Source: Lota lota (Eukaryota; Chordata; Actinopteri; Gadiformes; Lotidae). From it: a stretch of DNA of 64,000 bases. Positions 1 to 64,000 of the stretch are shown piece after piece. Within the stretch, counting starts at the first letter, position 1, and the number at the start of each line of letters is the position of its first letter. Where the stretch lies: contig JACYXH010000791.1 in the NCBI GenBank assembly GCA_026745465.1, forward strand, positions 280,001 through 344,000. The letters run 5' to 3'. The notes beneath the pieces were generated by a model that worked only from the letters and a program-made list of their open reading frames with translations, was not told the origin of the DNA and searched no databases. The translations under genes were made by a program, and so were the position numbers.

Positions 1-375
1 CGTGATATTGCAGTTTTGCTTTTTGAAGCATTATTCCAATAAAATGTGTTTGAACCTATAAGACCGTTTCAGAAATGAAATGTCTTCATCTCAACAGCCC
101 TACTTTAAAATGTTACATGGTGGGGCAGCGCCACTATAACAATGTTTGGGGAGTACCCTATAATAGATAGATAGATATTTATATACTTTTTTATAGGCAC
201 TTTTGTCATCCCCTGCTTTATCAAAAATGTACCATACCAAACTGAAAACAGTGACCCTAAAACGTAATATGAATCGAACCGTGAATTTTGTGAACCGTTC
301 CAGAGCTAACATACATACAAGTTTGATCCTTTTTGTTTTTTTGTGGTTTGAATTCTGGTCTTTCTTTGGTTTTAG

Positions 376-502
376 GATGCAACTGAAGCAGCAAGTTTGG
401 ACCTCCAAAAAGAGGCCGATGCCTGCATTTCCAACATCTATTCAAACAAAGACCCCAGTGCCTTTCGTCATCTGATTAATCTCATCCTAAATAAAAACCT
501 TG
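376..502 (+). CDS. ythdc2: YTHDC2 exon a (start of ankyrin insert)
   Basis: A 127-base exon bounded by a pyrimidine-rich acceptor (...ggttttag) and a GT donor at 503. Read from 376 it gives 42 codons plus one base, beginning DATEAASLDLQKEADAC and ending INLILNKNL. It joins in phase to the exon at 630 (G|TA = Val). This is the segment just before the first ankyrin repeat of YTHDC2, between the two helicase RecA domains. Other frames over this segment are shadows. The phase at the left border cannot be checked because the preceding exon lies outside the window. Confidence 0.85.
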
Positions 503-629
503 GTGGTTTGTTGTATTAATGTCTATTTTATGTGATTTTCCAGTGGAACTTTTGTGGCTGCCAATTAGTCCAAGCTAAACATGTATTTAACTATTTAAGT
601 AAATGTGAACTGTGGTTGTGATTTGACAG

Positions 630-756
630 TAGACTACAGGCACAGGAAGACTAGTGCCACAACATTGATGATAGCTGCTGGCCAGGGATTTGTCACACAG
701 ATTGAGGAGCTCCTGAACCTCGGGGCCAGAATAAATCTCACAGACTCCAACGGCTG
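630..756 (+). CDS. ythdc2: YTHDC2 exon b (ankyrin repeat)
   Basis: A 127-base exon with acceptor ...tttgacag and donor gtatat at 757. It encodes V-DYRHRKTSATTLMIAAGQGF..IEELLNLGARINLTDSNGW, a typical ankyrin repeat (TALM-AA--G----V--LL--GA) in the position where YTHDC2 carries ankyrin repeats inserted into its helicase core. Among DExH helicases this insert is a hallmark of YTHDC2 and supports the gene identity strongly. The last codon (TG|G, Trp) is completed by the next exon. Confidence 0.92.
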
Positions 757-2549
757 GTATATATGGCAGATAAAAAAATTAGAAAATGTAACACAAACAC
801 ACATGAACACAATGTATCATTATTACAAATTCCATTCAGTTGCAGTATTTATATATTTTTGAGTCTTAAAAAATCTAAATCACAGCTGGCCTGAGCAAAA
901 AAGTTTTAAAAAAGGGACATCTTAAAACATTATTGCTCATAGGTGGATTATGAGAGCTATTTTCTTAGATAGCAGAGCTGTCTGAGTAGGGTTTCTCACT
1001 ACAAGCATTTTAATGCGTGGATACATTTGTGAGGGTTTGAAAAGTCACCATGTTCAGGTAGATGACGGGAAGGGAACCAATTCGTTTTTTATTGTAAGAA
1101 ATATATATATTGTTTGTGTTGTGAGGGTCTGTGGTCATATTTATATCCATTGCCTTAAAATGTTTCAAACTTATTTTCCTAAATTAGAACATGGTTGATT
1201 CACCCTCTTCAAACAGGTCAACAGGTTGCCATGTTACGTTTGTTTGTTGGAATCTCCAATCTTGGAACCACCCAGTGAAACTAAAGAAGGTGCTTTCACA
1301 TCTAAAAGTGAATGTTAGCAATGCTTTTTGTTAAGAAACCTTTTGCGTAATTTTTATCATTGATAAGTAAAACATAATCACTCCAATTTCCATTCCAAAT
1401 CCAAAGGGACAGCAATTAATGTTCCTTTTACAATGTCAAGGGTTTAAGCGGACTCTTCATGCTGCAATATTATAGTATTGGACAGACCGTGCAATAAACC
1501 TGTTTCAGTGGCTAAGTTGATTAACTGACAAAGGACGCTGATTAGGGTCATAGTTCTATATAGCAAATGCCGTTTATATGCAATTTTGAGCATTAGCGCT
1601 TAGCTTAGCATTTATTCAAATCTAAATTGTGATGTAATGTTTTTGAGCTATTGACCCATAACTTTGCACACTTCTTAAAAGGGAATGGTTTCTGTGCCTA
1701 CCTAGTTTCGAGGGTGTAGCTCATTCTCAATTAGCCTGGAAACCAGACGAATCTTGCATGCTCATGTTTCAATTGCTCTGCAGATAAGGTCCCATACAAA
1801 AAGATATCTGCCCGGTACGAGATAGGTTGACCAATCACAACCGTTTATCTAACCGTCTCATTCAAGTTATCAACGAGTACTAGCCAATGAGAGGCAGAGT
1901 AGGGCGGGTCATGACATCGCCCTCTATCTTTTCTGTCTGCTGCTAGCTACACTTCCTGGTAGCTTGGAAAACACAATCACTGTAAGCAACCAGTTTTTTT
2001 TAAAGTAATTATGCAGGTGATAAGGTTAGCTTGTCAACTTAAAGACCCAGCGAACCCACTGTTTTAGCTGGAATTCGAACACAGATTAAAAAACATTAAA
2101 GTGGGGTTGAGAGTTTTAGGAAAGAGGGGGGCGTGTTTTCCCCATGGTTACGACCCATGAAAACTTTGTGACACTTTAGTACCGTCGTTGTGTATGAGCG
2201 TTATAATGAGCGAAGTTATATATACACCCTATATATACTATAGGTGTCCGGGAAGCCTAACCCTCACTCGGACGAGGACATTAAATGTATCGCTGCTCGG
2301 ACAGAACTTCACCACCCACCCACACCGTATCGTTATACTATATGTCCGAAAAGCTCAACTTTCTCTCGGACGGTGCAGTCAACCGCTGCCCAGACAGAGC
2401 TTCACACGTCTACACACACGGCGCCGCCGGTTCCCCTTGGTCACGAAAAGAACGCCACCTCCTCCGAAATGATTGTACTCTTATATTTTGGGTGGCGATG
2501 TATTAGTTTTCCTTTGATTTTGCCTAATTATTGTCATTATTTGTTTCAG
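757..2549 (+). other. YTHDC2 intron
   Basis: Intron between the two ankyrin exons. No second gene seen. The stretch about 1990-2180 resembles 62950-63110 (shared blocks such as GAGAGTT, GGGGCGTGTT and ACTTTGTGA), and about 2440-2470 (TCACGAAAAGAAC, CCACCT) recurs at 63600, so parts of a dispersed repeat lie here. The ORFs at 2188-2732 have no recognisable product and partly run into the LTR. Confidence 0.5.
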
Positions 2550-2591
2550 GACAGCACTGGACTGGGCCAAGCACTTCAAGCAAAAGATGGC
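2550..2591 (+). CDS. ythdc2: YTHDC2 exon c, left part (before the retrotransposon)
   Basis: The acceptor ...ttgtttcag is followed by G|ACA GCA CTG GAC TGG, giving W-TALDWAKHFKQK-M, the second ankyrin unit of YTHDC2 (the mammalian protein has ALDWAKHF here). The exon is cut at 2591, directly after ATGGC, by the left LTR of the minus-strand retrotransposon. It resumes at 8499 after a second copy of ATGGC. Removing the element and one ATGGC copy would leave one open exon with a proper donor at 8523. Confidence 0.9.
2587..2591 (+). repeat. Target site duplication, left copy (ATGGC)
   Basis: ATGGC directly left of the LTR, repeated at 8494-8498 directly right of it. Five bases is the usual duplication size for Ty3/gypsy-type integrases. 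Confidence 0.92.
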
Positions 2592-3253
2592 TGTCGTAGG
2601 GTAATGTGCCTTTTGGTCCAATTGAGGTTAAGCCACACGTTGAAGTTCAAATGGAGATATTTATTACAAACTACAGAACAAACAAGAACACAGACAGGAA
2701 CTAAGATAACACATAATAAATGTAAAGCGTGACCTTCATCAATGATGGCTCTCGCAACCATCACCAACCGTCTCTCCCCATACAATGAAGCCATCCAGGC
2801 TTAAATAGCAGTAGCAGTTGGTTAGCTCCACCTCTAAGCTAAACCAAGTGATTATAAATCAATTAAACCCTCACATCAATTTTAACCAGCCATAATACCA
2901 AAACAAAAGTATATTATTATCCTAAACCTAATACAAACACAGCACAACTTAATCCATATATTTTACCCACACATATAATAGGTATTTTAAGAATACCTAA
3001 AAATACCCCTCACCATTTACCACCCAGCGCGATCCCGTGACATATATTGCGGAAGTGAATGCAAACTTGCCCTTAATGCAGGAGAACTGTGGTGAGTATG
3101 AGTGATGTGGTTTTACAGACAGACAGGAAATACAGAAATAACATAACGTGCGCAAATGTCCATATGTTGTTAAAACTAGTCTGTCGGCTTCCATGCCGTG
3201 GCGCTTCGTAGTGCTGTACCAATGGTACAACATGTGACGATCACTTCGTCACA
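2592..3253 (-). repeat. LTR (3' LTR of the minus-strand element)
   Basis: 662 bp, beginning TGTGACGAAG and ending CCTACGACA on the minus strand (TG...CA ends). Nearly identical to 7820-8493. It lacks an 11-bp segment (around 3019) and one A (around 2714) present in the other LTR, and differs at a few single bases (about 2793 and 3212). AATAAA on the minus strand near 2660 is a candidate poly(A) signal. It sits directly against the split YTHDC2 exon. Confidence 0.95.
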
Positions 3254-3268
3254 TTACCCCCCTCCTTC
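3254..3268 (-). promoter_or_regulatory. Polypurine tract of the LTR element
   Basis: The minus strand reads GAAGGAGGGGGGTAA directly before the 3' LTR, the expected plus-strand primer for reverse transcription. The RT/RNase H reading frame ends inside it. Confidence 0.85.
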
Positions 3269-5300
3269 AAATGTTTTCGTCCTCGAAAACACGAGACAGG
3301 TAATCGGCAGTCACATTCTGCGCCCCCGGTCTGTACTTCACCACGAAGTTGTATGGCTGAAGGGCCAAATACCACCGTGTAATGCGGTCGTTGGAATCTT
3401 TCATTTTGTGGAGCCACTGCAAGGCCCTGTGATCGGTCTCCACGGTGAAGCTCTTCCCCATCAGGTAGTAGCGCAGAGAGTCTAGCGCCCACTTGAGGGC
3501 AAGGCACTCCTTCTCCACAGTGGAGTACCTGCACTCTCTGGGAAACAACTTCCTGCTTAGAAACATGATCGGTTTCCGGCAACTCTCCTCCCCCTGTAAC
3601 AGAACAGCCCCAAGCCCCACACCAGAGGCATCCGTCTGCACCGTAAAAGGGAGATCAAAGTCTGGCTGTTGCAATACTGGATCACTGCAAAGACAATTCC
3701 TCAAGTCCTCAAAGGCAAGCTGACACTGAGCAGTCCACTTGACCTTGTTTGGACTGTCTTTCTTAGTCAATTCGGTTAAGACGGCTGCCCTACTAGAGCA
3801 GTTAGGTATAAACCGTCTGTACCACCCAACCATCCCCAGGAAAGACCTCACCTGGGATTTAGTTTTTGGTACTGGGGTATCAGTGAGGGCACTCACCTTC
3901 CCCACCTGTGGCCTCACTGACCCACCTCCGATGACAAATCCCAGGTACTCCACCTGTGACTGGGCAAAGGAGCACTTGGAGGGATTCATGGTCAGGCCAG
4001 CATCCTTGATTCGCTGAAGAATGTCTTGGACGTGGACCAGATGATCCTCCCAAGTCTCGCTAAAGACTATGATGTCGTCCAGGTACGCCCCTGCGTAATC
4101 CCAAGCACCTTCCAACACCCCATCCATGAGGCGCTGAAACGTTGCGGGCGCCCCCTTCAGACCAAATGGCATCACCGTGTATTGGTAAAAACCAAACGGT
4201 GTTCTGAATGCCGTCAGGGGTTTTGTCTCCTCTGACAGAGGAACTTGCCAGTACCCCTTACACAGGTCCAAGGTGGTCAGATATCTGGCACAGCCCAACC
4301 AGTCCAGAAGATCGTCCACTCTGGGCATAGGGTAAGGGTCGAAAGTTGAAATGGTGTTCAACTGTCTAAAGTCATTGCAAAAACGCAGAGTACCGTCCTT
4401 TTTGGGCACAATTACAATGGGACATGACCACTCACTGTGAGATGGTTCGATGATCCCCATCTCTTTCATTGTTTCTAGCTCCTTCTTGAGCTTTGGAACC
4501 ATCTGTGCTGGAATCCTGTAGCTCGGGACCCTGATCGGTCCTGGTTCCTTCAGGGTTACGTGGTGTTGAGCCAGCTGTGTGAGGCCAGGAGTCTCAGCAA
4601 ACAGCCCCACCGGACAACAGCTAGCCAGCGCCTCCTGCTGGGAAACCGAGAGGTGGTGCATGTCTACCTGGACTCCAGAACCGTCAGTTGTAGGGAAAAA
4701 CTGCTCATCTCCCTCGTCTTCCTCCACGACCCTCCTGGCAAACAGCACGACCGCAGGCTCCTCACGGGGAACCCACTCCTTCAGCAGGTTGATGTGGAAC
4801 GTCTGCGTCTGCTTCCTCCTCTCTGGCATGATGACCTCGTACGTCACCGGCCCAGTCTTTTGACGAACCACATATGGTCCCTGCCACTTGGCCAATAGAC
4901 TGCTCTCACATGTCGGCAACAACAGGAGAACCTGCTGCCCCGGCTTGAAAGAACGGTCTCTCGAAGACTTGTCATACCACCTCTTCTGGGTGGCTTGTGC
5001 AGCTTTGAGATTTTGCTGCACTTCCTCCGTCAATGTCTCCATCCTGTCCCTCATTTTTTAAATGTAGGACAAAATGTTCACCTGCTTTTCTGGCTGGTCT
5101 CCTTCCCAGGCCTCCTTCAGCACATCCAGTGGACCTCTCACCTTCCTCCCGTAGAGCAACTCAAAAGGTGAGAAGCCAGTGGATGACTGAGGAACCTCTC
5201 GGTAGGCAAACAGCAGGTATGGTAGCCACTCGTCCCAGTCTGCACCTGTGTCCAACACAAACTTCCGCAGCATAGACTTCAGGGTCTGGTTGAGGCGCTC
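3267..5300 (-). pseudogene. Integrase C-terminus, reverse transcriptase and RNase H of the Gmr1-like element
   Basis: Continues the integrase in the shifted frame (5300-5061), meets TAA at 5058-5060, then stays open in the same frame for 595 codons from ATG 5054. The first hundred residues after the stop are the integrase C-terminal module (FKPGQQVLLLLP, LAKWQGPY). Then comes reverse transcriptase with VPKKDGTLRFCNDFRQLN, LDLCKGYWQ and the YLDD catalytic motif (residue about 325), and RNase H with TDASG (about 471), EKECLA and TDHRALQWL. It ends at the polypurine tract. The family normally has INT last; here RT follows INT. The single TAA could be a null mutation or, less likely, a readthrough site. 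Confidence 0.88.
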
Positions 5301-7779
5301 CTACAAGCCCGTCTGTCTGAGGGTGGTAAGGCGTGGTCTTAATAGCCTTGATCCTAAAATACTGATAGACCTGCCTGAGAAACTTTGAAGTAAAGTTTGT
5401 GCCCTGGTCTGTCAGTACCTCTCTCGGGATCCCTACCCTGGTTAACAGCTGGAGAAGCGCATTAGCTACCTGCCTGGCCTTCACATTCCTAAGCGGAAAT
5501 GCCTCGGGGTACCTGGTAGCATAGTCAGAGATAACCAAGATGTAGCGGTTTCCTCTACGACTACGCTCTAGAGGCCCCACAATGTCCATGGCTATTCTGC
5601 TAAATGGTACATCTATAATGGGTAAAGGTATTAATGGTGCCCTGTTACCCTTCTTTCCCGGTGCTGTCAGCTGACACTGGGGACAAGACTTGCAGTACTG
5701 CATCAGCTGAACATACATGTTTGGCCAATAAAACCTCCCTGCAACCCTTTCCCATGATTTGTTCTGGCCTAGGTGACCTGCCCATGGACTAGAGTGCCCT
5801 AACTCTAGCACCTTTTCCCTGAGATCCCTTGGCACAACCAGCTGCTCCCCCTCTTCCCCATGGCGGTACAGTATGCCTTGCCTAAGCCTAAACTTGGGCC
5901 CTTCCGCATTACCACCACCATCCTCTAACAAGTCCTTGTAGAAGGAAGTAAGGGTGACATCGGCTCTCTGTAATTCCCTGATGTCTGCTGGGATTGTGAT
6001 CTGCTCGCTATTCTCCAGTGAAGGTATGGGAACTGTCTCGTGCACTGGGGTCCCTTGAAACCTGTCCCTCCTTCTCTGGCTCCTTGTCTTTACTTGTTTA
6101 GTGGGGTGAGAAAATGGCAACTCATCCCACGTACTGTCCCTTGGTGCCTGTGCCTGTGCCCGAGTAACCACCATGTGACATGCCTTCTCTATATTTAAAA
6201 GTTGCACTAGCCCTGGCATGTCTTTCCCCAATACCACGGGGTATGGCAAGTCCTCCAGCACCCCAACAGTAACCAGGTACTCTTGTCCCTCAACCTCCAG
6301 GTAAATGTCTGCTGTTGGATATGTTTTATTGTGACCATGGACGCAACGTGTGATGACTGTGTGTTCGTGCCTTATCTCCGATTTGGGAATTAGGTGTGCT
6401 TTGACTAATGTCTGATTGCTCCCTGTGTCAATCATAGCCTGCACCTTTTTCCCCCTGATTCCCACCCAAACCAACGACTCCCACTGGTGCTCTGGACCCT
6501 GCCTATCTATACCACACACATATGTGCTTTTAGGCTTTATCAGGGGACACTTAGGCTTAATGTGCCCAGGCTGGCCACAGTGATAACACACTAGGGGTTC
6601 TTTTGCTGGTCTAGGGCTACCACTGGGTGTTAATGGATTGCTTATGGGACCAACATCTCTGGGATGACCACCTGATCTAACTGGGTTCCTGGTGTAGTTC
6701 ACATACTGTCTGCCTTGACCACTCGCCTGACCAATACCCTCAGACCTACCCCATGGAGATGAGCTTGGTGGTTGATCCCCTCCTATCTGGTAGGATCTGA
6801 AGTGTCGACGCGCTGTGATGAAGGAGTCAGCGAGGAGTACTGCCTCTTGAGCTGTGCTGGGGTTATGTTCCCGGATCCACAGCTGAACATCCGTGTTGAC
6901 CATCCGGAGGAACTGCTCCAACACGATCTTCTCCCCGATCTGCTCCTTTGTGTGAGTCTTTGGAGAAACCCACTTCTCATAGAGCTCATTTAGCCTTGTG
7001 AAAAGCTCTCTGGGGGTCTCTTCTGGTAAGACCTCCATTGCTCGGAACTTCAGTCTATAGGTCTCACTGTTAATTTCATACTTAGCCAAAATGGCTGCTT
7101 TGACCTTTTGATAGCATAAAGTGTCCTCCATGTCCATGGCTATGTAGGCCGCTCTAGCTTTTCCCGTTAACAGAGGGACCAAGTAGATTGCCCACTCTGC
7201 TATGGGACACTGGCTCACTGTAGCCATGCGTTCAAATGCCGTCAGGAAGTGTTCAATGTTCTCTTCTTCCAAGAAGCGCTGCATTTTAGGGCCTCTCCAC
7301 CCAGACAGCTGGCCCTGCTGGATCCTTGGTGGACCTGTTACTGCCACCACTTCGGCGTAACCTGGATGCTGCGCTGCTCCTCCAGGACCCGCATCCACTG
7401 CCGCTGGGGTCATCGCACGAACCGCCGCCGACTCCTGGACCATCGCTGCTGGGAACACCGCCGGGTCCGCCGCCGCCTCCCGGACCATCACCGCTGGGTC
7501 TGCTGTTGGAGCTGCTGAGACTGGGGCTGCCGCTTCCATGCGTCCACTCCTGTCCCTAGTAGCTCCCGCTTCAAATTTCTTTAACTGGTGGCCCACATAA
7601 CGCCACCGTTCCTCCTGGGTCTTCTCGAACTCTCTCTGCGCCACGTCCTTCTCCTTTTGAGTCCGCATGAAGTCACGAAACATGGCTCTCAGTTCCGTGA
7701 CTTCAGACTCTTCCATAGCCCCGCCTTCTGCACCTTTTTCCAGGCTGCAATCCTGCTGCTTTCTTCGACGCATGCTCAT
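5161..7779 (-). pseudogene. gag-protease-integrase reading frame of the Gmr1-like element
   Basis: An 872-codon frame. Residues 1 to about 390 are gag: a glutamate/arginine-rich start, an alanine/proline-rich stretch, then a capsid-like region. A CX2CX4HX4C zinc knuckle (CYHCGQPGHIKPKC) begins at about residue 398. The aspartic protease active site DTGS is near residue 450. The integrase HHCC zinc domain (GHSSPWAGHLG..CKSCPQC) is near 663-706, and the integrase core carries the first Asp in MDIVG (about 730) and the second in TDQGTNF (about 789). After YHPQTDGLV the frame slips (near 5302) and runs 30-odd wrong residues to a stop, so the third catalytic acidic residue lies in the other frame. 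The start at 7779 is 40 bases inside the LTR. An inactivating indel is likelier than programmed shifting because no slippery site was seen. Confidence 0.88.
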
Positions 7780-7800
7780 CCCTCATTGGCTACTGGTCCC

Positions 7801-7819
7801 GAAAACCACTGCCACCAAA
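7801..7819 (-). promoter_or_regulatory. Primer-binding-site region of the LTR element
   Basis: Directly inside the 5' LTR the minus strand reads TTTGGTGGCAGTGG, containing the TGG expected where a tRNA 3' end pairs. The primer tRNA was not assigned. Confidence 0.45.
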
Positions 7820-8493
7820 TGTCGTAGGGTAATGTGCCTTTTGGTCCAATTGAGGTTAAGCCACACGTTGAAGTTCAAATGGAGATATTTATTACAAACT
7901 ACAGAACAAACAAGAACACAGACAGGAACTAAGATAACACATAAATAAATGTAAAGCGTGACCTTCATCAATGATGGCTCTCGCAACCATCACCAACCGT
8001 CTCTCCCCATACAATGAAGCCATTCAGGCTTAAATAGCAGTAGCAGTTGGTTAGCTCCACCTCTAAGCTAAACCAAGTGATTATAAATCAATTAAACCCT
8101 CACATCAATTTTAACCAGCCATAATACCAAAACAAAAGTATATTATTATCCTAAACCTAATACAAACACAGCACAACTTAATCCATATATTTTACCCACA
8201 CATATAATAGGTATTTTAAGAATACCTAAAAATACCCCTCACCATTTACCGCGATGGCCTGACCCAGCGCGATCCCGTGACATATATTGCGGAAGTGAAT
8301 GCAAACTTGCCCTTAATGCAGGAGAACTGTGGTGAGTATGAGTGATGTGGTTTTACAGACAGACAGGAAATACAGAAATAACATAACGTGCGCAAATGTC
8401 CATATGTTGTTAAAACTAGTCTGTCGGCTTCCATGCCGTGGCGCTTCGTAGCGCTGTACCAATGGTACAACATGTGACGATCACTTCGTCACA
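7820..8493 (-). repeat. LTR (5' LTR of the minus-strand element)
   Basis: 674 bp direct repeat of 2592-3253 with the same TG...CA ends. As the upstream LTR it would hold the element's promoter and transcribe away from YTHDC2, antisense to the host gene. The extra 11 bases around 8250 relative to the other LTR could be a small duplication or a deletion in the partner. Confidence 0.95.
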
Positions 8494-8498
8494 ATGGC
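8494..8498 (+). repeat. Target site duplication, right copy (ATGGC)
   Basis: Second copy of the 5-bp duplication made by integration into the YTHDC2 exon. It is both host coding sequence and the boundary marker of the element. Confidence 0.92.
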
Positions 8499-8522
8499 AG
8501 AAGATCTACTCAAGTCCTACAT
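8494..8522 (+). CDS. ythdc2: YTHDC2 exon c, right part (after the retrotransposon)
   Basis: Follows the right LTR, starting with the second ATGGC duplication (8494-8498). It continues in the frame of the left part as AEDLLKSY plus two bases, then a GT donor (gtaaaagc) at 8523. This matches the end of the ankyrin region of YTHDC2 (mammalian ...DLLESY). Only 24 bases of intron separate it from a Tc1-like element. Confidence 0.88.
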
Positions 8523-8546
8523 GTAAAAGCACTGTTCAAACACATA

Positions 8547-10128
8547 AACTGCTCAAAAAAATAAAGGGAACACTAAAATAACACATCCTAGATCTGAATG
8601 AATGAAATAATCGTATTAAAAACTTTTTTCTTTACATAGTTGAATGTGCTGACAACAAACATCACACAAAACTTATCAATGGAAATCAAATTTATCAACC
8701 CATGGAGGTCTGGATTTGGAGACACACTCAAAATTAAAGTGGAAAACCACACTACAGGCTGATCCAACTTTGATGTAATGTCCTTAAAACAAGTCAAAAT
8801 GAGGCTTGGTAGTGTGTGTGGCCTCCACATGCCTGTATGACCTCCCTACAACGCCTGGGCATGCTCCTGATGAGGTGGCGGATGGTCTCCTGAGGGATCT
8901 CCTCCCAGACCTGGACTAAAGCATCCGATACCTCCTGAACAGTCTGTGGTGCAACGTGGCGTTGGTGGATGGAGCGAGACATGATGTCCCAGATGTGCTC
9001 AATTGGAGTCAGGTCTGGGGAACGGGCGGGCCAGTCCATAGCATCAATGCCTTCCTCTTGCAGGAACTGCTGACACACTCCAGCCACATGAGGTCTAGCA
9101 TTGTCTTGCATTAGGAGGAACCCAGGGCCAACCGCACCAGCATATGGTCTCACAAGGGGTCTGAGGATCTCATCTCGGTACCTAATGGCAGTCAGGCTAC
9201 CTCTGGCGATCACATGGAGGGCTGTGCGGCCCCCCAAAGAAATACCACCCCACACCATGACTGACCCACCGCCAAACCGGTCATGCTGGAGGATGTTGCA
9301 GGCAGCAGAACGTTCTCCACGGCGTCTCCAGACTCTGTCACGTCTGTCACATGTGCTCAGTGTGAACCTGCTTTCATCTGTGAAGAGCACAGGGCGCCAT
9401 TGGCGAATTTGCCAATCTTGGTGTTCTCTGGCAAATGCCAAACGTCCTGCACGTTGTTGGGCTGTAAGCACAACCCCCACCTGTGGACGTCGGGCCCTCA
9501 TACCACCCTCATGGAGTCTGTTTCTGACCATTTGAGCAGACACATGCACATTTGTGGCCTGCTGGGGGTCATTTTGCAGGGCTCTGGCAGTGCTCCTCCT
9601 GCTCCTCCTTGCACAAAGGCGGAGGTAGCGGTCCTGCTGCTGGGTTGTTGCCCTCCTACGGCCTCCTCCACGTCTCCTGATGTACTGGCCTGTCTCCTGG
9701 TAGCGCCTCCATGCTCTGGACACTACGCTGACAGAAACAGCAAACCTTCTTGCCACAGCTCGGATTGATGTGCCATCCTGGATGAGCTGCACTACCTGAG
9801 CCACTTGTGTGGGTTGTAGACTCCGTCTCATGCTACCACTAGAGTGAAAGCACCGCCAGCATTCAAAAGTGACCAAAACATCAGCCAGGAAGCATAGGAA
9901 CTGAGAAGTGGTCTGTGGTCACCACCTGCAGAACCACTCCTTTATTGGGGGTGTCTTGCTAATTGCCTATATTTTCCACCTGTTGTCTATTCCATTTGCA
10001 CAACAGCATGTGAAATTGATTGTCAATCAGTGTTGCTTCCTAAGTGGACAGTTTGATTTCACAGAAATGTGATTGACTTGGAGTTACATTGTGTTGTTTA
10101 AGTGTTCCCTTTATTTTTTTGAGCAGTG
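8547..10128 (-). mobile_element. Tc1-like DNA transposon, apparently intact transposase
   Basis: 1582 bp between TA dinucleotides (8545-8546 and 10129-10130). The ends are inverted repeats built on CTGCTCAAAAAAATAAAGGG at the left and its complement (CCTTTATTTTTTTGAGCAGTG) at the right. It carries one long minus-strand transposase ORF. Size, TA target and DD34E signature fit Tc1/mariner, in a lineage with highly similar copies in many fishes. It begins 24 bases after the donor of the broken YTHDC2 exon. Confidence 0.93.
8794..9876 (-). CDS. Tc1-like transposase (DD34E), full-length
   Basis: A 360-residue ORF. The true start may be the second Met (residue 16, MRRSLQPTQ), since transposases of this family usually begin there. 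N-terminal paired-like helix-turn-helix ([20 protein letters not shown]), then a basic GRRR-like hook (RRRGGGRRR). The catalytic triad is Asp167 (FTDESRF), Asp258 (MQDNARPH) and Glu293 (PIEHIWD), with 34 residues between the last two, the DD34E spacing. No stop or frameshift. The enzyme cuts and pastes its element at TA sites. It is one of only a few apparently complete transposon ORFs here, so this copy may be recent. Opposite-strand ORFs at 9101-9768 are shadows. Confidence 0.93.
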
Positions 10129-11426
10129 TATATAGTCAGTAAATGATGACTTATCTTAAAATATAGTTAAATGTAAATGTATGTCCTCAAAAAGTGCTTG
10201 TTTTTGCCACTGACAGGCTCAGATCATATTCTATCACTATGGAAAGTATCCCTACATAGGAATAAAACTTGTTTCTTTAGCTTTCGCTTGAGCTGGACTC
10301 TTTGTTATTCTGTCCAACAAAGTCTTGCTCAAGAAGAAGTCTCGCTCTGAAATCACGTTGTTGCACGGTATTTCCCTACTGTCATTAGAATCTCAACTCT
10401 CATTCATCCTAATCTTTAAAATAACACTAAGCTACGCTTTCTCTAGTCTAACACAACAATCTATACTCTCTCCAGCTCTCCCTCAAGTTTCCACCATTAT
10501 ATTCCTGCAAACACTCAACCTTGCGAGACTTCTCCTTGAGCAAGAAATGATTGGACACAATAACAAACAGACCGTGATCAAGCGAAAGGTAGGGCTTTTA
10601 GAGGACGTACATTTAAGGGGCGCTATTGCCCCAAAAGATTACATTGCAGCCCATTTTTGCAGATTAAGGCTGCAGCGTTCTCGCTGAATACTGGACCAAT
10701 TAAAGAAATTGTTGTCCGCGTTAGTCCCTAAGACCCAAAATGATCGGAAAATAGGGTCCAGGTTGTAAAGACCCAAAGTTTTCATTTAAGTATTCGAGAA
10801 ACCTAACCCCCCGTCGGACACACCTCATATAGCCAGTGAAGACGAGTTTATGCTCAGTCCTTTCACCAAAATATCCTTTACATTTTTTAGGGGATTTTTT
10901 AATCTAAGTGTAACATTTTGTAGTTAAGGGCAGTTCACGGATGAGGGGGATTATAACATGTGCATTGTTTCCCTGTTTAAAAAGTACTCTTTTGGAATAT
11001 GTTGGTATTCAAAACGAAACTGTTGGGATTAAACTGCACACAGTCATGTTGTCAAAGCCACCTATATTCATTTACCGCAGTGCAAATTAACATTGGCAAT
11101 TGTGATTCGTGAAACTGATTTATTTGCAGGGAAGAGCCATCACAAATTGACCGTGGCATGATTAATGTTAATTAATGTTGCTTTATTACAAAACAAATAC
11201 CTACTGGAACCTTGCACAATACAGTACAATACAGACCACTGTAGTCCTTGGTAAAGGAGGGGTTACAGTAGGGGAGGTATCCAGTTGGTTGCAATCTGCT
11301 TCCTCACCGCTAGTTGCTACAAAATTATTTACACCGGACCTTTAAGGTAAGCTATAAGTTCCTGTATTTTGCTTTATTTTTTATAAATGGGGGTGGCGAT
11401 CCGGGGTCATTTATGGAGCCCCTAAG
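10129..11426 (+). other. YTHDC2 intron with a dispersed-repeat copy (inverted)
   Basis: About 10590-11130 belongs to a dispersed repeat that recurs near 15530-16010 and 61590-62000 (direct) and 20880-21330 (inverted). Shared blocks include CCTTTCACCAAAATA, GTTGGTATTCAAAAC and CCTATATTCA. The block around 10597-10633 also matches the left flank of the palindromic element at 48080-48117. No gene seen. Confidence 0.55.
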
Positions 11427-11554
11427 GAATATGGAGCTCAGCACCGGGGACCGGAACTACCTTCGGAACTACCACTGCAGCTTAAAAAATGACCAGATCC
11501 ATCTTGACATCCTTGTTGACCTGCTGCATCACATCTGCTTAAGCTCTGAAGATG
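11427..11554 (+). CDS. ythdc2: YTHDC2 exon d (linker after ankyrin insert)
   Basis: Encodes NMELSTGDRNYLRNYHCSLK..., then HLDILVDLLHHICLSSEDG, the linker before the helicase C-terminal domain (mammalian ...DLIMHLLYNIC...). The donor G|GTGAGT at 11555 is strong. The acceptor is less sure: the AG at 11425-11426 fits the phase-2 donor of the preceding exon, but its upstream sequence is poor in pyrimidines. The same frame is open back to 11314, so the true exon could be longer. A better pyrimidine tract ends at 11313 but gives the wrong phase. Confidence 0.78.
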
Positions 11555-12604
11555 GTGAGTAAGAAAGCAGTCTACAGAGTGTGAGACACAGCACAAACAT
11601 CACCAGGAGTAATGCAAACTAGTCAACACAGGTTTCTTTATTTAGTTACTCGTTTACTTAAATAACTTTTAAAGTCGAGTTCCTGGTGGCGGAAATTCTT
11701 AAAAAATATATAAGTAATATAAGTAATTTTCTTAACCCCAAGAATTCCCTACAGGACTTAAAATGACATAGATATATCTAAATATCTTTGCCCTCTGCCA
11801 GTATGCCAGGATCTATGAATAGGCTAATGTGCCAAGCCCCTAAACCAAAATCCACGGACTTCTTCATAAAGTCTTGAAACAGTCTGGAGTAAATTATTCA
11901 CTACATACACGGTATAAATGTGACATCAGCAGGCACATCAATTGGATGTTTGAAAACAATGTCATTGGTTTGTGGTTAAAGCTGGGGTGGCAGTAAAGAA
12001 ACCAAAACGTCTGCACCTCAAAAACAAACTAACCTGCAGCATGAGACAAGGACATACATGTGGATCATCAATATATCTTCAGAAAAAACACGAGTACTAA
12101 GTATATTAAATATGAGTTGGCCCATAAATTATGCTAGGTTATTTCAGAAACTTGTGAAATGAAGCTTTTTCTGTGGATTTGCATCATAAAAATAAACAGT
12201 AGTGTGTCGACTGTAATTTTCTTTTTAGCTTAACAGCACAAGACGCAAACTTTATGATAATAAGCTACCATCAGTGTAAGGCTTTCCTGCAGTTGCAGCT
12301 GTCCGTGTTACATCAGAAGGACCTGGCACTGGCGCCACCAGCACATAATGCAGTGGCAAATTGTGATACTGTAAAGTAGCATATTAGTTGGTAGAATACT
12401 ATACTTTGGAGATTACAACGTACAAAAACCTCCTACGTGGGCACAGGTTAGCTTCCAAAAGATATTAATCACAGGAAAACCAATGTTGAGAGGGCTTATC
12501 TTTAATGGATGGGTACGCTATTTTGGACTTAAGGGTCCATCCATAGATTGTCTAGCATGATTATAAGTGTAGACATTATTATATCCACATATTTTCTAGC
12601 ATGA
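11555..12604 (+). other. YTHDC2 intron, no recognisable feature
   Basis: AT-rich intronic sequence. No ORF, RNA gene or clear repeat was recognised before the hAT end at 12613. Confidence 0.5.
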
Positions 12605-13740
12605 GTCTAGAGCAGGGGTCGGCAACCCGCGTCTCCGGAGCCACATGTGGCTCTTTCAGCCCTCTGCTGCGGCTCCCTGTGGCGCTTTGGAAAATACTGT
12701 AGTATCCCTGTGGCTTTGAAAAATACTGTAGTATCCCTGTGGCTTTGAAAAATAAATAGAGTATTACACTTATTGTATTCATGTTCGTTAGTTTTTGAAA
12801 AATGTTAGTATACATTTTTATTAAAGATAATGGTGATCTTGTAACATTAAAATAAAACGTGTAAAAAAAATTGTCCCTCAAAATATGCATCACAACCGCC
12901 GGCCCGCATTTTTTTTGCTTTTCGACCCCCGGTAGGCCAACCATGGATAACTCAAAGAAAAGAAAAGGTTCTGAAGAAAACAACGTTTAATGCTACATAG
13001 GCAGATTCATTTGCTTTAACTGCTTACAAAACTGGTTTACCAGTATGCTTAATATGTGGTGAGAAATTGTCAAACAACAAAAAGTCAAATGTTGCAAGAC
13101 ATTTCCAGAATAAACACACAGCCTTTGCTGAAAAGTATCAGGATGGAGATGAGAGAAAAAATGCAGTTTCGGAACTGATGCGGAAGGTTGATCTGAGCAA
13201 AAATCATTTCTAGAAGTCTGCAAATTCAGCTTTATATGCTAGTTTTGTGGTCGCTCAGGAAATAGTCAGGCACGGGAAGCCGTTCACAGATGGAGTATAA
13301 AATAATCATTCATTTAAGATTTCAGAACATGTAAGAGTGTAATTGTGCAGAACATCTGAGATATGCCTCTCTCTGCGAAGACTATCATAGACAGAACCAT
13401 AAAAATGGCAGAAAACATCACCAGACAGCAAATTAAAGACATCAATTCAGCTGTGGCGTACTCAATCAACCTGTGATGAGTCCAAAGACAAAAGCAATAT
13501 TGAACAAATAGCGCTGTTCTGCCGATGTGAACTCTGCTGGGCCACAGGAAGAAATGATTGAGTTGATACCACTAAAAGGCCAAACACTGGGGGAGGACAT
13601 CTGTGAGGCTGTCTTGGATTGTTTAAGAGCCAAAGAAATAAACACCACCCACCTGGTGTCAGTGGCTACTGATGGGGCACCGAGTATGACATGAGCGAAT
13701 AAGGGGTTTGTGGCTTTACTGCAGAACTACAGCTACTTGC
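12605..13740 (+). pseudogene. hAT (ZBED-like) transposase fossil
   Basis: Begins with a typical hAT end, CAGGGGTCGGCAACC at 12613, preceded by GTCTAGAG (12605-12612), which fits the NTCTAGAN target preference of Charlie-type hAT elements. Plus-strand coding remains start at ATG 12942 (MDNSKKRKGSEEN, then a stop). They continue as a BED-type zinc finger, CLICGEKLSNN..NVARHFQNKH (about 13050-13125), and further on show LPLKGQTLGED.. and VSVATDGAPSM of the catalytic region. There are many stops and frameshifts. The right terminus was not found; the copy stops near 13740 against unrelated sequence. Confidence 0.78.
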
Positions 13741-14475
13741 TGTAGTTCCTTTTCTTCCAGGACAGCTCCAGTTGTTTCTTAATCAGATTAATCGGCATCA
13801 TGTCTTCTTCTTCCTTTTTCGCTTTTTCCGCAGCTCTTTGTCTTTTAGTGTAGTGTATTATGTCTTCTTTCAGGCTGTCATCATCTGTGTCGGAGTAAAC
13901 TGGTTTTGCTTTCTGTGAACGACTGCTTGTACTTCTACTTTTTCTTTCCATTAGGTCGGGGGTGAAATTGGTTTTGTCTGCACTGAGGGAAAGGAGAATG
14001 CACCTGTCATGCCTGTGCATCCTCGCTGGAATGGGTCAGGTCCATCTGTTATGTTGAAGTGTGGGTGGGGCGGTTGTTTGGTGAGCTGTTCTTGGGGTAG
14101 TCCTGGATGTTCTCCTACCACCAGTTAGTGTGTGTGTGCTTTGTCGTAGAATCCAGGCTTGAGCACTGAGGGGCAGAGGCACTTGGATGAGTGCAAATAT
14201 GGGCCGTATCTTGGTAGACGGGTGATGGTGGTGGTGTGTTCTCATCCTTGACGTTTGGGACCTTCATATCTTTCATCTGTTTTGCCGTCTTTTGTATCCA
14301 CCTTTTTCGGGCATGTGCTTCCCATTGTGACAAGCATCGGCAATATGTAGCTTGTCCAAACTTGAATATGTTTGAATCACGACAATAGCATGTCGATGCA
14401 ACGCAGGGCTTTGTCGTCCCATGAGCCGTCCTGTGGCCATGGTGTATGGGATTTCTTGGTTCATTCCATCCATTT
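13730..14475 (-). pseudogene. Unrecognised broken minus-strand reading frames
   Basis: Three adjacent minus-strand ORFs in different frames (14473-14273, 14333-14115, 14020-13733) have protein-like composition. One reads MSQWEAHARKRWIQKTAKQM, another ends in a charged helix (TKRQRAAEKAKKEEEDMMPINLI). They may be one ancient gene or transposon ORF broken by two frameshifts. No family was recognised. The charged C-terminal part looks like a coiled coil. Confidence 0.35.
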
Positions 14476-16620
14476 CTTGGGTCTTGATGGATTTACCATG
14501 AATTTATATCATGTATGACAGTGGTGTGTTCAGGATGGGTTGGGGTGGATAATCTTCCCATAAGTTGGGCAATGGTGGCCATTTTGAAGGTCTAACTCTA
14601 TTCTATAAGTATGTAGTTACTCTAATACGAAAAAACACTTGTGTCAAACTTCATGTGCTCAGTATGTGTGTTTGTGTATTTACTTCCGTTTATTAGGGGT
14701 CATATGAAAAACGTAGGATTGTATAAAACGCAAACTGTATAAATTGGCAGGCAGGCTGGTAGGAATTGTTAAATAAGTAAGGGATGCAAAGGATGGGCCA
14801 GATTATGCCATAGGTGGCACTATGCTTGAAGGTCAAATTTCAACAGGCCGCCATTTCCACATGGAAAGTGCAATATGCATGAAACCTTGTATACATGCAC
14901 CATTCATCATGTTAAACAACTTTCAAATTGCTCGCCCACACACAAACTGATTTGGTGCTGAAGGTGGTAAAAGCTCAAAAGAGACCTTGTTTTTTCATTT
15001 GGTTTATGAATTGTAAGTCTTTTTTTTGTTGGTCCTTTTATCTGATCTTTGAATTTGACCCAAAGGCCGATTATATAAAATAAAAATATGTATTGATATT
15101 ATGTACATAATATTTTACCATTTATTCGTTAGTCCTTTTAAGTTTTGCCATTCATATTTTACACAGAAAACGTGTAAGACTTTTTTTTTATAAGAATTTA
15201 GTCCGTTTCAGACCAGTAGTATAATTCGTTAATTATGCTGGCTTGATACTGGTACAGGTTATACACATTTATTAACGATAAGTGCGATAAAACAATACTC
15301 TAGTCAATGTAGTACAGTGGCATGTAAACGTTATTTATTGATAAGAAAGCGTGATAAGTGCTTTCCACCTCAACACACAGCTGGACGCTATTAAAAAGGT
15401 CCCTGCTCGGGGGGTAAGCAGAACAGAAACTTTGGGGTGGGGCTTGCAGCGCTGAACATCTCTGATTGGTCGAGTACTTTAAGCATTTTATTTCAGCCAT
15501 TTCAACATCTGCAGCCGCAAACCAACAGTTTGTTGTTCACTCCGAAGGGCATTAAGTCACACACAGTGCTCTCATTGCATCCATAGTGGTTAGCAACATT
15601 CATTGACCTATAATTATCGCTATCTCTTATGTGTTGATCATTCATCTTGATAGCAGTCGGCGCTACAAGCCGATGTTTACTTGCACTGCGGTACGTGAAT
15701 ATAGGTTGCTTTTGATAACATGACGGTGTGCAGTTGTATCGCAACAGTCTCTTTTTGGATACAAACTACTTCCGAAAGATGGATAGCCTACTTTTAGTTA
15801 TCGAACAGGGAAACAAGCCTCAAAAACGAACGTCTCAAATGCATGGATGTATTAAAGAATGCACACCCATTTATCATAATCCCCCTCATCCGCAAACTGC
15901 CCTTAGCTACACTATTTTACACTTGGATTAAAACTCCATAATTCTTTAATCCTCTTAATACATTATGTTATGAAGTACGGAGCTAGTGTTCGTATTCAAG
16001 CTAATAAGGTTGAGGATTGGATCCATCTTTCTTTTTTACTACCGTGATTCTTAATGGAAAATGGCGCATATTCACGTCGTAACTGATGTATATAGTTGAC
16101 GCGATATCCTTTATTCGTTATGTGCCTGATGTAAAAGGACCTTAATTTGCCTTACCTTTGCAGGTCTTTAGACTGTGTTGTAAATGCAGACTTGTAATTG
16201 CTTGTAGTTCAATATTTAAACAGGATGCCATTTCCACTAGGAAAGTGCAATATGCATGAAACTTGATGAACAACTTTCAAATTGCAACCCTTATGGTCAG
16301 ACCATATATATACCTTATGGTCAGACCATGAGCAAATTGTGAGTGAGCAAATAGCATTAGTGTTGTTTGGTTCAACGGCTAAGTATAATTGGAAGTTAAG
16401 TCTGTTCTCTAATTATATCGCCAAGGGGAAGCATATACAATGCAAATTGTATAATAACAAGGCAACTTCCTTTTGACGCATGGGTGGAATCAGCAATCGA
16501 CTCACAAAGAATAAAAATGTATCACAAAATGGTAAAGTCTCGAATCAATGTATCTGCAGATGTTCCTGTGTTCGATTTCTTACTGTAAAATACATATCAA
16601 TCATTCCCGTCCAATCTAAG
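14476..16620 (+). repeat. Intron with two dispersed-repeat types
   Basis: About 14695-14960 and a short piece at 16215-16290 share blocks with 20250-20500 (GGATGCAAAGGATGGGCCAG, GCCATTTCCAC, GTGCAATATG, ATGAAAC), all in the same orientation. About 15530-16010 is a direct copy of the repeat also at 61590-62000 and, inverted, at 10590-11130 and 20880-21330 (shared ATCCATAGTGG, CAGTCGGCGCTACAAGCC, TGCACTGCGGTACGTGAAT). They look like non-autonomous transposons. No transposase ORF. Confidence 0.6.
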
Positions 16621-16629
16621 ACTTACTGT

Positions 16630-17960
16630 CAAATAAATCATGCACCCAAGGGCATGGTGAGTGGGTGCTCTGGATCATGTGACATTATGTGTTCCTCACT
16701 GGTCAGAATGAAGGTGCGGTCTGATATGTTGGGAATGGTGAGTCCAATTACTTTACCAGCTGAGTGAGTGATTTTTTTTAAAAGCACGATGCTCAACGAT
16801 GCTAGATAGAGGAGGTGAAGAATGTGTGGTTGGACAGACAGGTTAGTAAGTTTCAGGAAGGCAGTGAGTCTCGGTTGGCAGCGCTTGTGAGTGTCCATCG
16901 TGTGACGATTCAAATTTAGGTTTTTGTCCTGTGTAATGCCGAGATATTCAAATTACTCCACCACCTCCACCTTCTACTGCTCATCCATTGTGAAAATGGT
17001 TGGGTTTCAGGGGGCTCATGATTAATTCCTTGGAGGTGTTTATGTGGAGTAAGTTATTTTCACACCTTGTCGTTAAATAGTTATTGGAGTGTAAGCCATG
17101 CACAGCCATACAATTGAAGGTCACTATATCTTACTCTGTCTGCGTTTTACCTCAAAAGGTCAGAAGTAATCCACCATTTCCGTGTAAATGACGAAAAGTA
17201 ACCCATCAGGAAGTGATTTTTCTAATTGCTCCATTGGCGCTGGGAATCTATTTTTGCTAGTAGATCAAATGAGGAAGCTAAGTCTTACTGAGTGGAAGGA
17301 ATGACGAATCTATTTGAGCCAGAATATACTGAAGAAGAAATCTTATAGCGGACATAGCAGAGTTGGGTATGATACACAAAAATGTACCACTTATTTTCCC
17401 CCCAGCGCATATTTCTTAAAGTATGCCAGATTTTCTGGGTTGCTATTCCAGGTTGATGGGCACATAGAGTAACCACATTAACAGCTCTACATCAATAATA
17501 TACAGACTTTGTGATAATTGAGGGCGGTAGTTGTTCAGGCCGGTAACCGTGAACTGGAACTTCTTGGGCACAGGGATGATGATGGTCCTCTTGAAGCAGG
17601 AGGGGATCGCAGACGGGTTGAGGCAGGGGTTGAATATGTTGCAGACAACCTCCGTTAGCTGGTTGCTAGAGGTACGGTTGGGGCTTGGGGTGTTGCTAGG
17701 GTTGAACTTGATAAGAAATCTCATTGCGCCAGCTATTGATATTGTATGAACACCGTTGTGGTGGCCCTCAGGTATCTCCATTCAGCTCATCTGGTGAAGA
17801 AGCAGAGTACTGGACCTTGCTATGCTACTTCCTTTGTAGTATGTGATGGTTCCCAGCCCACTCCACACCTACCTAGGGTTGGAGCAGTGATAGCTAGACT
17901 AAATTTGGCCCAGTATGGCCTTCTTTGCACGCCATATTGCTCTCTTTAAGTCAAATCTTG
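16630..17960 (-). pseudogene. L2/CR1-like LINE remnant (reverse transcriptase fragments)
   Basis: Minus-strand fragments in the expected order of a non-LTR ORF2. About 17945-17790 reads KAYWAKFSLAI-like sequence before the RT. About 17650-17540 reads SCFKRTIIIPVPKK and GLNNYRPQ, the conserved start of the RT domain. 16980-16640 carries EVVE-FEYLGIT-DKNL, the post-palm region, then the thumb down to SHDPEHPL. Most of the RT palm, including the FADD region, is missing. Stops and frameshifts are frequent. It is 5'-truncated and internally deleted. Confidence 0.72.
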
Positions 17961-19811
17961 CCTTTCTTTACTTATCCAGAGAAATATTTGTTTTAATCTG
18001 AAGCGCTTCGAGATGTTTGTGTCAACTGGGGTAGAGTTTAAATTGTTTGAATACAGCAGCATGGTGGGAAATTCAAGCTGACTTCAACAACCAATTCCAT
18101 AGTGAAACATTGGCAATGCTGGCAACACTGCGGAGAAAGGTCCAGCAGAAGCTCAAAGACATCCCTCAACCATAACCTCCCCCTTCCCCTCTTCCTTAAC
18201 CTACCCCCTTTTTGAAGGGAGGCATAACCTACTGACTAGAAGCTGGAAAAAACAAAACCGTGATCACTAAATTGGCCATGCCAGGAATTGTCTTTGAGAT
18301 TCCGCTGGACCTACTTGACGCCAAGCTCATTGTGTGTTAAGGTGCTTAAGGTAGGTTTAAAAAGGTTAATGCGCCACCATTTAACCAGCAGCTGGATTCC
18401 ATGAATACAACTCAACGCAGATAATGAGATAATGTGCCCAACATGCTCAAATCAGTATTTAAGTTGATTAGTGTACGTCATGTATTTCCATCTTACATTT
18501 GTAAGATAGCTAATGGCAGCAAAGTATTTGTAAAAAGTGAACAACTAAAAGATGGGTTTGGTTTGTCTGGTTCCCAGGCTAATTAACCTCTTCTATGGTA
18601 GGCCTCTTTCTTAGGTTTTTGCCAAAAATAACATACCCAAAGTGAATAGAGTCAATGTAGATGCTACTTGGTCAGAGTGAATAAAGCTAGAACACTATAA
18701 ATGGAAGATTTAATTTCTGCATTAAATAAATTTCACGTTTGAGAGAATACCACTAGTGTATTATCAGTTGGTAGGGCCAAAGCACAACATCTGATGCGTA
18801 GGTCAAGATTGATGCCAATAAAGTAAAGTAGAGGCAGGATAGAGAGGTTTAAGTACAGGTAGGTTTAGGCAGAGCCTCCCAATAAAAAATAACCCAATGA
18901 AAACCAATGCAAAAATGAAAATAGGAACGTGATGAGACCCAAACAGATGGATATCTCAACACATTGTTAAATTTTGACATTTGAACCCTCTATTGAAAGG
19001 TTAGCGTGAATATAATTGAACGACACCAAGCCAAACCATTGCAATTGCCCCATATGTCCAACAGATGGAGTTAAAGAGAGTGTGTTCTGATTGAAGGCAA
19101 TTTATCTTATTTCCTGTGAAACTCTTAGCTACTATACATTGATTGTTAACACCTTGTGAGGTTTCAAAATGGTGTCCAGACACTGGATTATTCGTTAATG
19201 GTGGTTTTCTTTGATCAAACACAACTTTGATGACAAAAATAACAAAGGTAAGACACAATTTGTGGTTTTAACTAGGAATAGTGAAGTTTGTTCTTGATGG
19301 TTTTTGGCCCGGAAAAAGGTCCTCTTGGAATGAAGAGGTTAAGGATTTTAGGTCTGATATTAACATAACAAAGGTAGAGGGCAGTCATGGAGGCTGGTTG
19401 GATTTGCCATAGCTGAAGCCAGCCATGGCAGGAGTAGCAAAGACACTTTGCAATATACTATCGGGGAAAATGAACTTGCAAGAATACAAGATAATTGAAG
19501 GAATCTACAAAATAAAGGAGACAGGGATCGAAATGGCCACAGTATTAGACTTGTCAGTGGCAATAGAAATGGCAACCAACACCTTACAAATGGAGGGATA
19601 AAGGGAGCAGCCTCAAGGGACAAGGATAATGTATACAAATATGCATTTAACAACCTATTAAAAAGTACAAAAGCAAAAAGAAAAGTAAACGTTATATGAT
19701 TTGTGATATAAGTATTTGTATTTACACAACAGTACAAAATGCACCATTTGCTCTAATGTTATGCCTGCTTCATCTCTGTATCACAGTGATAATGTACTTC
19801 CTTCTCTGAAG
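17961..19811 (+). other. YTHDC2 intron, no recognisable gene
   Basis: AT-rich intronic sequence. A pyrimidine-rich patch at 18175-18215 and scattered short ORFs are the only structure seen; nothing resembling a conserved domain. Confidence 0.45.
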
Positions 19812-19908
19812 GTGCTGTGCTCATCTTCCTGCCTGGGTATGATGAAATTGTGGCACTCAGAGATTGTATTCTGCATGATGACAGGCGATTTGCAGACTAC
19901 CCTGAAAG
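19812..19908 (+). CDS. ythdc2: YTHDC2 exon e (helicase C-terminal domain, motif IV region)
   Basis: A 97-base exon with acceptor ...ccttctctgaag and donor G|GTAATT after GAA AG. It encodes G-AVLIFLPGYDEIVALRDC..DDRRFADYPE-R. ILIFLPG is the start of the second RecA-like domain in DEAH/RHA helicases. It joins in phase to the exons on both sides (G|GT Gly; AG|G Arg). Confidence 0.95.
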
Positions 19909-20019
19909 GTAATTGTACATTGTTAATCAAGTTAATATATTCGTAATAAGCAGGTTATTAGAAAAGCTACCCCCACTCTTGACTGTCATGGTCACCTCAT
20001 CATAATGTGTTATTATTAT

Positions 20020-20240
20020 TATTAGGGGTCCTACGAAATCCGTAGGAACCCTATTATATTTGTTAGTATTATTATTATTAGAGGTACTACGGAATCCGTA
20101 GGAACCCTTTTTGTATTTGTTAGTATTATTATTATGGGTCCTATGAAATCTGTAGGAACCCTATTGTATTGGTTAGTATTACTAGGGGTCCTGGGAAATC
20201 TGTAGGAAACCTATTGTATTTGTTAGTATTATTATTTGTT
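20020..20240 (+). repeat. Hairpin-containing minisatellite
   Basis: About four tandem copies of a roughly 65-bp unit: a palindromic block TCCTACGAAATCCGTAGGA (or a variant), then CCCTATT, then TTAGTATTATTATT. Each unit can fold into a 7-bp stem (TCCTACG/CGTAGGA). It borders the dispersed repeat at 20250-20500. Confidence 0.8.
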
Positions 20241-21340
20241 TTGTTTGACAAATTCGGACATACAGTATTTAAAAAACGACATGGTCAAAAGTTGTATAAA
20301 TTGGCATGCTTGTAGAACTTGTAAAATGAGTAGGGGATGCAAAGGATGGGCCAGATTACCCCAAAGGTGGCGCTAATATCAGCGCTTGAATGTTATAAAT
20401 TCAACAGGCTGCCATTTCCACTAGGAATGTGCAATATGAATGAAACTTTGTGTATATCCAACATTCCTCATGATGAACAAATTTCTATCCGCAACCCACG
20501 CCCATACATCACCTGAATCTGAGCCCGATGTGGTAAAAGCTGCAAACTTGGCACACATGTACCAGGTAACACTGGGAACATCTGGAGAAACAATCATAGC
20601 AATAAGACCAAATTTGGTGGAAACTGTCATGGATAATCACAACTAGGGCTGTTGGAACGAATTTCGGGAGTCTAATGTAATTTGAATAGTAAAAAGAGCT
20701 ATATTAATCAAATGCTGAAATTGCTATTCAAATTTGTCTTTTAGTTAATTTGTTATAAATGTGTTGGCTAATGTAAGCGAGTCTCGCCCTTCTCGCCTTG
20801 GCCTACTTGCATGTGAAAACTAAAACTATTTAAATCAGTCGTGATGTGAATATGGGGCATATTCCTATAGTAATCATGCCGGTGGAAAGACAGATGGAAT
20901 AGTCAACCTATATAGCCTAGTGAAGACGATATTATGTTCCGTCCTTTCACCAAAATACCCTATGTATTTAGAGGATTCAATTATATTTGAGTTTTACTTT
21001 TTAATCCAAGTGTTAAATAGTGTAGTGAATGGCTGTTCGCAGATGATGGGGAATATGATAAGTGGGTGTGTTTTGGAGACGTTACTTTCCCTGTTCAATA
21101 ACTAAAATAGGCTATCACTCTTTCGTAGAAAGTTGGTATCCAAAACAAAACTGTTGCGAAACAACTGCACACCTTCATGTTATCAGAAGCAACCTATATT
21201 CAAGTACCGATGTGCAATTAAACATTTGCTTATAGCGCAGACCATCGAGATGAATGATCAATATATACTATAACAGATAGCGATAATTATAGGTCTAGGA
21301 TTGTAGTTTACCAATAAGGATGCAGGAAGAACACTGTTGG
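20241..21340 (+). repeat. Dispersed repeats (two types)
   Basis: 20250-20500 matches 14695-14960 and 16215-16290. 20880-21330 is an inverted copy of the 15530-16010 / 61590-62000 family (CCTTTCACCAAAATACCC, GTTGGTATCCAAAAC, AACTGCACACCTTCATGTTA). Short ORFs within have no recognisable product. Confidence 0.6.
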
Positions 21341-22157
21341 GAAATGTAAATAGGCTGTTACCTCCGCCATGTCCTACAACATGTACAGTGGCCATGGTTA
21401 CTATAACAAAGATGCCCAAATGTGATTGGTTAAACAGATTTATTTGCTTAGCTTGAGCCGTAAAAAATCAAAACGGATATTGCACTGTACGTGTATAGTC
21501 CCATTCATCTCAATAATTGTTTTTATTGTCGCGTGAAAAAATCGCAACCGACAATCCACCGGTGGGGAATGGCCAATCACAACATTCTATGCATTGGACC
21601 TAGAAATTAGGCCCCACCCCTGTGTCCCCGACCCCAGTTCCCCATTAACTGAACATACATTTATCCTTCTTCTCCGGTTTCTGAGTAGATTACAACATAT
21701 GGAATTGACATCTTAAACCTTAGTTATATCAGATGTAAAGCATTGAGGTATTTTGATTGTAATCCACTCGTCACCTTATTAATTAAACTGATATAAAACA
21801 GACGTAATAAACCATATGTGCATATGAGATGAAATTGTCTGTCAACCATCACTTGCTAGTGGTGGTTGGTAGTTTAAATGTGTGACAAACACAATCTTTA
21901 GTAAAGTTGCCACGTATAATCAAAGAAAACAAATGCCAATACCACATGAGTTAACCTAAAGATGTGACATGGATGAGCACAATGACAATCACTTTTACAC
22001 AGACAATAAGCATACATTCAAACAATTGACAACAATACCACTGTATATGATTGTGGAATACATTCATAAAGCAGGCAGTTTGACTTTGACTGTAGTATTG
22101 ACTAGTTAACCTTAAAGCGGAAATAAAACACTAGATGTAGTAAGCATAATTTACAAG
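21341..22157 (+). other. YTHDC2 intron, nothing recognised
   Basis: AT-rich intronic sequence between a dispersed repeat and the solo LTR. No gene or clear repeat. Confidence 0.4.
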
Positions 22158-22162
22158 ATGAT

Positions 22163-22809
22163 TGTTACGTGACCCTCTCCGTTTCTGTCAAACTCCACCA
22201 TCTAGTGGCAGCCGGTGCTACTACACCATGTGCTCTTTGTTTACCTCTCGTCAATTAGCCACCACGTGCACTCCGGTCTACACTCCTGCCAACAATTCAC
22301 GAATCACCCCCCTCTGTACTTAAGCACTGGCTCCCCACAGAGCCAGTGCTAGTTCGTTGTTTAGTTTAGTGTGTTCACGTCTCACGGTAAACTTCGTCCT
22401 TGCCTTTTAGTTTCTTGTTCCTGTTACGGGTTCCGCTCCCGTTCTTGTTCCGCTCCCGTTCTTGTTCCTGCTCTTGTTCCTGTTCCTGCTCCCGTTCCAG
22501 TACCTTCTCCTCTTGTCCTCCTCGTTCCTGTTTCCTAGTCCCTGCCTGCCTGCCTGCCTGCCTCCCCGTTGCCGAGCCTTGCTTTCCTGACTACCCTCTG
22601 CCTGCCTGACTCCCCGCCTGCTTACTGCCGCCTGACTCCCCGCCTGCCTACGTCCCTCTGCCTGCCTGACTCCCCGCCTGCCTGTTGCCTGCACAACTAC
22701 CCGCCTGCCTTGCCCTTGCCTGTGCCTGAGCTTATAATAAATCCCCTTTTCAACCCGTTCCCTTCTCATCTCCGTGTCTTGCACTTGGGTCCTAGTCGTA
22801 ACTGTAACA
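22163..22809 (+). mobile_element. Solo LTR with 5-bp target duplication
   Basis: 647 bp starting TGTTACGTGACC and ending CTGTAACA (inverted TGTTAC/GTAACA ends), flanked by ATGAT at 22158-22162 and 22810-22814. AATAAA at about 22736 suggests a poly(A) signal, so the LTR is read on the plus strand. Within it lie a GTTCCTGCTCCCG-type minisatellite (22430-22500) and a CCTGCCTG repeat (22544-22700). No internal region is present, so it is the product of LTR-LTR recombination. A related, more divergent copy lies inverted near 63063-63500. Confidence 0.85.
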
Positions 22810-22814
22810 ATGAT

Positions 22815-23759
22815 ATCCCACTCTATAACTCCTAAAAGGTTTAACACTGTCAGTGAAACTGGATTAAAGATAATAAGTAAACAAGTGTAGGGCCATCTTG
22901 TCCTAGCGTAGAGTGTGACATCACAAGGTTGGTTGGCATGAGTTGTACAGTAGTTTATTAGCGAACAACAGCTGACTCAATGGAAAATAAGGAACCCCAA
23001 ACTAAAAAGTGATGCATGGGAATTCGATTTTGTATTGCCCCTGGACGCAGCAATGAATTGTACAGAGTCAAAAACCAAGGCAAGCATGTCCACTTTCATT
23101 CTTTGCCTCTTCGGAATGGGGTGTGCCGATCGTCCAACCCAGTCTACTATCAATTAACTAGTTGTACGCTGTAAGGAAAGAGCGCAACGGCACGCCCATC
23201 TGGCAGAGCCAAGAGATAGTTACCTGCCTTACTGGAGAAGCAATTGGTATTAACAAGCTCTCCGATTGGCCACGTCACTTTGGCCTTCACTCATTTGCTT
23301 GAATAAGGTGCATTACATCTTAAATTACTGTAAACAGTTTGCCATCAATAACTCAAGCTAGCGACCTAACTTCTGACATTGCACTGTTCCATAATTCATA
23401 TTGACTACTAAACCATTGGTAGAAGTAAAAAATAAAAGTCCTGCACTTATGTAATAGTACATAACTATTAGGATACAATATATCCAATGTCCCAAAAGTA
23501 AAAGTACTCATTATGAATGGCCCATTTCAGAATCATATATAATCACTGGATTATAAGTAGGGATGCATTCATATGTACACCTGATGTTACAGCTGGTAAA
23601 GGTGGAGCTCATTTTTATAACGTAATAACCTATATCATAATTTGTAAATGTATTTATATTTTGTATTGATAGTCTAAATCGCTGGTAACCCAATTTAACA
23701 AATAAATGTAGCGTAAAAAGTACAATATTTCCCTCAAAAATGTAGTGGAGTACAGTATA
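22815..23759 (+). other. YTHDC2 intron, nothing recognised
   Basis: AT-rich sequence between the solo LTR and the second Tc1-like element. No gene, RNA or repeat was recognised. Confidence 0.4.
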
Positions 23760-25392
23760 CAGTATCTCACAAAAGTGAGTACACCCCTCACATTTTTGTA
23801 AATATTTGAGTATATCTTTTCACGTGACAACACTGAAGAAATGACACTTTGCTACAATGTAAAGTAGTAAGTGTACAGCTTGTATAACAGTGTAAATTTG
23901 CTGTCCCCTCAAAATAACTCAACACACAGCCATTAATGTCTAAACCACTGGCAACAAAAGTGACTACACGCCTAAGTGAAAATGTCCAAATTGGGCCCAA
24001 TTCACCATTTTCCCTCCCCGGTGTCATGTGACTTGCTAGTGTTACAAGGTCTCAGGTGTGAATGGGGAGCAGGTGTGTTAAATTTGGTGTCATCGCTCTC
24101 ACACTCCCTCATACTGGTCACTGGAAGTTCAACATGGCACCTCATGGCAAAGAACTCTCTGAGGATCTGAAAAAAAGAATTGTTGCTCTACATAAAGATG
24201 GCCTGGGCTATAAGAAGATTGGCAAGACCCTGAAACTGAGCTGCAGCACGGTGGCCAAGACCATACAGCGGTTTAACAGGACAGGTTCCAATCAGAACAG
24301 GCCTTGCCATGGTTGACCAAAGAAGTTGAGTGCACGTGCTCAGTGTCATATCCAGAGGTTGTCTTTGGGAAATAGACGTATGAGTGCTGCCAGTATTGCT
24401 GCAGAGGTTGAAGGGGAGCCTGTCAGTGCTCAGACCATATGCCGCACACTGCATCAAATTGGTCTGCATGGCTGTCGTCCCAGAAAGAAGCCTCTTCTAA
24501 AGATGATGCACAAGAAACCCCGCAAACAGTTTGCTGAAGACAAGCAGACTAAGGACATGGATTACTGGAACCATGTCCTGTGGTCTGATGAGACCAAGAT
24601 AAACTTATTTGGTTCAGATGGTGTCAAGCGTGTGTGGCGGCAACCAGGTGAGGAGTACAAAGACAAGTGTGTCTTGCCTACAGTCAAGCATAGTGGTAGG
24701 AGTGTCATGGTCTGGGAATGCATGAGTGCTGCCGGCACTGGGGAGCTACAGTTCATTGAGGGAACCATGAATGCCAACATGTACTGTGACATACTGAAGC
24801 AGAGCATGATCCCCTCCCTTCGGAGACTGGGCCGCAGGGCAGTATTCCAACATGATAACGATCCCAAACACACCTTCAAGACGACCACTGCCTTGCTAAA
24901 GAAGCTGAGGGTAAAGGTGATGGACTGGCCAAGCATGTCTCCAGACCTAAACCCTATTGAGCATCTGTGGGGCATCCTCAAACAGAAGGGGGAGAAGTGC
25001 AAGGTCTCTAACATCCACCAGCTCCGTGATGTCGTCATGGAGGAGTGGAAGAGGACTCCAGTGGCAACATGTGAAGCTCTGGTGAACTCCATGCCCAAGA
25101 GGGTTAAGGCAGTGCTGGAAAATGATGGTTGCCACACATAATATTGACACTTTAGGCCCAATTTGGACATTTTCACTTAGGGGTGTAATCACTTTTGTTG
25201 CCAGCGGTTTAGACATTAATGGCTGTGTCTTGAGTTATTTTGAGGGGACAGCAAATTTACACTGTCAGACAAGCTGCACACTCACTACTTTACATTGTAG
25301 CAAAGTGTCATTTCTTCAGTGTTGTCACATGAAAAGATATACTCAAATATTTACAAAAATGTCAGGGGTGTACTCACTTTTGTGAGATACTT
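23760..25392 (+). mobile_element. Tc1-like DNA transposon with long terminal inverted repeats
   Basis: 1633 bp between TA dinucleotides. The left end CAGTATCTCACAAAAGTGAG and the right end CTCACTTTTGTGAGATAC are complementary. Complementarity extends for roughly 230 bp on each side (about 23760-23998 against 25154-25392), with matching blocks such as CATTAATGGCTGTGT and CAAAGTGTCATTTCTTCAGT. It carries a transposase frame with a single stop. It is a different Tc1 lineage from the element at 8547. Confidence 0.93.
24134..25141 (+). pseudogene. Tc1-like transposase (DD34E) with one in-frame stop
   Basis: Frame from MAPHGKELSED (24134) to the end at 25141, about 335 codons, broken only by TGA at 24314-24316; the frame is the same on both sides. 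N-terminal helix-turn-helix (GYKKIGKTLKLSCSTVAKTI). Catalytic Asp in WSDETKI and FQHDNDPKHT and Glu in PIEHLWG, with 34 residues between the last two (DD34E). The stop lies between the DNA-binding and catalytic halves, and a Met follows at 24326, so a DNA-binding-less C-terminal product is conceivable but unlikely to be active. The second subdomain shows MVWECMSAAG where such enzymes usually have MVWGC. Confidence 0.9.
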
Positions 25393-26389
25393 TATATATA
25401 CTGTATATATATATATAATATATCATACAACTACACTGTACTTAAGTCCACGAGGAAGGAATGCATTTGGAGCTTGCCCTGGAAATGTAAGGAAGACATG
25501 GCATTAATATAAATTAAAACAGACGGTTGGTGGTATTAGGTTATACCATATAAAAAAGTAAATCGGTGAAGTGGCCCCTTTCCCCTCCCCTAATGCATGC
25601 TGGTTGCTTTGTTTGTTTCACAAACTGGTGGACTTTATACAGACTCTGACACTGGGTAGTATAACGTGGGGGGTCCAGATTTTCCAATTGCCAAAAGCCA
25701 GCTCCAGATCAATTTTATAGCACTCATACTATATCTTTAATAGCCTATCACAAAAATAACAATTTAACTGAAAAACCCAGCCAACCCAACCAATTTATTG
25801 CAGGTTGAAGGTGGAGGTTGAAGGTATGTAGATGTCTGTCCAAAGTTGCAGAGTACAATGTGCTCATATCTGTGGTTAAGATTGACTTCCACACTTCTGT
25901 AAAAAACTCGTCAAAACTAGGCTGTTTCATGTAGGGGGCTCCTTTCTTTTTTGTGGCCAACATAAAGCCCTCCTCGTTTCTTCCTGTCAGGATTAGGTGA
26001 ACCAGATACAGAGATGTTTACAGCTTTTAGGGGTCAACTTAGAGTCAGCTAAGTAACTGGGCTTCATCTCAGGGGCAGCAGAAGGTGTAAATGAGTAAAA
26101 CGTGGCTGTCACTCAGAATGTAGTCCTTGATTGACTCTTTGCTTTTTCCACACTTATTTCATTCATGGACGCAAGATAATGCTTTTACTACATTTCTCCC
26201 ATATTATATACCATTTTACCTCAAATATATGCATATACACGTTTAAATGACTATAACTTTGTGTCACAGTGATGTAAGCTCGGCAATAAATTGGAGATTC
26301 TATAGTATACCCATGGCAAATTTAAAAGGGCTACATATAATTTTCTAAAACCCGTTTTGATGGTGAATTTTGTCACTGTTTACTTTAGA
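25393..26389 (+). other. YTHDC2 intron, nothing recognised
   Basis: Contains a (TA)n-rich patch at 25393-25425 and otherwise AT-rich sequence. No gene was recognised. Confidence 0.4.
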
Positions 26390-26960
26390 AACATGGTTGC
26401 TGATGATTTTGATATGTGTACGTTCTGTAAACATGTTTTTATGGCATACCAATGCCATTTTACCATACTTAACAAGCTAAAGATTTCCTCAAATATGGAA
26501 AACTCCTCCTCAAAATATATTCTGATCCCTAGTGAATTAATAAGCCCATGTAGCTCAGTGTTAGAACGCTGGGCAGATGAGAAGGAGCTCACCGGCTTGA
26601 GTCGGACCTCTACCAAACATTGTCAGAAATGCCATGAAATACATTTTGCAACTCTGTCTTAATGACGCTGTTTATTATGATTTTGATATGTTCACTTTCG
26701 ATAAACATGCTTTTATGATATACCAATGCCTTTAACCATACTTGCCAAGCTCACCATTTGTGCAAAGAATGGAAGACATCCTTCTCAAAAGGATCTGTTC
26801 TGCTCCTTCTGGTAGAGACCTGCATGTGGCTCAGTGGCATGTGGCAGCAATTCTGTTTGAATCCAACCTTGACCAAACATATTGTGGGACACGGCACTAA
26901 ATCAAATGCAATCTACTATGATATATGCGTAAGGCCATGGTTACCATGCTCGTCATACCA
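26390..26960 (+). repeat. Tandem pair of tRNA-like repeat units (SINE-like)
   Basis: Two copies of a roughly 280-bp unit in direct repeat (about 26398-26660 and 26672-26935), sharing GATTTTGATATGT, AAACATG, TTTTATG, ATACCAATGCC, CCATACTT and GACCAAACAT. Each holds a tRNA-like promoter pair: TAGCTCAGTGTTAGAACGC then GGCTTGAGTCGGACC in the first, and TGGCTCAGTGGCATG then TGTTTGAATCCAACC in the second, resembling A and B boxes. No clover-leaf of a real tRNA gene could be drawn with confidence. Best read as tRNA-derived SINE or satellite-like DNA. Confidence 0.5.
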
Positions 26961-27431
26961 TGTAAGACCCCATTATCATTGCATGCAACTATATATATTG
27001 TTGTTGTGCTGTCTCCCTGTATTTATATTGTGTCCCTGGCTGCATAACAATCTCCCTTTCAGGGACAATGAATAACTTGAACTTGATCTTAAAGAAACCT
27101 TGTTTATAGTTTATTTGTTATAGCATTATAACATATTTCAACCTACTGTGAACAATAGCAAATCCAACCCTTTCATTGACTTCTTGTCTTGCATATCAAA
27201 GCTCCTATCTAGAAGGGAAATATTGGCAATATAAGTTCCTGACCATTTAATAATAATTGTCACAAAAGGTATCATTCCAACTATGGTTAGTTATTTTAAA
27301 CATGAGTTGTATTCATGTTTTTGTACCCCAAGTTCAATGATTGAATATGGATTACAATAACCATATAAGAAAAAGTATAAAAATGATTTATTATGTTTGG
27401 ATGGGTGAATGTTAATATGTTACATTTACAG

Positions 27432-27519
27432 GTACCAGCTATTCACACTCCACTCAAACATGCAGCCCCTTGACCAAAAGAAGGCGATGAAGAACTCTCC
27501 AGAAGGTGTCCGGAAATTG
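27432..27519 (+). CDS. ythdc2: YTHDC2 exon f (helicase C-terminal domain)
   Basis: An 88-base exon with acceptor ...tacatttacag and donor GTAAAT after AAA TTG. It encodes R-YQLFTLHSNMQPLDQKKAM then KNSPEGVRKL, matching the LHS and DQ/QKK region of DEAH/RHA helicases between motifs IV and V. Phase 0 at its end fits the next exon at 41820 (ILSTSIAETS). Confidence 0.94.
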
Positions 27520-29885
27520 GTAAATAAGCATATTTTTTGGCAGTCCTATGTATGAGGGATACATGCTCTACATAGCTTGCCCAGGACTATGGGATTTAGT
27601 GCAAAGCCTTGCAAAGCAACTTTGGTTGCTTTGCATAGCAGCTGGATCTTCCGAGATCTTTGCTAGATTTTATCACCTACTTGTGGCATTATCTTATATG
27701 GCCTCCTCTGTCCTAGCTGCAGTTTAGCCAGGTGACATGTTTTTCAGCATGTGGGATTCTTTTGTGCTTTGTTTTTGCATTAATAACTTGTTATATTATA
27801 ATAAGTTCAAGTTGTTCATCTTATACAAATGTATATCCTCATTGCCTTTTGGGGCTGCTGTATTAAGCAGCTTGTAGCATATAATAAATTTAGTATATGA
27901 TTGCAACTTTGAATTAATAATTGTGCAATAATTCTACAAATAGTTATCTCAACTGCATTGGATAAGTTGTTTTTTATTTAGTATTTTTCATTGAATGTGC
28001 TGTAGGCATGGCCGTAGCCAGCAATGATGAATAATTACCGAGGTAATTATTCCCCACCACCCAAAATAAAATTACATTAATAAAAAATATTCTTTTTATT
28101 AAAGAAAACTAAAACATATTTGCGCTATAAAACAAATCACATCTTGAAAACTCGTCTGCCTGGCAGATGTATATATGTCTATGTGGGAATCGGTGCATTA
28201 AAAACCCAATTTACAGTCGCAGAAAAATAAAAAAGACGTCCTAATGGCCCTCGCGGTTTATACGTGATATGTAGCGTACTTCTGTAATTTTGAAGCTCTG
28301 CACAAAGAATTCGTAAACTGCACGTAATCGCATAATCCCATCCAAATCATGGATGTTATTGGAGGATTTCAGATGACGTTACACATGCTTTTTATACTTC
28401 TACACTTGTGTTGTTGATGTTGATTATTCAAGATGGACGCATCTGAGGAGAGGTTGTATGAGCTTGCCCGCCTGTACAAACACGTTTACGACCCATCTGC
28501 AAATGGACACAGAAGGTGTAACAGCATACAAATTATATCTTCCTCATCTTTGAGAAGCAGCAGCTCTGTTTTTCAATTTTGATAACAACACTGAGAACAT
28601 TCCTTCCGGAAATAGTAACTACCAACTGCAGTTTTTCATGAGTTTCGTTTCATGTCCACTGCCCTTTAGTCTAGGAAAGTCCCGCCTACAGCCAAACTGC
28701 GACTATAAATGCCATTGACATGTGTGGAAGGTCCATGCACTTCACGCATGGCACATCGAGACGAATATTATGGAGGCTCCATAAAAACATGGAAAATGTA
28801 AACCCTCTCAACAGGGCCAGAGTAGGACTCACCCTCTGCCTGGGAGTTTCATGGAACATCAGCCCACCTTGGGGAGGGTGATAAAAAAAAAAACATACAG
28901 TTTCAGCTGTTTTGAGTAAAGCACCAGTTCTCTCTCCTTTACTTCATTCTTCAAAAATGTTGTTGCATCTTTAACATTGGTTGGTTAGTATTTATTGTAC
29001 TTGTGCTGTCTGAATGATCATACAGGCTGACTCCTGATACTACCTCATCAGCATCATCAAAGTGATGTACTGGCAGCTCAGAGACCACTACAGAATTCTG
29101 TTTAAATTTAGATGATAACCATTTCATTGAACATATTTATTTGGACTAATACCAAGTTCACGACAAGTAGACAAATTAGACTAATCTACTCTAATATCCT
29201 ATTATTTCTTGTAATGAACACACCAATAACCTATACAATTTGAAGATCAGTTAATGTATATTCACCAATGTAAAAAAATCACAAATGAAAGAAGGGGACT
29301 GAACTTGTCATAGCTCAGTTCCATTAACTGATATAACATTTGTATTATTTTATAGTTAGCCAATAATCACGACGAAATTGTAAACTTTTACCCAATGTCA
29401 GAGGCATCACAGTGATTGCTGTTTTGACCTTTTGGCACTGAACTCTACCTGTCTCATTTTTCCTCACACTTTGACAAAATGACTGTCAATTTGGCACTTT
29501 TGGTCACATCTGCTTCAAATGCTGTTCTTTTTTTAATCTAGCCATCTCCACTCCGCCCTTTTTTTATTCTCATCCCTCACACCATCAAGTCGATCACTTT
29601 AAAACAAGTTTATAATGATTCACAGGACATGCCTGGGCATGTGTGAGAGCATGCTAGACACACACAGCATTACAAATAGCAATCTCTAAATATAATTTTA
29701 CTAAGCACATAGACTGCTTCACAGGGATAATAATGGTGAAATTATTACCATAAGTGTTGAGTTATTTGCCGGAAAACCTCATATTTATGAACATCATACA
29801 TGACCACAGGTGTGCACTTATTTTACCTCTCAAATGTCCTGGTTCTAAGTACCTGTGTGGCGTTGTGTTTGTTAACTCTCCTGGG
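27520..29885 (+). other. YTHDC2 intron; possible MADF-type exon at 28432
   Basis: Mostly AT-rich sequence with no gene. At 28432-28516 an ATG-led stretch reads MDASEERLYELARLYKHVYD followed by PSANGHRR, resembling the start of a MADF/Myb-like domain as in PIF/Harbinger accessory proteins, and ends at a GT (28516-28517 region). No continuation was recognised, so it is at most a first-exon relic. Confidence 0.35.
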
Positions 29886-30360
29886 ATTGATGGTTTAAGG
29901 GTCACCCTACTAGGCAGTGATGAAACGTAAAATGTATCCTTTGTGGTATCGTGGTTTCGGGCTAGGTATTACTCGGAGAGTGGTAAATGTTCAACACGTG
30001 GTTTATTCAGAGCTGCAAGGTAAACGAGCTTGCACTCTGGAGGTGGTTCATGAAGCATCTCTCGAATACAGGTACAAATTCAGTTTAAATTGGTCATGGG
30101 CGGAATGGTAAATGAGCCACGCCTTACAGGTTCTAATTTACCCAGGTAAACCTTCGGTCTGTCTTGGCCTTGGTGGAATGGCAAAGAGGTCATGCTTGTA
30201 GGGTCTGACATATCTCAAACCCATAAAACGGTATATGGTGTTGTGTTGACCACTCTAAGTGTAGAAGAAGCTATTCAGAACTAGTGTTAGCACTACAAAT
30301 ATGTGGTCCAATGAGGTACTGATGTTAGCTTAAATATCATGTGGTCTAAATAAAGCATAG
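29886..30360 (+). repeat. Dispersed repeat, direct copy of 55820-56170
   Basis: Shares GTATCGTG..TTTCGGG, GGTTTATTCAGAG, CAAGGTAAACG, CTTGCACTCTGG and GGTTCATGAA with 55820-56170. The TTTATT blocks would be AATAAA on the minus strand, so it could be an LTR piece in minus orientation. No coding content. Confidence 0.55.
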
Positions 30361-32310
30361 AATAAATTAATTTACATCAGCAGCACACGTGAAATGAAGG
30401 TAGGCCTGGCGTCCAGTCATTGGCCGTGGGCCGACTGCCCAGCCCAGGTCAATCGAGACAAAAGCTATGGTAATTAATGCGTTCCCAGCCCTCGTCTCAT
30501 CACCGGCAGCCAGCAGCCCACTGGGAATCATCCAGCCTCTCCCTAATTAGCCACTCCGGGCCTACCTCTAATGACTGTTAGAGAATCTTATTTTGCGACA
30601 ACCAGATAGTTATTCGGACACTGATATTGAGTTTAGAGTTCTAGATAAATAAAATGAATGATTTTTATTCAAATAAGGACCTTACCAATTTCTAAACCCT
30701 GGCTATGGCCCTGACTGGAGGTAACATGAAAGAGCTATTATTAGAATGCCATGTTTAGAAATGTATGCATGCCTCTGCATGAGACTATAGAGACCAATTA
30801 GAGTATCTCTTGATTGGTTCAGGGAATCAATCTTGCCTGTCAATCACAGGTGTGTCAATGCAATGGAGGTAGGGAGCAGAGGGGAGGGAATTTAATTTAC
30901 TCCTGTACTCTTATGCTCTTTTCACAACTCTTCAATATTTCCTACAGCAGCTTTAAGCAATATACATTTATTTATTGACAATCTCCCATGTGTATCCAGC
31001 AACCCATGTACATAAGATGCATAACATATGTATATATGGAAAGAGTTAGTGTGGTACCCTTTTACTACCATTTACTAGTTTACTCGCCCTAGCTGTTCAT
31101 CAACTATGAATACAGTTTCAAACTATTTACCTATTCATTTCCCCGCTGGTCATCTCCAAAGCCTCCGACCACTCCTAATGTACCACATTTTACTTTAAGT
31201 ATTATCCAGATGTATTAAAATGCCAAAATGTATGTGTTGCAACGCACATGCATTGTCAAGAATAATTTACACGTGTGAAAGCATTTAACACCAAATGCCA
31301 AAAAGAATTTGGCAAGAGGTATCCCTTTTTTGTACACTCAAATGTAAACAATAGCAATAGCACTTTAGTCTTTTGGAATCAATTTGCATCGCGTCAGTAC
31401 AGAGTAACAAAAACAGTGACTTGCCATACTATAATAACATACTACAGAAGTTACTTTACAATGGGCCTAATGCCATATTTTTCCGTAAACTTATCTTACT
31501 TTTGTGTGTATGGAATACTAGTACGTCACATTCAGTAAACGCTCGTAAGTACAGGAAATTGTCCTGAATGGTACATAAACATGCTGGATTGCACCTGTTT
31601 TATATATGAGTGTGTGTGGTCATATGAGCTGTGAATTAGCATGATTGATTACTCAAAATGCAATATAATGAAGCATTCTGCCCCATTTCTGCTGAAGCGT
31701 CATTTATGAAAAAAGAACCATGGCAAGAAAAGAATATTAGTTGAGTGCGGAGCTTGAGGTCCTCCTTTCGATAATCAATAAAAGAAGACACATACTATTC
31801 AGCAGAGTCAATAGTGGCATTAGAGCAACTGCTAAGTTAAATGAGTGAAAAACAGGTGTGATTTGAGCAACAACTGTTACAAATGTGTTGAAATAAAATT
31901 TATACAATGTAAAATGTCTGTTTATTTATACTTTTATTGGTGTAGCTGCAGTTGAAGAATGCAAATGCAACCATTATCCCCTTTAAACCACCCACCCCAC
32001 ATCCATAATACAAAAGAGAAACGGTACACAACATACCAACATTATAAATAAATAAATAAAATGGCCAAAAAGTAAAATAATAATAATTATGCTGCAGGCA
32101 GCGTTTATTGGGGGCCAAGGCCACGCCAAGACCATACATTTTTATCAGGTTCATTACGTAATTACTTAGCCTCAGCTAAGGTGCGGTGGAATGCATACAA
32201 CGGTTCAAGACGATAGGTAAACAGGGTCACGAGATATGCTTGTTCATATTTTTCATTTTGAATCAATCGCTTTAGTGATTGAGACAAAAAAATCCAATAT
32301 CGGATCCCAT
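30361..32310 (+). other. YTHDC2 intron, including a GC-richer block
   Basis: 30400-30600 is GC-richer than its surroundings, with TAATTA-type sites (GTAATTAATGCG, CCCTAATTAGCC) and no ORF; it could be a regulatory element. The rest is AT-rich intronic sequence without a recognised feature. Confidence 0.35.
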
Positions 32311-32319
32311 ATGGTCCGA

Positions 32320-32790
32320 TATGGATTAATTTTAGATTGGCTCATCTTGACCAATGTTTCTTGAAAAACACCAAGTTTGGTGATCATCGCCAAAGTAAAC
32401 TGCCTTTTGACCCTAAAACTGATTAGACCAATTTGAGCCTCTGTCGGCCATGTGGTGCAGGTTATGGGTTCTTGAGAGACATTTGATTGTCATGAGGAGG
32501 GATATATGTGTACAAAGTTTCATGACCGTAGGTCAAAGGCGACAGGAGATGATAAATCAATTGCTGTAGCGCCCCCTATAGTTTGATTTGGATGAACATT
32601 AGACTGATTAAGCTTGACCTATGTTTCTTTAAGTACACCAAGTTTGGTGATGATTTGCCTTTTAAGGCTGATCGGACTAATTTGGGCTTTTGGCGGCCAT
32701 GTTGTTATGGGTTCCTGAGGGACATTTGTTGGTCGTGAGGAGAGATGTAAGTGCACAAGGTTTCATGACTAGGTCAAAGGGGTCAGGACA
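32320..32790 (+). repeat. Tandem duplication of a dispersed repeat
   Basis: Two roughly 250-bp units in direct repeat sharing CACCAAGTTTGGTGAT, GCCATGT, TATGGGTTC, GACATTTG, GTCATGAGGAG / GTCGTGAGGAG and TTTCATGAC. No ORF of note. Confidence 0.65.
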
Positions 32791-34127
32791 TATGGTTGTC
32801 CAAATATAGATTTTTTTAAAAATGTTTACATTTTTACTCTTTTTCAGCAATTTATACAATCATTCACAATTTGGCCTGCTGTTTTTTCCTTTTTTTCCAG
32901 CTGTATCTTGATGATTTACAAACAATTTTACAAAATTAAGATTAAAATAAAGAATAACAAAAATATATGTTAATAATAATTACCTTAATTTTAATCAGAT
33001 TAATTTAAATTAAATAAAAAATAGATATTTAAACAAAAAGGAGTTTTTGTGTGTACATGTGTAGTGGTATGAATGTGTATATGCTCAAAGAGATAAAGAG
33101 ATGGGAAGTGCCTCAAACACCTCTTACCAAAATGTTCTTAATTTAGGGCATGTCCAAATTATGTGGGTATGGTTGCCAATTTGTGTACCGCAATTTATTT
33201 GAGTGTGTTGGGTGTCAGAAAAATCTTCTAACTTCCTTCCATCTTCATTCCCTCCATGTATTTGAATTGGTTACTAGATGTGCTTCAGTCCATATTTCGT
33301 CCCGTATGTCCTGTGGTATTTCTGTATTCATTTCAGTTTCAAACTCCCATTTATTTGTAGTGTATTATTCAAATTCCTGCCTACAAATATTTGATAATTT
33401 TTTTTTTTTTTATTAAGCTCTCTGCGGAATATCGCGGAAATTCCTCTCTTTAATTGTTCAAATGATTGAACGCTTCCATCCTTATGGAGTTGGTATAGAT
33501 TAGTGAGTCCACGTTCTCAACATTTTCTTAAACCTTCATCTTTATGGGACGGTATAAAATCCTTTATAAATCCAGTATTGGATAGTGCTGAAATTACTTT
33601 AGGCAATCCAAATTATAGCTTTATTTTTCCTCCAAATCTTTAGTGCGACTCTTGTCCATTCGCTCATTTGAGTTTCTCTTAAGGGGACATCTAGAAACGG
33701 TAAGGTCTGTAGGGGCCTCACACAAGCTTTTCTCGATGTTCAACTGTGCAGCCAAAAATAATATCTTTGAGTTTGAGCCCTCCATGCGGTTTAGATAGCT
33801 GCAATGTTTGGAGTCTAATTCTGGGTCGCTTTCCTTATATTTTGGATTATGTTTTTGTAATTTTCATCATATACATTTTCTAGCGATAAGGGGATTTGAA
33901 TACTAGGATATTTAATGCCATCTTTAGGCCATTCAAACTCACTCTGGGGTTTGACCATTTGTGGAATTCCACCACCTATATGCATAGCCATGTTTTGTCC
34001 ACATTAACTTTATAACCCGAGAAGTACCCATACGTGGAAATATAATTCATTAAGTGTGGGATTGTTGTTGCAGGTTCAGCTAGATATAAAAGCGCATCAT
34101 CTGCGTACAACGATAATTTATGATCTT

Positions 34128-34745
34128 CATTGTTACGACCCTCTAGTCTAGGGGATAGAGGGAGGAACATAAAGCTGAATACACTGGGTTTCAAAATTAA
34201 ACAAAGGATTTATTGGAATAACAAACAATCAGCATGAAATAGGTCAGGGACGTCAGGGTGAGACTGGCCAAAGAGGACCTTACCTTAAAACAAAATAATC
34301 GTTCTAATAGCGTAACAGAAAAACAATAGGTAAGCCTAGCTCCCTAGCATAAATGAAAACAAGAAAATAGGTCACCAATGAAAGGCCACTTACCCGTACC
34401 AGCTACCCACAGAAATTACCAAAACTTGAGTAAAACTTAACAAAAGCACAAGGCCAAATATGGCAGCGGTTAGCCAAGACTGAATAAAACACAATAGCTG
34501 ACCAATGGCCACAGTGGCAACAAACCACAGACATTTAACAAAGGCAAGCTAAGCTAACAGGCAGGCAAGTGAGAAAACATGCGAGAGCACACAGGTGGAA
34601 CCCACAAGTCTTTTGAGCAGACAGCTTTGCTCTTGTTGGTTAGCATTCACCAATGAAAACAGCCGGAACTCCAGAACAGCAATTTTTGTAGTCCCAAAAA
34701 TAAAGGACAGGGAGAGGAAAACTAGGAAGTAATATCTTCCCTTAA
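34128..34745 (+). repeat. Unclassified insertion in the L1-like LINE
   Basis: Sequence foreign to the LINE, starting TGTTACGACCCTCTAG. Its TTTATT-rich start (AATAAA on the minus strand) recalls an LTR read on the minus strand. The right boundary is not clear and LINE sequence is also missing across it, so no target duplication could be fixed. Confidence 0.4.
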
Positions 34746-35780
34746 TAAGCCCGGTCTTATCAGGATGAATAATTGTTGTGGTTATTTTATTGAATGGTCT
34801 TGCTAGAATTGCTATTAATATACGTAGGTCTGTATTCAGCAATAATATGGGCCTATATGATTGGCATTTGGTTGGGTCCTTGCCTTTCTTTTTTGGGGGG
34901 GAGATTAACTGTTGTATTTCCCATTCCTTAATTGTCCCAACTCTTTTGACATAGGCTCAGATAACTCTGTGTTTCTGTACAGGGATGTATACAATTTTGC
35001 ATAAGACTCAGGGTTTATGAGTGTTGAATCTTTAGACTTTAATTTCTGTAATTTATTGGATGATTACTGTTTTTTAAGTCTTAATGCTAACAATCTACTT
35101 GCCCTTTTACAATTTTTCGTAATATTTTTGATTGGCAAAACTTAAATTGCCCTCTATCTTTTCAGTGATTAGGCTGTTTAGATCTCTATGTGTTTGCTTG
35201 AGAGCATTAAGTAAATTGGAGGTTGGTGTTATTTTATGTTGTTGTTCAAGCTGCCTCATTTTGTCTTCTAATTCATCTTGTTTGCTTCCCTTCTCTTTTA
35301 TTTCGCTATAAATGCCTTAGCACAGTCCCGTAGAGTGAGAAGTGATATTTAAAGTGGGACATTTGTATCTAGGTAATAACTTAGTTCAGTTGTTACAAAC
35401 GTGATACATTCCATTGTTTGGTTGTATGCCTGTGACCTTGGTCCCATGAAAATGGAAGAGATGCATGATCAGATATAGTAATTGGTCAGATTTTTTCTTT
35501 GTAGCTCTGCTTTGGGGGTAAATTATTTTTGCAATTTCTGAATAAAATGTGACTAAAAAGTAAAATCTCTACCTTTTAGGGAATTTACTTCTCTAAATGT
35601 CCACCAGACCTGAGTCTTATCCATAGGTGTTTGAGCATTTTGCTCATTCTAGAAGTGGGGTTTTTTGAGGTAGGTTGTCTATCCATAAGCTGAGACATAA
35701 CACAGTTGAATTCCCCTCCTAGCAGTAAAATACCAGATCTGTGCTTTATTACGTGGTAATTTTTTTAATAATGAAGCCAG

Positions 35781-37420
35781 TAGGCTTGGACAGTATCACT
35801 GTATTACGGTATACCAGGGTATTTAGAATTACCGAAGGTACTATTCAATAACATCAAAATACAGACGCTCCTCTTTCTATTAAACTTATTTCCGATCTCT
35901 TATGAGTATTTTAATTGTATTATGTTGATATATATTTAGTCCAAGTTTGGAAGCATGATACATACATAAATGGTCCAAAATAAAGTCTTTGCCGTTTCAT
36001 TGTGGTTGTGACTGAAATAGGTTTGTTCGTCAACGATTAGTGGTTGGTACGGGTAGGCGGATTTCCCCCGTATTCGACAAGTTTTACAATACAATAATGA
36101 CGGTTCGCCCAAAATGTCCTGGCATCAAAACTGAAAGTGCCATTTATAGCAGCTTGGCGATGCTGTAGTAGTGTATTAAAAGAATCACATATCTCAATAG
36201 CAGTTTATGTTGTTTGAAAGTATGCGTATGTTTCAGTTAGGAAGATATTGGATATTCAATATATTCACACTCCGAATTACAGCGATCTGATGCGGGGCAG
36301 TGTCTAGAGGTGTTTGTGGCAATTTCTTCATGAGATATTGTGTCTAGGACAGATGAGACTTCTTAATGCAAAAAAGCACACAATAGCTGCAGAAAACTTA
36401 CCTATTTAATGTATGCATACACCAGTCTCCTCTCTAGCAGAGTGAGCCCAGAATACAGTTTCACAGAGCTATTTAACACAGTTTTACCCCCTCCCCGCAA
36501 TGCAATTGTCAATTATCAAATCAGGGAAATGTTTACCTAAAGGACAGAGTTGCCTGTGTTCTCATCAAGCAGATGAATGCATTAGAGGATCAATGCTTCC
36601 TTGTGACCGGTTTACCCCAGGCAAAAGGTTAACAACAAAGGGAAGCAAGATAACACCAGGATACTAACACCCAGATGGGGTGGCTAGATAATACAAGGAA
36701 TAGAAAACAAAACTTAAATGATTAAAAGTAAACAACATATGGATTTTTCCATTACAGGTGCCATCCGCCGCTTCCAAGCGAAGCCGTCGGGGCATAGCAC
36801 TCCTCTCTGTAGAGCCAATCAATTGGTCAATATTTCTACACAATTGGCGAATTACAAAGTACCCTGCCTTAAACAATAGCCTAGCTAACATGCAATTAAC
36901 CCGGACACGTCTCACGTTTCTAAATGTTCCTAAATGGATATTACATTAATATCGCTGTTTTTAATTGTATCCGTTACAAATAAAAAGGAGGTTTTAATTG
37001 TTAAAAGCAGGTAAAAACTGTTCAACAAGTTAAAACCAGGTAAAAACTGAGTGGCCAATGGAGCTCCAGTGTGGTTGTAACGCAATTGGAATGTATAAAA
37101 TACAGGTTAAACTGTCCATATGTGAGATTTGTACCAAATCTATGGAAGAAGGGCGCTTATTTCCTATATACTTATTATTCGGTGAAGTATTTAAACCTAG
37201 CAAGACTTAGAAGGTCTTAGAAGTCTTAGAAGGCTAATTGGATATTAGACACACAGCATTGTAGGCTAGACAATGTCACACGTTCTAATGATTTCTATCC
37301 CCAACACCGCTTTTACTTCTTTTTTTTTTATTGTATTAAGTTGACACAAATACCATTAAGTACCGTATACCCCGGTGAAATGACAGAAAGGTATGAAAAA
37401 ATGTATACTGCCCAATCCTA
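35781..37420. mobile_element. Non-autonomous hAT-type element (MITE) with TIRs and 8-bp TSD
   Basis: 1640 bp bounded by GAAGCCAG at 35773-35780 and again at 37421-37428. Terminal inverted repeats are TAGGCTTGGACAGTAT at the left and the complement of TAGGATTGGGCAGTAT at the right. An 8-bp duplication fits the hAT superfamily. No transposase ORF is present. It sits within the minus-strand L1-like LINE, so it is younger than that LINE. Part of its interior (about 36860-37110) is repeated at 43860-44080. Confidence 0.85.
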
Positions 37421-37739
37421 GAAGCCAGGCTCATTGTCATTTGGACCAAAAATGTTCATAAAATGAACTTGTATTACATCATAGATCCATTTTTATGTGC
37501 CAAAATAGATACTCCTCTCTTTCTACCTGATTGATGAGTCAAATACTGTGTCTGCCCAAAATGATAATCATGTTCTATTTCCGATTGATGGGTCTCCTGC
37601 AAAAATGCAAACTGACATTTGACTCTTTTTATCTGATTGAGGATTTTCTTCCTCTTTATGGGACAATGGAGCCCTCTGACATTGTAGCTTATAACCTTAA
37701 GTGATCCCATGACTCAGAGTTACAATTAAGGAAAATACT

Positions 37740-38830
37740 AATTTTGTCCTTGAGTAAGGTGATGGAAAGGAAAGGCAAGTGTAGCAAAGAAAGTTCAAAG
37801 TGGAACGTAGTATACAGTATCTATGTGTGTGAGTGAGTGTAAGAAGCTAAGTATTTGCGGTAGATAATGTCAGAGAAGCGGGATATCTAAACAAAGAAAA
37901 AAATATAAAAGTAAAATACATATATAAATAGATGTACAAATAAGGTTAAAGTGTGTGTGTGTGTGTGTGTGTGTGTGCAACAATCGGTAATTGTAAATAC
38001 AGCAGTGTAATCACTGATGTTTAAGCATTAACATAAAACATTTGAATTGGGATAGAGGAAAAAAATCGATTTCCCTGTTGCTCATTCTTACAATAGGATA
38101 GCTGGGGAACAGTGGGATCTGAACAGATAGAACTGAACATAAAGTTAGATAGTGCATTAACTCAACCAACTTCAGTGTCCGGTCAGTCATTTTGGACAAG
38201 GTGTCACGATGCAGGTTAGAACCGGCAGCTGTGCGAACAGTCTTTGAAAGTGTTTGCTTTGCTTGGATATAAAACCAAACAGAACAAATAAGGTTATTAG
38301 TGAGGAACTCAAGCTCCTGCAGAACCTCATAATAAGAAAAGATATTTGTCAATTATCAAAGTAATTATATATATTGTTTATAAAGCTTATTGTTAAGGAA
38401 TAGTCAAACCAGAGTAAATAATAAAATAAATATAAAATAATTAATAGATACATTAATGTAACTTATGGGACTCTGCCACTCGTTCATTACAGCATTTATG
38501 TATAAACACATATAAATCCAACCCTGTCCTCACAAACACATACACACACAGGCAAACACACCTCCTCCTGAACCTCCTGGTCCTGGCGCCCCCTCAGGGC
38601 GGCGCCAAAGAGCACAGTAAGCACAGTAAGCAGAAAGCAAGTCTTTATCTGGTTTGAGGTACAAAATAATAATATTTGCACGTTAAAAAATTATGATAAT
38701 ACACCAGAATAGATAATGTATACAAAAGTCTGTATAAAAACTATTTTTTGTATATAGAAAATTTTATATATAATATAAAATTGTGGGCAGGCTACTTAGT
38801 AGGTCAAACCTCCGTGACCTCTTAACCTGT
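37740..38830 (+). other. YTHDC2 intron with a short GT microsatellite
   Basis: (GT)n at about 37952-37976. The rest is AT-rich without a recognised gene. The GC-rich inverted block at 38585-38610 (GGCGCC...GGCGCC) is short. Confidence 0.45.
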
Positions 38831-38835
38831 GACCC

Positions 38836-40525
38836 TTGCTGTCATCAGGTCAGGTGCTAGCTGCTGCTATCATACTTGTTTTTCCTGTCGCCACGGCATT
38901 ATTTTATGAACGAAACATGGCGGAGAAACGTAAAAGTGCTGATGACTCCTCTGTATCAAAAAAGAAAGTAAGGCTATATCATGAGAGTTACCTCAACTTC
39001 GGTTTTATGGAAGGACAGGATAAGTTTCGGCCAGAATGTGTCATTTGTGGCGAGAAGCTAGATAATGACAGCATGAAGCCAAGCAAAATGAAACGACAAG
39101 GGATTTAACAGCAGATTGAAGGAAAAAGCCCCGGGATGCACAATTTTTCACTGTATGTTACATCGCCACGCCTTAGCCAGTAAAAAACTTTCAGAAGACC
39201 TCAGTGACACCCTGGCAACTGTTGTTAAAGTTGTAAACTTCATCAAAGCGCGAACGAACCAGCTGTGTGAGGATGAAGCGCATAAAACACTGCTGTTACA
39301 CACAGAGGTACGTTGGTTGTCGCGTGGACAAGTGCTTGTGCGTTTTATGGAACTGCAGGAAAAAATAAAGGAATTCTTGCAAGATCACAATCGACAACTG
39401 TGCGAACAGCTGACTGACGCATTCTGGATCAAAACGGCATACCTAGCAGACATATTTGCTCTCTATAATGAGACAAACAAGCGGATGCAAGGCCCCGAAT
39501 CAAACGTTATGCAGTAGAAAGATGCTCTCAGCGCTTTTGTGCGCAAAATGGAAAACAGAGTTGAGAAAATGTCAAAAGTAGAGCTGCAACAATTTCCACT
39601 GCTGATGAAACAGTCTGGTGGCACTGTGCGTGCGTCTTTACGCACTGAGTTTACCCGACACATGAACTTGCTCCAGGAGGAAATTAAGTCCCGTTTTGCT
39701 GATGTTGACGAGTACTTATCAAAAGAGTCGTGGGTGATGGAGGAAGTGGAATATATCAAAGAAATATTTCCAGGAGAACGGATACAAAAAGTTTTGGATC
39801 GTCAAAGGACACGCTGTTGCACCAAGACTGGCCAAACACGCAATTACAAGGATTATTCTCCCATTCAGCACCACGTATCTGTCTGAGGTGGCCTTCAGCG
39901 CCCTTGTAACAATAAAAACAAAGGCCGTAACAGGCTCGATGTACACCAGGACTTTAGGCTGGCTGTCACTAACCTCACACCGGACACTCCATCCCTAGTC
40001 AGGGGTATGCAAGCCCATGGTGGCCATTAGTTCATGAATGAACAGGATGACACAGAGTAAAACATGTTCATAAGAGCTTAATAAGTAATTGATTATTAGT
40101 GTTACATTAGAGCCAAATTAACACATATTGTACATCATGATTAACAGGTTTATCATGATGTACATTTGCATAAAAACATAAGAAAGACTGATTGTTATTG
40201 TTACTGAGCCAAATTCCTTCTTAATAGCTTTGTCAAAACCACATGAAGTGCATGTGCATTTCAAAACTGCCCCTGTTTCAGTTATATGTTCTGAGGGAGA
40301 TCTTGGACAGATGTGCTGAATAATCACTTAGCCACTATTCTGATAATGACTTATTATTATTATTTTGGAAAGGATGTGTGTGAAAAGGCATCCTGTGTTG
40401 AGTTGTTAAAAGATATAAATTAAAAAGGAGACATTTACCAAAGGTTAAGGGCCTAAGAATGGAAACAAGCATAATTGTTTTTATTAAACAAAGTTGACTT
40501 GGAAGATTTGGAAGTAATTACTTAA

Positions 40526-40595
<70 letters not shown>

Positions 40596-40680
40596 CTGGC
40601 AGTTGGGGGGGGGGGGGGGCTCAGCTTTTCTTAGACATAAGTAGGGGGGGGCGCAAAGGAAAATAGGTTGGGAACCACTG
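38836..40680 (+). pseudogene. ZBED5-like hAT transposase pseudogene
   Basis: ATG at 38917 (MAEKRKSADDSSVSKKK) opens a hAT transposase with the first half of a BED zinc finger (CVICGEKL). The frame breaks near 39105 and most of the catalytic region is deleted. Plus-strand coding resumes at 39116 (FHCMLHRHALASKKL, EVRWLSRGQVLVRF), has a TAG at 39515-39517, stays in the same frame to 39886, and ends with a frame-shifted hATC-like tail (TYLSEVAFSALVTIKTK, about 39870-39925). A typical right hAT end, GGTTGGGAACCACTG, lies at about 40666-40680; the left end was not found. A long (GT)n tract and a G-run (40531-40619) lie between the coding part and this end. Confidence 0.85.
40531..40619 (+). repeat. 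(GT)n microsatellite followed by a G-run
   Basis: About 30 GT units (40531-40594) followed by a short spacer and a G homopolymer of about 14 bases. Simple-sequence repeat inside the hAT remnant. Confidence 0.95.
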
Positions 40681-40689
40681 CCCTAGGTG

Positions 40690-41819
40690 ATAATGAAAAA
40701 TAAAAATACTCAGATGGCAATATGGATTAACATTTAGAAAGCTATTGATGGTGTTTCTATATAGACATATACATGTCACTTCCCATGCAAAATATTTAGC
40801 ATACTATTGCATATTATTTTCAGTGCTATGATTATAAGGCACAATCATATTATAAGCTGCTTCTGGTTTGGTAGTATTCTCGTAGGGTAACATGTCAGAA
40901 GCACATCATAGGTAGCCCAATAATCACTAACGCAAAAGTATTATAGAATTATCTGCGTGTTTGTAGACAAACTACGATCTTGTGTTGTTAGTGGCTCTTG
41001 TTTTGAAGTGGCTAACGGAAAGTAAATGCCAAACCAGCAACTCATTTTAGAATTAAATAACTTGAGTATAACTGGGTAAGACAGGCAAACGCCAATTTAC
41101 ATATACAGTATCTCAGCATATGTCTTTAACTTAATAGAACAAAACCTGCCGTATGATATTTTTGAGAAAGTATCTAAAACAAAAAGCTACACTATACTAA
41201 ACAAAAGTACAGCGGGTGGCACAGACCTCTAACAAAGGGTTCTTAGTACAGTAAACAACTCCTACGTGACAAATGGTACCCCAAACTTATCTATTAATTT
41301 CCTAAAAGGAAAAACAAAATAAAGGACTATAAACATACACGTACTGTAGGATTACAGACTTAAGCTGTTGCAAAGGTCTGGGCTGTTAAGCAGTCAAGAA
41401 GAAATGAGAGAGAGCGGATTGAAAGACACATTTATATGCAATTTATATGAGTTGAGTGTGATTCGCTGGAATTATTGGCGGCAACCAATCACCCAGGTGG
41501 CATCTGGATCCCTAATATGTATGCTGTGGATCTGTACAGAGAGAGCTACAGAAAAACTAAATGTGGGAAGAATAACAACAAAAACAAAGAAAGTGAATGG
41601 TTAAAGGCACTGCACGTAATACAGAGGCAGCCATATGTTTTTTAATGTATTTTGTTAGTGGGTGGGGACAAGTTCAAGCAGGGTTTATGATTTCCCTTTA
41701 AATGTTGACTCAATAGATAATAAAGCCCCACTGCCTTTGTTTACTGACACTATACCTAGTTATTTGGCAATGTCAATGAAAGATTTAAAATAATTAACAT
41801 GTTATACTCCTGTTTACAG
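40690..41819 (+). other. YTHDC2 intron, nothing recognised
   Basis: AT-rich intronic sequence. No gene, RNA or repeat family was recognised. Confidence 0.4.
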
Positions 41820-41900
41820 ATTCTTTCTACAAGTATAGCTGAGACAAGCATCACCATAAAAGATGTGGTCTTTGTCATCGACTCAGGAAAAGTCAAAGAG
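41820..41900 (+). CDS. ythdc2: YTHDC2 exon g (helicase motif V)
   Basis: An 81-base exon with acceptor ...cctgtttacag and donor gtgata. It encodes ILSTSIAETSITIKDVVFVI followed by DSGKVKE. This is motif V of DEAH/RHA helicases plus the VIDSG block. The usual TNIAETS has become TSIAETS (AGT codon), a change at a residue that is very conserved in this helicase family. Otherwise intact, phase 0 on both sides. Confidence 0.95.
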
Positions 41901-41986
41901 GTGATATAGTAGCTTTTCAAGGAGATGGGGTCATGAATTAAAAACATTATTTGGTTCATACAATTTGATTATTTCTGTTGATATAG

Positions 41987-42054
41987 AAATTGTTTGAGTC
42001 CATGGCACAAGTGATTTGGATATCGAAGGCCAGTGCTCTACAAAGAATGGGAAG
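41987..42054 (+). CDS. ythdc2: YTHDC2 exon h (helicase motif VI, first part)
   Basis: A 68-base exon with acceptor ...ttgatatag and donor G|GTGAAG. It encodes KLFESMAQVIWISKASALQR then MG-R; the arginine is completed by the next exon, giving QRMGRAGR, motif VI, whose arginines contact ATP. Relative to the mammalian protein from memory, about five residues seem to be missing just before WISKAS. The intron to the previous exon is only 86 bases. Confidence 0.92.
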
Positions 42055-42179
42055 GTGAAGTATTTAAGCTTGATCACAATTTCTGTCTTGCCTGCAAGAT
42101 ATAATTGTTAGAGCTCTGAATCAAACATATTATTTGTTTGAAAATTAATCGAGCTTATCCATTTCTTATGTGTTGACAG

Positions 42180-42285
42180 AGCTGGACGATGCAAGCCGGG
42201 AATATACTTTTGCCTCTACAGCCAGGTCCAGTTTGAAAATATGACAGAATTCCAGGTTCCGCAACTTCAAAGGATGCCTCTGCAG
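42180..42285 (+). CDS. ythdc2: YTHDC2 exon i (motif VI end, start of HA2)
   Basis: A 106-base exon with acceptor ...tgttgacag and donor gtacat. It encodes AGRCKPGIYFCLYSQVQFEN followed by MTEFQVPQLQRMPLQ. It completes motif VI and runs into the winged-helix/HA2 region, where helicases of this type show RPG.C.RLYS and E..RMPL. Several positions that are usually arginine or cysteine differ here (K, Y, C, Q, Q). Confidence 0.94.
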
Positions 42286-42602
42286 GTACATGATGTGTAC
42301 AGACCATTGTCCGTTTGGCACATTAGAGTGCTAGCTTGTTAGCCTGCTAATAGGCCAGAGCTTTTTCACACATTAGCACTTTTCTTAAAAGATCAACCAA
42401 AAATTTAAGAAAAGATTATTCATAAGTGACTTTATATAGTATATTGACTTAAATCCATCTAATATTGAACAATTGTTGATTAGTATTGAATAGGTATATT
42501 GTACAAATCATTTAATTTAATTGACCTGCTACCACCCATATCTGCTATTGATATGATTTCAGTCTACTCCTTTCCAAAACCTAACAGAACACCGTTCTTT
42601 AA

Positions 42603-42898
42603 AGGGCTCCTATTGTACCACCAGGTGTGAGTGCGATTAGCCATTACAAGCCGTTTGAAAACCTGCCCTTCCCTGTGCCTTGGTGACATCACAAGTGGGA
42701 GTGTCCACCTAGCTGTATGCTGGATAGATCAGTCTACCAGCCTACCCAGTGCACTGTAGCAAATGTTGCTTATCTATCCATCATACATCTAGGTGGACAC
42801 TCCCACTTGTGATGTCACTGAGGCACAGGAAAAGGCAGCTTTTCAAACGGCTTGTAATGGCTAATCACACTCACACCTGGTGGTATAATAGGGGCCCT
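42603..42898. mobile_element. TTAA-flanked MITE, near-palindromic
   Basis: 296 bp flanked by TTAA (42599-42602 and 42899-42902). Arms of about 125 bp are inverted repeats (AGGGCTCCTATTGTACCACC at the left, complement of GGTGGTATAATAGGGGCCCT at the right), separated by a spacer of about 50 bp. TTAA duplication fits piggyBac or Kolobok. No ORF for a transposase. It sits in the intron between exons i and j. Confidence 0.85.
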
Positions 42899-43242
42899 TT
42901 AAGGTACTACTCAGATATGGATTTGTTCATATACATTTCCTGTTAATGTAGCAGGTTATAGTTATGTATGAAAAAAAGCTAACGCTTTCCAGTATCAGTC
43001 TGTACGTCTGAAATGGTGCATTTATTAGGATTGTGTTCCAGTATCATTAGAAATGTTACCTTTGGTTATGGTTTTTTATTGATAGAAAGCACAAATCCAG
43101 AGTACCAAAACGTTTATGCATTAAATATTAGCCACCTAATAATGATGGGTATCCTCATAAGAATCTTGCACAATAATACTCTGATTTGAGGACTTGACTA
43201 ATTTGATCCTATTTTGTCACCCAAACAACTTGTGTTTGTCAG

Positions 43243-43362
43243 GAACTATGTCTCTACACTAAATTACTGGTTCCTGTTGATTGTTCTGTTGCCGAGTTCC
43301 TGTCCAAAGCACCAGAGCCACCACACATTCACATGATCAATTATGCTGTTCAGATGCTAAAG
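43243..43362 (+). CDS. ythdc2: YTHDC2 exon j (HA2 region)
   Basis: A 120-base exon, 40 codons, with acceptor ...gtgtttgtcag and donor gtacgt. It encodes ELCLYTKLLVPVDCSVAEFL followed by SKAPEPPHIHMINYAVQMLK. This matches the ELCLHTKLL...FL.KAPEPP...A.QMLK part of YTHDC2. Phase 0 at both ends. Confidence 0.95.
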
Positions 43363-43859
43363 GTACGTATAGTCACGCTGTGTCCGAACAGCCCTGTTTA
43401 TGAAGCCAAAATGATCGCCACTCTCATCTGTGTGTAGTGGTCTCTATCAGTATGCACAGCTTTGCTAGGTTAAAGGTTAAATATGTGATTTCTGTAGCTA
43501 GGGGTCTCTCAAAAAAAAAGAAAAAACTATTGTGAAGTAGAGTGGAAACATGGGAGTTGTTGTCTTCGGGACCTTTGCTGGTGAAAATCTATCTGACGTG
43601 ACCCAGGCAGAAATCATGTTCATGGATGAGTTAATGTATTAAAAGTTTTATTCGGGTTACGTTTAGTCACGTTTAATCACGTTATGTCTTTTCATTCTAA
43701 TGAAAAAGCCACAAGTAACAACTTAGATTAGATAAGTGGACTACCCAAACAGCTGTAGATTATTATGTGGGGTAGCCCAGCGCTACTATCCATGTTCAAA
43801 ACAATCATACAAGAAATAACTGAGTGTGTTGAACATTGTTGTAACTTTATAACGTTACC

Positions 43860-44100
43860 GTACACATTAGTGTTTTCCACCAAATTAGATTCTCTAAACA
43901 ACAGCCTAACTCAAATGCAATTAAACCAGATGTCTCACATTTCAAAATGTTCACAATGGATTTACAACAGTAAAAAAACACGGAAAGAACTGCGTGGCAA
44001 ATGGAGGTCTAGTATGGGTATAATGCACATAGACTGTAATACAGGTATAATACAGGTTAAACTGAATTACAGGGGTCATATTAAAGCAGTTTTCGTTAGT
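43860..44100 (+). repeat. Partial copy of the MITE interior
   Basis: Resembles 36860-37110 in the same order (CTAAACAACAGCCTA / TTAAACAATAGCCTA, ATGCAATTAA, TCTCAC, GTATAATGCAC-like, CAGGTTAAACTG). Its ends were not located. Probably a second, older copy of the 35781-37420 element. Confidence 0.5.
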
Positions 44101-44599
44101 AATTTAATTTTTTTTTTAAACATTTTTTTAATATTCTCGCCTCGCCTCCCCTCCCGATAAGCCCAGTCTGCTCTGACTGGTCAGCTGGCCCACTCTGTTG
44201 TGCTTGGTCAAATGCGTAGCATGTATGTCGGCCATCTCATTCCCAAGTCTTGAGCCGATGTAAACATTACCGCTATCAATGGCTTCGGTTCAGCCGTACC
44301 TTTTCTCTTGCATACTAACTGTATACTTGCATACTAACAAAGCCGGAACTGTAATTTCTCTACATCACGGTAAAAAACTAGTGTTTGCATGTATTTTATA
44401 ATTTCTTATTTCGGTGCACTTGTGGACACCTGTTTTATATTATCTATTTATTCTTACACAACTTCATTTGAAATACAAGTTTTACAGTGAAACACATTTT
44501 GCTTCCTGGATCAATATTTGCCCTATACAGTGATGTTGCCTCTGGAAGTATTTGTTTTATTATACAACACTATTTGTTGTAAATCATTCTTATTTTACT

Positions 44600-45165
44600 T
44601 ATCAGGTTGTGGGACAAATTAGCCAGGTTTCAGTCCCCCCTACATGCATGGTACACCATCCACATCATGGACTAGGTCCTAACTGTTTTAATCCCTACAT
44701 CCTGCAGAACATCAACAACATTTATAGAGTGGACTATGTACCTTTGAGGCATGGAACAGAGGAATAGTAAAATCAGAACAGTGAAGTTTCATTATACCAC
44801 AGGACCCAAATAATTAGTGAAGAAATTCTCAAAATAAATAATCTTTGCTAATGTAAACAAAGTCCCAGTTGGAGTTATTAAGGAAGGAATGTCAGGGTTG
44901 TCATCCCGTCTTGTGTGGTACTCCGGGCACGCCAGGGGTTTCCTGATCCGGCTAGAGAGTATGTTGGCTTCTGACCGCCCCATGACTGAAGCGGGAGACA
45001 TTGCGGCCAACCACGACCTCCTTTGAGTGTCCCTCATACTGGGATGACAGGTGCTGGGATATGGGGATTGTCTTAAACTCCTCGCAAATAACGTTGGGTC
45101 TTCAAACACCTCATCAAATATGAGCCTCATCATGTCGTCAACATAATCTGTAAAATATTGCATTC
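44600..45165 (-). other. Unidentified coding-like repeat fragment
   Basis: The minus strand at 45163-44792 is open for 123 codons (MQYFTDYVDDMMRLIFDEVF...), and another frame of the same strand reads QYEGHSKEVVVGRNVSRFSHG, as if a frameshift splits one protein. The composition resembles ORFs of unclassified fish repeats I have seen, but I cannot name a family. Plus-strand 44607-44769 is also open. Treat as a possible transposon relic. Confidence 0.3.
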
Positions 45166-45974
45166 AAATAGCCACTTTGTGTTTTTAAAGAAAGGACTTT
45201 TCTGAATATATCTTCTTTATACATTTGTGAAGTGGGCCCATACTTATAAAAAATACATATATTTTGTTATGTTTAATACAAATGTTTTATAAAGTAAAAG
45301 TGGGCCTGCTTTTAATTGCATTGCCGTGCATTCACCATTCTTGGACTTAGGGAAAACACCCTAAGAAGATGGCTTGACCACACATATGCATGTAAACAAA
45401 TGCGTATAGAAAAAAAACACACCAACACGTTATCCTTGTTTTAAACACAGCCCCAGCTGTGGAACTCTGGAACAACTACACAGTTGGGTATGTAGAGAAC
45501 AGCCTTCATGTAACAGAGCTAGGTAAAAGGCACGAAATGTAAGGAGAACAGTGGCCAAGAGTTTGGTAAGTAATGGTATATAACTGTGGTTGTAACATTA
45601 CAGCTTGTTTAATCACAAATTCAACAATGTTTAACATGTTATGATCAGAAAACCATCTGCATATGTCTAGATTTAGAGGTAAAGGTGGGCCTAAAGTAGA
45701 TAAGCAAATAATTAGAACACCATAATGGTAGGGTATATTAATGTTAAGGACTCAGCCCATAGCTACTTGTAACTTTTTGCCACGCCTCTATTTTTCTTTT
45801 TTTTGTTTTTTTTTTATTTTTCAGGTGTTGCAGTGCCCCCTTTTTTTTTTGTTTTTTTTGTGCCGGTTTGAAAGCCGGACTACATTTTTGATCTATTTTT
45901 GCTGTTAGATGCCTTTGTGGCCCAGATGATTAATCTCTTTTCATCTTTTTTTTGTCTGATGTGTAATTTTTTTT

Positions 45975-46892
<918 letters not shown>

Positions 46893-46899
46893 AAGGTGT

Positions 46900-48113
46900 A
46901 AAGTAGATATAATAATTAATGGTAGGTTAGGTATTTTAGCAAGGCCTACCCATTACTACCTTGTTTGTTTTAAACAGAACAAATCCACAACTACAGCATA
47001 CTTACAGGTTGTCATCCTGAATCTACAGGCTGCATGTCTTCAACTACGTCGACAACGGGCCTAAACAAGCCGCGGTTCATTGTCTGCAGTTCACTTGGTC
47101 ACTGTACTTGGATGATGAATATACTACCGTTATATTACTCTGACCATAATCTGAGGAGTCTCTATGCCCTTCAGTTTTCTCGACAACCGTTCATTCGATC
47201 GACCTCACACTTGGCAGGTGTATTTCTGGGCCCTAAGGTACTGCAATATCGAGTGGGAAATTTTTTGGATGAGAGGTCATCAAGAAAGCTGCAACAATCA
47301 GCCCATTCCGAACAGGCACTGTACTGGTGGGTATATTGCTGAGGACCCAAGGACGTGCAGGGTAGAGTGTGAAGTTGTTTGAATGAGCGGCTCTGAAGAA
47401 ATCTGGAAGCAGCAATATGTTTATATATTAGCAATAACCAAGCAATCGGACAGGCCCGTTTTGTTTGGAAACCTTTTCCGAACAGGCCCATTTTGATCAG
47501 GCAGTGCAGTAGTATCAAAACTGGATTAATGTTTTTGCGTGTTTACCCGGAAGTTAAGGGTTAAAGGGCACATGATGCCATTGACATGCAACCAATATGA
47601 CGGACCGTTACCGTAAATAAAACTATGGATTTCTCTGATTTTTAACGCTGTTGGAAACCATTTGGATAAGTGCACAACTCAACAAATCATATAACAGGTG
47701 TTGTCGTATATAGCTATTTTAAGCTAACATAAATGTTACATATTATACCTTTTAAGGTTAATAATGGTTCAACATTGTACCCTTATTGTAAAGTGTGTCC
47801 GGAAATTCATAGTAACAACAGACAGTTCAACAAACACTTAGTGTATATGGAGAAACCAGAAACTAGGAGAAGTGGAATGTTGTAGCATTGATCAAAGTCT
47901 GCTTAATCGAGGGAATACAGGTGTCTCTGCCCTGAACTCACAATGTTCATATTGTAATGCTACCTATGCAGTATTTCTCACGACAAAATGCTTTATTAGC
48001 TTAAACAATAACGATAGCCTCAACTCAAGTGCCTCATAATACATTGACTAGTGTCAAATGTCATCGGCAAAAACGAGCATTTTTAGAGGACCTATGTTGA
48101 CGGGGTGCTATTG
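46900..48113 (+). other. YTHDC2 intron, nothing firmly recognised
   Basis: Contains ORFs 47034-47518 on both strands with no recognisable product, probably dispersed-repeat sequence. From about 48080 it belongs to the dispersed repeat that hosts the palindromic element. Confidence 0.4.
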
Positions 48114-48267
48114 CCCCTGTTACACCGTATTCTGTGACCTACCGTATTCTGTGACCCCAGGGGGCGCTGTTGCACATTTTCTGCAACATGCACGAGTTTG
48201 AAGGCATAAAGTCGTTCATGTGCGGGAACATGCACGAGCTTCAAAGTAAACATCGTATCGCCATCGC

Positions 48268-48591
48268 TCACTCGGGATGGGTTAGTTCGTTTTGTATAGC
48301 CCGCTGAGTGGATGAAGCAAAGCGGTTGATTTGGCTCTGTGGTGGCACGATGATGACGGGTCCTTCTTTCGTGATGCAAACGTGAATATAGAAACGGTGT
48401 TGGTCAATTCTAAACAGCATTTTACACAGTAGCCTATAGTAGGAAATACTCAAAGGTAAATCAACGTAATTAAACGCTGATTGTTGCTTCTTATGGGGAA
48501 AGAAGCAACGTTGGTGGATCGTAGTAAACGCCCCATCCATAGTATGTGTCTGTAGAATGCTAATCAAATCAAATGTATTTATAAAGCACAT
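48268..48591 (-). other. Mirrored 107-codon ORF, left arm copy
   Basis: Starts MCFINTFDLISILQ and ends TQRAIQNELTHPE. Its twin on the plus strand at 49832-50155 differs at only two residues (ITKEG/IKKEG and IVPPQ/IVSPQ). No domain recognised; no signal peptide or membrane segment is evident. The near-identity simply follows from the palindrome, so coding function is unproven. Confidence 0.3.
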
Positions 48592-49015
48592 TTAATTACA
48601 AGGGGATGGGGGAGAGATCTTTCTTCATTACGAGTCCCTCTCTGATTGCTCAAACTGTAGTTGTTTTTGTTATAATGCCCACAGTTTTTTGATTACTGCA
48701 GTTTATGAAATAAACTATGAACTAATGCCTGTATGGGCGTGAAGTGTGCGTGATTGCAGTGACTTGGGTGGATTTGCAGCGTAAGGGTGATTTTAGTGAC
48801 CCAAGAGCACAATTTTCAAAAGGCCGACAGTATTGCGCCCTGAGTATGGTGGCCACTGAAGAGGCAGTAGCCTATAGTTCCAGTGGAAGCACAGCGGGAC
48901 GAAGCACCCGACAGAAACCTGTTTTTCATTTGTCATCCTGTAAAATTATTCATGTCTGCGATCATCACAGAGTCCACACGCAACAGGAAACCATCCACGA
49001 TAGGTCACAATCCAT

Positions 49016-49400
49016 GATAGCTGGCCGTCGTATTCTGTGACCCCACTGTAAATGCTATCGTGGATGGTTTCCTGTTGCGTGTGGACTCTGTGATGATCGC
49101 AGACGTGAATAATTTTGTACACATACAGATATGAGGATGCCAAATGACCTGAACACATTTGGTTGGGGTTTAACTATTTTTTTTTCGCATTTACAGTGGG
49201 GTCACAGAATACGACGGCCAGCTATCATGGATTGTGACCTACCGTGGATGGTTTCCTGTTGCGTGTGGACTCTGTGATGATCACATACATGAATAATGTT
49301 GTACACATACAGATATGAGGATGCCAAATTACCTGAACACATTTGGTTGGGGTTTAAGTAAAATAAAATCGCATTTACAGTGGGGTCACAGAATACGACG
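49016..49400 (+). repeat. 184-bp tandem repeat at the centre of the palindrome
   Basis: Units beginning GGGGTCACAGAATACGACGG recur at 49198 and 49382 (period 184), each followed by GCTATCATGGATTGTGACCT, TGGTTTCCTGTTGCGTGTGG and CATACAGATATGAGGATGCC. A partial unit fills 49056-49197. The first bases of the left arm's inner end carry the same unit inverted. Confidence 0.88.
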
Positions 49401-49831
49401 GCCAGCTATCATGGATTGTGACCTATTGTGGATGGTTTCCTGTTGCGTGTGGACTCTGTGATGATCGCAGACATGAATAATTATACAGGATGACAAATGA
49501 AAAACAGGTTGCTGTCGGGTGCTTCGTCCCGCCGTACTTCCACTGGAACTATAGGCTACTGCCTCTTCAGTGGCCACCATACTCTGCGCAATACTGTCGG
49601 CTTTTTGAAAATTGTGCTCTTAGGTCACTAAAATCACCCTTACACTGCAAATCACCCAAGTCACTGCAATCACGCACACTTCACGCCCATACAGGCATTA
49701 GTTCATAGTTTATTTCATAAACTGCAGTAATCAAAAAACGGTGGGCATTATAACAAAAACAACCACAGTTTGAGGAATCAGAGAGGGACTCGTAATGAAG
49801 AAAGATCTCTCCCCCATCCCCTTGTAATTAA

Positions 49832-50155
49832 ATGTGCTTTATAAATACATTTGATTTGATTAGCATTTTACAGACACATACTATGGATGGGGCGTTTACT
49901 ACGATCCACCAACGTTGCTTCTTTCCCCATAAGAAGCAACAATCAGCGTTTAATTACGTTGATTTACCTTTGAGTATTTCCTACTATAGGCTACTGTGTA
50001 AAATGCTGTTTAGAATTGACCAACACCGTTTCTATATTCACGTTTGCATCAAGAAAGAAGGACCCGTCATCATCGTGTCACCACAGAGCCAAATCAACCG
50101 CTTTGCTTCATCCACTCAGCGGGCTATACAAAACGAACTAACCCATCCTGAGTGA
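49832..50155 (+). other. Mirrored 107-codon ORF, right arm copy
   Basis: Plus-strand twin of the ORF at 48591-48268, same length, two residue differences. No recognised family. Its start overlaps the dispersed motif AAATACATTTGATTTGATTA that is common in fish repeats, which argues against a real gene. Confidence 0.3.
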
Positions 50156-50309
50156 GCGATGGCGATACGATGTTTACTTTGAAGCTCGTGCATGTTTCCG
50201 CACATGAACGACTTTATGCCTTCAAACTCGTGCATGTTGCAGAAAATGTGCAACAGCGACCCCTGGGGTCACAGAATACGGTGGGTCACAGAATACGGTG
50301 TAACACCCC

Positions 50310-51187
50310 AATGGTTTAGTGAAGCCTTTTTTCGCGGATTACGGCTGAATATCAGAAATTGCTCTCCGCATTAGTCACTAACACACGAAATGATAGGAAA
50401 AAGTACAACCAAAACTGTACATACAGCCAAAACTAATCGAGAAACATTTACCAAAGAACAAATATCCAAATGAGTGGCTGATATGTCTGAAACCGAGGTG
50501 GTCAGGCACTCAATATACTTAAAACAAAATCTGCAACCACTGTTGAATTAGTTATTTTTCTCCCTTTTCCCAAAGCAAAATTACTATTTTCATTGTGTCC
50601 CCCTGTTTTCTGGCAGAAACATTCTGGCATGGGTTTTTGTGTCTATGATGCCAATGTTCCTCTCAATGATCGTTGTTCTAAATACTGTAACCAAGCCTTG
50701 TTACGCATCGCTACCACTGCTGGGCCAGAGGAGACTGTTGACCTCTTGATTCCCTCCCTCTCCCTTCTCTCTCCATCCCCGCAGACATTAAAAAAGCTAG
50801 GCTTGCTAATTACGCGACTGTAGAGTCTGAGCAATTGACCTAGATCCCTGTAGCCTTCAAATTAGCGTCTTCAAGAAAGAATGTCTTTTAGAGCACATAA
50901 AAAAAGTGCATATTGTACCTTTAAGTGTCATAAGATGGTGATGTATATCACATAAAACACTAGTTTTAATTCAAGTAACAATATGGACAATATTGTTTAC
51001 CATATAGAAACCCATTGAGATGATACATCGTTACTTAAAAAATCCTACAATAATCAGCAATTACACACGTTCTCTTTATAATAGGCCCATTGATTGAATG
51101 TGTACGCCATCTCTCACTTTAAATTCAAGCAAGGCTTAGGTAAAGTACTTAAGGTAAAAGTGTCTCTCTATTTGTGCTCCCCTGCAG
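50310..51187 (+). other. YTHDC2 intron
   Basis: 50310-50420 is the right half of the dispersed repeat interrupted by the palindrome (matches about 10634-10760: GCGGATTACGGCTG, AGAAATTG, CCGCATTAGTC, AAATGATAGGAAAA). The remainder is AT-rich with no recognised gene. Confidence 0.5.
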
Positions 51188-51460
51188 AATATAGATGCCA
51201 TGAACCCATGTGAGGACTTGACCGACCTTGGTCACCATCTGGCTGATCTGTCCATAGAGCCATACCTTGGCAAGATGGTGCTGTGTGCCATAGTGCTCAA
51301 GTGCTTGGATCCTGTCTTGACCATCGCCTGCACACTGGCCAACAATGACCCATTCACACTTCCTACTCAGGCCTCTCAGAAGAAGGCTGCTGTTCTCAGC
51401 AGAAAGTGGTTCTCTGCCCATACCTTCAGTGACCACATGGCTCTTTTAAGAACTTTTCAG
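51188..51460 (+). CDS. ythdc2: YTHDC2 exon k (HA2 domain)
   Basis: A 273-base exon, 91 codons, with acceptor ...cccctgcag and donor gtcaaa. It encodes NIDAMNPCEDLTDLGHHLAD, then LSIEPYLGKMVLCAIVLKCL, then DPVLTIACTLANNDPF and the TQASQKKAA stretch, ending HMALLRTFQ. This is the HA2/ratchet region of DEAH/RHA helicases (LG..L..LP..P.LGK...A...C.DP.LTIA). It is the longest and best-preserved exon here. Phase 0 at both ends. Confidence 0.97.
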
Positions 51461-51614
51461 GTCAAATACATATTGCATATTAAGGGGGAATTGAATGTTC
51501 ATTATCAATCTAAATCTGTACAAACTTGAGAGGGCTAGCGTTGAAAATAAGTTTTATTTAACCTTTAGGTTTGTTTTTCTCAGGAACTTTGCTCATTATG
51601 TCTTATGTACTTAG

Positions 51615-51741
51615 GCATGGCAGAAGGCCCGTAGTGATGGCTGGGAGCGATCATTCTGTGAGAAGAATTTTCTGTCACAGGCAACCATGGAGATCATCAT
51701 TATGATGCGAACACAACTGCTTGGACAACTCCGTGCAATTG
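51615..51741 (+). CDS. ythdc2: YTHDC2 exon l (HA2/OB junction)
   Basis: A 127-base exon with acceptor ...tatgtacttag and donor G|GTAAGT. It encodes AWQKARSDGWERSFCEKNFL followed by SQATMEIIIMMRTQLLGQLR and AI-G. It matches the W..A...G...FC..NFLS..T...I..MR.QL region of the family. The final glycine is split with the next exon. Confidence 0.96.
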
Positions 51742-54374
51742 GTAAGTGGGTAGGTCCCTTTTTTATTCGGGTGCTATTTTTGTCTTTCCATCTAATAAAC
51801 TAATCTAGATCATAATTTTTTTTATTTTATAATATATATATATAAATATATTGAATATGAGCCTCTTTGTCAGCACTAAGTGTGATAATGGTATGTCTTG
51901 CTGCAAACAAAAAAATTAACAGCTGATTTACAGCTATTATGTCCATTGATCATTCAGTTGTAAAAAGTAGATGGCACGAAATTGAGCTAGATGTATACTG
52001 AATTCTTACAACAAAGAAGAGATTAGCTTTGATGCCACTATAAAAAGAAATGACAGAAGCACAAGCAGTCAATTTTAGCATGAGTAGGAGGATGAGGATT
52101 TTTATGGCCCATTTTCACAATTAGTCTCCCAAGTGTTGCATAACCTCCCATATTCCCAAACAAAATACTACTTCCGTTTCCGGCTTGAATCATTCAGCGT
52201 TCAGTTGCCACATACCCACAGATGTGCAACGTGTGGCCAACAATGTTCCAAGCTGCGCACAGCAAGGTATAGCCTACAATATTTACAGTGGATGTACTTG
52301 CACAGCTGGATGCAGCTATTCATAGTGCACCATGCTATAGGCTTAGTTGTTGTTGAATCTACAGATAAAACTGACAATGCTCAGCTTCTGGTGTATGCTA
52401 TAAACTCAAAGTGACGATTTGTAGTTATCTGAGGACCAGTTAGGTTCCGTGTTACTTTCAGAGTGTAATATATTACATATTACTTCCATTTTAAAGTAGT
52501 AAGCAGTGTTACAATATTACTTTTGGTTTGAAGTAACACGTTACATATTACTTTAAAATCCAATAGGCCTAGTAACTGACAGCTATTGGACCTGGGCTTT
52601 CAGAAAGGGCCAAGCGTCACAAAACAACCTAAAAAGATCACAACCACACCACTTCATTATCAATAGTTTCTTGCTATCAAGCAAAAGACGGCCATAGTGC
52701 TGCAGTAACACCTCATGTGTAGACGTTAAATAATCATAGTAAGAAATAAAAATGAAATAATAAGACAAGTCTAGACATTAAATAATAATGAAAAAATTGA
52801 TCTAAATGGTCCAGAAAAAGAAGCAGAGTTTTTAGTGCATTGCTCCAGGGCGTATTTCAAGACCAGGTGGAAGGAAATACATTACCATTCTTTGCAAAAA
52901 GATACTTTGAAATATTCTCCCAATGTTGGTCAATGGTTCGCTGATTATGGGCTGGCTGCGATTTTATTGTAGATAAATAAGATTGACAAAGTAGTCGACT
53001 ACAACCTAAAAGCTCTCCGTCGACATCATCCTTACAAATCGAAATCCTAAAGCAAACCTTTTTCAATATCTTTCTCACTTTACCTCAGTTTCAAAGCTGG
53101 CTTCAACAACAAGCTTTGGCTGTGACCACTCTGGTGACCTATACGTGACAGTTCCAAAACGGCGGATGTTAATATGGTGTTAAGAATATATATTTTTGTT
53201 TGGGAATGTTTCCAAATGTAATACTCATCCTACTATTTATATTTATAAAAGGAAGGAATCAAGCCGAGTAGTGTGTGATTTTGTTCCACCTCTAATCAAA
53301 TATTTGGATTTCCGCATAACTGTTACTAATTACTGCTACTAATACACATTTTTATAAATGTTGTCAGGCACGTCCAATGAGCACGTATACCAAAATTTGA
53401 TGTACTTTGGTTTTGTTTATTCTGTCAAGCTACAGAAAAACCCTGATGGACCTTTTTGTTTTTTTGTCAAACGGGGCAGGGCGGAGGTTTGTTTAAGCTA
53501 AATCCTGTACTACTGCGCCCCTTATGGGCAAATGGTACCACACTTTGTGGAAAACTGGTCACTTGGGGTACCTATTTTTTCTGAATTCTGGGTTTTACGA
53601 TTTGTGGTAATTTTATCATCAGAAAGAGTGTCTACTTACATGAATTAATAAAACGTCAACAATTTAATAAGCTATAACAGTAAATTTTTAATGATGCACA
53701 CAACATTGCACTATTTGGAACTATGGAACCACAGTTAACTAGATGGAGAGGCAGACAGCTGCTGACTGCGTCGCTATATTTCACCACGATAGCTCGTCGT
53801 TTGGAATATCACAATTTGCATGCTGACAGCTCACCACTGATGATGTTTAGAATGATCTTCTGTAGAAGGGCAGTTATATGTTGGTCGAACACACGGGGCA
53901 GGTAAGTTTGCCATAGGCTACTCTCATTTTCGGGCAACCCTCCCCCCTGTTTGCAATGCTTCACTAGAAACGGGCATATCTTTCTTAGCTTTTCTTTTGG
54001 TCTCAGACGACCAAGCTTTCTCTGACATGTTTCTCAAAGTAGTGACAAGTTGTGAGGTGACGATGCGACTGACCCCCCTCTCAAAACACCCCGATCAAAA
54101 ACAGAATTATGTATTTAGGCCTGCTCGTCTGTAATTTTACAATTGTTAAATCATTTAGGTTACTACAATAACTAGATTATTGATGAAATGATTATTATTT
54201 TTTGTCAATTGGAGCCAAATGATGGAACATTTAGCTACTTCTGCAATATTCCACGTTTTACAGTTGATTCCATTTCTAGTACCAAATTCCGTCCATTCCG
54301 TCTTATGATTTCCACATTGGGGAAATCATAGGGCCCTACATGTGTATAACAAATAATCAATTGTTTTTCTTCAG
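51742..54374 (+). other. YTHDC2 intron with a hAT fragment
   Basis: A short plus-strand hAT relic lies at about 52305-52412 (VVESTDKTDNAQLLVYA, like the DESTD..DNAQLLV catalytic block of the element at 58.3-61 kb), frame-shifted and without ends. 52450-52560 holds a short TAC/ATATTAC-rich patch. No other feature was recognised. Confidence 0.55.
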
Positions 54375-54580
54375 GTTTTGTTAGAGCACGGGGCCGCAGT
54401 GACATCCGTGATGTAAACATCAACTCCGAGAACTGGGCTATTGTGAAGGCGGCACTGCTAACTGGCACATACCCCAAACTGGCCCACATTAACCAAGAAA
54501 GCGGTTCCATCTCTAGCAGTGGCCAGACACAGATTTCCTTCCATTTGACTTCAGTCTTGAGTCAGCCACACTACAAAAAG
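54375..54580 (+). CDS. ythdc2: YTHDC2 exon m (OB-fold region)
   Basis: A 206-base exon with acceptor ...gtttttcttcag and donor gtaagg. It encodes G-FVRARGRSDIRDVNINSENW, then AIVKAALLTGTYPKLAHINQ, and ends HLTSVLSQPHYKK. It matches the G(F)VRARG..DIRD.N.NSENWA..KAAL..G.YP segment of YTHDC2 and the start of the OB-fold domain. The next exon was not found up to 64000, so the following intron exceeds 9.4 kb. Confidence 0.96.
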
Positions 54581-54734
54581 GTAAGGGCTCATGTTACCAG
54601 CCATTAAAATACCAACTAACAATAGCGAAAAACTCTTTTGTTGCTATATATCCATCACTTGGAAAATGTACACAATGTATAGTTGTCAGTACTGAGTAGA
54701 TAGTAATTAAGGCTTTAGAATGGATTCTTTATTG

Positions 54735-55259
54735 TAAAGCCCCCTTCACATGATCAGGGCAAAAAACGCTCTGCGCTAGCGCTTCCACTGTTTTCCTATG
54801 GGGAGAGCGTTTCCGCCCAACTATGCGGTGCGCTACCTTTGGCGTCGCACATTGTGCAAAATTGCCAGAATTCGCCGCTGAGATAACAGCTGTATGTGAC
54901 GGAGCCAGAAGCGACACAGAATGTTATGTTGTCAACATGTCGTTGTCAACATAGCTCTCTGACCAAGTTGAATTCACCTTTTTCAATACGAGGCAACAAC
55001 ATTTCATGCGCCCAAACTCTTCTTCACTCCCGTTCTTTTCGTCGCCGTCTGATCAGAATGGCAATTGCCAGGGGCTTCTTTTTAACTACATTTAAATACA
55101 TAGTGTCTAATGCCATGTGTACTTTTTTCTTGTTCCTTGTTGCCTGAAAACGGTTGATGACGTGTACCTGCGCTGCGCTTTGCCTCATCATGAGAAAGGG
55201 GGCTTAATGGAAGTGCTAGCGCAGAGCGTTTTTGCCCTGATCATGTGAAGGCAGCTTTA
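54735..55259. mobile_element. Inverted-repeat DNA element, non-autonomous
   Basis: 525 bp with terminal inverted repeats of about 50 bp: TAAAGCCCCCTTCACATGAT at the left against the complement of ATCATGTGAAGGCAGCTTTA at the right, followed inward by CGCTCTGCGCTAGCGCTTCC. The target duplication is unclear (TA or a variant). GC-rich with short internal hairpins (GCGCTAGCGC). No transposase. Confidence 0.8.
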
Positions 55260-58200
55260 GTGCGAGTCAGTCGGAACATTGTGGCCTGGTAAATGCAATA
55301 TTGCAATTACATGCATTAGAAATGCATATTTTCATTACTTCTGAGAATTTTGTTATTAGAGTGAAATCTTTTTTAAGATACATTTTTGTGTTTAAAATAC
55401 TTAAAATCATTTGTTTGGATCAAAACCCAAACGTACCATTTTACTTTAAAATCAAACCAAACCATCTGTAACCTAGGCCTACTTAAAGGAAAAGTACAAG
55501 CTAAAACACTTGAAAATACATTGTTAAAATGGGATTATTGGTGATGTACAGTGCACACTGTACAATGTACTTTTCTGCTGAACTTAATTGCTGTAGACTA
55601 TATGTAACACTATTTATATAGTGTTTCTCATCTAGTCAGATGTATTGAGCAACAACTATATTTGTTAAGTAGCAACAAACTTCAGTGAATACAAAAATGT
55701 GTATCTATAAAAGCATAGAAAGACGAACAATCACAATAAAAAAAATCGTGTACATTCACTTTCTTTCCACCTTTCACTTAAAGGAAAGAAAGAGTGGTCT
55801 TGATGCTTGCCTTTAGTATCGTGATATCGGGGCTAGGTGTGACTGGTGAATGAACGGTTTATTCAGAGATACAAGGTAAACGGACTTGCACTCTGGGGGG
55901 GGTTCATGAAACATCTGTTGGACAAAGGAAAATCTATAGGTAACGATTGGCAACGTTACCTATTGGTAACGATGGCATGATAAAGAAGCCACGCCTATAG
56001 GGTCTGGTTTATCTCAGCCAATTAAAAGAGACAGTTTAACGGTCAGTTGAGTTGAGTATGGTGTTGTTTTGACCACTCAAAACAAGAGCTTTGAGCTTTG
56101 AGCTCTAATACTGTGTCAGGTCCAATGAGGTAATAATGTGAGCTTTAATACTGTGGGGTCTAATGAGGTTATAGAATAAAGTAGACATGTCGCCGCATGT
56201 GCATTTTCTGAAGAAAATGTGTGTGGTTCCATGAGCCATATCGTTGTATGCTTAATATTCCGTGAGCATGGTAACATTTGAATGCTAGCAAGACTATTGA
56301 GCAAGCATGCCAAGTGTCAAGTCCCTGGTTCACTTTGAAGCAGACTTGTGATTGATAGAATTAAGGGGCTGATCGTTTTAGTTTGATTGTGAGTTATAGC
56401 GCCCCCCCCCGTCGCCAAAGTGGTACTTCATTTTTTGGAGACCTGCTTACGCGTGGTTTCTATATGTGTACCAACGTTGACAACTCTAAGTTGTTCACCT
56501 TCGGAATGGTTGAAGTCAGCGTTTTTTCACCATGGACTTCCATTATAAAAATTACTCAGGGGGGATGGAATTTGAGTCTGTAACTCAAATAGTAGTGTTT
56601 GCCTGATGTTGTGGAGGTGAATGGACTCCCAATTAATGATTTTATTAAAAAATATATTGCTGCATTCTAGGATATATAGTGGATGTGGTGGACTATGATA
56701 GATAGTGGATGTGGAATTCTATGATATATAGTGGATGTATTCTATTAAAGATAGTGGATGTATTCTCTGATTGAATGTGCCTGTTTCTATGATATATAGT
56801 GGACGTCTCCTATGCTAGATAGTGCCTACTTCCTCAACATATTTTCATCTTCAACTGTTGGTACATGTCCGTCAATAGCTCAGCGGCAGCACATGCTTTC
56901 AAGGCGTAAGGTCCATGGCTTTAATCCCACCAGGTACCTAACATGGTCTGAGGAAACAGTTTGTTTTGTTGTACAACTGCAATGGTCTAATAATTCTGGT
57001 AGTGAAGGCACAGTCCTTGAGTATATGGTCAACCACCACCAGTAGAGGATGCACTGTCCTTGTACACACATGGTGTGGTTGGTACTGAGCTGACTTTCGG
57101 GCTGTTGACTGTAATGGGCTGGTCTACATTTAATCTATTTCCATTAGTCTGATCTGAGAAATTGCATGAAACAAAATCACCGTCATAGGTGGACCACTTC
57201 CAGCAGAACGGGCACTTTGGCTTAATAGGGGGCACCACCTCACACTTAGAGGAAATTAGCAGAAGGGTAGAGTTCTGACTTTGAGTTATTTACCTAAAGT
57301 TACCTCCAGCAGTTGTCTCACAGAATTCACCATTTCCCTAACTTTCCAAATTTGTCCAACATCAGGCGCATGCACACAGTTGCGTGCTTGATACTGGTTG
57401 CTGTTTGCAGCTATATTTTTTTAATGTTTCTATTTATTAGGGATGTGCATCTCCCTTTCATGCCCGATTAAATAGGCATCTCATTACATGGGCAGCAATA
57501 CAATACGGAAACTATACTTTTATCGATTCGGTATAATTCAGTTCGAAAATCGATGCAATTTAGTTCAGTGCCATGCGATTCAGTGTGATGTGATTTCGAT
57601 ACACTAGATTCAGAACACCATTTTTTTTCAGTACCGATTGATACTGTGTACTGATAAGAGTACTTTGATTATTAAATTCAATATTCACAATATTATTAGA
57701 GAATATGTTAAATACTTAACACTTAAACATATGGTAATAATAGTAATAATATTAACATAAAAAACAAATTCAGACCCCACAATGTTATTCTGCATTTATT
57801 AAGTATTCACCAATAACCCCTCTACCAAAATGGTACATTCTTACAACCGCGCAATGATAGCCCTGGCTTTCAACTGATGAACTCATATTTTTAACATTAA
57901 AAATTAGGGACCGATGTAATACAGTGAATTTTTACGTACCTAGTTTTTATAGAATATTATGATTATCATATGAACAGGAAATAGCATATAATGAATTATT
58001 TACATGAATAACAATAATATAAATATATCTCCTTCCATTGTCAAAGCTAGAATATGTCACAGTTGAGTATAAAGGCTATAACCTAAGTAATAAACAAAAC
58101 TTGAAACACTTAGAGAGATTAAACAGGTATTCAACACAGCAGGTGCCTCTGAAGGGCACTTGGGCATTACAGCTGGCCAGATAGAACTGAAACTAGCGAG

Positions 58201-58300
58201 GGGAGACTCAGCGTCGATAAAACACTTAAAACCCTCCCTCATAAGATGAATGTGATCCTGTGTAATAAAAACAACCAACACAGACAGGAACTCCTGTTTT
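55260..58300 (+). other. YTHDC2 intron with repeats
   Basis: 55820-56170 is the dispersed repeat also at 29886-30360. 56660-56825 is a minisatellite of roughly 25-45 bp units around GATATATAGTGGATGT. 56875-56945 contains tRNA-like promoter boxes (TAGCTCAGCGGCAGCACATG; GGTCCATGGCTTTAATCCCA), probably a tRNA-derived SINE head. 57240-58300 is AT-rich with nothing recognised. Confidence 0.55.
56660..56825 (+). repeat. Minisatellite (GATATATAGTGGATGT units)
   Basis: Six imperfect copies of GATATATAGTGGATGT or GATAGATAGTGGATGT, spaced 25-60 bases apart, with ATTCTATGAT-like linkers. Confidence 0.75.
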
Positions 58301-58311
58301 ATCGTCTAAAT

Positions 58312-61064
58312 CATACGTCACTAACAGGCGGACCGCGGTCCGGGTCTGGACCCAGAAGCCGTCCCATACGGACCCGGACCTACAGCCAAAACAGAAGGTT
58401 TTGAACCTGACGAGGCGCTTCAATTTTAACCGGCGCAGCTTCTGTAGTCTTTACGGTAGTGGTTTAGCGGATGAGGAACCGTACAGACCAATTGCATGCG
58501 AGTGAAGCCATCCCACGTGATACTACTCGTTCCAGGCGGTAAACATTGCGACTCTGAAGACAGATGAGAGAGTTAGAGGCAAGTTGCACATGAAAAGACG
58601 GCAGAAAGAAAAATAAAGCTAGCCGTACAGGTAGAGAAAACAAAGGGAGGGAAGAGATATAATCGTTAGACGAGTGAGACGGAGAAAGGGAGATACGAGT
58701 GAGACGGAGATACAGACGAGTGAGACAGAGAAAGATAAGGAACAAATGGCGCTCTCCAAAAAAAGAAAAATGGACAGTGAAAATAGAGCATTTAATCCAG
58801 AGTGGACTGACTCATTTATGTTCATACTTCCCACTGGGAGCACTAAACCAGTGTGTCTCATATGTTCAGAAACCGTGGCACTTATTAAAAGTGCCAATGT
58901 GAAACGCCATTATGAGACAAAACATAAAGGTTTTGAACAAACATACCCACTCAAATCTGAAGTGAGATCATAGAAAATAAGTAGTCTCAGAGCCCAATAT
59001 GACCAGTCCACCAGGATCCTGAGCCACACATTCACTGCCCAACAACGTGCTGATGCATGTTCCCTCAGAGTTGCTTGGATTTTGGGTCAACACAAAAAGC
59101 CATTTACTGATGGAGGGGTTGTCAAAGAATGCATGAGGGCAGTCGCTGAAACACTACTTGAGGGAAAACAAGAGCTTTGTGATAAAATAAAGCAAATACC
59201 CATGTCTGAATCATCTGCCACAATGAAAAGGGAAATGTTAACTCAGGATGTGCTAACCCAGCTAGATGAAGCCATGCATAAGGCACCATGTGTAGGCTTA
59301 GCTGTGGATGAGTCCACTGACATATGTGACAATGCTCAACTGTTAGTGCATGTCAGGTTTTCCAACATAGACCAGAAAGTGTTCTGTGAAGACCTATTAG
59401 GTGTCACTCCCCTTCAGACCAGTACAAGAGAAGTAGACATCTACCTGGCCATTAAGGAGATGTTAACAAAGAGAGGAATAGAGGCAAAACAAGTGGTTTC
59501 AATAACCACTGATGGAGCCCCTGCTATGATAGGGAGAGAGAAAGGAGCTGTAGCAAGACTGAAAGAGGACAATCCTGAGCTCATAGCTTACCATTGCATC
59601 ATTCATCAATCTGTCCTCTGCGCCTCCCTGTCAGATAAGCATGCTGAGGTGATGAATACAATGATGAAAATGATCAATTTTCTCAGGGCATCCTCTTCCT
59701 ACCAGCATCGCATGCTTAGGGAATTCCTCAGAGAAGTTGATACCAATGCTGATGATCTTTTGCTGCACAACAATGTGAGGTGGCTCAGTAAAGGCAGGGT
59801 GTTAGAGCGCTTTTGGTCCATCAGGAGGGAAGTAGCAGCTTTCTTGGCAGAGCTTAGAAGTCAGAAAGCAACACAGTTTTCTCTATTTTTAGAAAATGAG
59901 AAACAGATGGATAATGTGGCCTTTTTGGTTGATGTCACTTCACATCTGAATGAACTGAATTTGAGGCTACAGGGCAAGGACAATTCAATTTGTGAACTGA
60001 TGACAACTGTCTGCTCCTTTCAGAGGAAACTTGAGGTGTTCAAGGAAGACTTGCAGGGAGACTGTGCACACTTCGCATCAGTGCAGGAACAGGTTCAGGG
60101 ACAGAGAGATTTGTCTTCTTTTGTTGACTTTATTGATAAGATTATCGTAAACTTCAGCAACCGTTTTGACAGCTTCAGCTTTGGACAGCAGCTCACCATG
60201 TTCATTCAGAACCCATTTCTCATCACAGATGTCAGGGGGTTCTCAAAGGAAGTCACACAGCACTTTAAATGGGTAAATGGTGGGCCTCTCCAGTTGCAAA
60301 TGGTTGACCTCGAAGCAGATGTGGCCCTGAAAGAGCAGTTTGTAAGAACTGACCCTTCCACTTTCTGGCTCCAAATGGTCTCAGGAAAGTAGCCCTGTAC
60401 ATCTTGACCATGTTTGGCAGCACATACAACTGCGAGGCAGCTTTCTCCACAATAAACATCATCAAAACTAAATATCGTTCCAGGCTCACCAATGAGCACC
60501 TCCACATGTGTATGAGAATGGCGCTGACCCCATTCAAGCCCACATTTAAAATCCTGGCAGGACAAGCTAGAGCTAAATTCTCTAACTGAGCAAAAAAGTG
60601 GTTGAGTGGGATATAAGAGGGGAAGAAAGTGATGCAACTGTTCAATTGATAAGATGTGTTGAGATTTATTATCTGTAAAATTGGTTGAGAATGTTGAGTC
60701 AAGATGTGAAACAGAAAAGGGAAATTCAAGCTTTTGCTCCCTTTATTTATATTTTTCTGAAGTTAAGCACTTTATTTTAACATGCACAATTTTCACATTT
60801 TATTCATTTTCTCTTATTTTACAATACATATACTGTATATTCAATTTTATGATATGTTGTCAAAATATTGTCAAAACGTTTTTGAATCGTACTGAATTCA
60901 TTTGATTTGACAGTCAGGTATTGATTACATGCAGATGTTGATACAACTACTAAGCTACTTAAATATATATCACACTAAATAGTTAGACATTATGATCTTC
61001 TGGACCTTTGCTCCAAGAATTTTTCTCTAACTGGACCTCTTAAAATTTTAGTTGAATACCCCTG
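58312..61064 (+). mobile_element. hAT element with imperfect TIRs and 8-bp TSD
   Basis: 2753 bp flanked by GTCTAAAT (58304-58311 and 61065-61072), an 8-bp duplication as expected for hAT. Ends are CATACGTCACTAAC at the left and the complement of CAGGGGTATTCAAC at the right, weak inverted repeats. It carries one long transposase frame related to the hAT family that also gave rise to GTF2IRD2-type host proteins. Confidence 0.82.
58746..60592 (+). pseudogene. hAT transposase, nearly full length, one stop and one frameshift
   Basis: ATG at 58746 (MALSKKRKMDSENRAFNPEW), BED-type zinc finger CLICSETVAL..NVKRHYETKH, TAG at 58971-58973, then the same frame continues for over 470 codons. It has the first catalytic Asp region (LAVDESTDICDNAQLLV), TTDGAPAMIG, YHCIIHQ, NNVRWLSKGRVLERF and FWLQMVSGK, to TAG at 60390-60392. 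The C-terminal hATC dimerisation block (CEAAFSTINIIKTKYRSRLT) lies in another frame at 60404-60589, so there is an indel near 60395 with a few residues lost. Two lesions only, so it is a fairly young copy. It could still give a BED-less protein from Met 59082. Confidence 0.9.
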
Positions 61065-61072
61065 GTCTAAAT

Positions 61073-63060
61073 CAAAGTAAAGTGCTATCAAAACCACTAT
61101 AAACCCATTCGAATTGCATTCCTTATAATTTATTATTGTATGCCCTTTCCTTATTCCTTATTATTATCCTTATTATGTACCTATACACTGTATACACATG
61201 CTTCTGCATTGCCAATGCCACTATTAAACGTTCTGTCCACTAGAGGGCATTCTACCAATACACATTTCTTTCTTGCCAAGTAAATAATAGGCACAAAAGG
61301 ATATTATATTAACGTGTAAATATAATTAGCCGCGTTGTCCTTGGTGATAGAGAGCACTGACTCAAGACTCGCGTTGTAAGGTCCTTTTACATTGAACGCG
61401 ATTGTTGGATGCGATAATAACATAACAAATCATTGAGTTTAAATGGACTGTACACATACAACGCGTTTTGCGAAAAGGCGACATTAATTGTATTCGCATC
61501 AAGGTCAATTTTTTTACGGCTCTTGTAGTGTCATAGTCACTATGGACACTACAAGTTGTAGGACATGGCGAAGGTAACAGCCTATTTACATTTCTCAACA
61601 CAGTGTTCTTACTGCATCCATAGTGGTGAACTACAATCATAGACCTATAATTACCGGAATCTATTATATGTATTTATCAATTATCTCAATAGCAGTCGGC
61701 GCTACAAGCCAATGTTTCCTTGCACTGCGGTACGTGAATATAGGTTGCATTTGTTAACATTAAGGTGTGCAGTTGTATCGCAACAGTTTACTTTTGGATA
61801 CCAACTTTCTATGAAAAAGGTGATAGCCTATTTTAGTTATTGAACAGGGAAACTAACGTCTCCAAAACACACCCACTTATCATAATCCCCCTCGTCTGCG
61901 AACAGCCATTCGTTACACTTTTTAACTCATGGAATAAAAATTAAAACTCCAGTATAATTGAATCCTCTACATTTATAGGTTATTTTTGTGAAAAGACGGA
62001 GCATATGCGCGTCACTAGGCTATAAAGGTTTTGTATTCCATCCGTCTTTTCACCGGTGCAATTATGAATATGCCACACATTCGCATCGCGGCTGATGTAA
62101 ATAGTTTTTAACGTGCGTGTAGACAATATTGTTAATCAGGCATGACATGAGAAAAGCATTTTGTTTTCACATGCGGGTAGGCCAAGGCGAGAAGGGTGAG
62201 ATTCGCCTACGTTAGCATGCATTTAGGAGTTTTTGAGAACGATTTTGAGACATTTGGTCTACCGTCCCAGGTTTTTCTCCTTTTAGGGGCCTTGTCCTGT
62301 TATCTAACCTGCATCCCTACCTGCATAGTATGACACGCTAGAGCTTTTTCTCTTTGATATGCTCGTGTGCTCTCGCTCCGCAGTCATTTAAAGGGACTCT
62401 GATAGCAATGGCGTCAAGATAACGCAGCGTTATGTTTATTGCATACATTTTTGAACTATTCTTTTTATGTATTGCATTTTATTTATTTAGTACTTTTCTT
62501 TGGGCCTGGTGGGGGTCCGCGCTGTACAATAATAGGGGAATCACTGACATGTTTTAAAATGAGTACTCTAAATAATTACTTGAATTAATTATATGAAATC
62601 ATTTAGGGTCAGATCAGGATTGTCTACAATTCAGATGGAATTTTATGCTCTGAGAGAGCTGCAGCATGGGGGGGGGTGCTAAAGGGAATGGCATTCTTAT
62701 TGGTTGGGATTTGATTTGGGCGATCGAATATATTCTATGTATTGCGGCTTGTTCTTCACAGGATGTAGTAATGACTATATTGTGAACATCTAGTACAAAT
62801 TGTCACAGAATTATTTCAAGTCGCCGGCATGAGACTTCAATGAGGTTTCTTTTCTCTAACTCTCCGTGCTCTTTCCCTGTTCCCTGCTTCCCTCCAGATA
62901 GAAAGACACGTGCCCAAACGTCACACACTTATGGAAGGCAGAGCAGTTCAAGTTACACGTTTTTTAAGTGTGTGGGAGCCCACTGTTTCAGCTGGAATTA
63001 AAAACACTATGAGATATAACAAAATGTGTTTTGGGCTGAGAGTTCTAGAAAGGAGAGGGG
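61073..63060 (+). other. YTHDC2 intron with dispersed repeats
   Basis: 61590-62000 (perhaps to 62220) is a direct copy of the 15530-16010 repeat. A short perfect hairpin (CTTGTAGTGTC ... GACACTACAAG) lies at about 61520-61556. 62950-63060 resembles 1990-2130. No gene was recognised. Confidence 0.5.
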
Positions 63061-63062
63061 CG

Positions 63063-63279
63063 TGTTATGACCCACGGCAACTTTGTGATACTTTATTAGT
63101 GTTATGTGTACAGCAGAACAAGTGGACCCAAATGCAGGACATAGAACAGGCAGAGACTAATAAAGTGGCCAAGGAATTTATTTGGCAGACTAAGAGTTGT
63201 CAGGCAGGCAATGTTTGGCAACGGGGAGACAGGCAGACAGGCAGGCAGATGGTCAGGAAGGCAGGGGTTCGGCAACGGT

Positions 63280-63315
<36 letters not shown>

Positions 63316-63550
63316 ACTAGGCAACAAGCGGGTGGTCGGGAAGGCAGAGGTTCGGCAACGGTAGGCAGGCAGGCAGGCAGGGACTAGGGACAGGAACGGG
63401 AGCAGGAATCGGACTAGGAACAGGAACGGGAGCAGGAATCGGAGTAGGTACAGGAACAGGAACGGGAGCAGGAACAAGAACTGGAACTGGGAAGAAGTGA
63501 TCTAAAGGCGGGGACGAAGATACAGACGAGTGTGGGGTAAACAGAGGGAG
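63063..63550 (-). repeat. Degenerate LTR copy with AGGCAGGC minisatellites (minus strand)
   Basis: Read on the minus strand it resembles the solo LTR at 22163-22809: TAGTCCCTGCCTGCC, CCGTTGCCGAACC, GTCCTGCATTTGGGTCC and an end CATAACA (63063 on the plus strand reads TGTTATG). It contains long (AGGC)n and a GGAACAGGAACGGGAGCAGG-type minisatellite. The far end was not fixed. Short ORFs across it are low-complexity artefacts. Confidence 0.6.
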
Positions 63551-64000
63551 CACGAGGGGTAATGGAGGCAGGGTATCACTAGGTGGTTCACTCTGGTGTC
63601 ACGAAAAGAACACCACCTGCATTCGCAGCAGGGTGGAACGTTCGCATAGTGTTTTGAGGAGATTGGCAAAAACATAGGATTTCACCCCAGATGACTGTTG
63701 ATGATCATCTAAGACAAATTACCACATTTAAAACAACAAAAAACGGTTTTGGGATCACTGGCTCTTTAACCCTCTCAGACGCTGCAGACAACCATCTCGC
63801 CACTTGTGTCCCTTGGTTGAGACGTCAAAGAGTCTACTAAAAGGTTCTTCGGCGTCAAGAAAAGACGTTACCTGCGTTCGATGCAGAGTGTAACGTTCAC
63901 AAACAGTTTGGCCTAGAATGGCAAAAACATAGGACTTTACTCTTGTTTTCTCTATACATTACGGTCTTATTTCAGTAACCATGATAAATTGGCATAGATG
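63551..64000 (+). repeat. Repeated block at the window end
   Basis: 63600-63700 and 63845-63945 are imperfect direct repeats (AAGAACACCACCTGC / AAAAGACGTTACCTGC, TGGAACGTTC / TGTAACGTTC, GGCAAAAACATAGGA). Also related to 2440-2470. No gene. Confidence 0.5.

Follow-up and report, generated by a model that had tools for sequence, protein, structure and literature searches.

The closest described systems for the locus analyzed here are the YTHDC2 helicase, which is encoded by a single-copy gene in mouse, and the Gmr1-type Ty3/gypsy retrotransposons, which were first described from Atlantic cod and have as their hallmark an integrase placed before the reverse transcriptase. In published accounts, mouse YTHDC2 (ketu) is described as a helicase needed for fertility that carries an R3H domain and an ankyrin insert separating its helicase core domains (PMC5832417), seven YTHDC2-related loci are reported for zebra finch (PMC4377847), hagfish and lamprey are reported to have YTHDC2 among their germline-specific (eliminated) genes (PMC10972751), and SCAN is present in more than half of frog Gmr elements (PMC4131045). 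Our literature search found no paper pairing ythdc2 with burbot or with a gadiform and, judged from the listings, no fish ythdc2 amplification; the combination of ythdc2 with B chromosome returned a diabetes study only.

The window, i.e., the whole stretch of DNA analyzed in this study, comprises 64,000 nt of a burbot (Lota lota) contig. Taken as a whole, the analysis suggests, with a probability of about 0.86, that a Gmr1-like LTR element has recently hit exon "c" of one copy in a young multicopy burbot ythdc2 amplicon.

An LTR element within exon "c"

The inserted sequence is a complete 5.9-kb LTR element (2592–8493), which runs antisense to the gene (minus strand) within a 66-base ythdc2 exon. 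The left part of this exon (2550–2591, plus strand) ends with the first copy of a 5-base target-site duplication, ATGGC (2587–2591), and the second copy (8494–8498) precedes the right part (8499–8522), which is followed by a GTAAAA donor at 8523. Joining 2550–2591 with 8499–8522 gives TALDWAKHFKQKMAEDLLKSY with the frame kept. The first-pass annotation had proposed precisely such a complete retrotransposon in a ythdc2 coding exon, and the paired LTRs, the duplication and the expected protein domains are all present. A reading of the element as an intron was rejected, as the single donor-like site scored (GTAATG at 2601) combined with the AG at 8499–8500 would shift the frame.

Both LTRs have TGTCGT...GTCACA ends, and they differ by two substitutions, one 1-nt indel and one 11-nt indel; the element is considered young because only two substitutions separate them. 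On the minus strand, the right LTR (7820–8493, 674 nt) is the 5' LTR and the left one (2592–3253, 662 nt) is the 3' LTR. Between them, an open frame at 5164–7782 encodes a SCAN-like gag (PF02023, 88.2 bits vs. a cut-off of 27) with a zinc knuckle (PF00098, 25.2 bits vs. 20.8), a protease (PF00077) and an integrase (Integrase_H2C2, PF17921, and rve, PF00665). It is followed by a short pol frame with a stop codon at its end and no Pfam match (5058–5300) and by an open frame at 3270–5057 with a C-terminal integrase piece (PF22938), reverse transcriptase (RVT_1, PF00078) and RNase H (PF17917/PF17919). The resulting order by Pfam is gag-PR-INT-RT-RH, with the integrase ahead of the reverse transcriptase and RNase H, and both this order and the SCAN-like gag match Gmr1-type Ty3/gypsy elements, so that we refer to the element as Gmr1-like. 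A frame change and a stop interrupt its pol and, judged from its sequence, this copy is non-autonomous in its present state.

Copies of ythdc2 in the burbot assembly

The first-pass annotation had advised a search of the genome for a second YTHDC2, and an exact-pattern search of the same assembly located the 24-nt empty-site sequence at seven further places. The filled site occurs at the window copy only (i.e., of the 8 sites that exact patterns located, 7 are empty), and the reversed-pattern control gave zero for both patterns. These empty sites have the very sequence that had been predicted by removing the element and one ATGGC. Six of these copies share 99.15–99.69% identity with the window copy over 3.9 kb. 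Contig C94 carries the seventh, which is diverged from the window copy by ~1.5%, forms an outgroup at 98.3–98.5% identity, is colinear in blocks across 18 kb and looks like the parent of the amplicon. An alignment of all copies gave only 77% for C94 because a Tc1-type DNA transposon (8544–10131, minus strand, bearing terminal inverted repeats and a transposase frame of 374 aa) and other inserts are absent from it; separate local alignments were used instead. Between C94 and the window copy, 5 of 1056 exon bases differ vs. about 341 of 22,145 noncoding bases (Fisher p 0.0025); for constraint on the amplicon branch itself, the coding/noncoding contrast gives no signal (P = 0.18).

Exons "a" (376–505, 100% identical to residues 432–474 of the burbot protein P0003), "b" (630–756, ankyrin region) and the left part of "c" are identical in all seven amplicon copies, including the window copy, and exon "b" is also the same in C94. 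The end of exon "a" is most likely at 505, as P0003 has an extra G residue. Exon "d" (11391–11554) aligns with P0003 residues 540–594; it had been placed at 11427, a position that follows a downstream AG and would be usable only upon failure of the mutated upstream acceptor. That acceptor (11389–11390) reads GG in the window copy vs. AG at the seven other exact-pattern places, a private single-base change that could reflect an assembly error. Thus, the earlier statement that the remaining visible exons are open is right for their reading frames but not for this splice site. Exons "q" (51188–51460, with the HA2_C domain by Pfam), "r" (51615–51741) and "s" (54375–54580, the final ythdc2 exon found within the window) are, like the preceding ones, on the plus strand. 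The last two exons lie on the opposite strand in the window contig (C791) and in one of the two C505 copies, and the 3' end is colinear in C94, C62 and C599 (the C599 match being cut by the contig end). An exon q/r probe matched nine places in the assembly (9/9 candidates scored). No amplicon copy was seen intact from first to last exon because several sister contigs stop inside the gene.

Among the three options initially offered, these data favor a fresh pseudogene with a presumably functional copy elsewhere, given the prevalence of empty sites, the private acceptor lesion and the inverted 3' end. It is possible, if doubtful, that the insertion instead segregates as a polymorphism in an amplicon copy that otherwise works. 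The youth of the insertion and its confinement to one contig both speak for this; however, the same contig bears the private splice-site change and the inverted 3' end, and a frequency is not readable from one assembly. Even a segregating insertion would concern one copy of a multicopy family.

A decidedly less probable explanation holds that the amplicon copies come from one or two loci and are redundant haplotype contigs. Indeed, C766, C505A, C295 and C126 differ by 0–1 bases in 3.9 kb, and the public burbot protein P0003 corresponds to one member sequence, but C505 by itself has two copies in opposite orientations, at least four distinct sequence versions besides C94 (C791, C505B, C518 and the C766 group) are in excess for one diploid locus, and the assembly size of 575 Mb is near the estimate of 565.64 Mb (PMC8650494). 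A misjoining of element reads into a collapsed repeat is highly improbable: several copies of 99%+ identity are hard to assemble, multiple sister contigs stop within the gene and the LTR has 291 first-look candidates in the genome, but the 5-bp duplication is perfect on both sides of an element with TG...CA ends, the best non-self match of the left LTR is the right LTR (98% vs. 97% for the next best, among the 40 of 291 candidates scored), and the flanks are 10 substitutions away from six sister copies that agree among themselves, which marks the window copy as a locus of its own. Skipping of exon "c" does remove 66 bases in frame, as had been proposed and as our computed frame agrees (whichever exon "d" acceptor is used, the true one or that further downstream), but it repairs neither the mutated acceptor nor the inversion of the last two exons, and a shortened protein still used from the window copy is very unlikely.

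The window copy is, thus, most likely a fresh pseudogene within a young ythdc2 amplicon. In the mechanism that we propose, the integrase of a Gmr1-like element would have inserted it by the ordinary route into one amplicon copy, within exon "c", duplicating 5 bp of the target. Transcripts of this copy would be expected to stop after KMAVVG inside the LTR or, alternatively, to end at an LTR polyadenylation signal or to skip exon "c"; given the acceptor and 3'-end lesions, a working protein from any of them is unlikely. The function would be carried by the putative parent gene on C94 and by less damaged sister copies, and the lesions of the window copy may be tolerated for this reason. The alarm initially raised over the disruption of a gene essential for meiosis is not sustained by an assembly with seven empty-site copies: loss of an essential gene is unsupported, what is seen in mouse mutants cannot be carried over to a single copy among several, and, because several near-identical copies have the exon whole, the event would represent the decay of one spare copy.

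Gene identity and the YTH domain

Among the best 120 of 5422 protein matches, the closest are an unnamed Lota product, a Lepidogalaxias-labelled record, an unnamed Merluccius protein and Gadus YTHDC2, and most of the remaining fish proteins bear the name YTHDC2 or RNA helicase. Precomputed Pfam accessions give the near-identical burbot protein P0003 an R3H domain, a DEAH helicase with an ankyrin insert, and HA2/OB. P0003 is the one protein representing a second burbot assembly; it stands for one member sequence, located on one contig, and the amplicon, not visible in that annotation, may be collapsed, unannotated or absent there.

The YTH domain (PF04146) is absent from the listed burbot, hake and cod proteins (P0003–P0007), and an approximate human protein used as a tblastn query gave no YTH match on the C791 stretch examined. 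A genome scan, which split exons may escape, found four uninterrupted YTH domains and one partial, all on other contigs. The lack of YTH appears to extend across cod-like fishes and not to be a peculiarity of one copy. Loss of YTH via the rearrangement on C791 was rejected for two reasons: the residues at the end of the public burbot protein are those of the inverted last exon, and the domain is likewise missing from the cod and hake proteins listed.

Horizontal transfer was considered for a YTHDC2-like protein labelled Lepidogalaxias salamandroides, an unrelated fish, that falls inside the cod-like group, and was rejected. With cod uracil-DNA glycosylase as a control, a Lepidogalaxias-labelled record again grouped with cod (88%, equal to Merluccius), vs. 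82% for the best named fish outside the cod group among the 120 listed, and a salmon query had no ordinary YTHDC2 with this label in its 120 best matches. On these two genes, mislabelling of public sequence is the simpler explanation.

Comparison with known systems

The insertion itself would be ordinary transposon damage to a redundant copy, and the presence of both filled and empty sites within the same genome makes it a clean example; specialists may be drawn rather to the recent multiplication of a gene acting at meiosis entry. A speculative and rather unlikely extension is that burbot has a very young ythdc2 amplicon (about 7–8 copies plus parent, some inverted) that is sex-linked or a selfish germline feature, in which dosage selection for this meiosis-entry helicase multiplies copies while retrotransposon insertions, lost splice sites or inversions degrade individual ones. 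If the amplicon were sex-linked or germline-biased, it would offer a direct test of why ythdc2 is repeatedly amplified.

The element resembles Gmr1-type elements in having the integrase before the reverse transcriptase, a SCAN-like gag, TG...CA LTR ends and a 5-bp duplication; unlike them, the burbot copy has a broken pol, its provisional class being set by domain order and gag. The gene shares helicase family, R3H and ankyrin insert with mouse YTHDC2, which has, in contrast to the listed cod-like proteins, a C-terminal YTH domain. As in hagfish and lamprey, the same germ-cell gene family is found in a special genome compartment, although neither elimination nor sex linkage is implied for the burbot amplicon. 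Unlike the zebra finch family, the burbot copies are nearly identical to one another, and their lack of YTH appears to be shared across cod-like fishes. Nevertheless, both represent a lineage-specific multiplication, and the truncated zebra finch copies, with at least one lacking the YTH domain (PMC4377847), count as a further likeness to burbot.

Copies of ythdc2 across the assembly

The most useful outcome of this analysis is a young ythdc2 amplicon, of which the window copy is visibly decaying. Searching the assembly (575 Mb, 867 contigs) with a probe joining the 5' flank to the left part of exon c yielded full-length matches at eight places, namely C791 (the contig of the window) itself, C766, C518, C505 (twice), C295 and C126 at 99–100% identity and C94 at 98%; this probe includes a repeat, and 40 of its 2576 candidates were scored. 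A probe from exons q and r, for which all nine candidates were scored, matched at nine places (C791, C769, C766, C599, C594, C505, C295, C62 and C94). Over 3.5 kb of the q/r region the eight amplicon copies are 99.6–100% alike, and C94 stands at 98.35–98.54% from them. In the exon c region the window copy shares 99.15–99.69% identity with six sisters (other amplicon copies), and 10 substitutions, none of them in exons a, b or c, separate it from these six where all six agree.

In this assembly ythdc2 is represented by ~7–8 near-identical copies (on C791, C766, C769, C599, C594, C505, C295, C62, C126 and C518) and a more diverged, parent-like copy on C94. Haplotype redundancy may inflate this count but is not the whole explanation, since there are at least four distinct amplicon versions, C94 not counted, and C505 by itself carries two copies in opposite orientation. 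The ten other contigs with amplicon matches each measure 66–376 kb, and several stop inside ythdc2. The genome search for a second YTHDC2 proposed by the first-pass annotation found, with exact patterns, the empty insertion site at seven places and the filled site at one. Among the three options offered there, a fresh pseudogene with a second functional copy elsewhere is the most likely, whereas the worry about a broken essential gene has lost its support, because the rest of the genome holds other ythdc2 copies.

We read the C94 copy as the parent of the amplicon: C94 and C791 are colinear in blocks over 18 kb, and a Tc1-type element (8544–10131) is carried by the amplicon copies and absent from C94. 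In the window this transposon has an open transposase frame of 374 aa. Counted over seven exons (a and d taken to their shorter ends, q with three bases of intron), C94 departs from the window copy at 5 of 1056 bases, giving two amino-acid changes; for noncoding sequence the figure is ~341 of 22145 bases (Fisher p 0.0025), a total in part summed from local-alignment rows whose aligned lengths are approximate. On the amplicon branch alone, ~8 exon differences would be expected in the absence of constraint, and a count of five or below would then arise with P 0.18, so that constraint is not established for this branch.

Lesions of the window copy

Exon c of ythdc2 is split by a complete LTR retrotransposon (2592–8493); the ythdc2 exons of the window are on the plus strand, the element on the minus strand. 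The first-pass annotation had seen this insertion correctly, with its LTRs, the ATGGC flanking it on both sides and the in-frame rejoining: 2550–2591 joined to 8499–8522 gives exon c whole and in frame. Skipping of exon c likewise leaves the frame intact by computation, as had been claimed. On read-through into the LTR, predicted translation stops after KMAVVG, and an AATAAA lies at 2715 on the strand of ythdc2. Treatment of the element as an intron was rejected, the frame being shifted with the single donor-like site examined.

The acceptor of exon d reads GG at 11389–11390 and AG at C94. Among six sister stretches read directly, five have AG, the sole difference in 252 bases, and the C518 stretch is without the exon; exact patterns placed the AG acceptor at seven places (C94, C126, C295, C505 twice, C594 and C766) and GG at C791 only. 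The last two ythdc2 exons, matched at eight places (8 of 8 scored), were compared in strand with exon q: C791 and C505 have them inverted, whereas they are colinear in C94, C62 and C599 (the C599 match is cut by the contig end). The matches on C594, C412 and a second place on C791 have no assignable copy. Common to two contigs, the inversion is probably real. Beyond the window, C791:96448–96944 holds a second copy of these two exons, with no exon q/r match nearby.

Other features of the window include a 133-aa open frame in a ythdc2 intron (43759–44157; weak sulfotransferase match, below cut-off), a 925-base run of ~95% T (45967–46891), perhaps an assembly artefact, and a large inverted repeat (48118–50305) that encloses a 184-nt tandem repeat and whose 653-nt arms are 98% complementary.

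The public burbot protein and the YTH domain

Among the public proteins listed as matching the translated exons, the best is P0003, an unnamed product of Lota lota. In exon-by-exon alignment a few residues separate it from the window copy, which makes burbot almost certain as the species; the 92% identity listed for P0003 takes in parts missing from the composite query. P0003 has the C94 version at two differing residues (Q in KHFQQK, I in LDIIVD), is unlike window copy and C94 alike at EPQRN, and ends in the residues of the inverted last exon on C791. Since P0003 is listed with a single member sequence on one contig, the annotation it comes from does not show the amplicon, which may be collapsed, unannotated or absent there. 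Two published burbot assemblies are given as 584 and 538 Mb (PMC8650494 and PMC13011446).

Among the matches listed, the YTH domain (PF04146) is missing from the burbot, hake, two cod and Lepidogalaxias-labelled proteins; most of the other 115 have it (six do not). It is present in the YTHDC2-type protein of Polymixia, a fish closely related to the cod group. A genome scan for YTH, which can miss split domains, found none on the ythdc2 contigs. In a midpoint-rooted maximum-likelihood tree of 32 proteins, the burbot, hake, cod and Lepidogalaxias-labelled sequences share one long branch (100/100 support), which would fit fast evolution or an old paralogue alike. Two records labelled Lepidogalaxias salamandroides, P0004 (YTHDC2-type) and P0190 (uracil-DNA glycosylase-type), fall with cod-like fishes; that this holds for two unrelated genes suggests mislabelled public sequence.

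Age and type of the inserted element

The two LTRs are 662 and 674 nt long; two substitutions and two indels, of 1 nt and 11 nt, distinguish them. The left LTR most likely lost the 11 bases, because they are present in the right LTR and in five of six LTRs from elsewhere in the assembly (L003–L006 and L008; L007 had no match to the search string). Dating is relative, by divergence comparison within the assembly, and alignment to C94 is not meaningful within the Tc1 part. The LTR divergence of 0.3% (2 of 662 aligned bases) is well below the 1.5% separation from C94, which places the insertion after the amplicon–parent split on this measure; it is close to the private flank divergence of the window copy from six sisters (0.26%, 10 of ~3890), so that the insertion is probably also later than the split of the window copy from its sisters.

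In a domain search of three frames separately, the first carries a SCAN-like gag, zinc knuckle, protease and integrase, the short second has no domain match, and the third holds the integrase end, reverse transcriptase and RNase H, pol being interrupted by a frame change and a stop. Integrase ahead of reverse transcriptase is the Gmr1-type order. SCAN is linked to Gmr elements in an earlier paper (PMC4131045).
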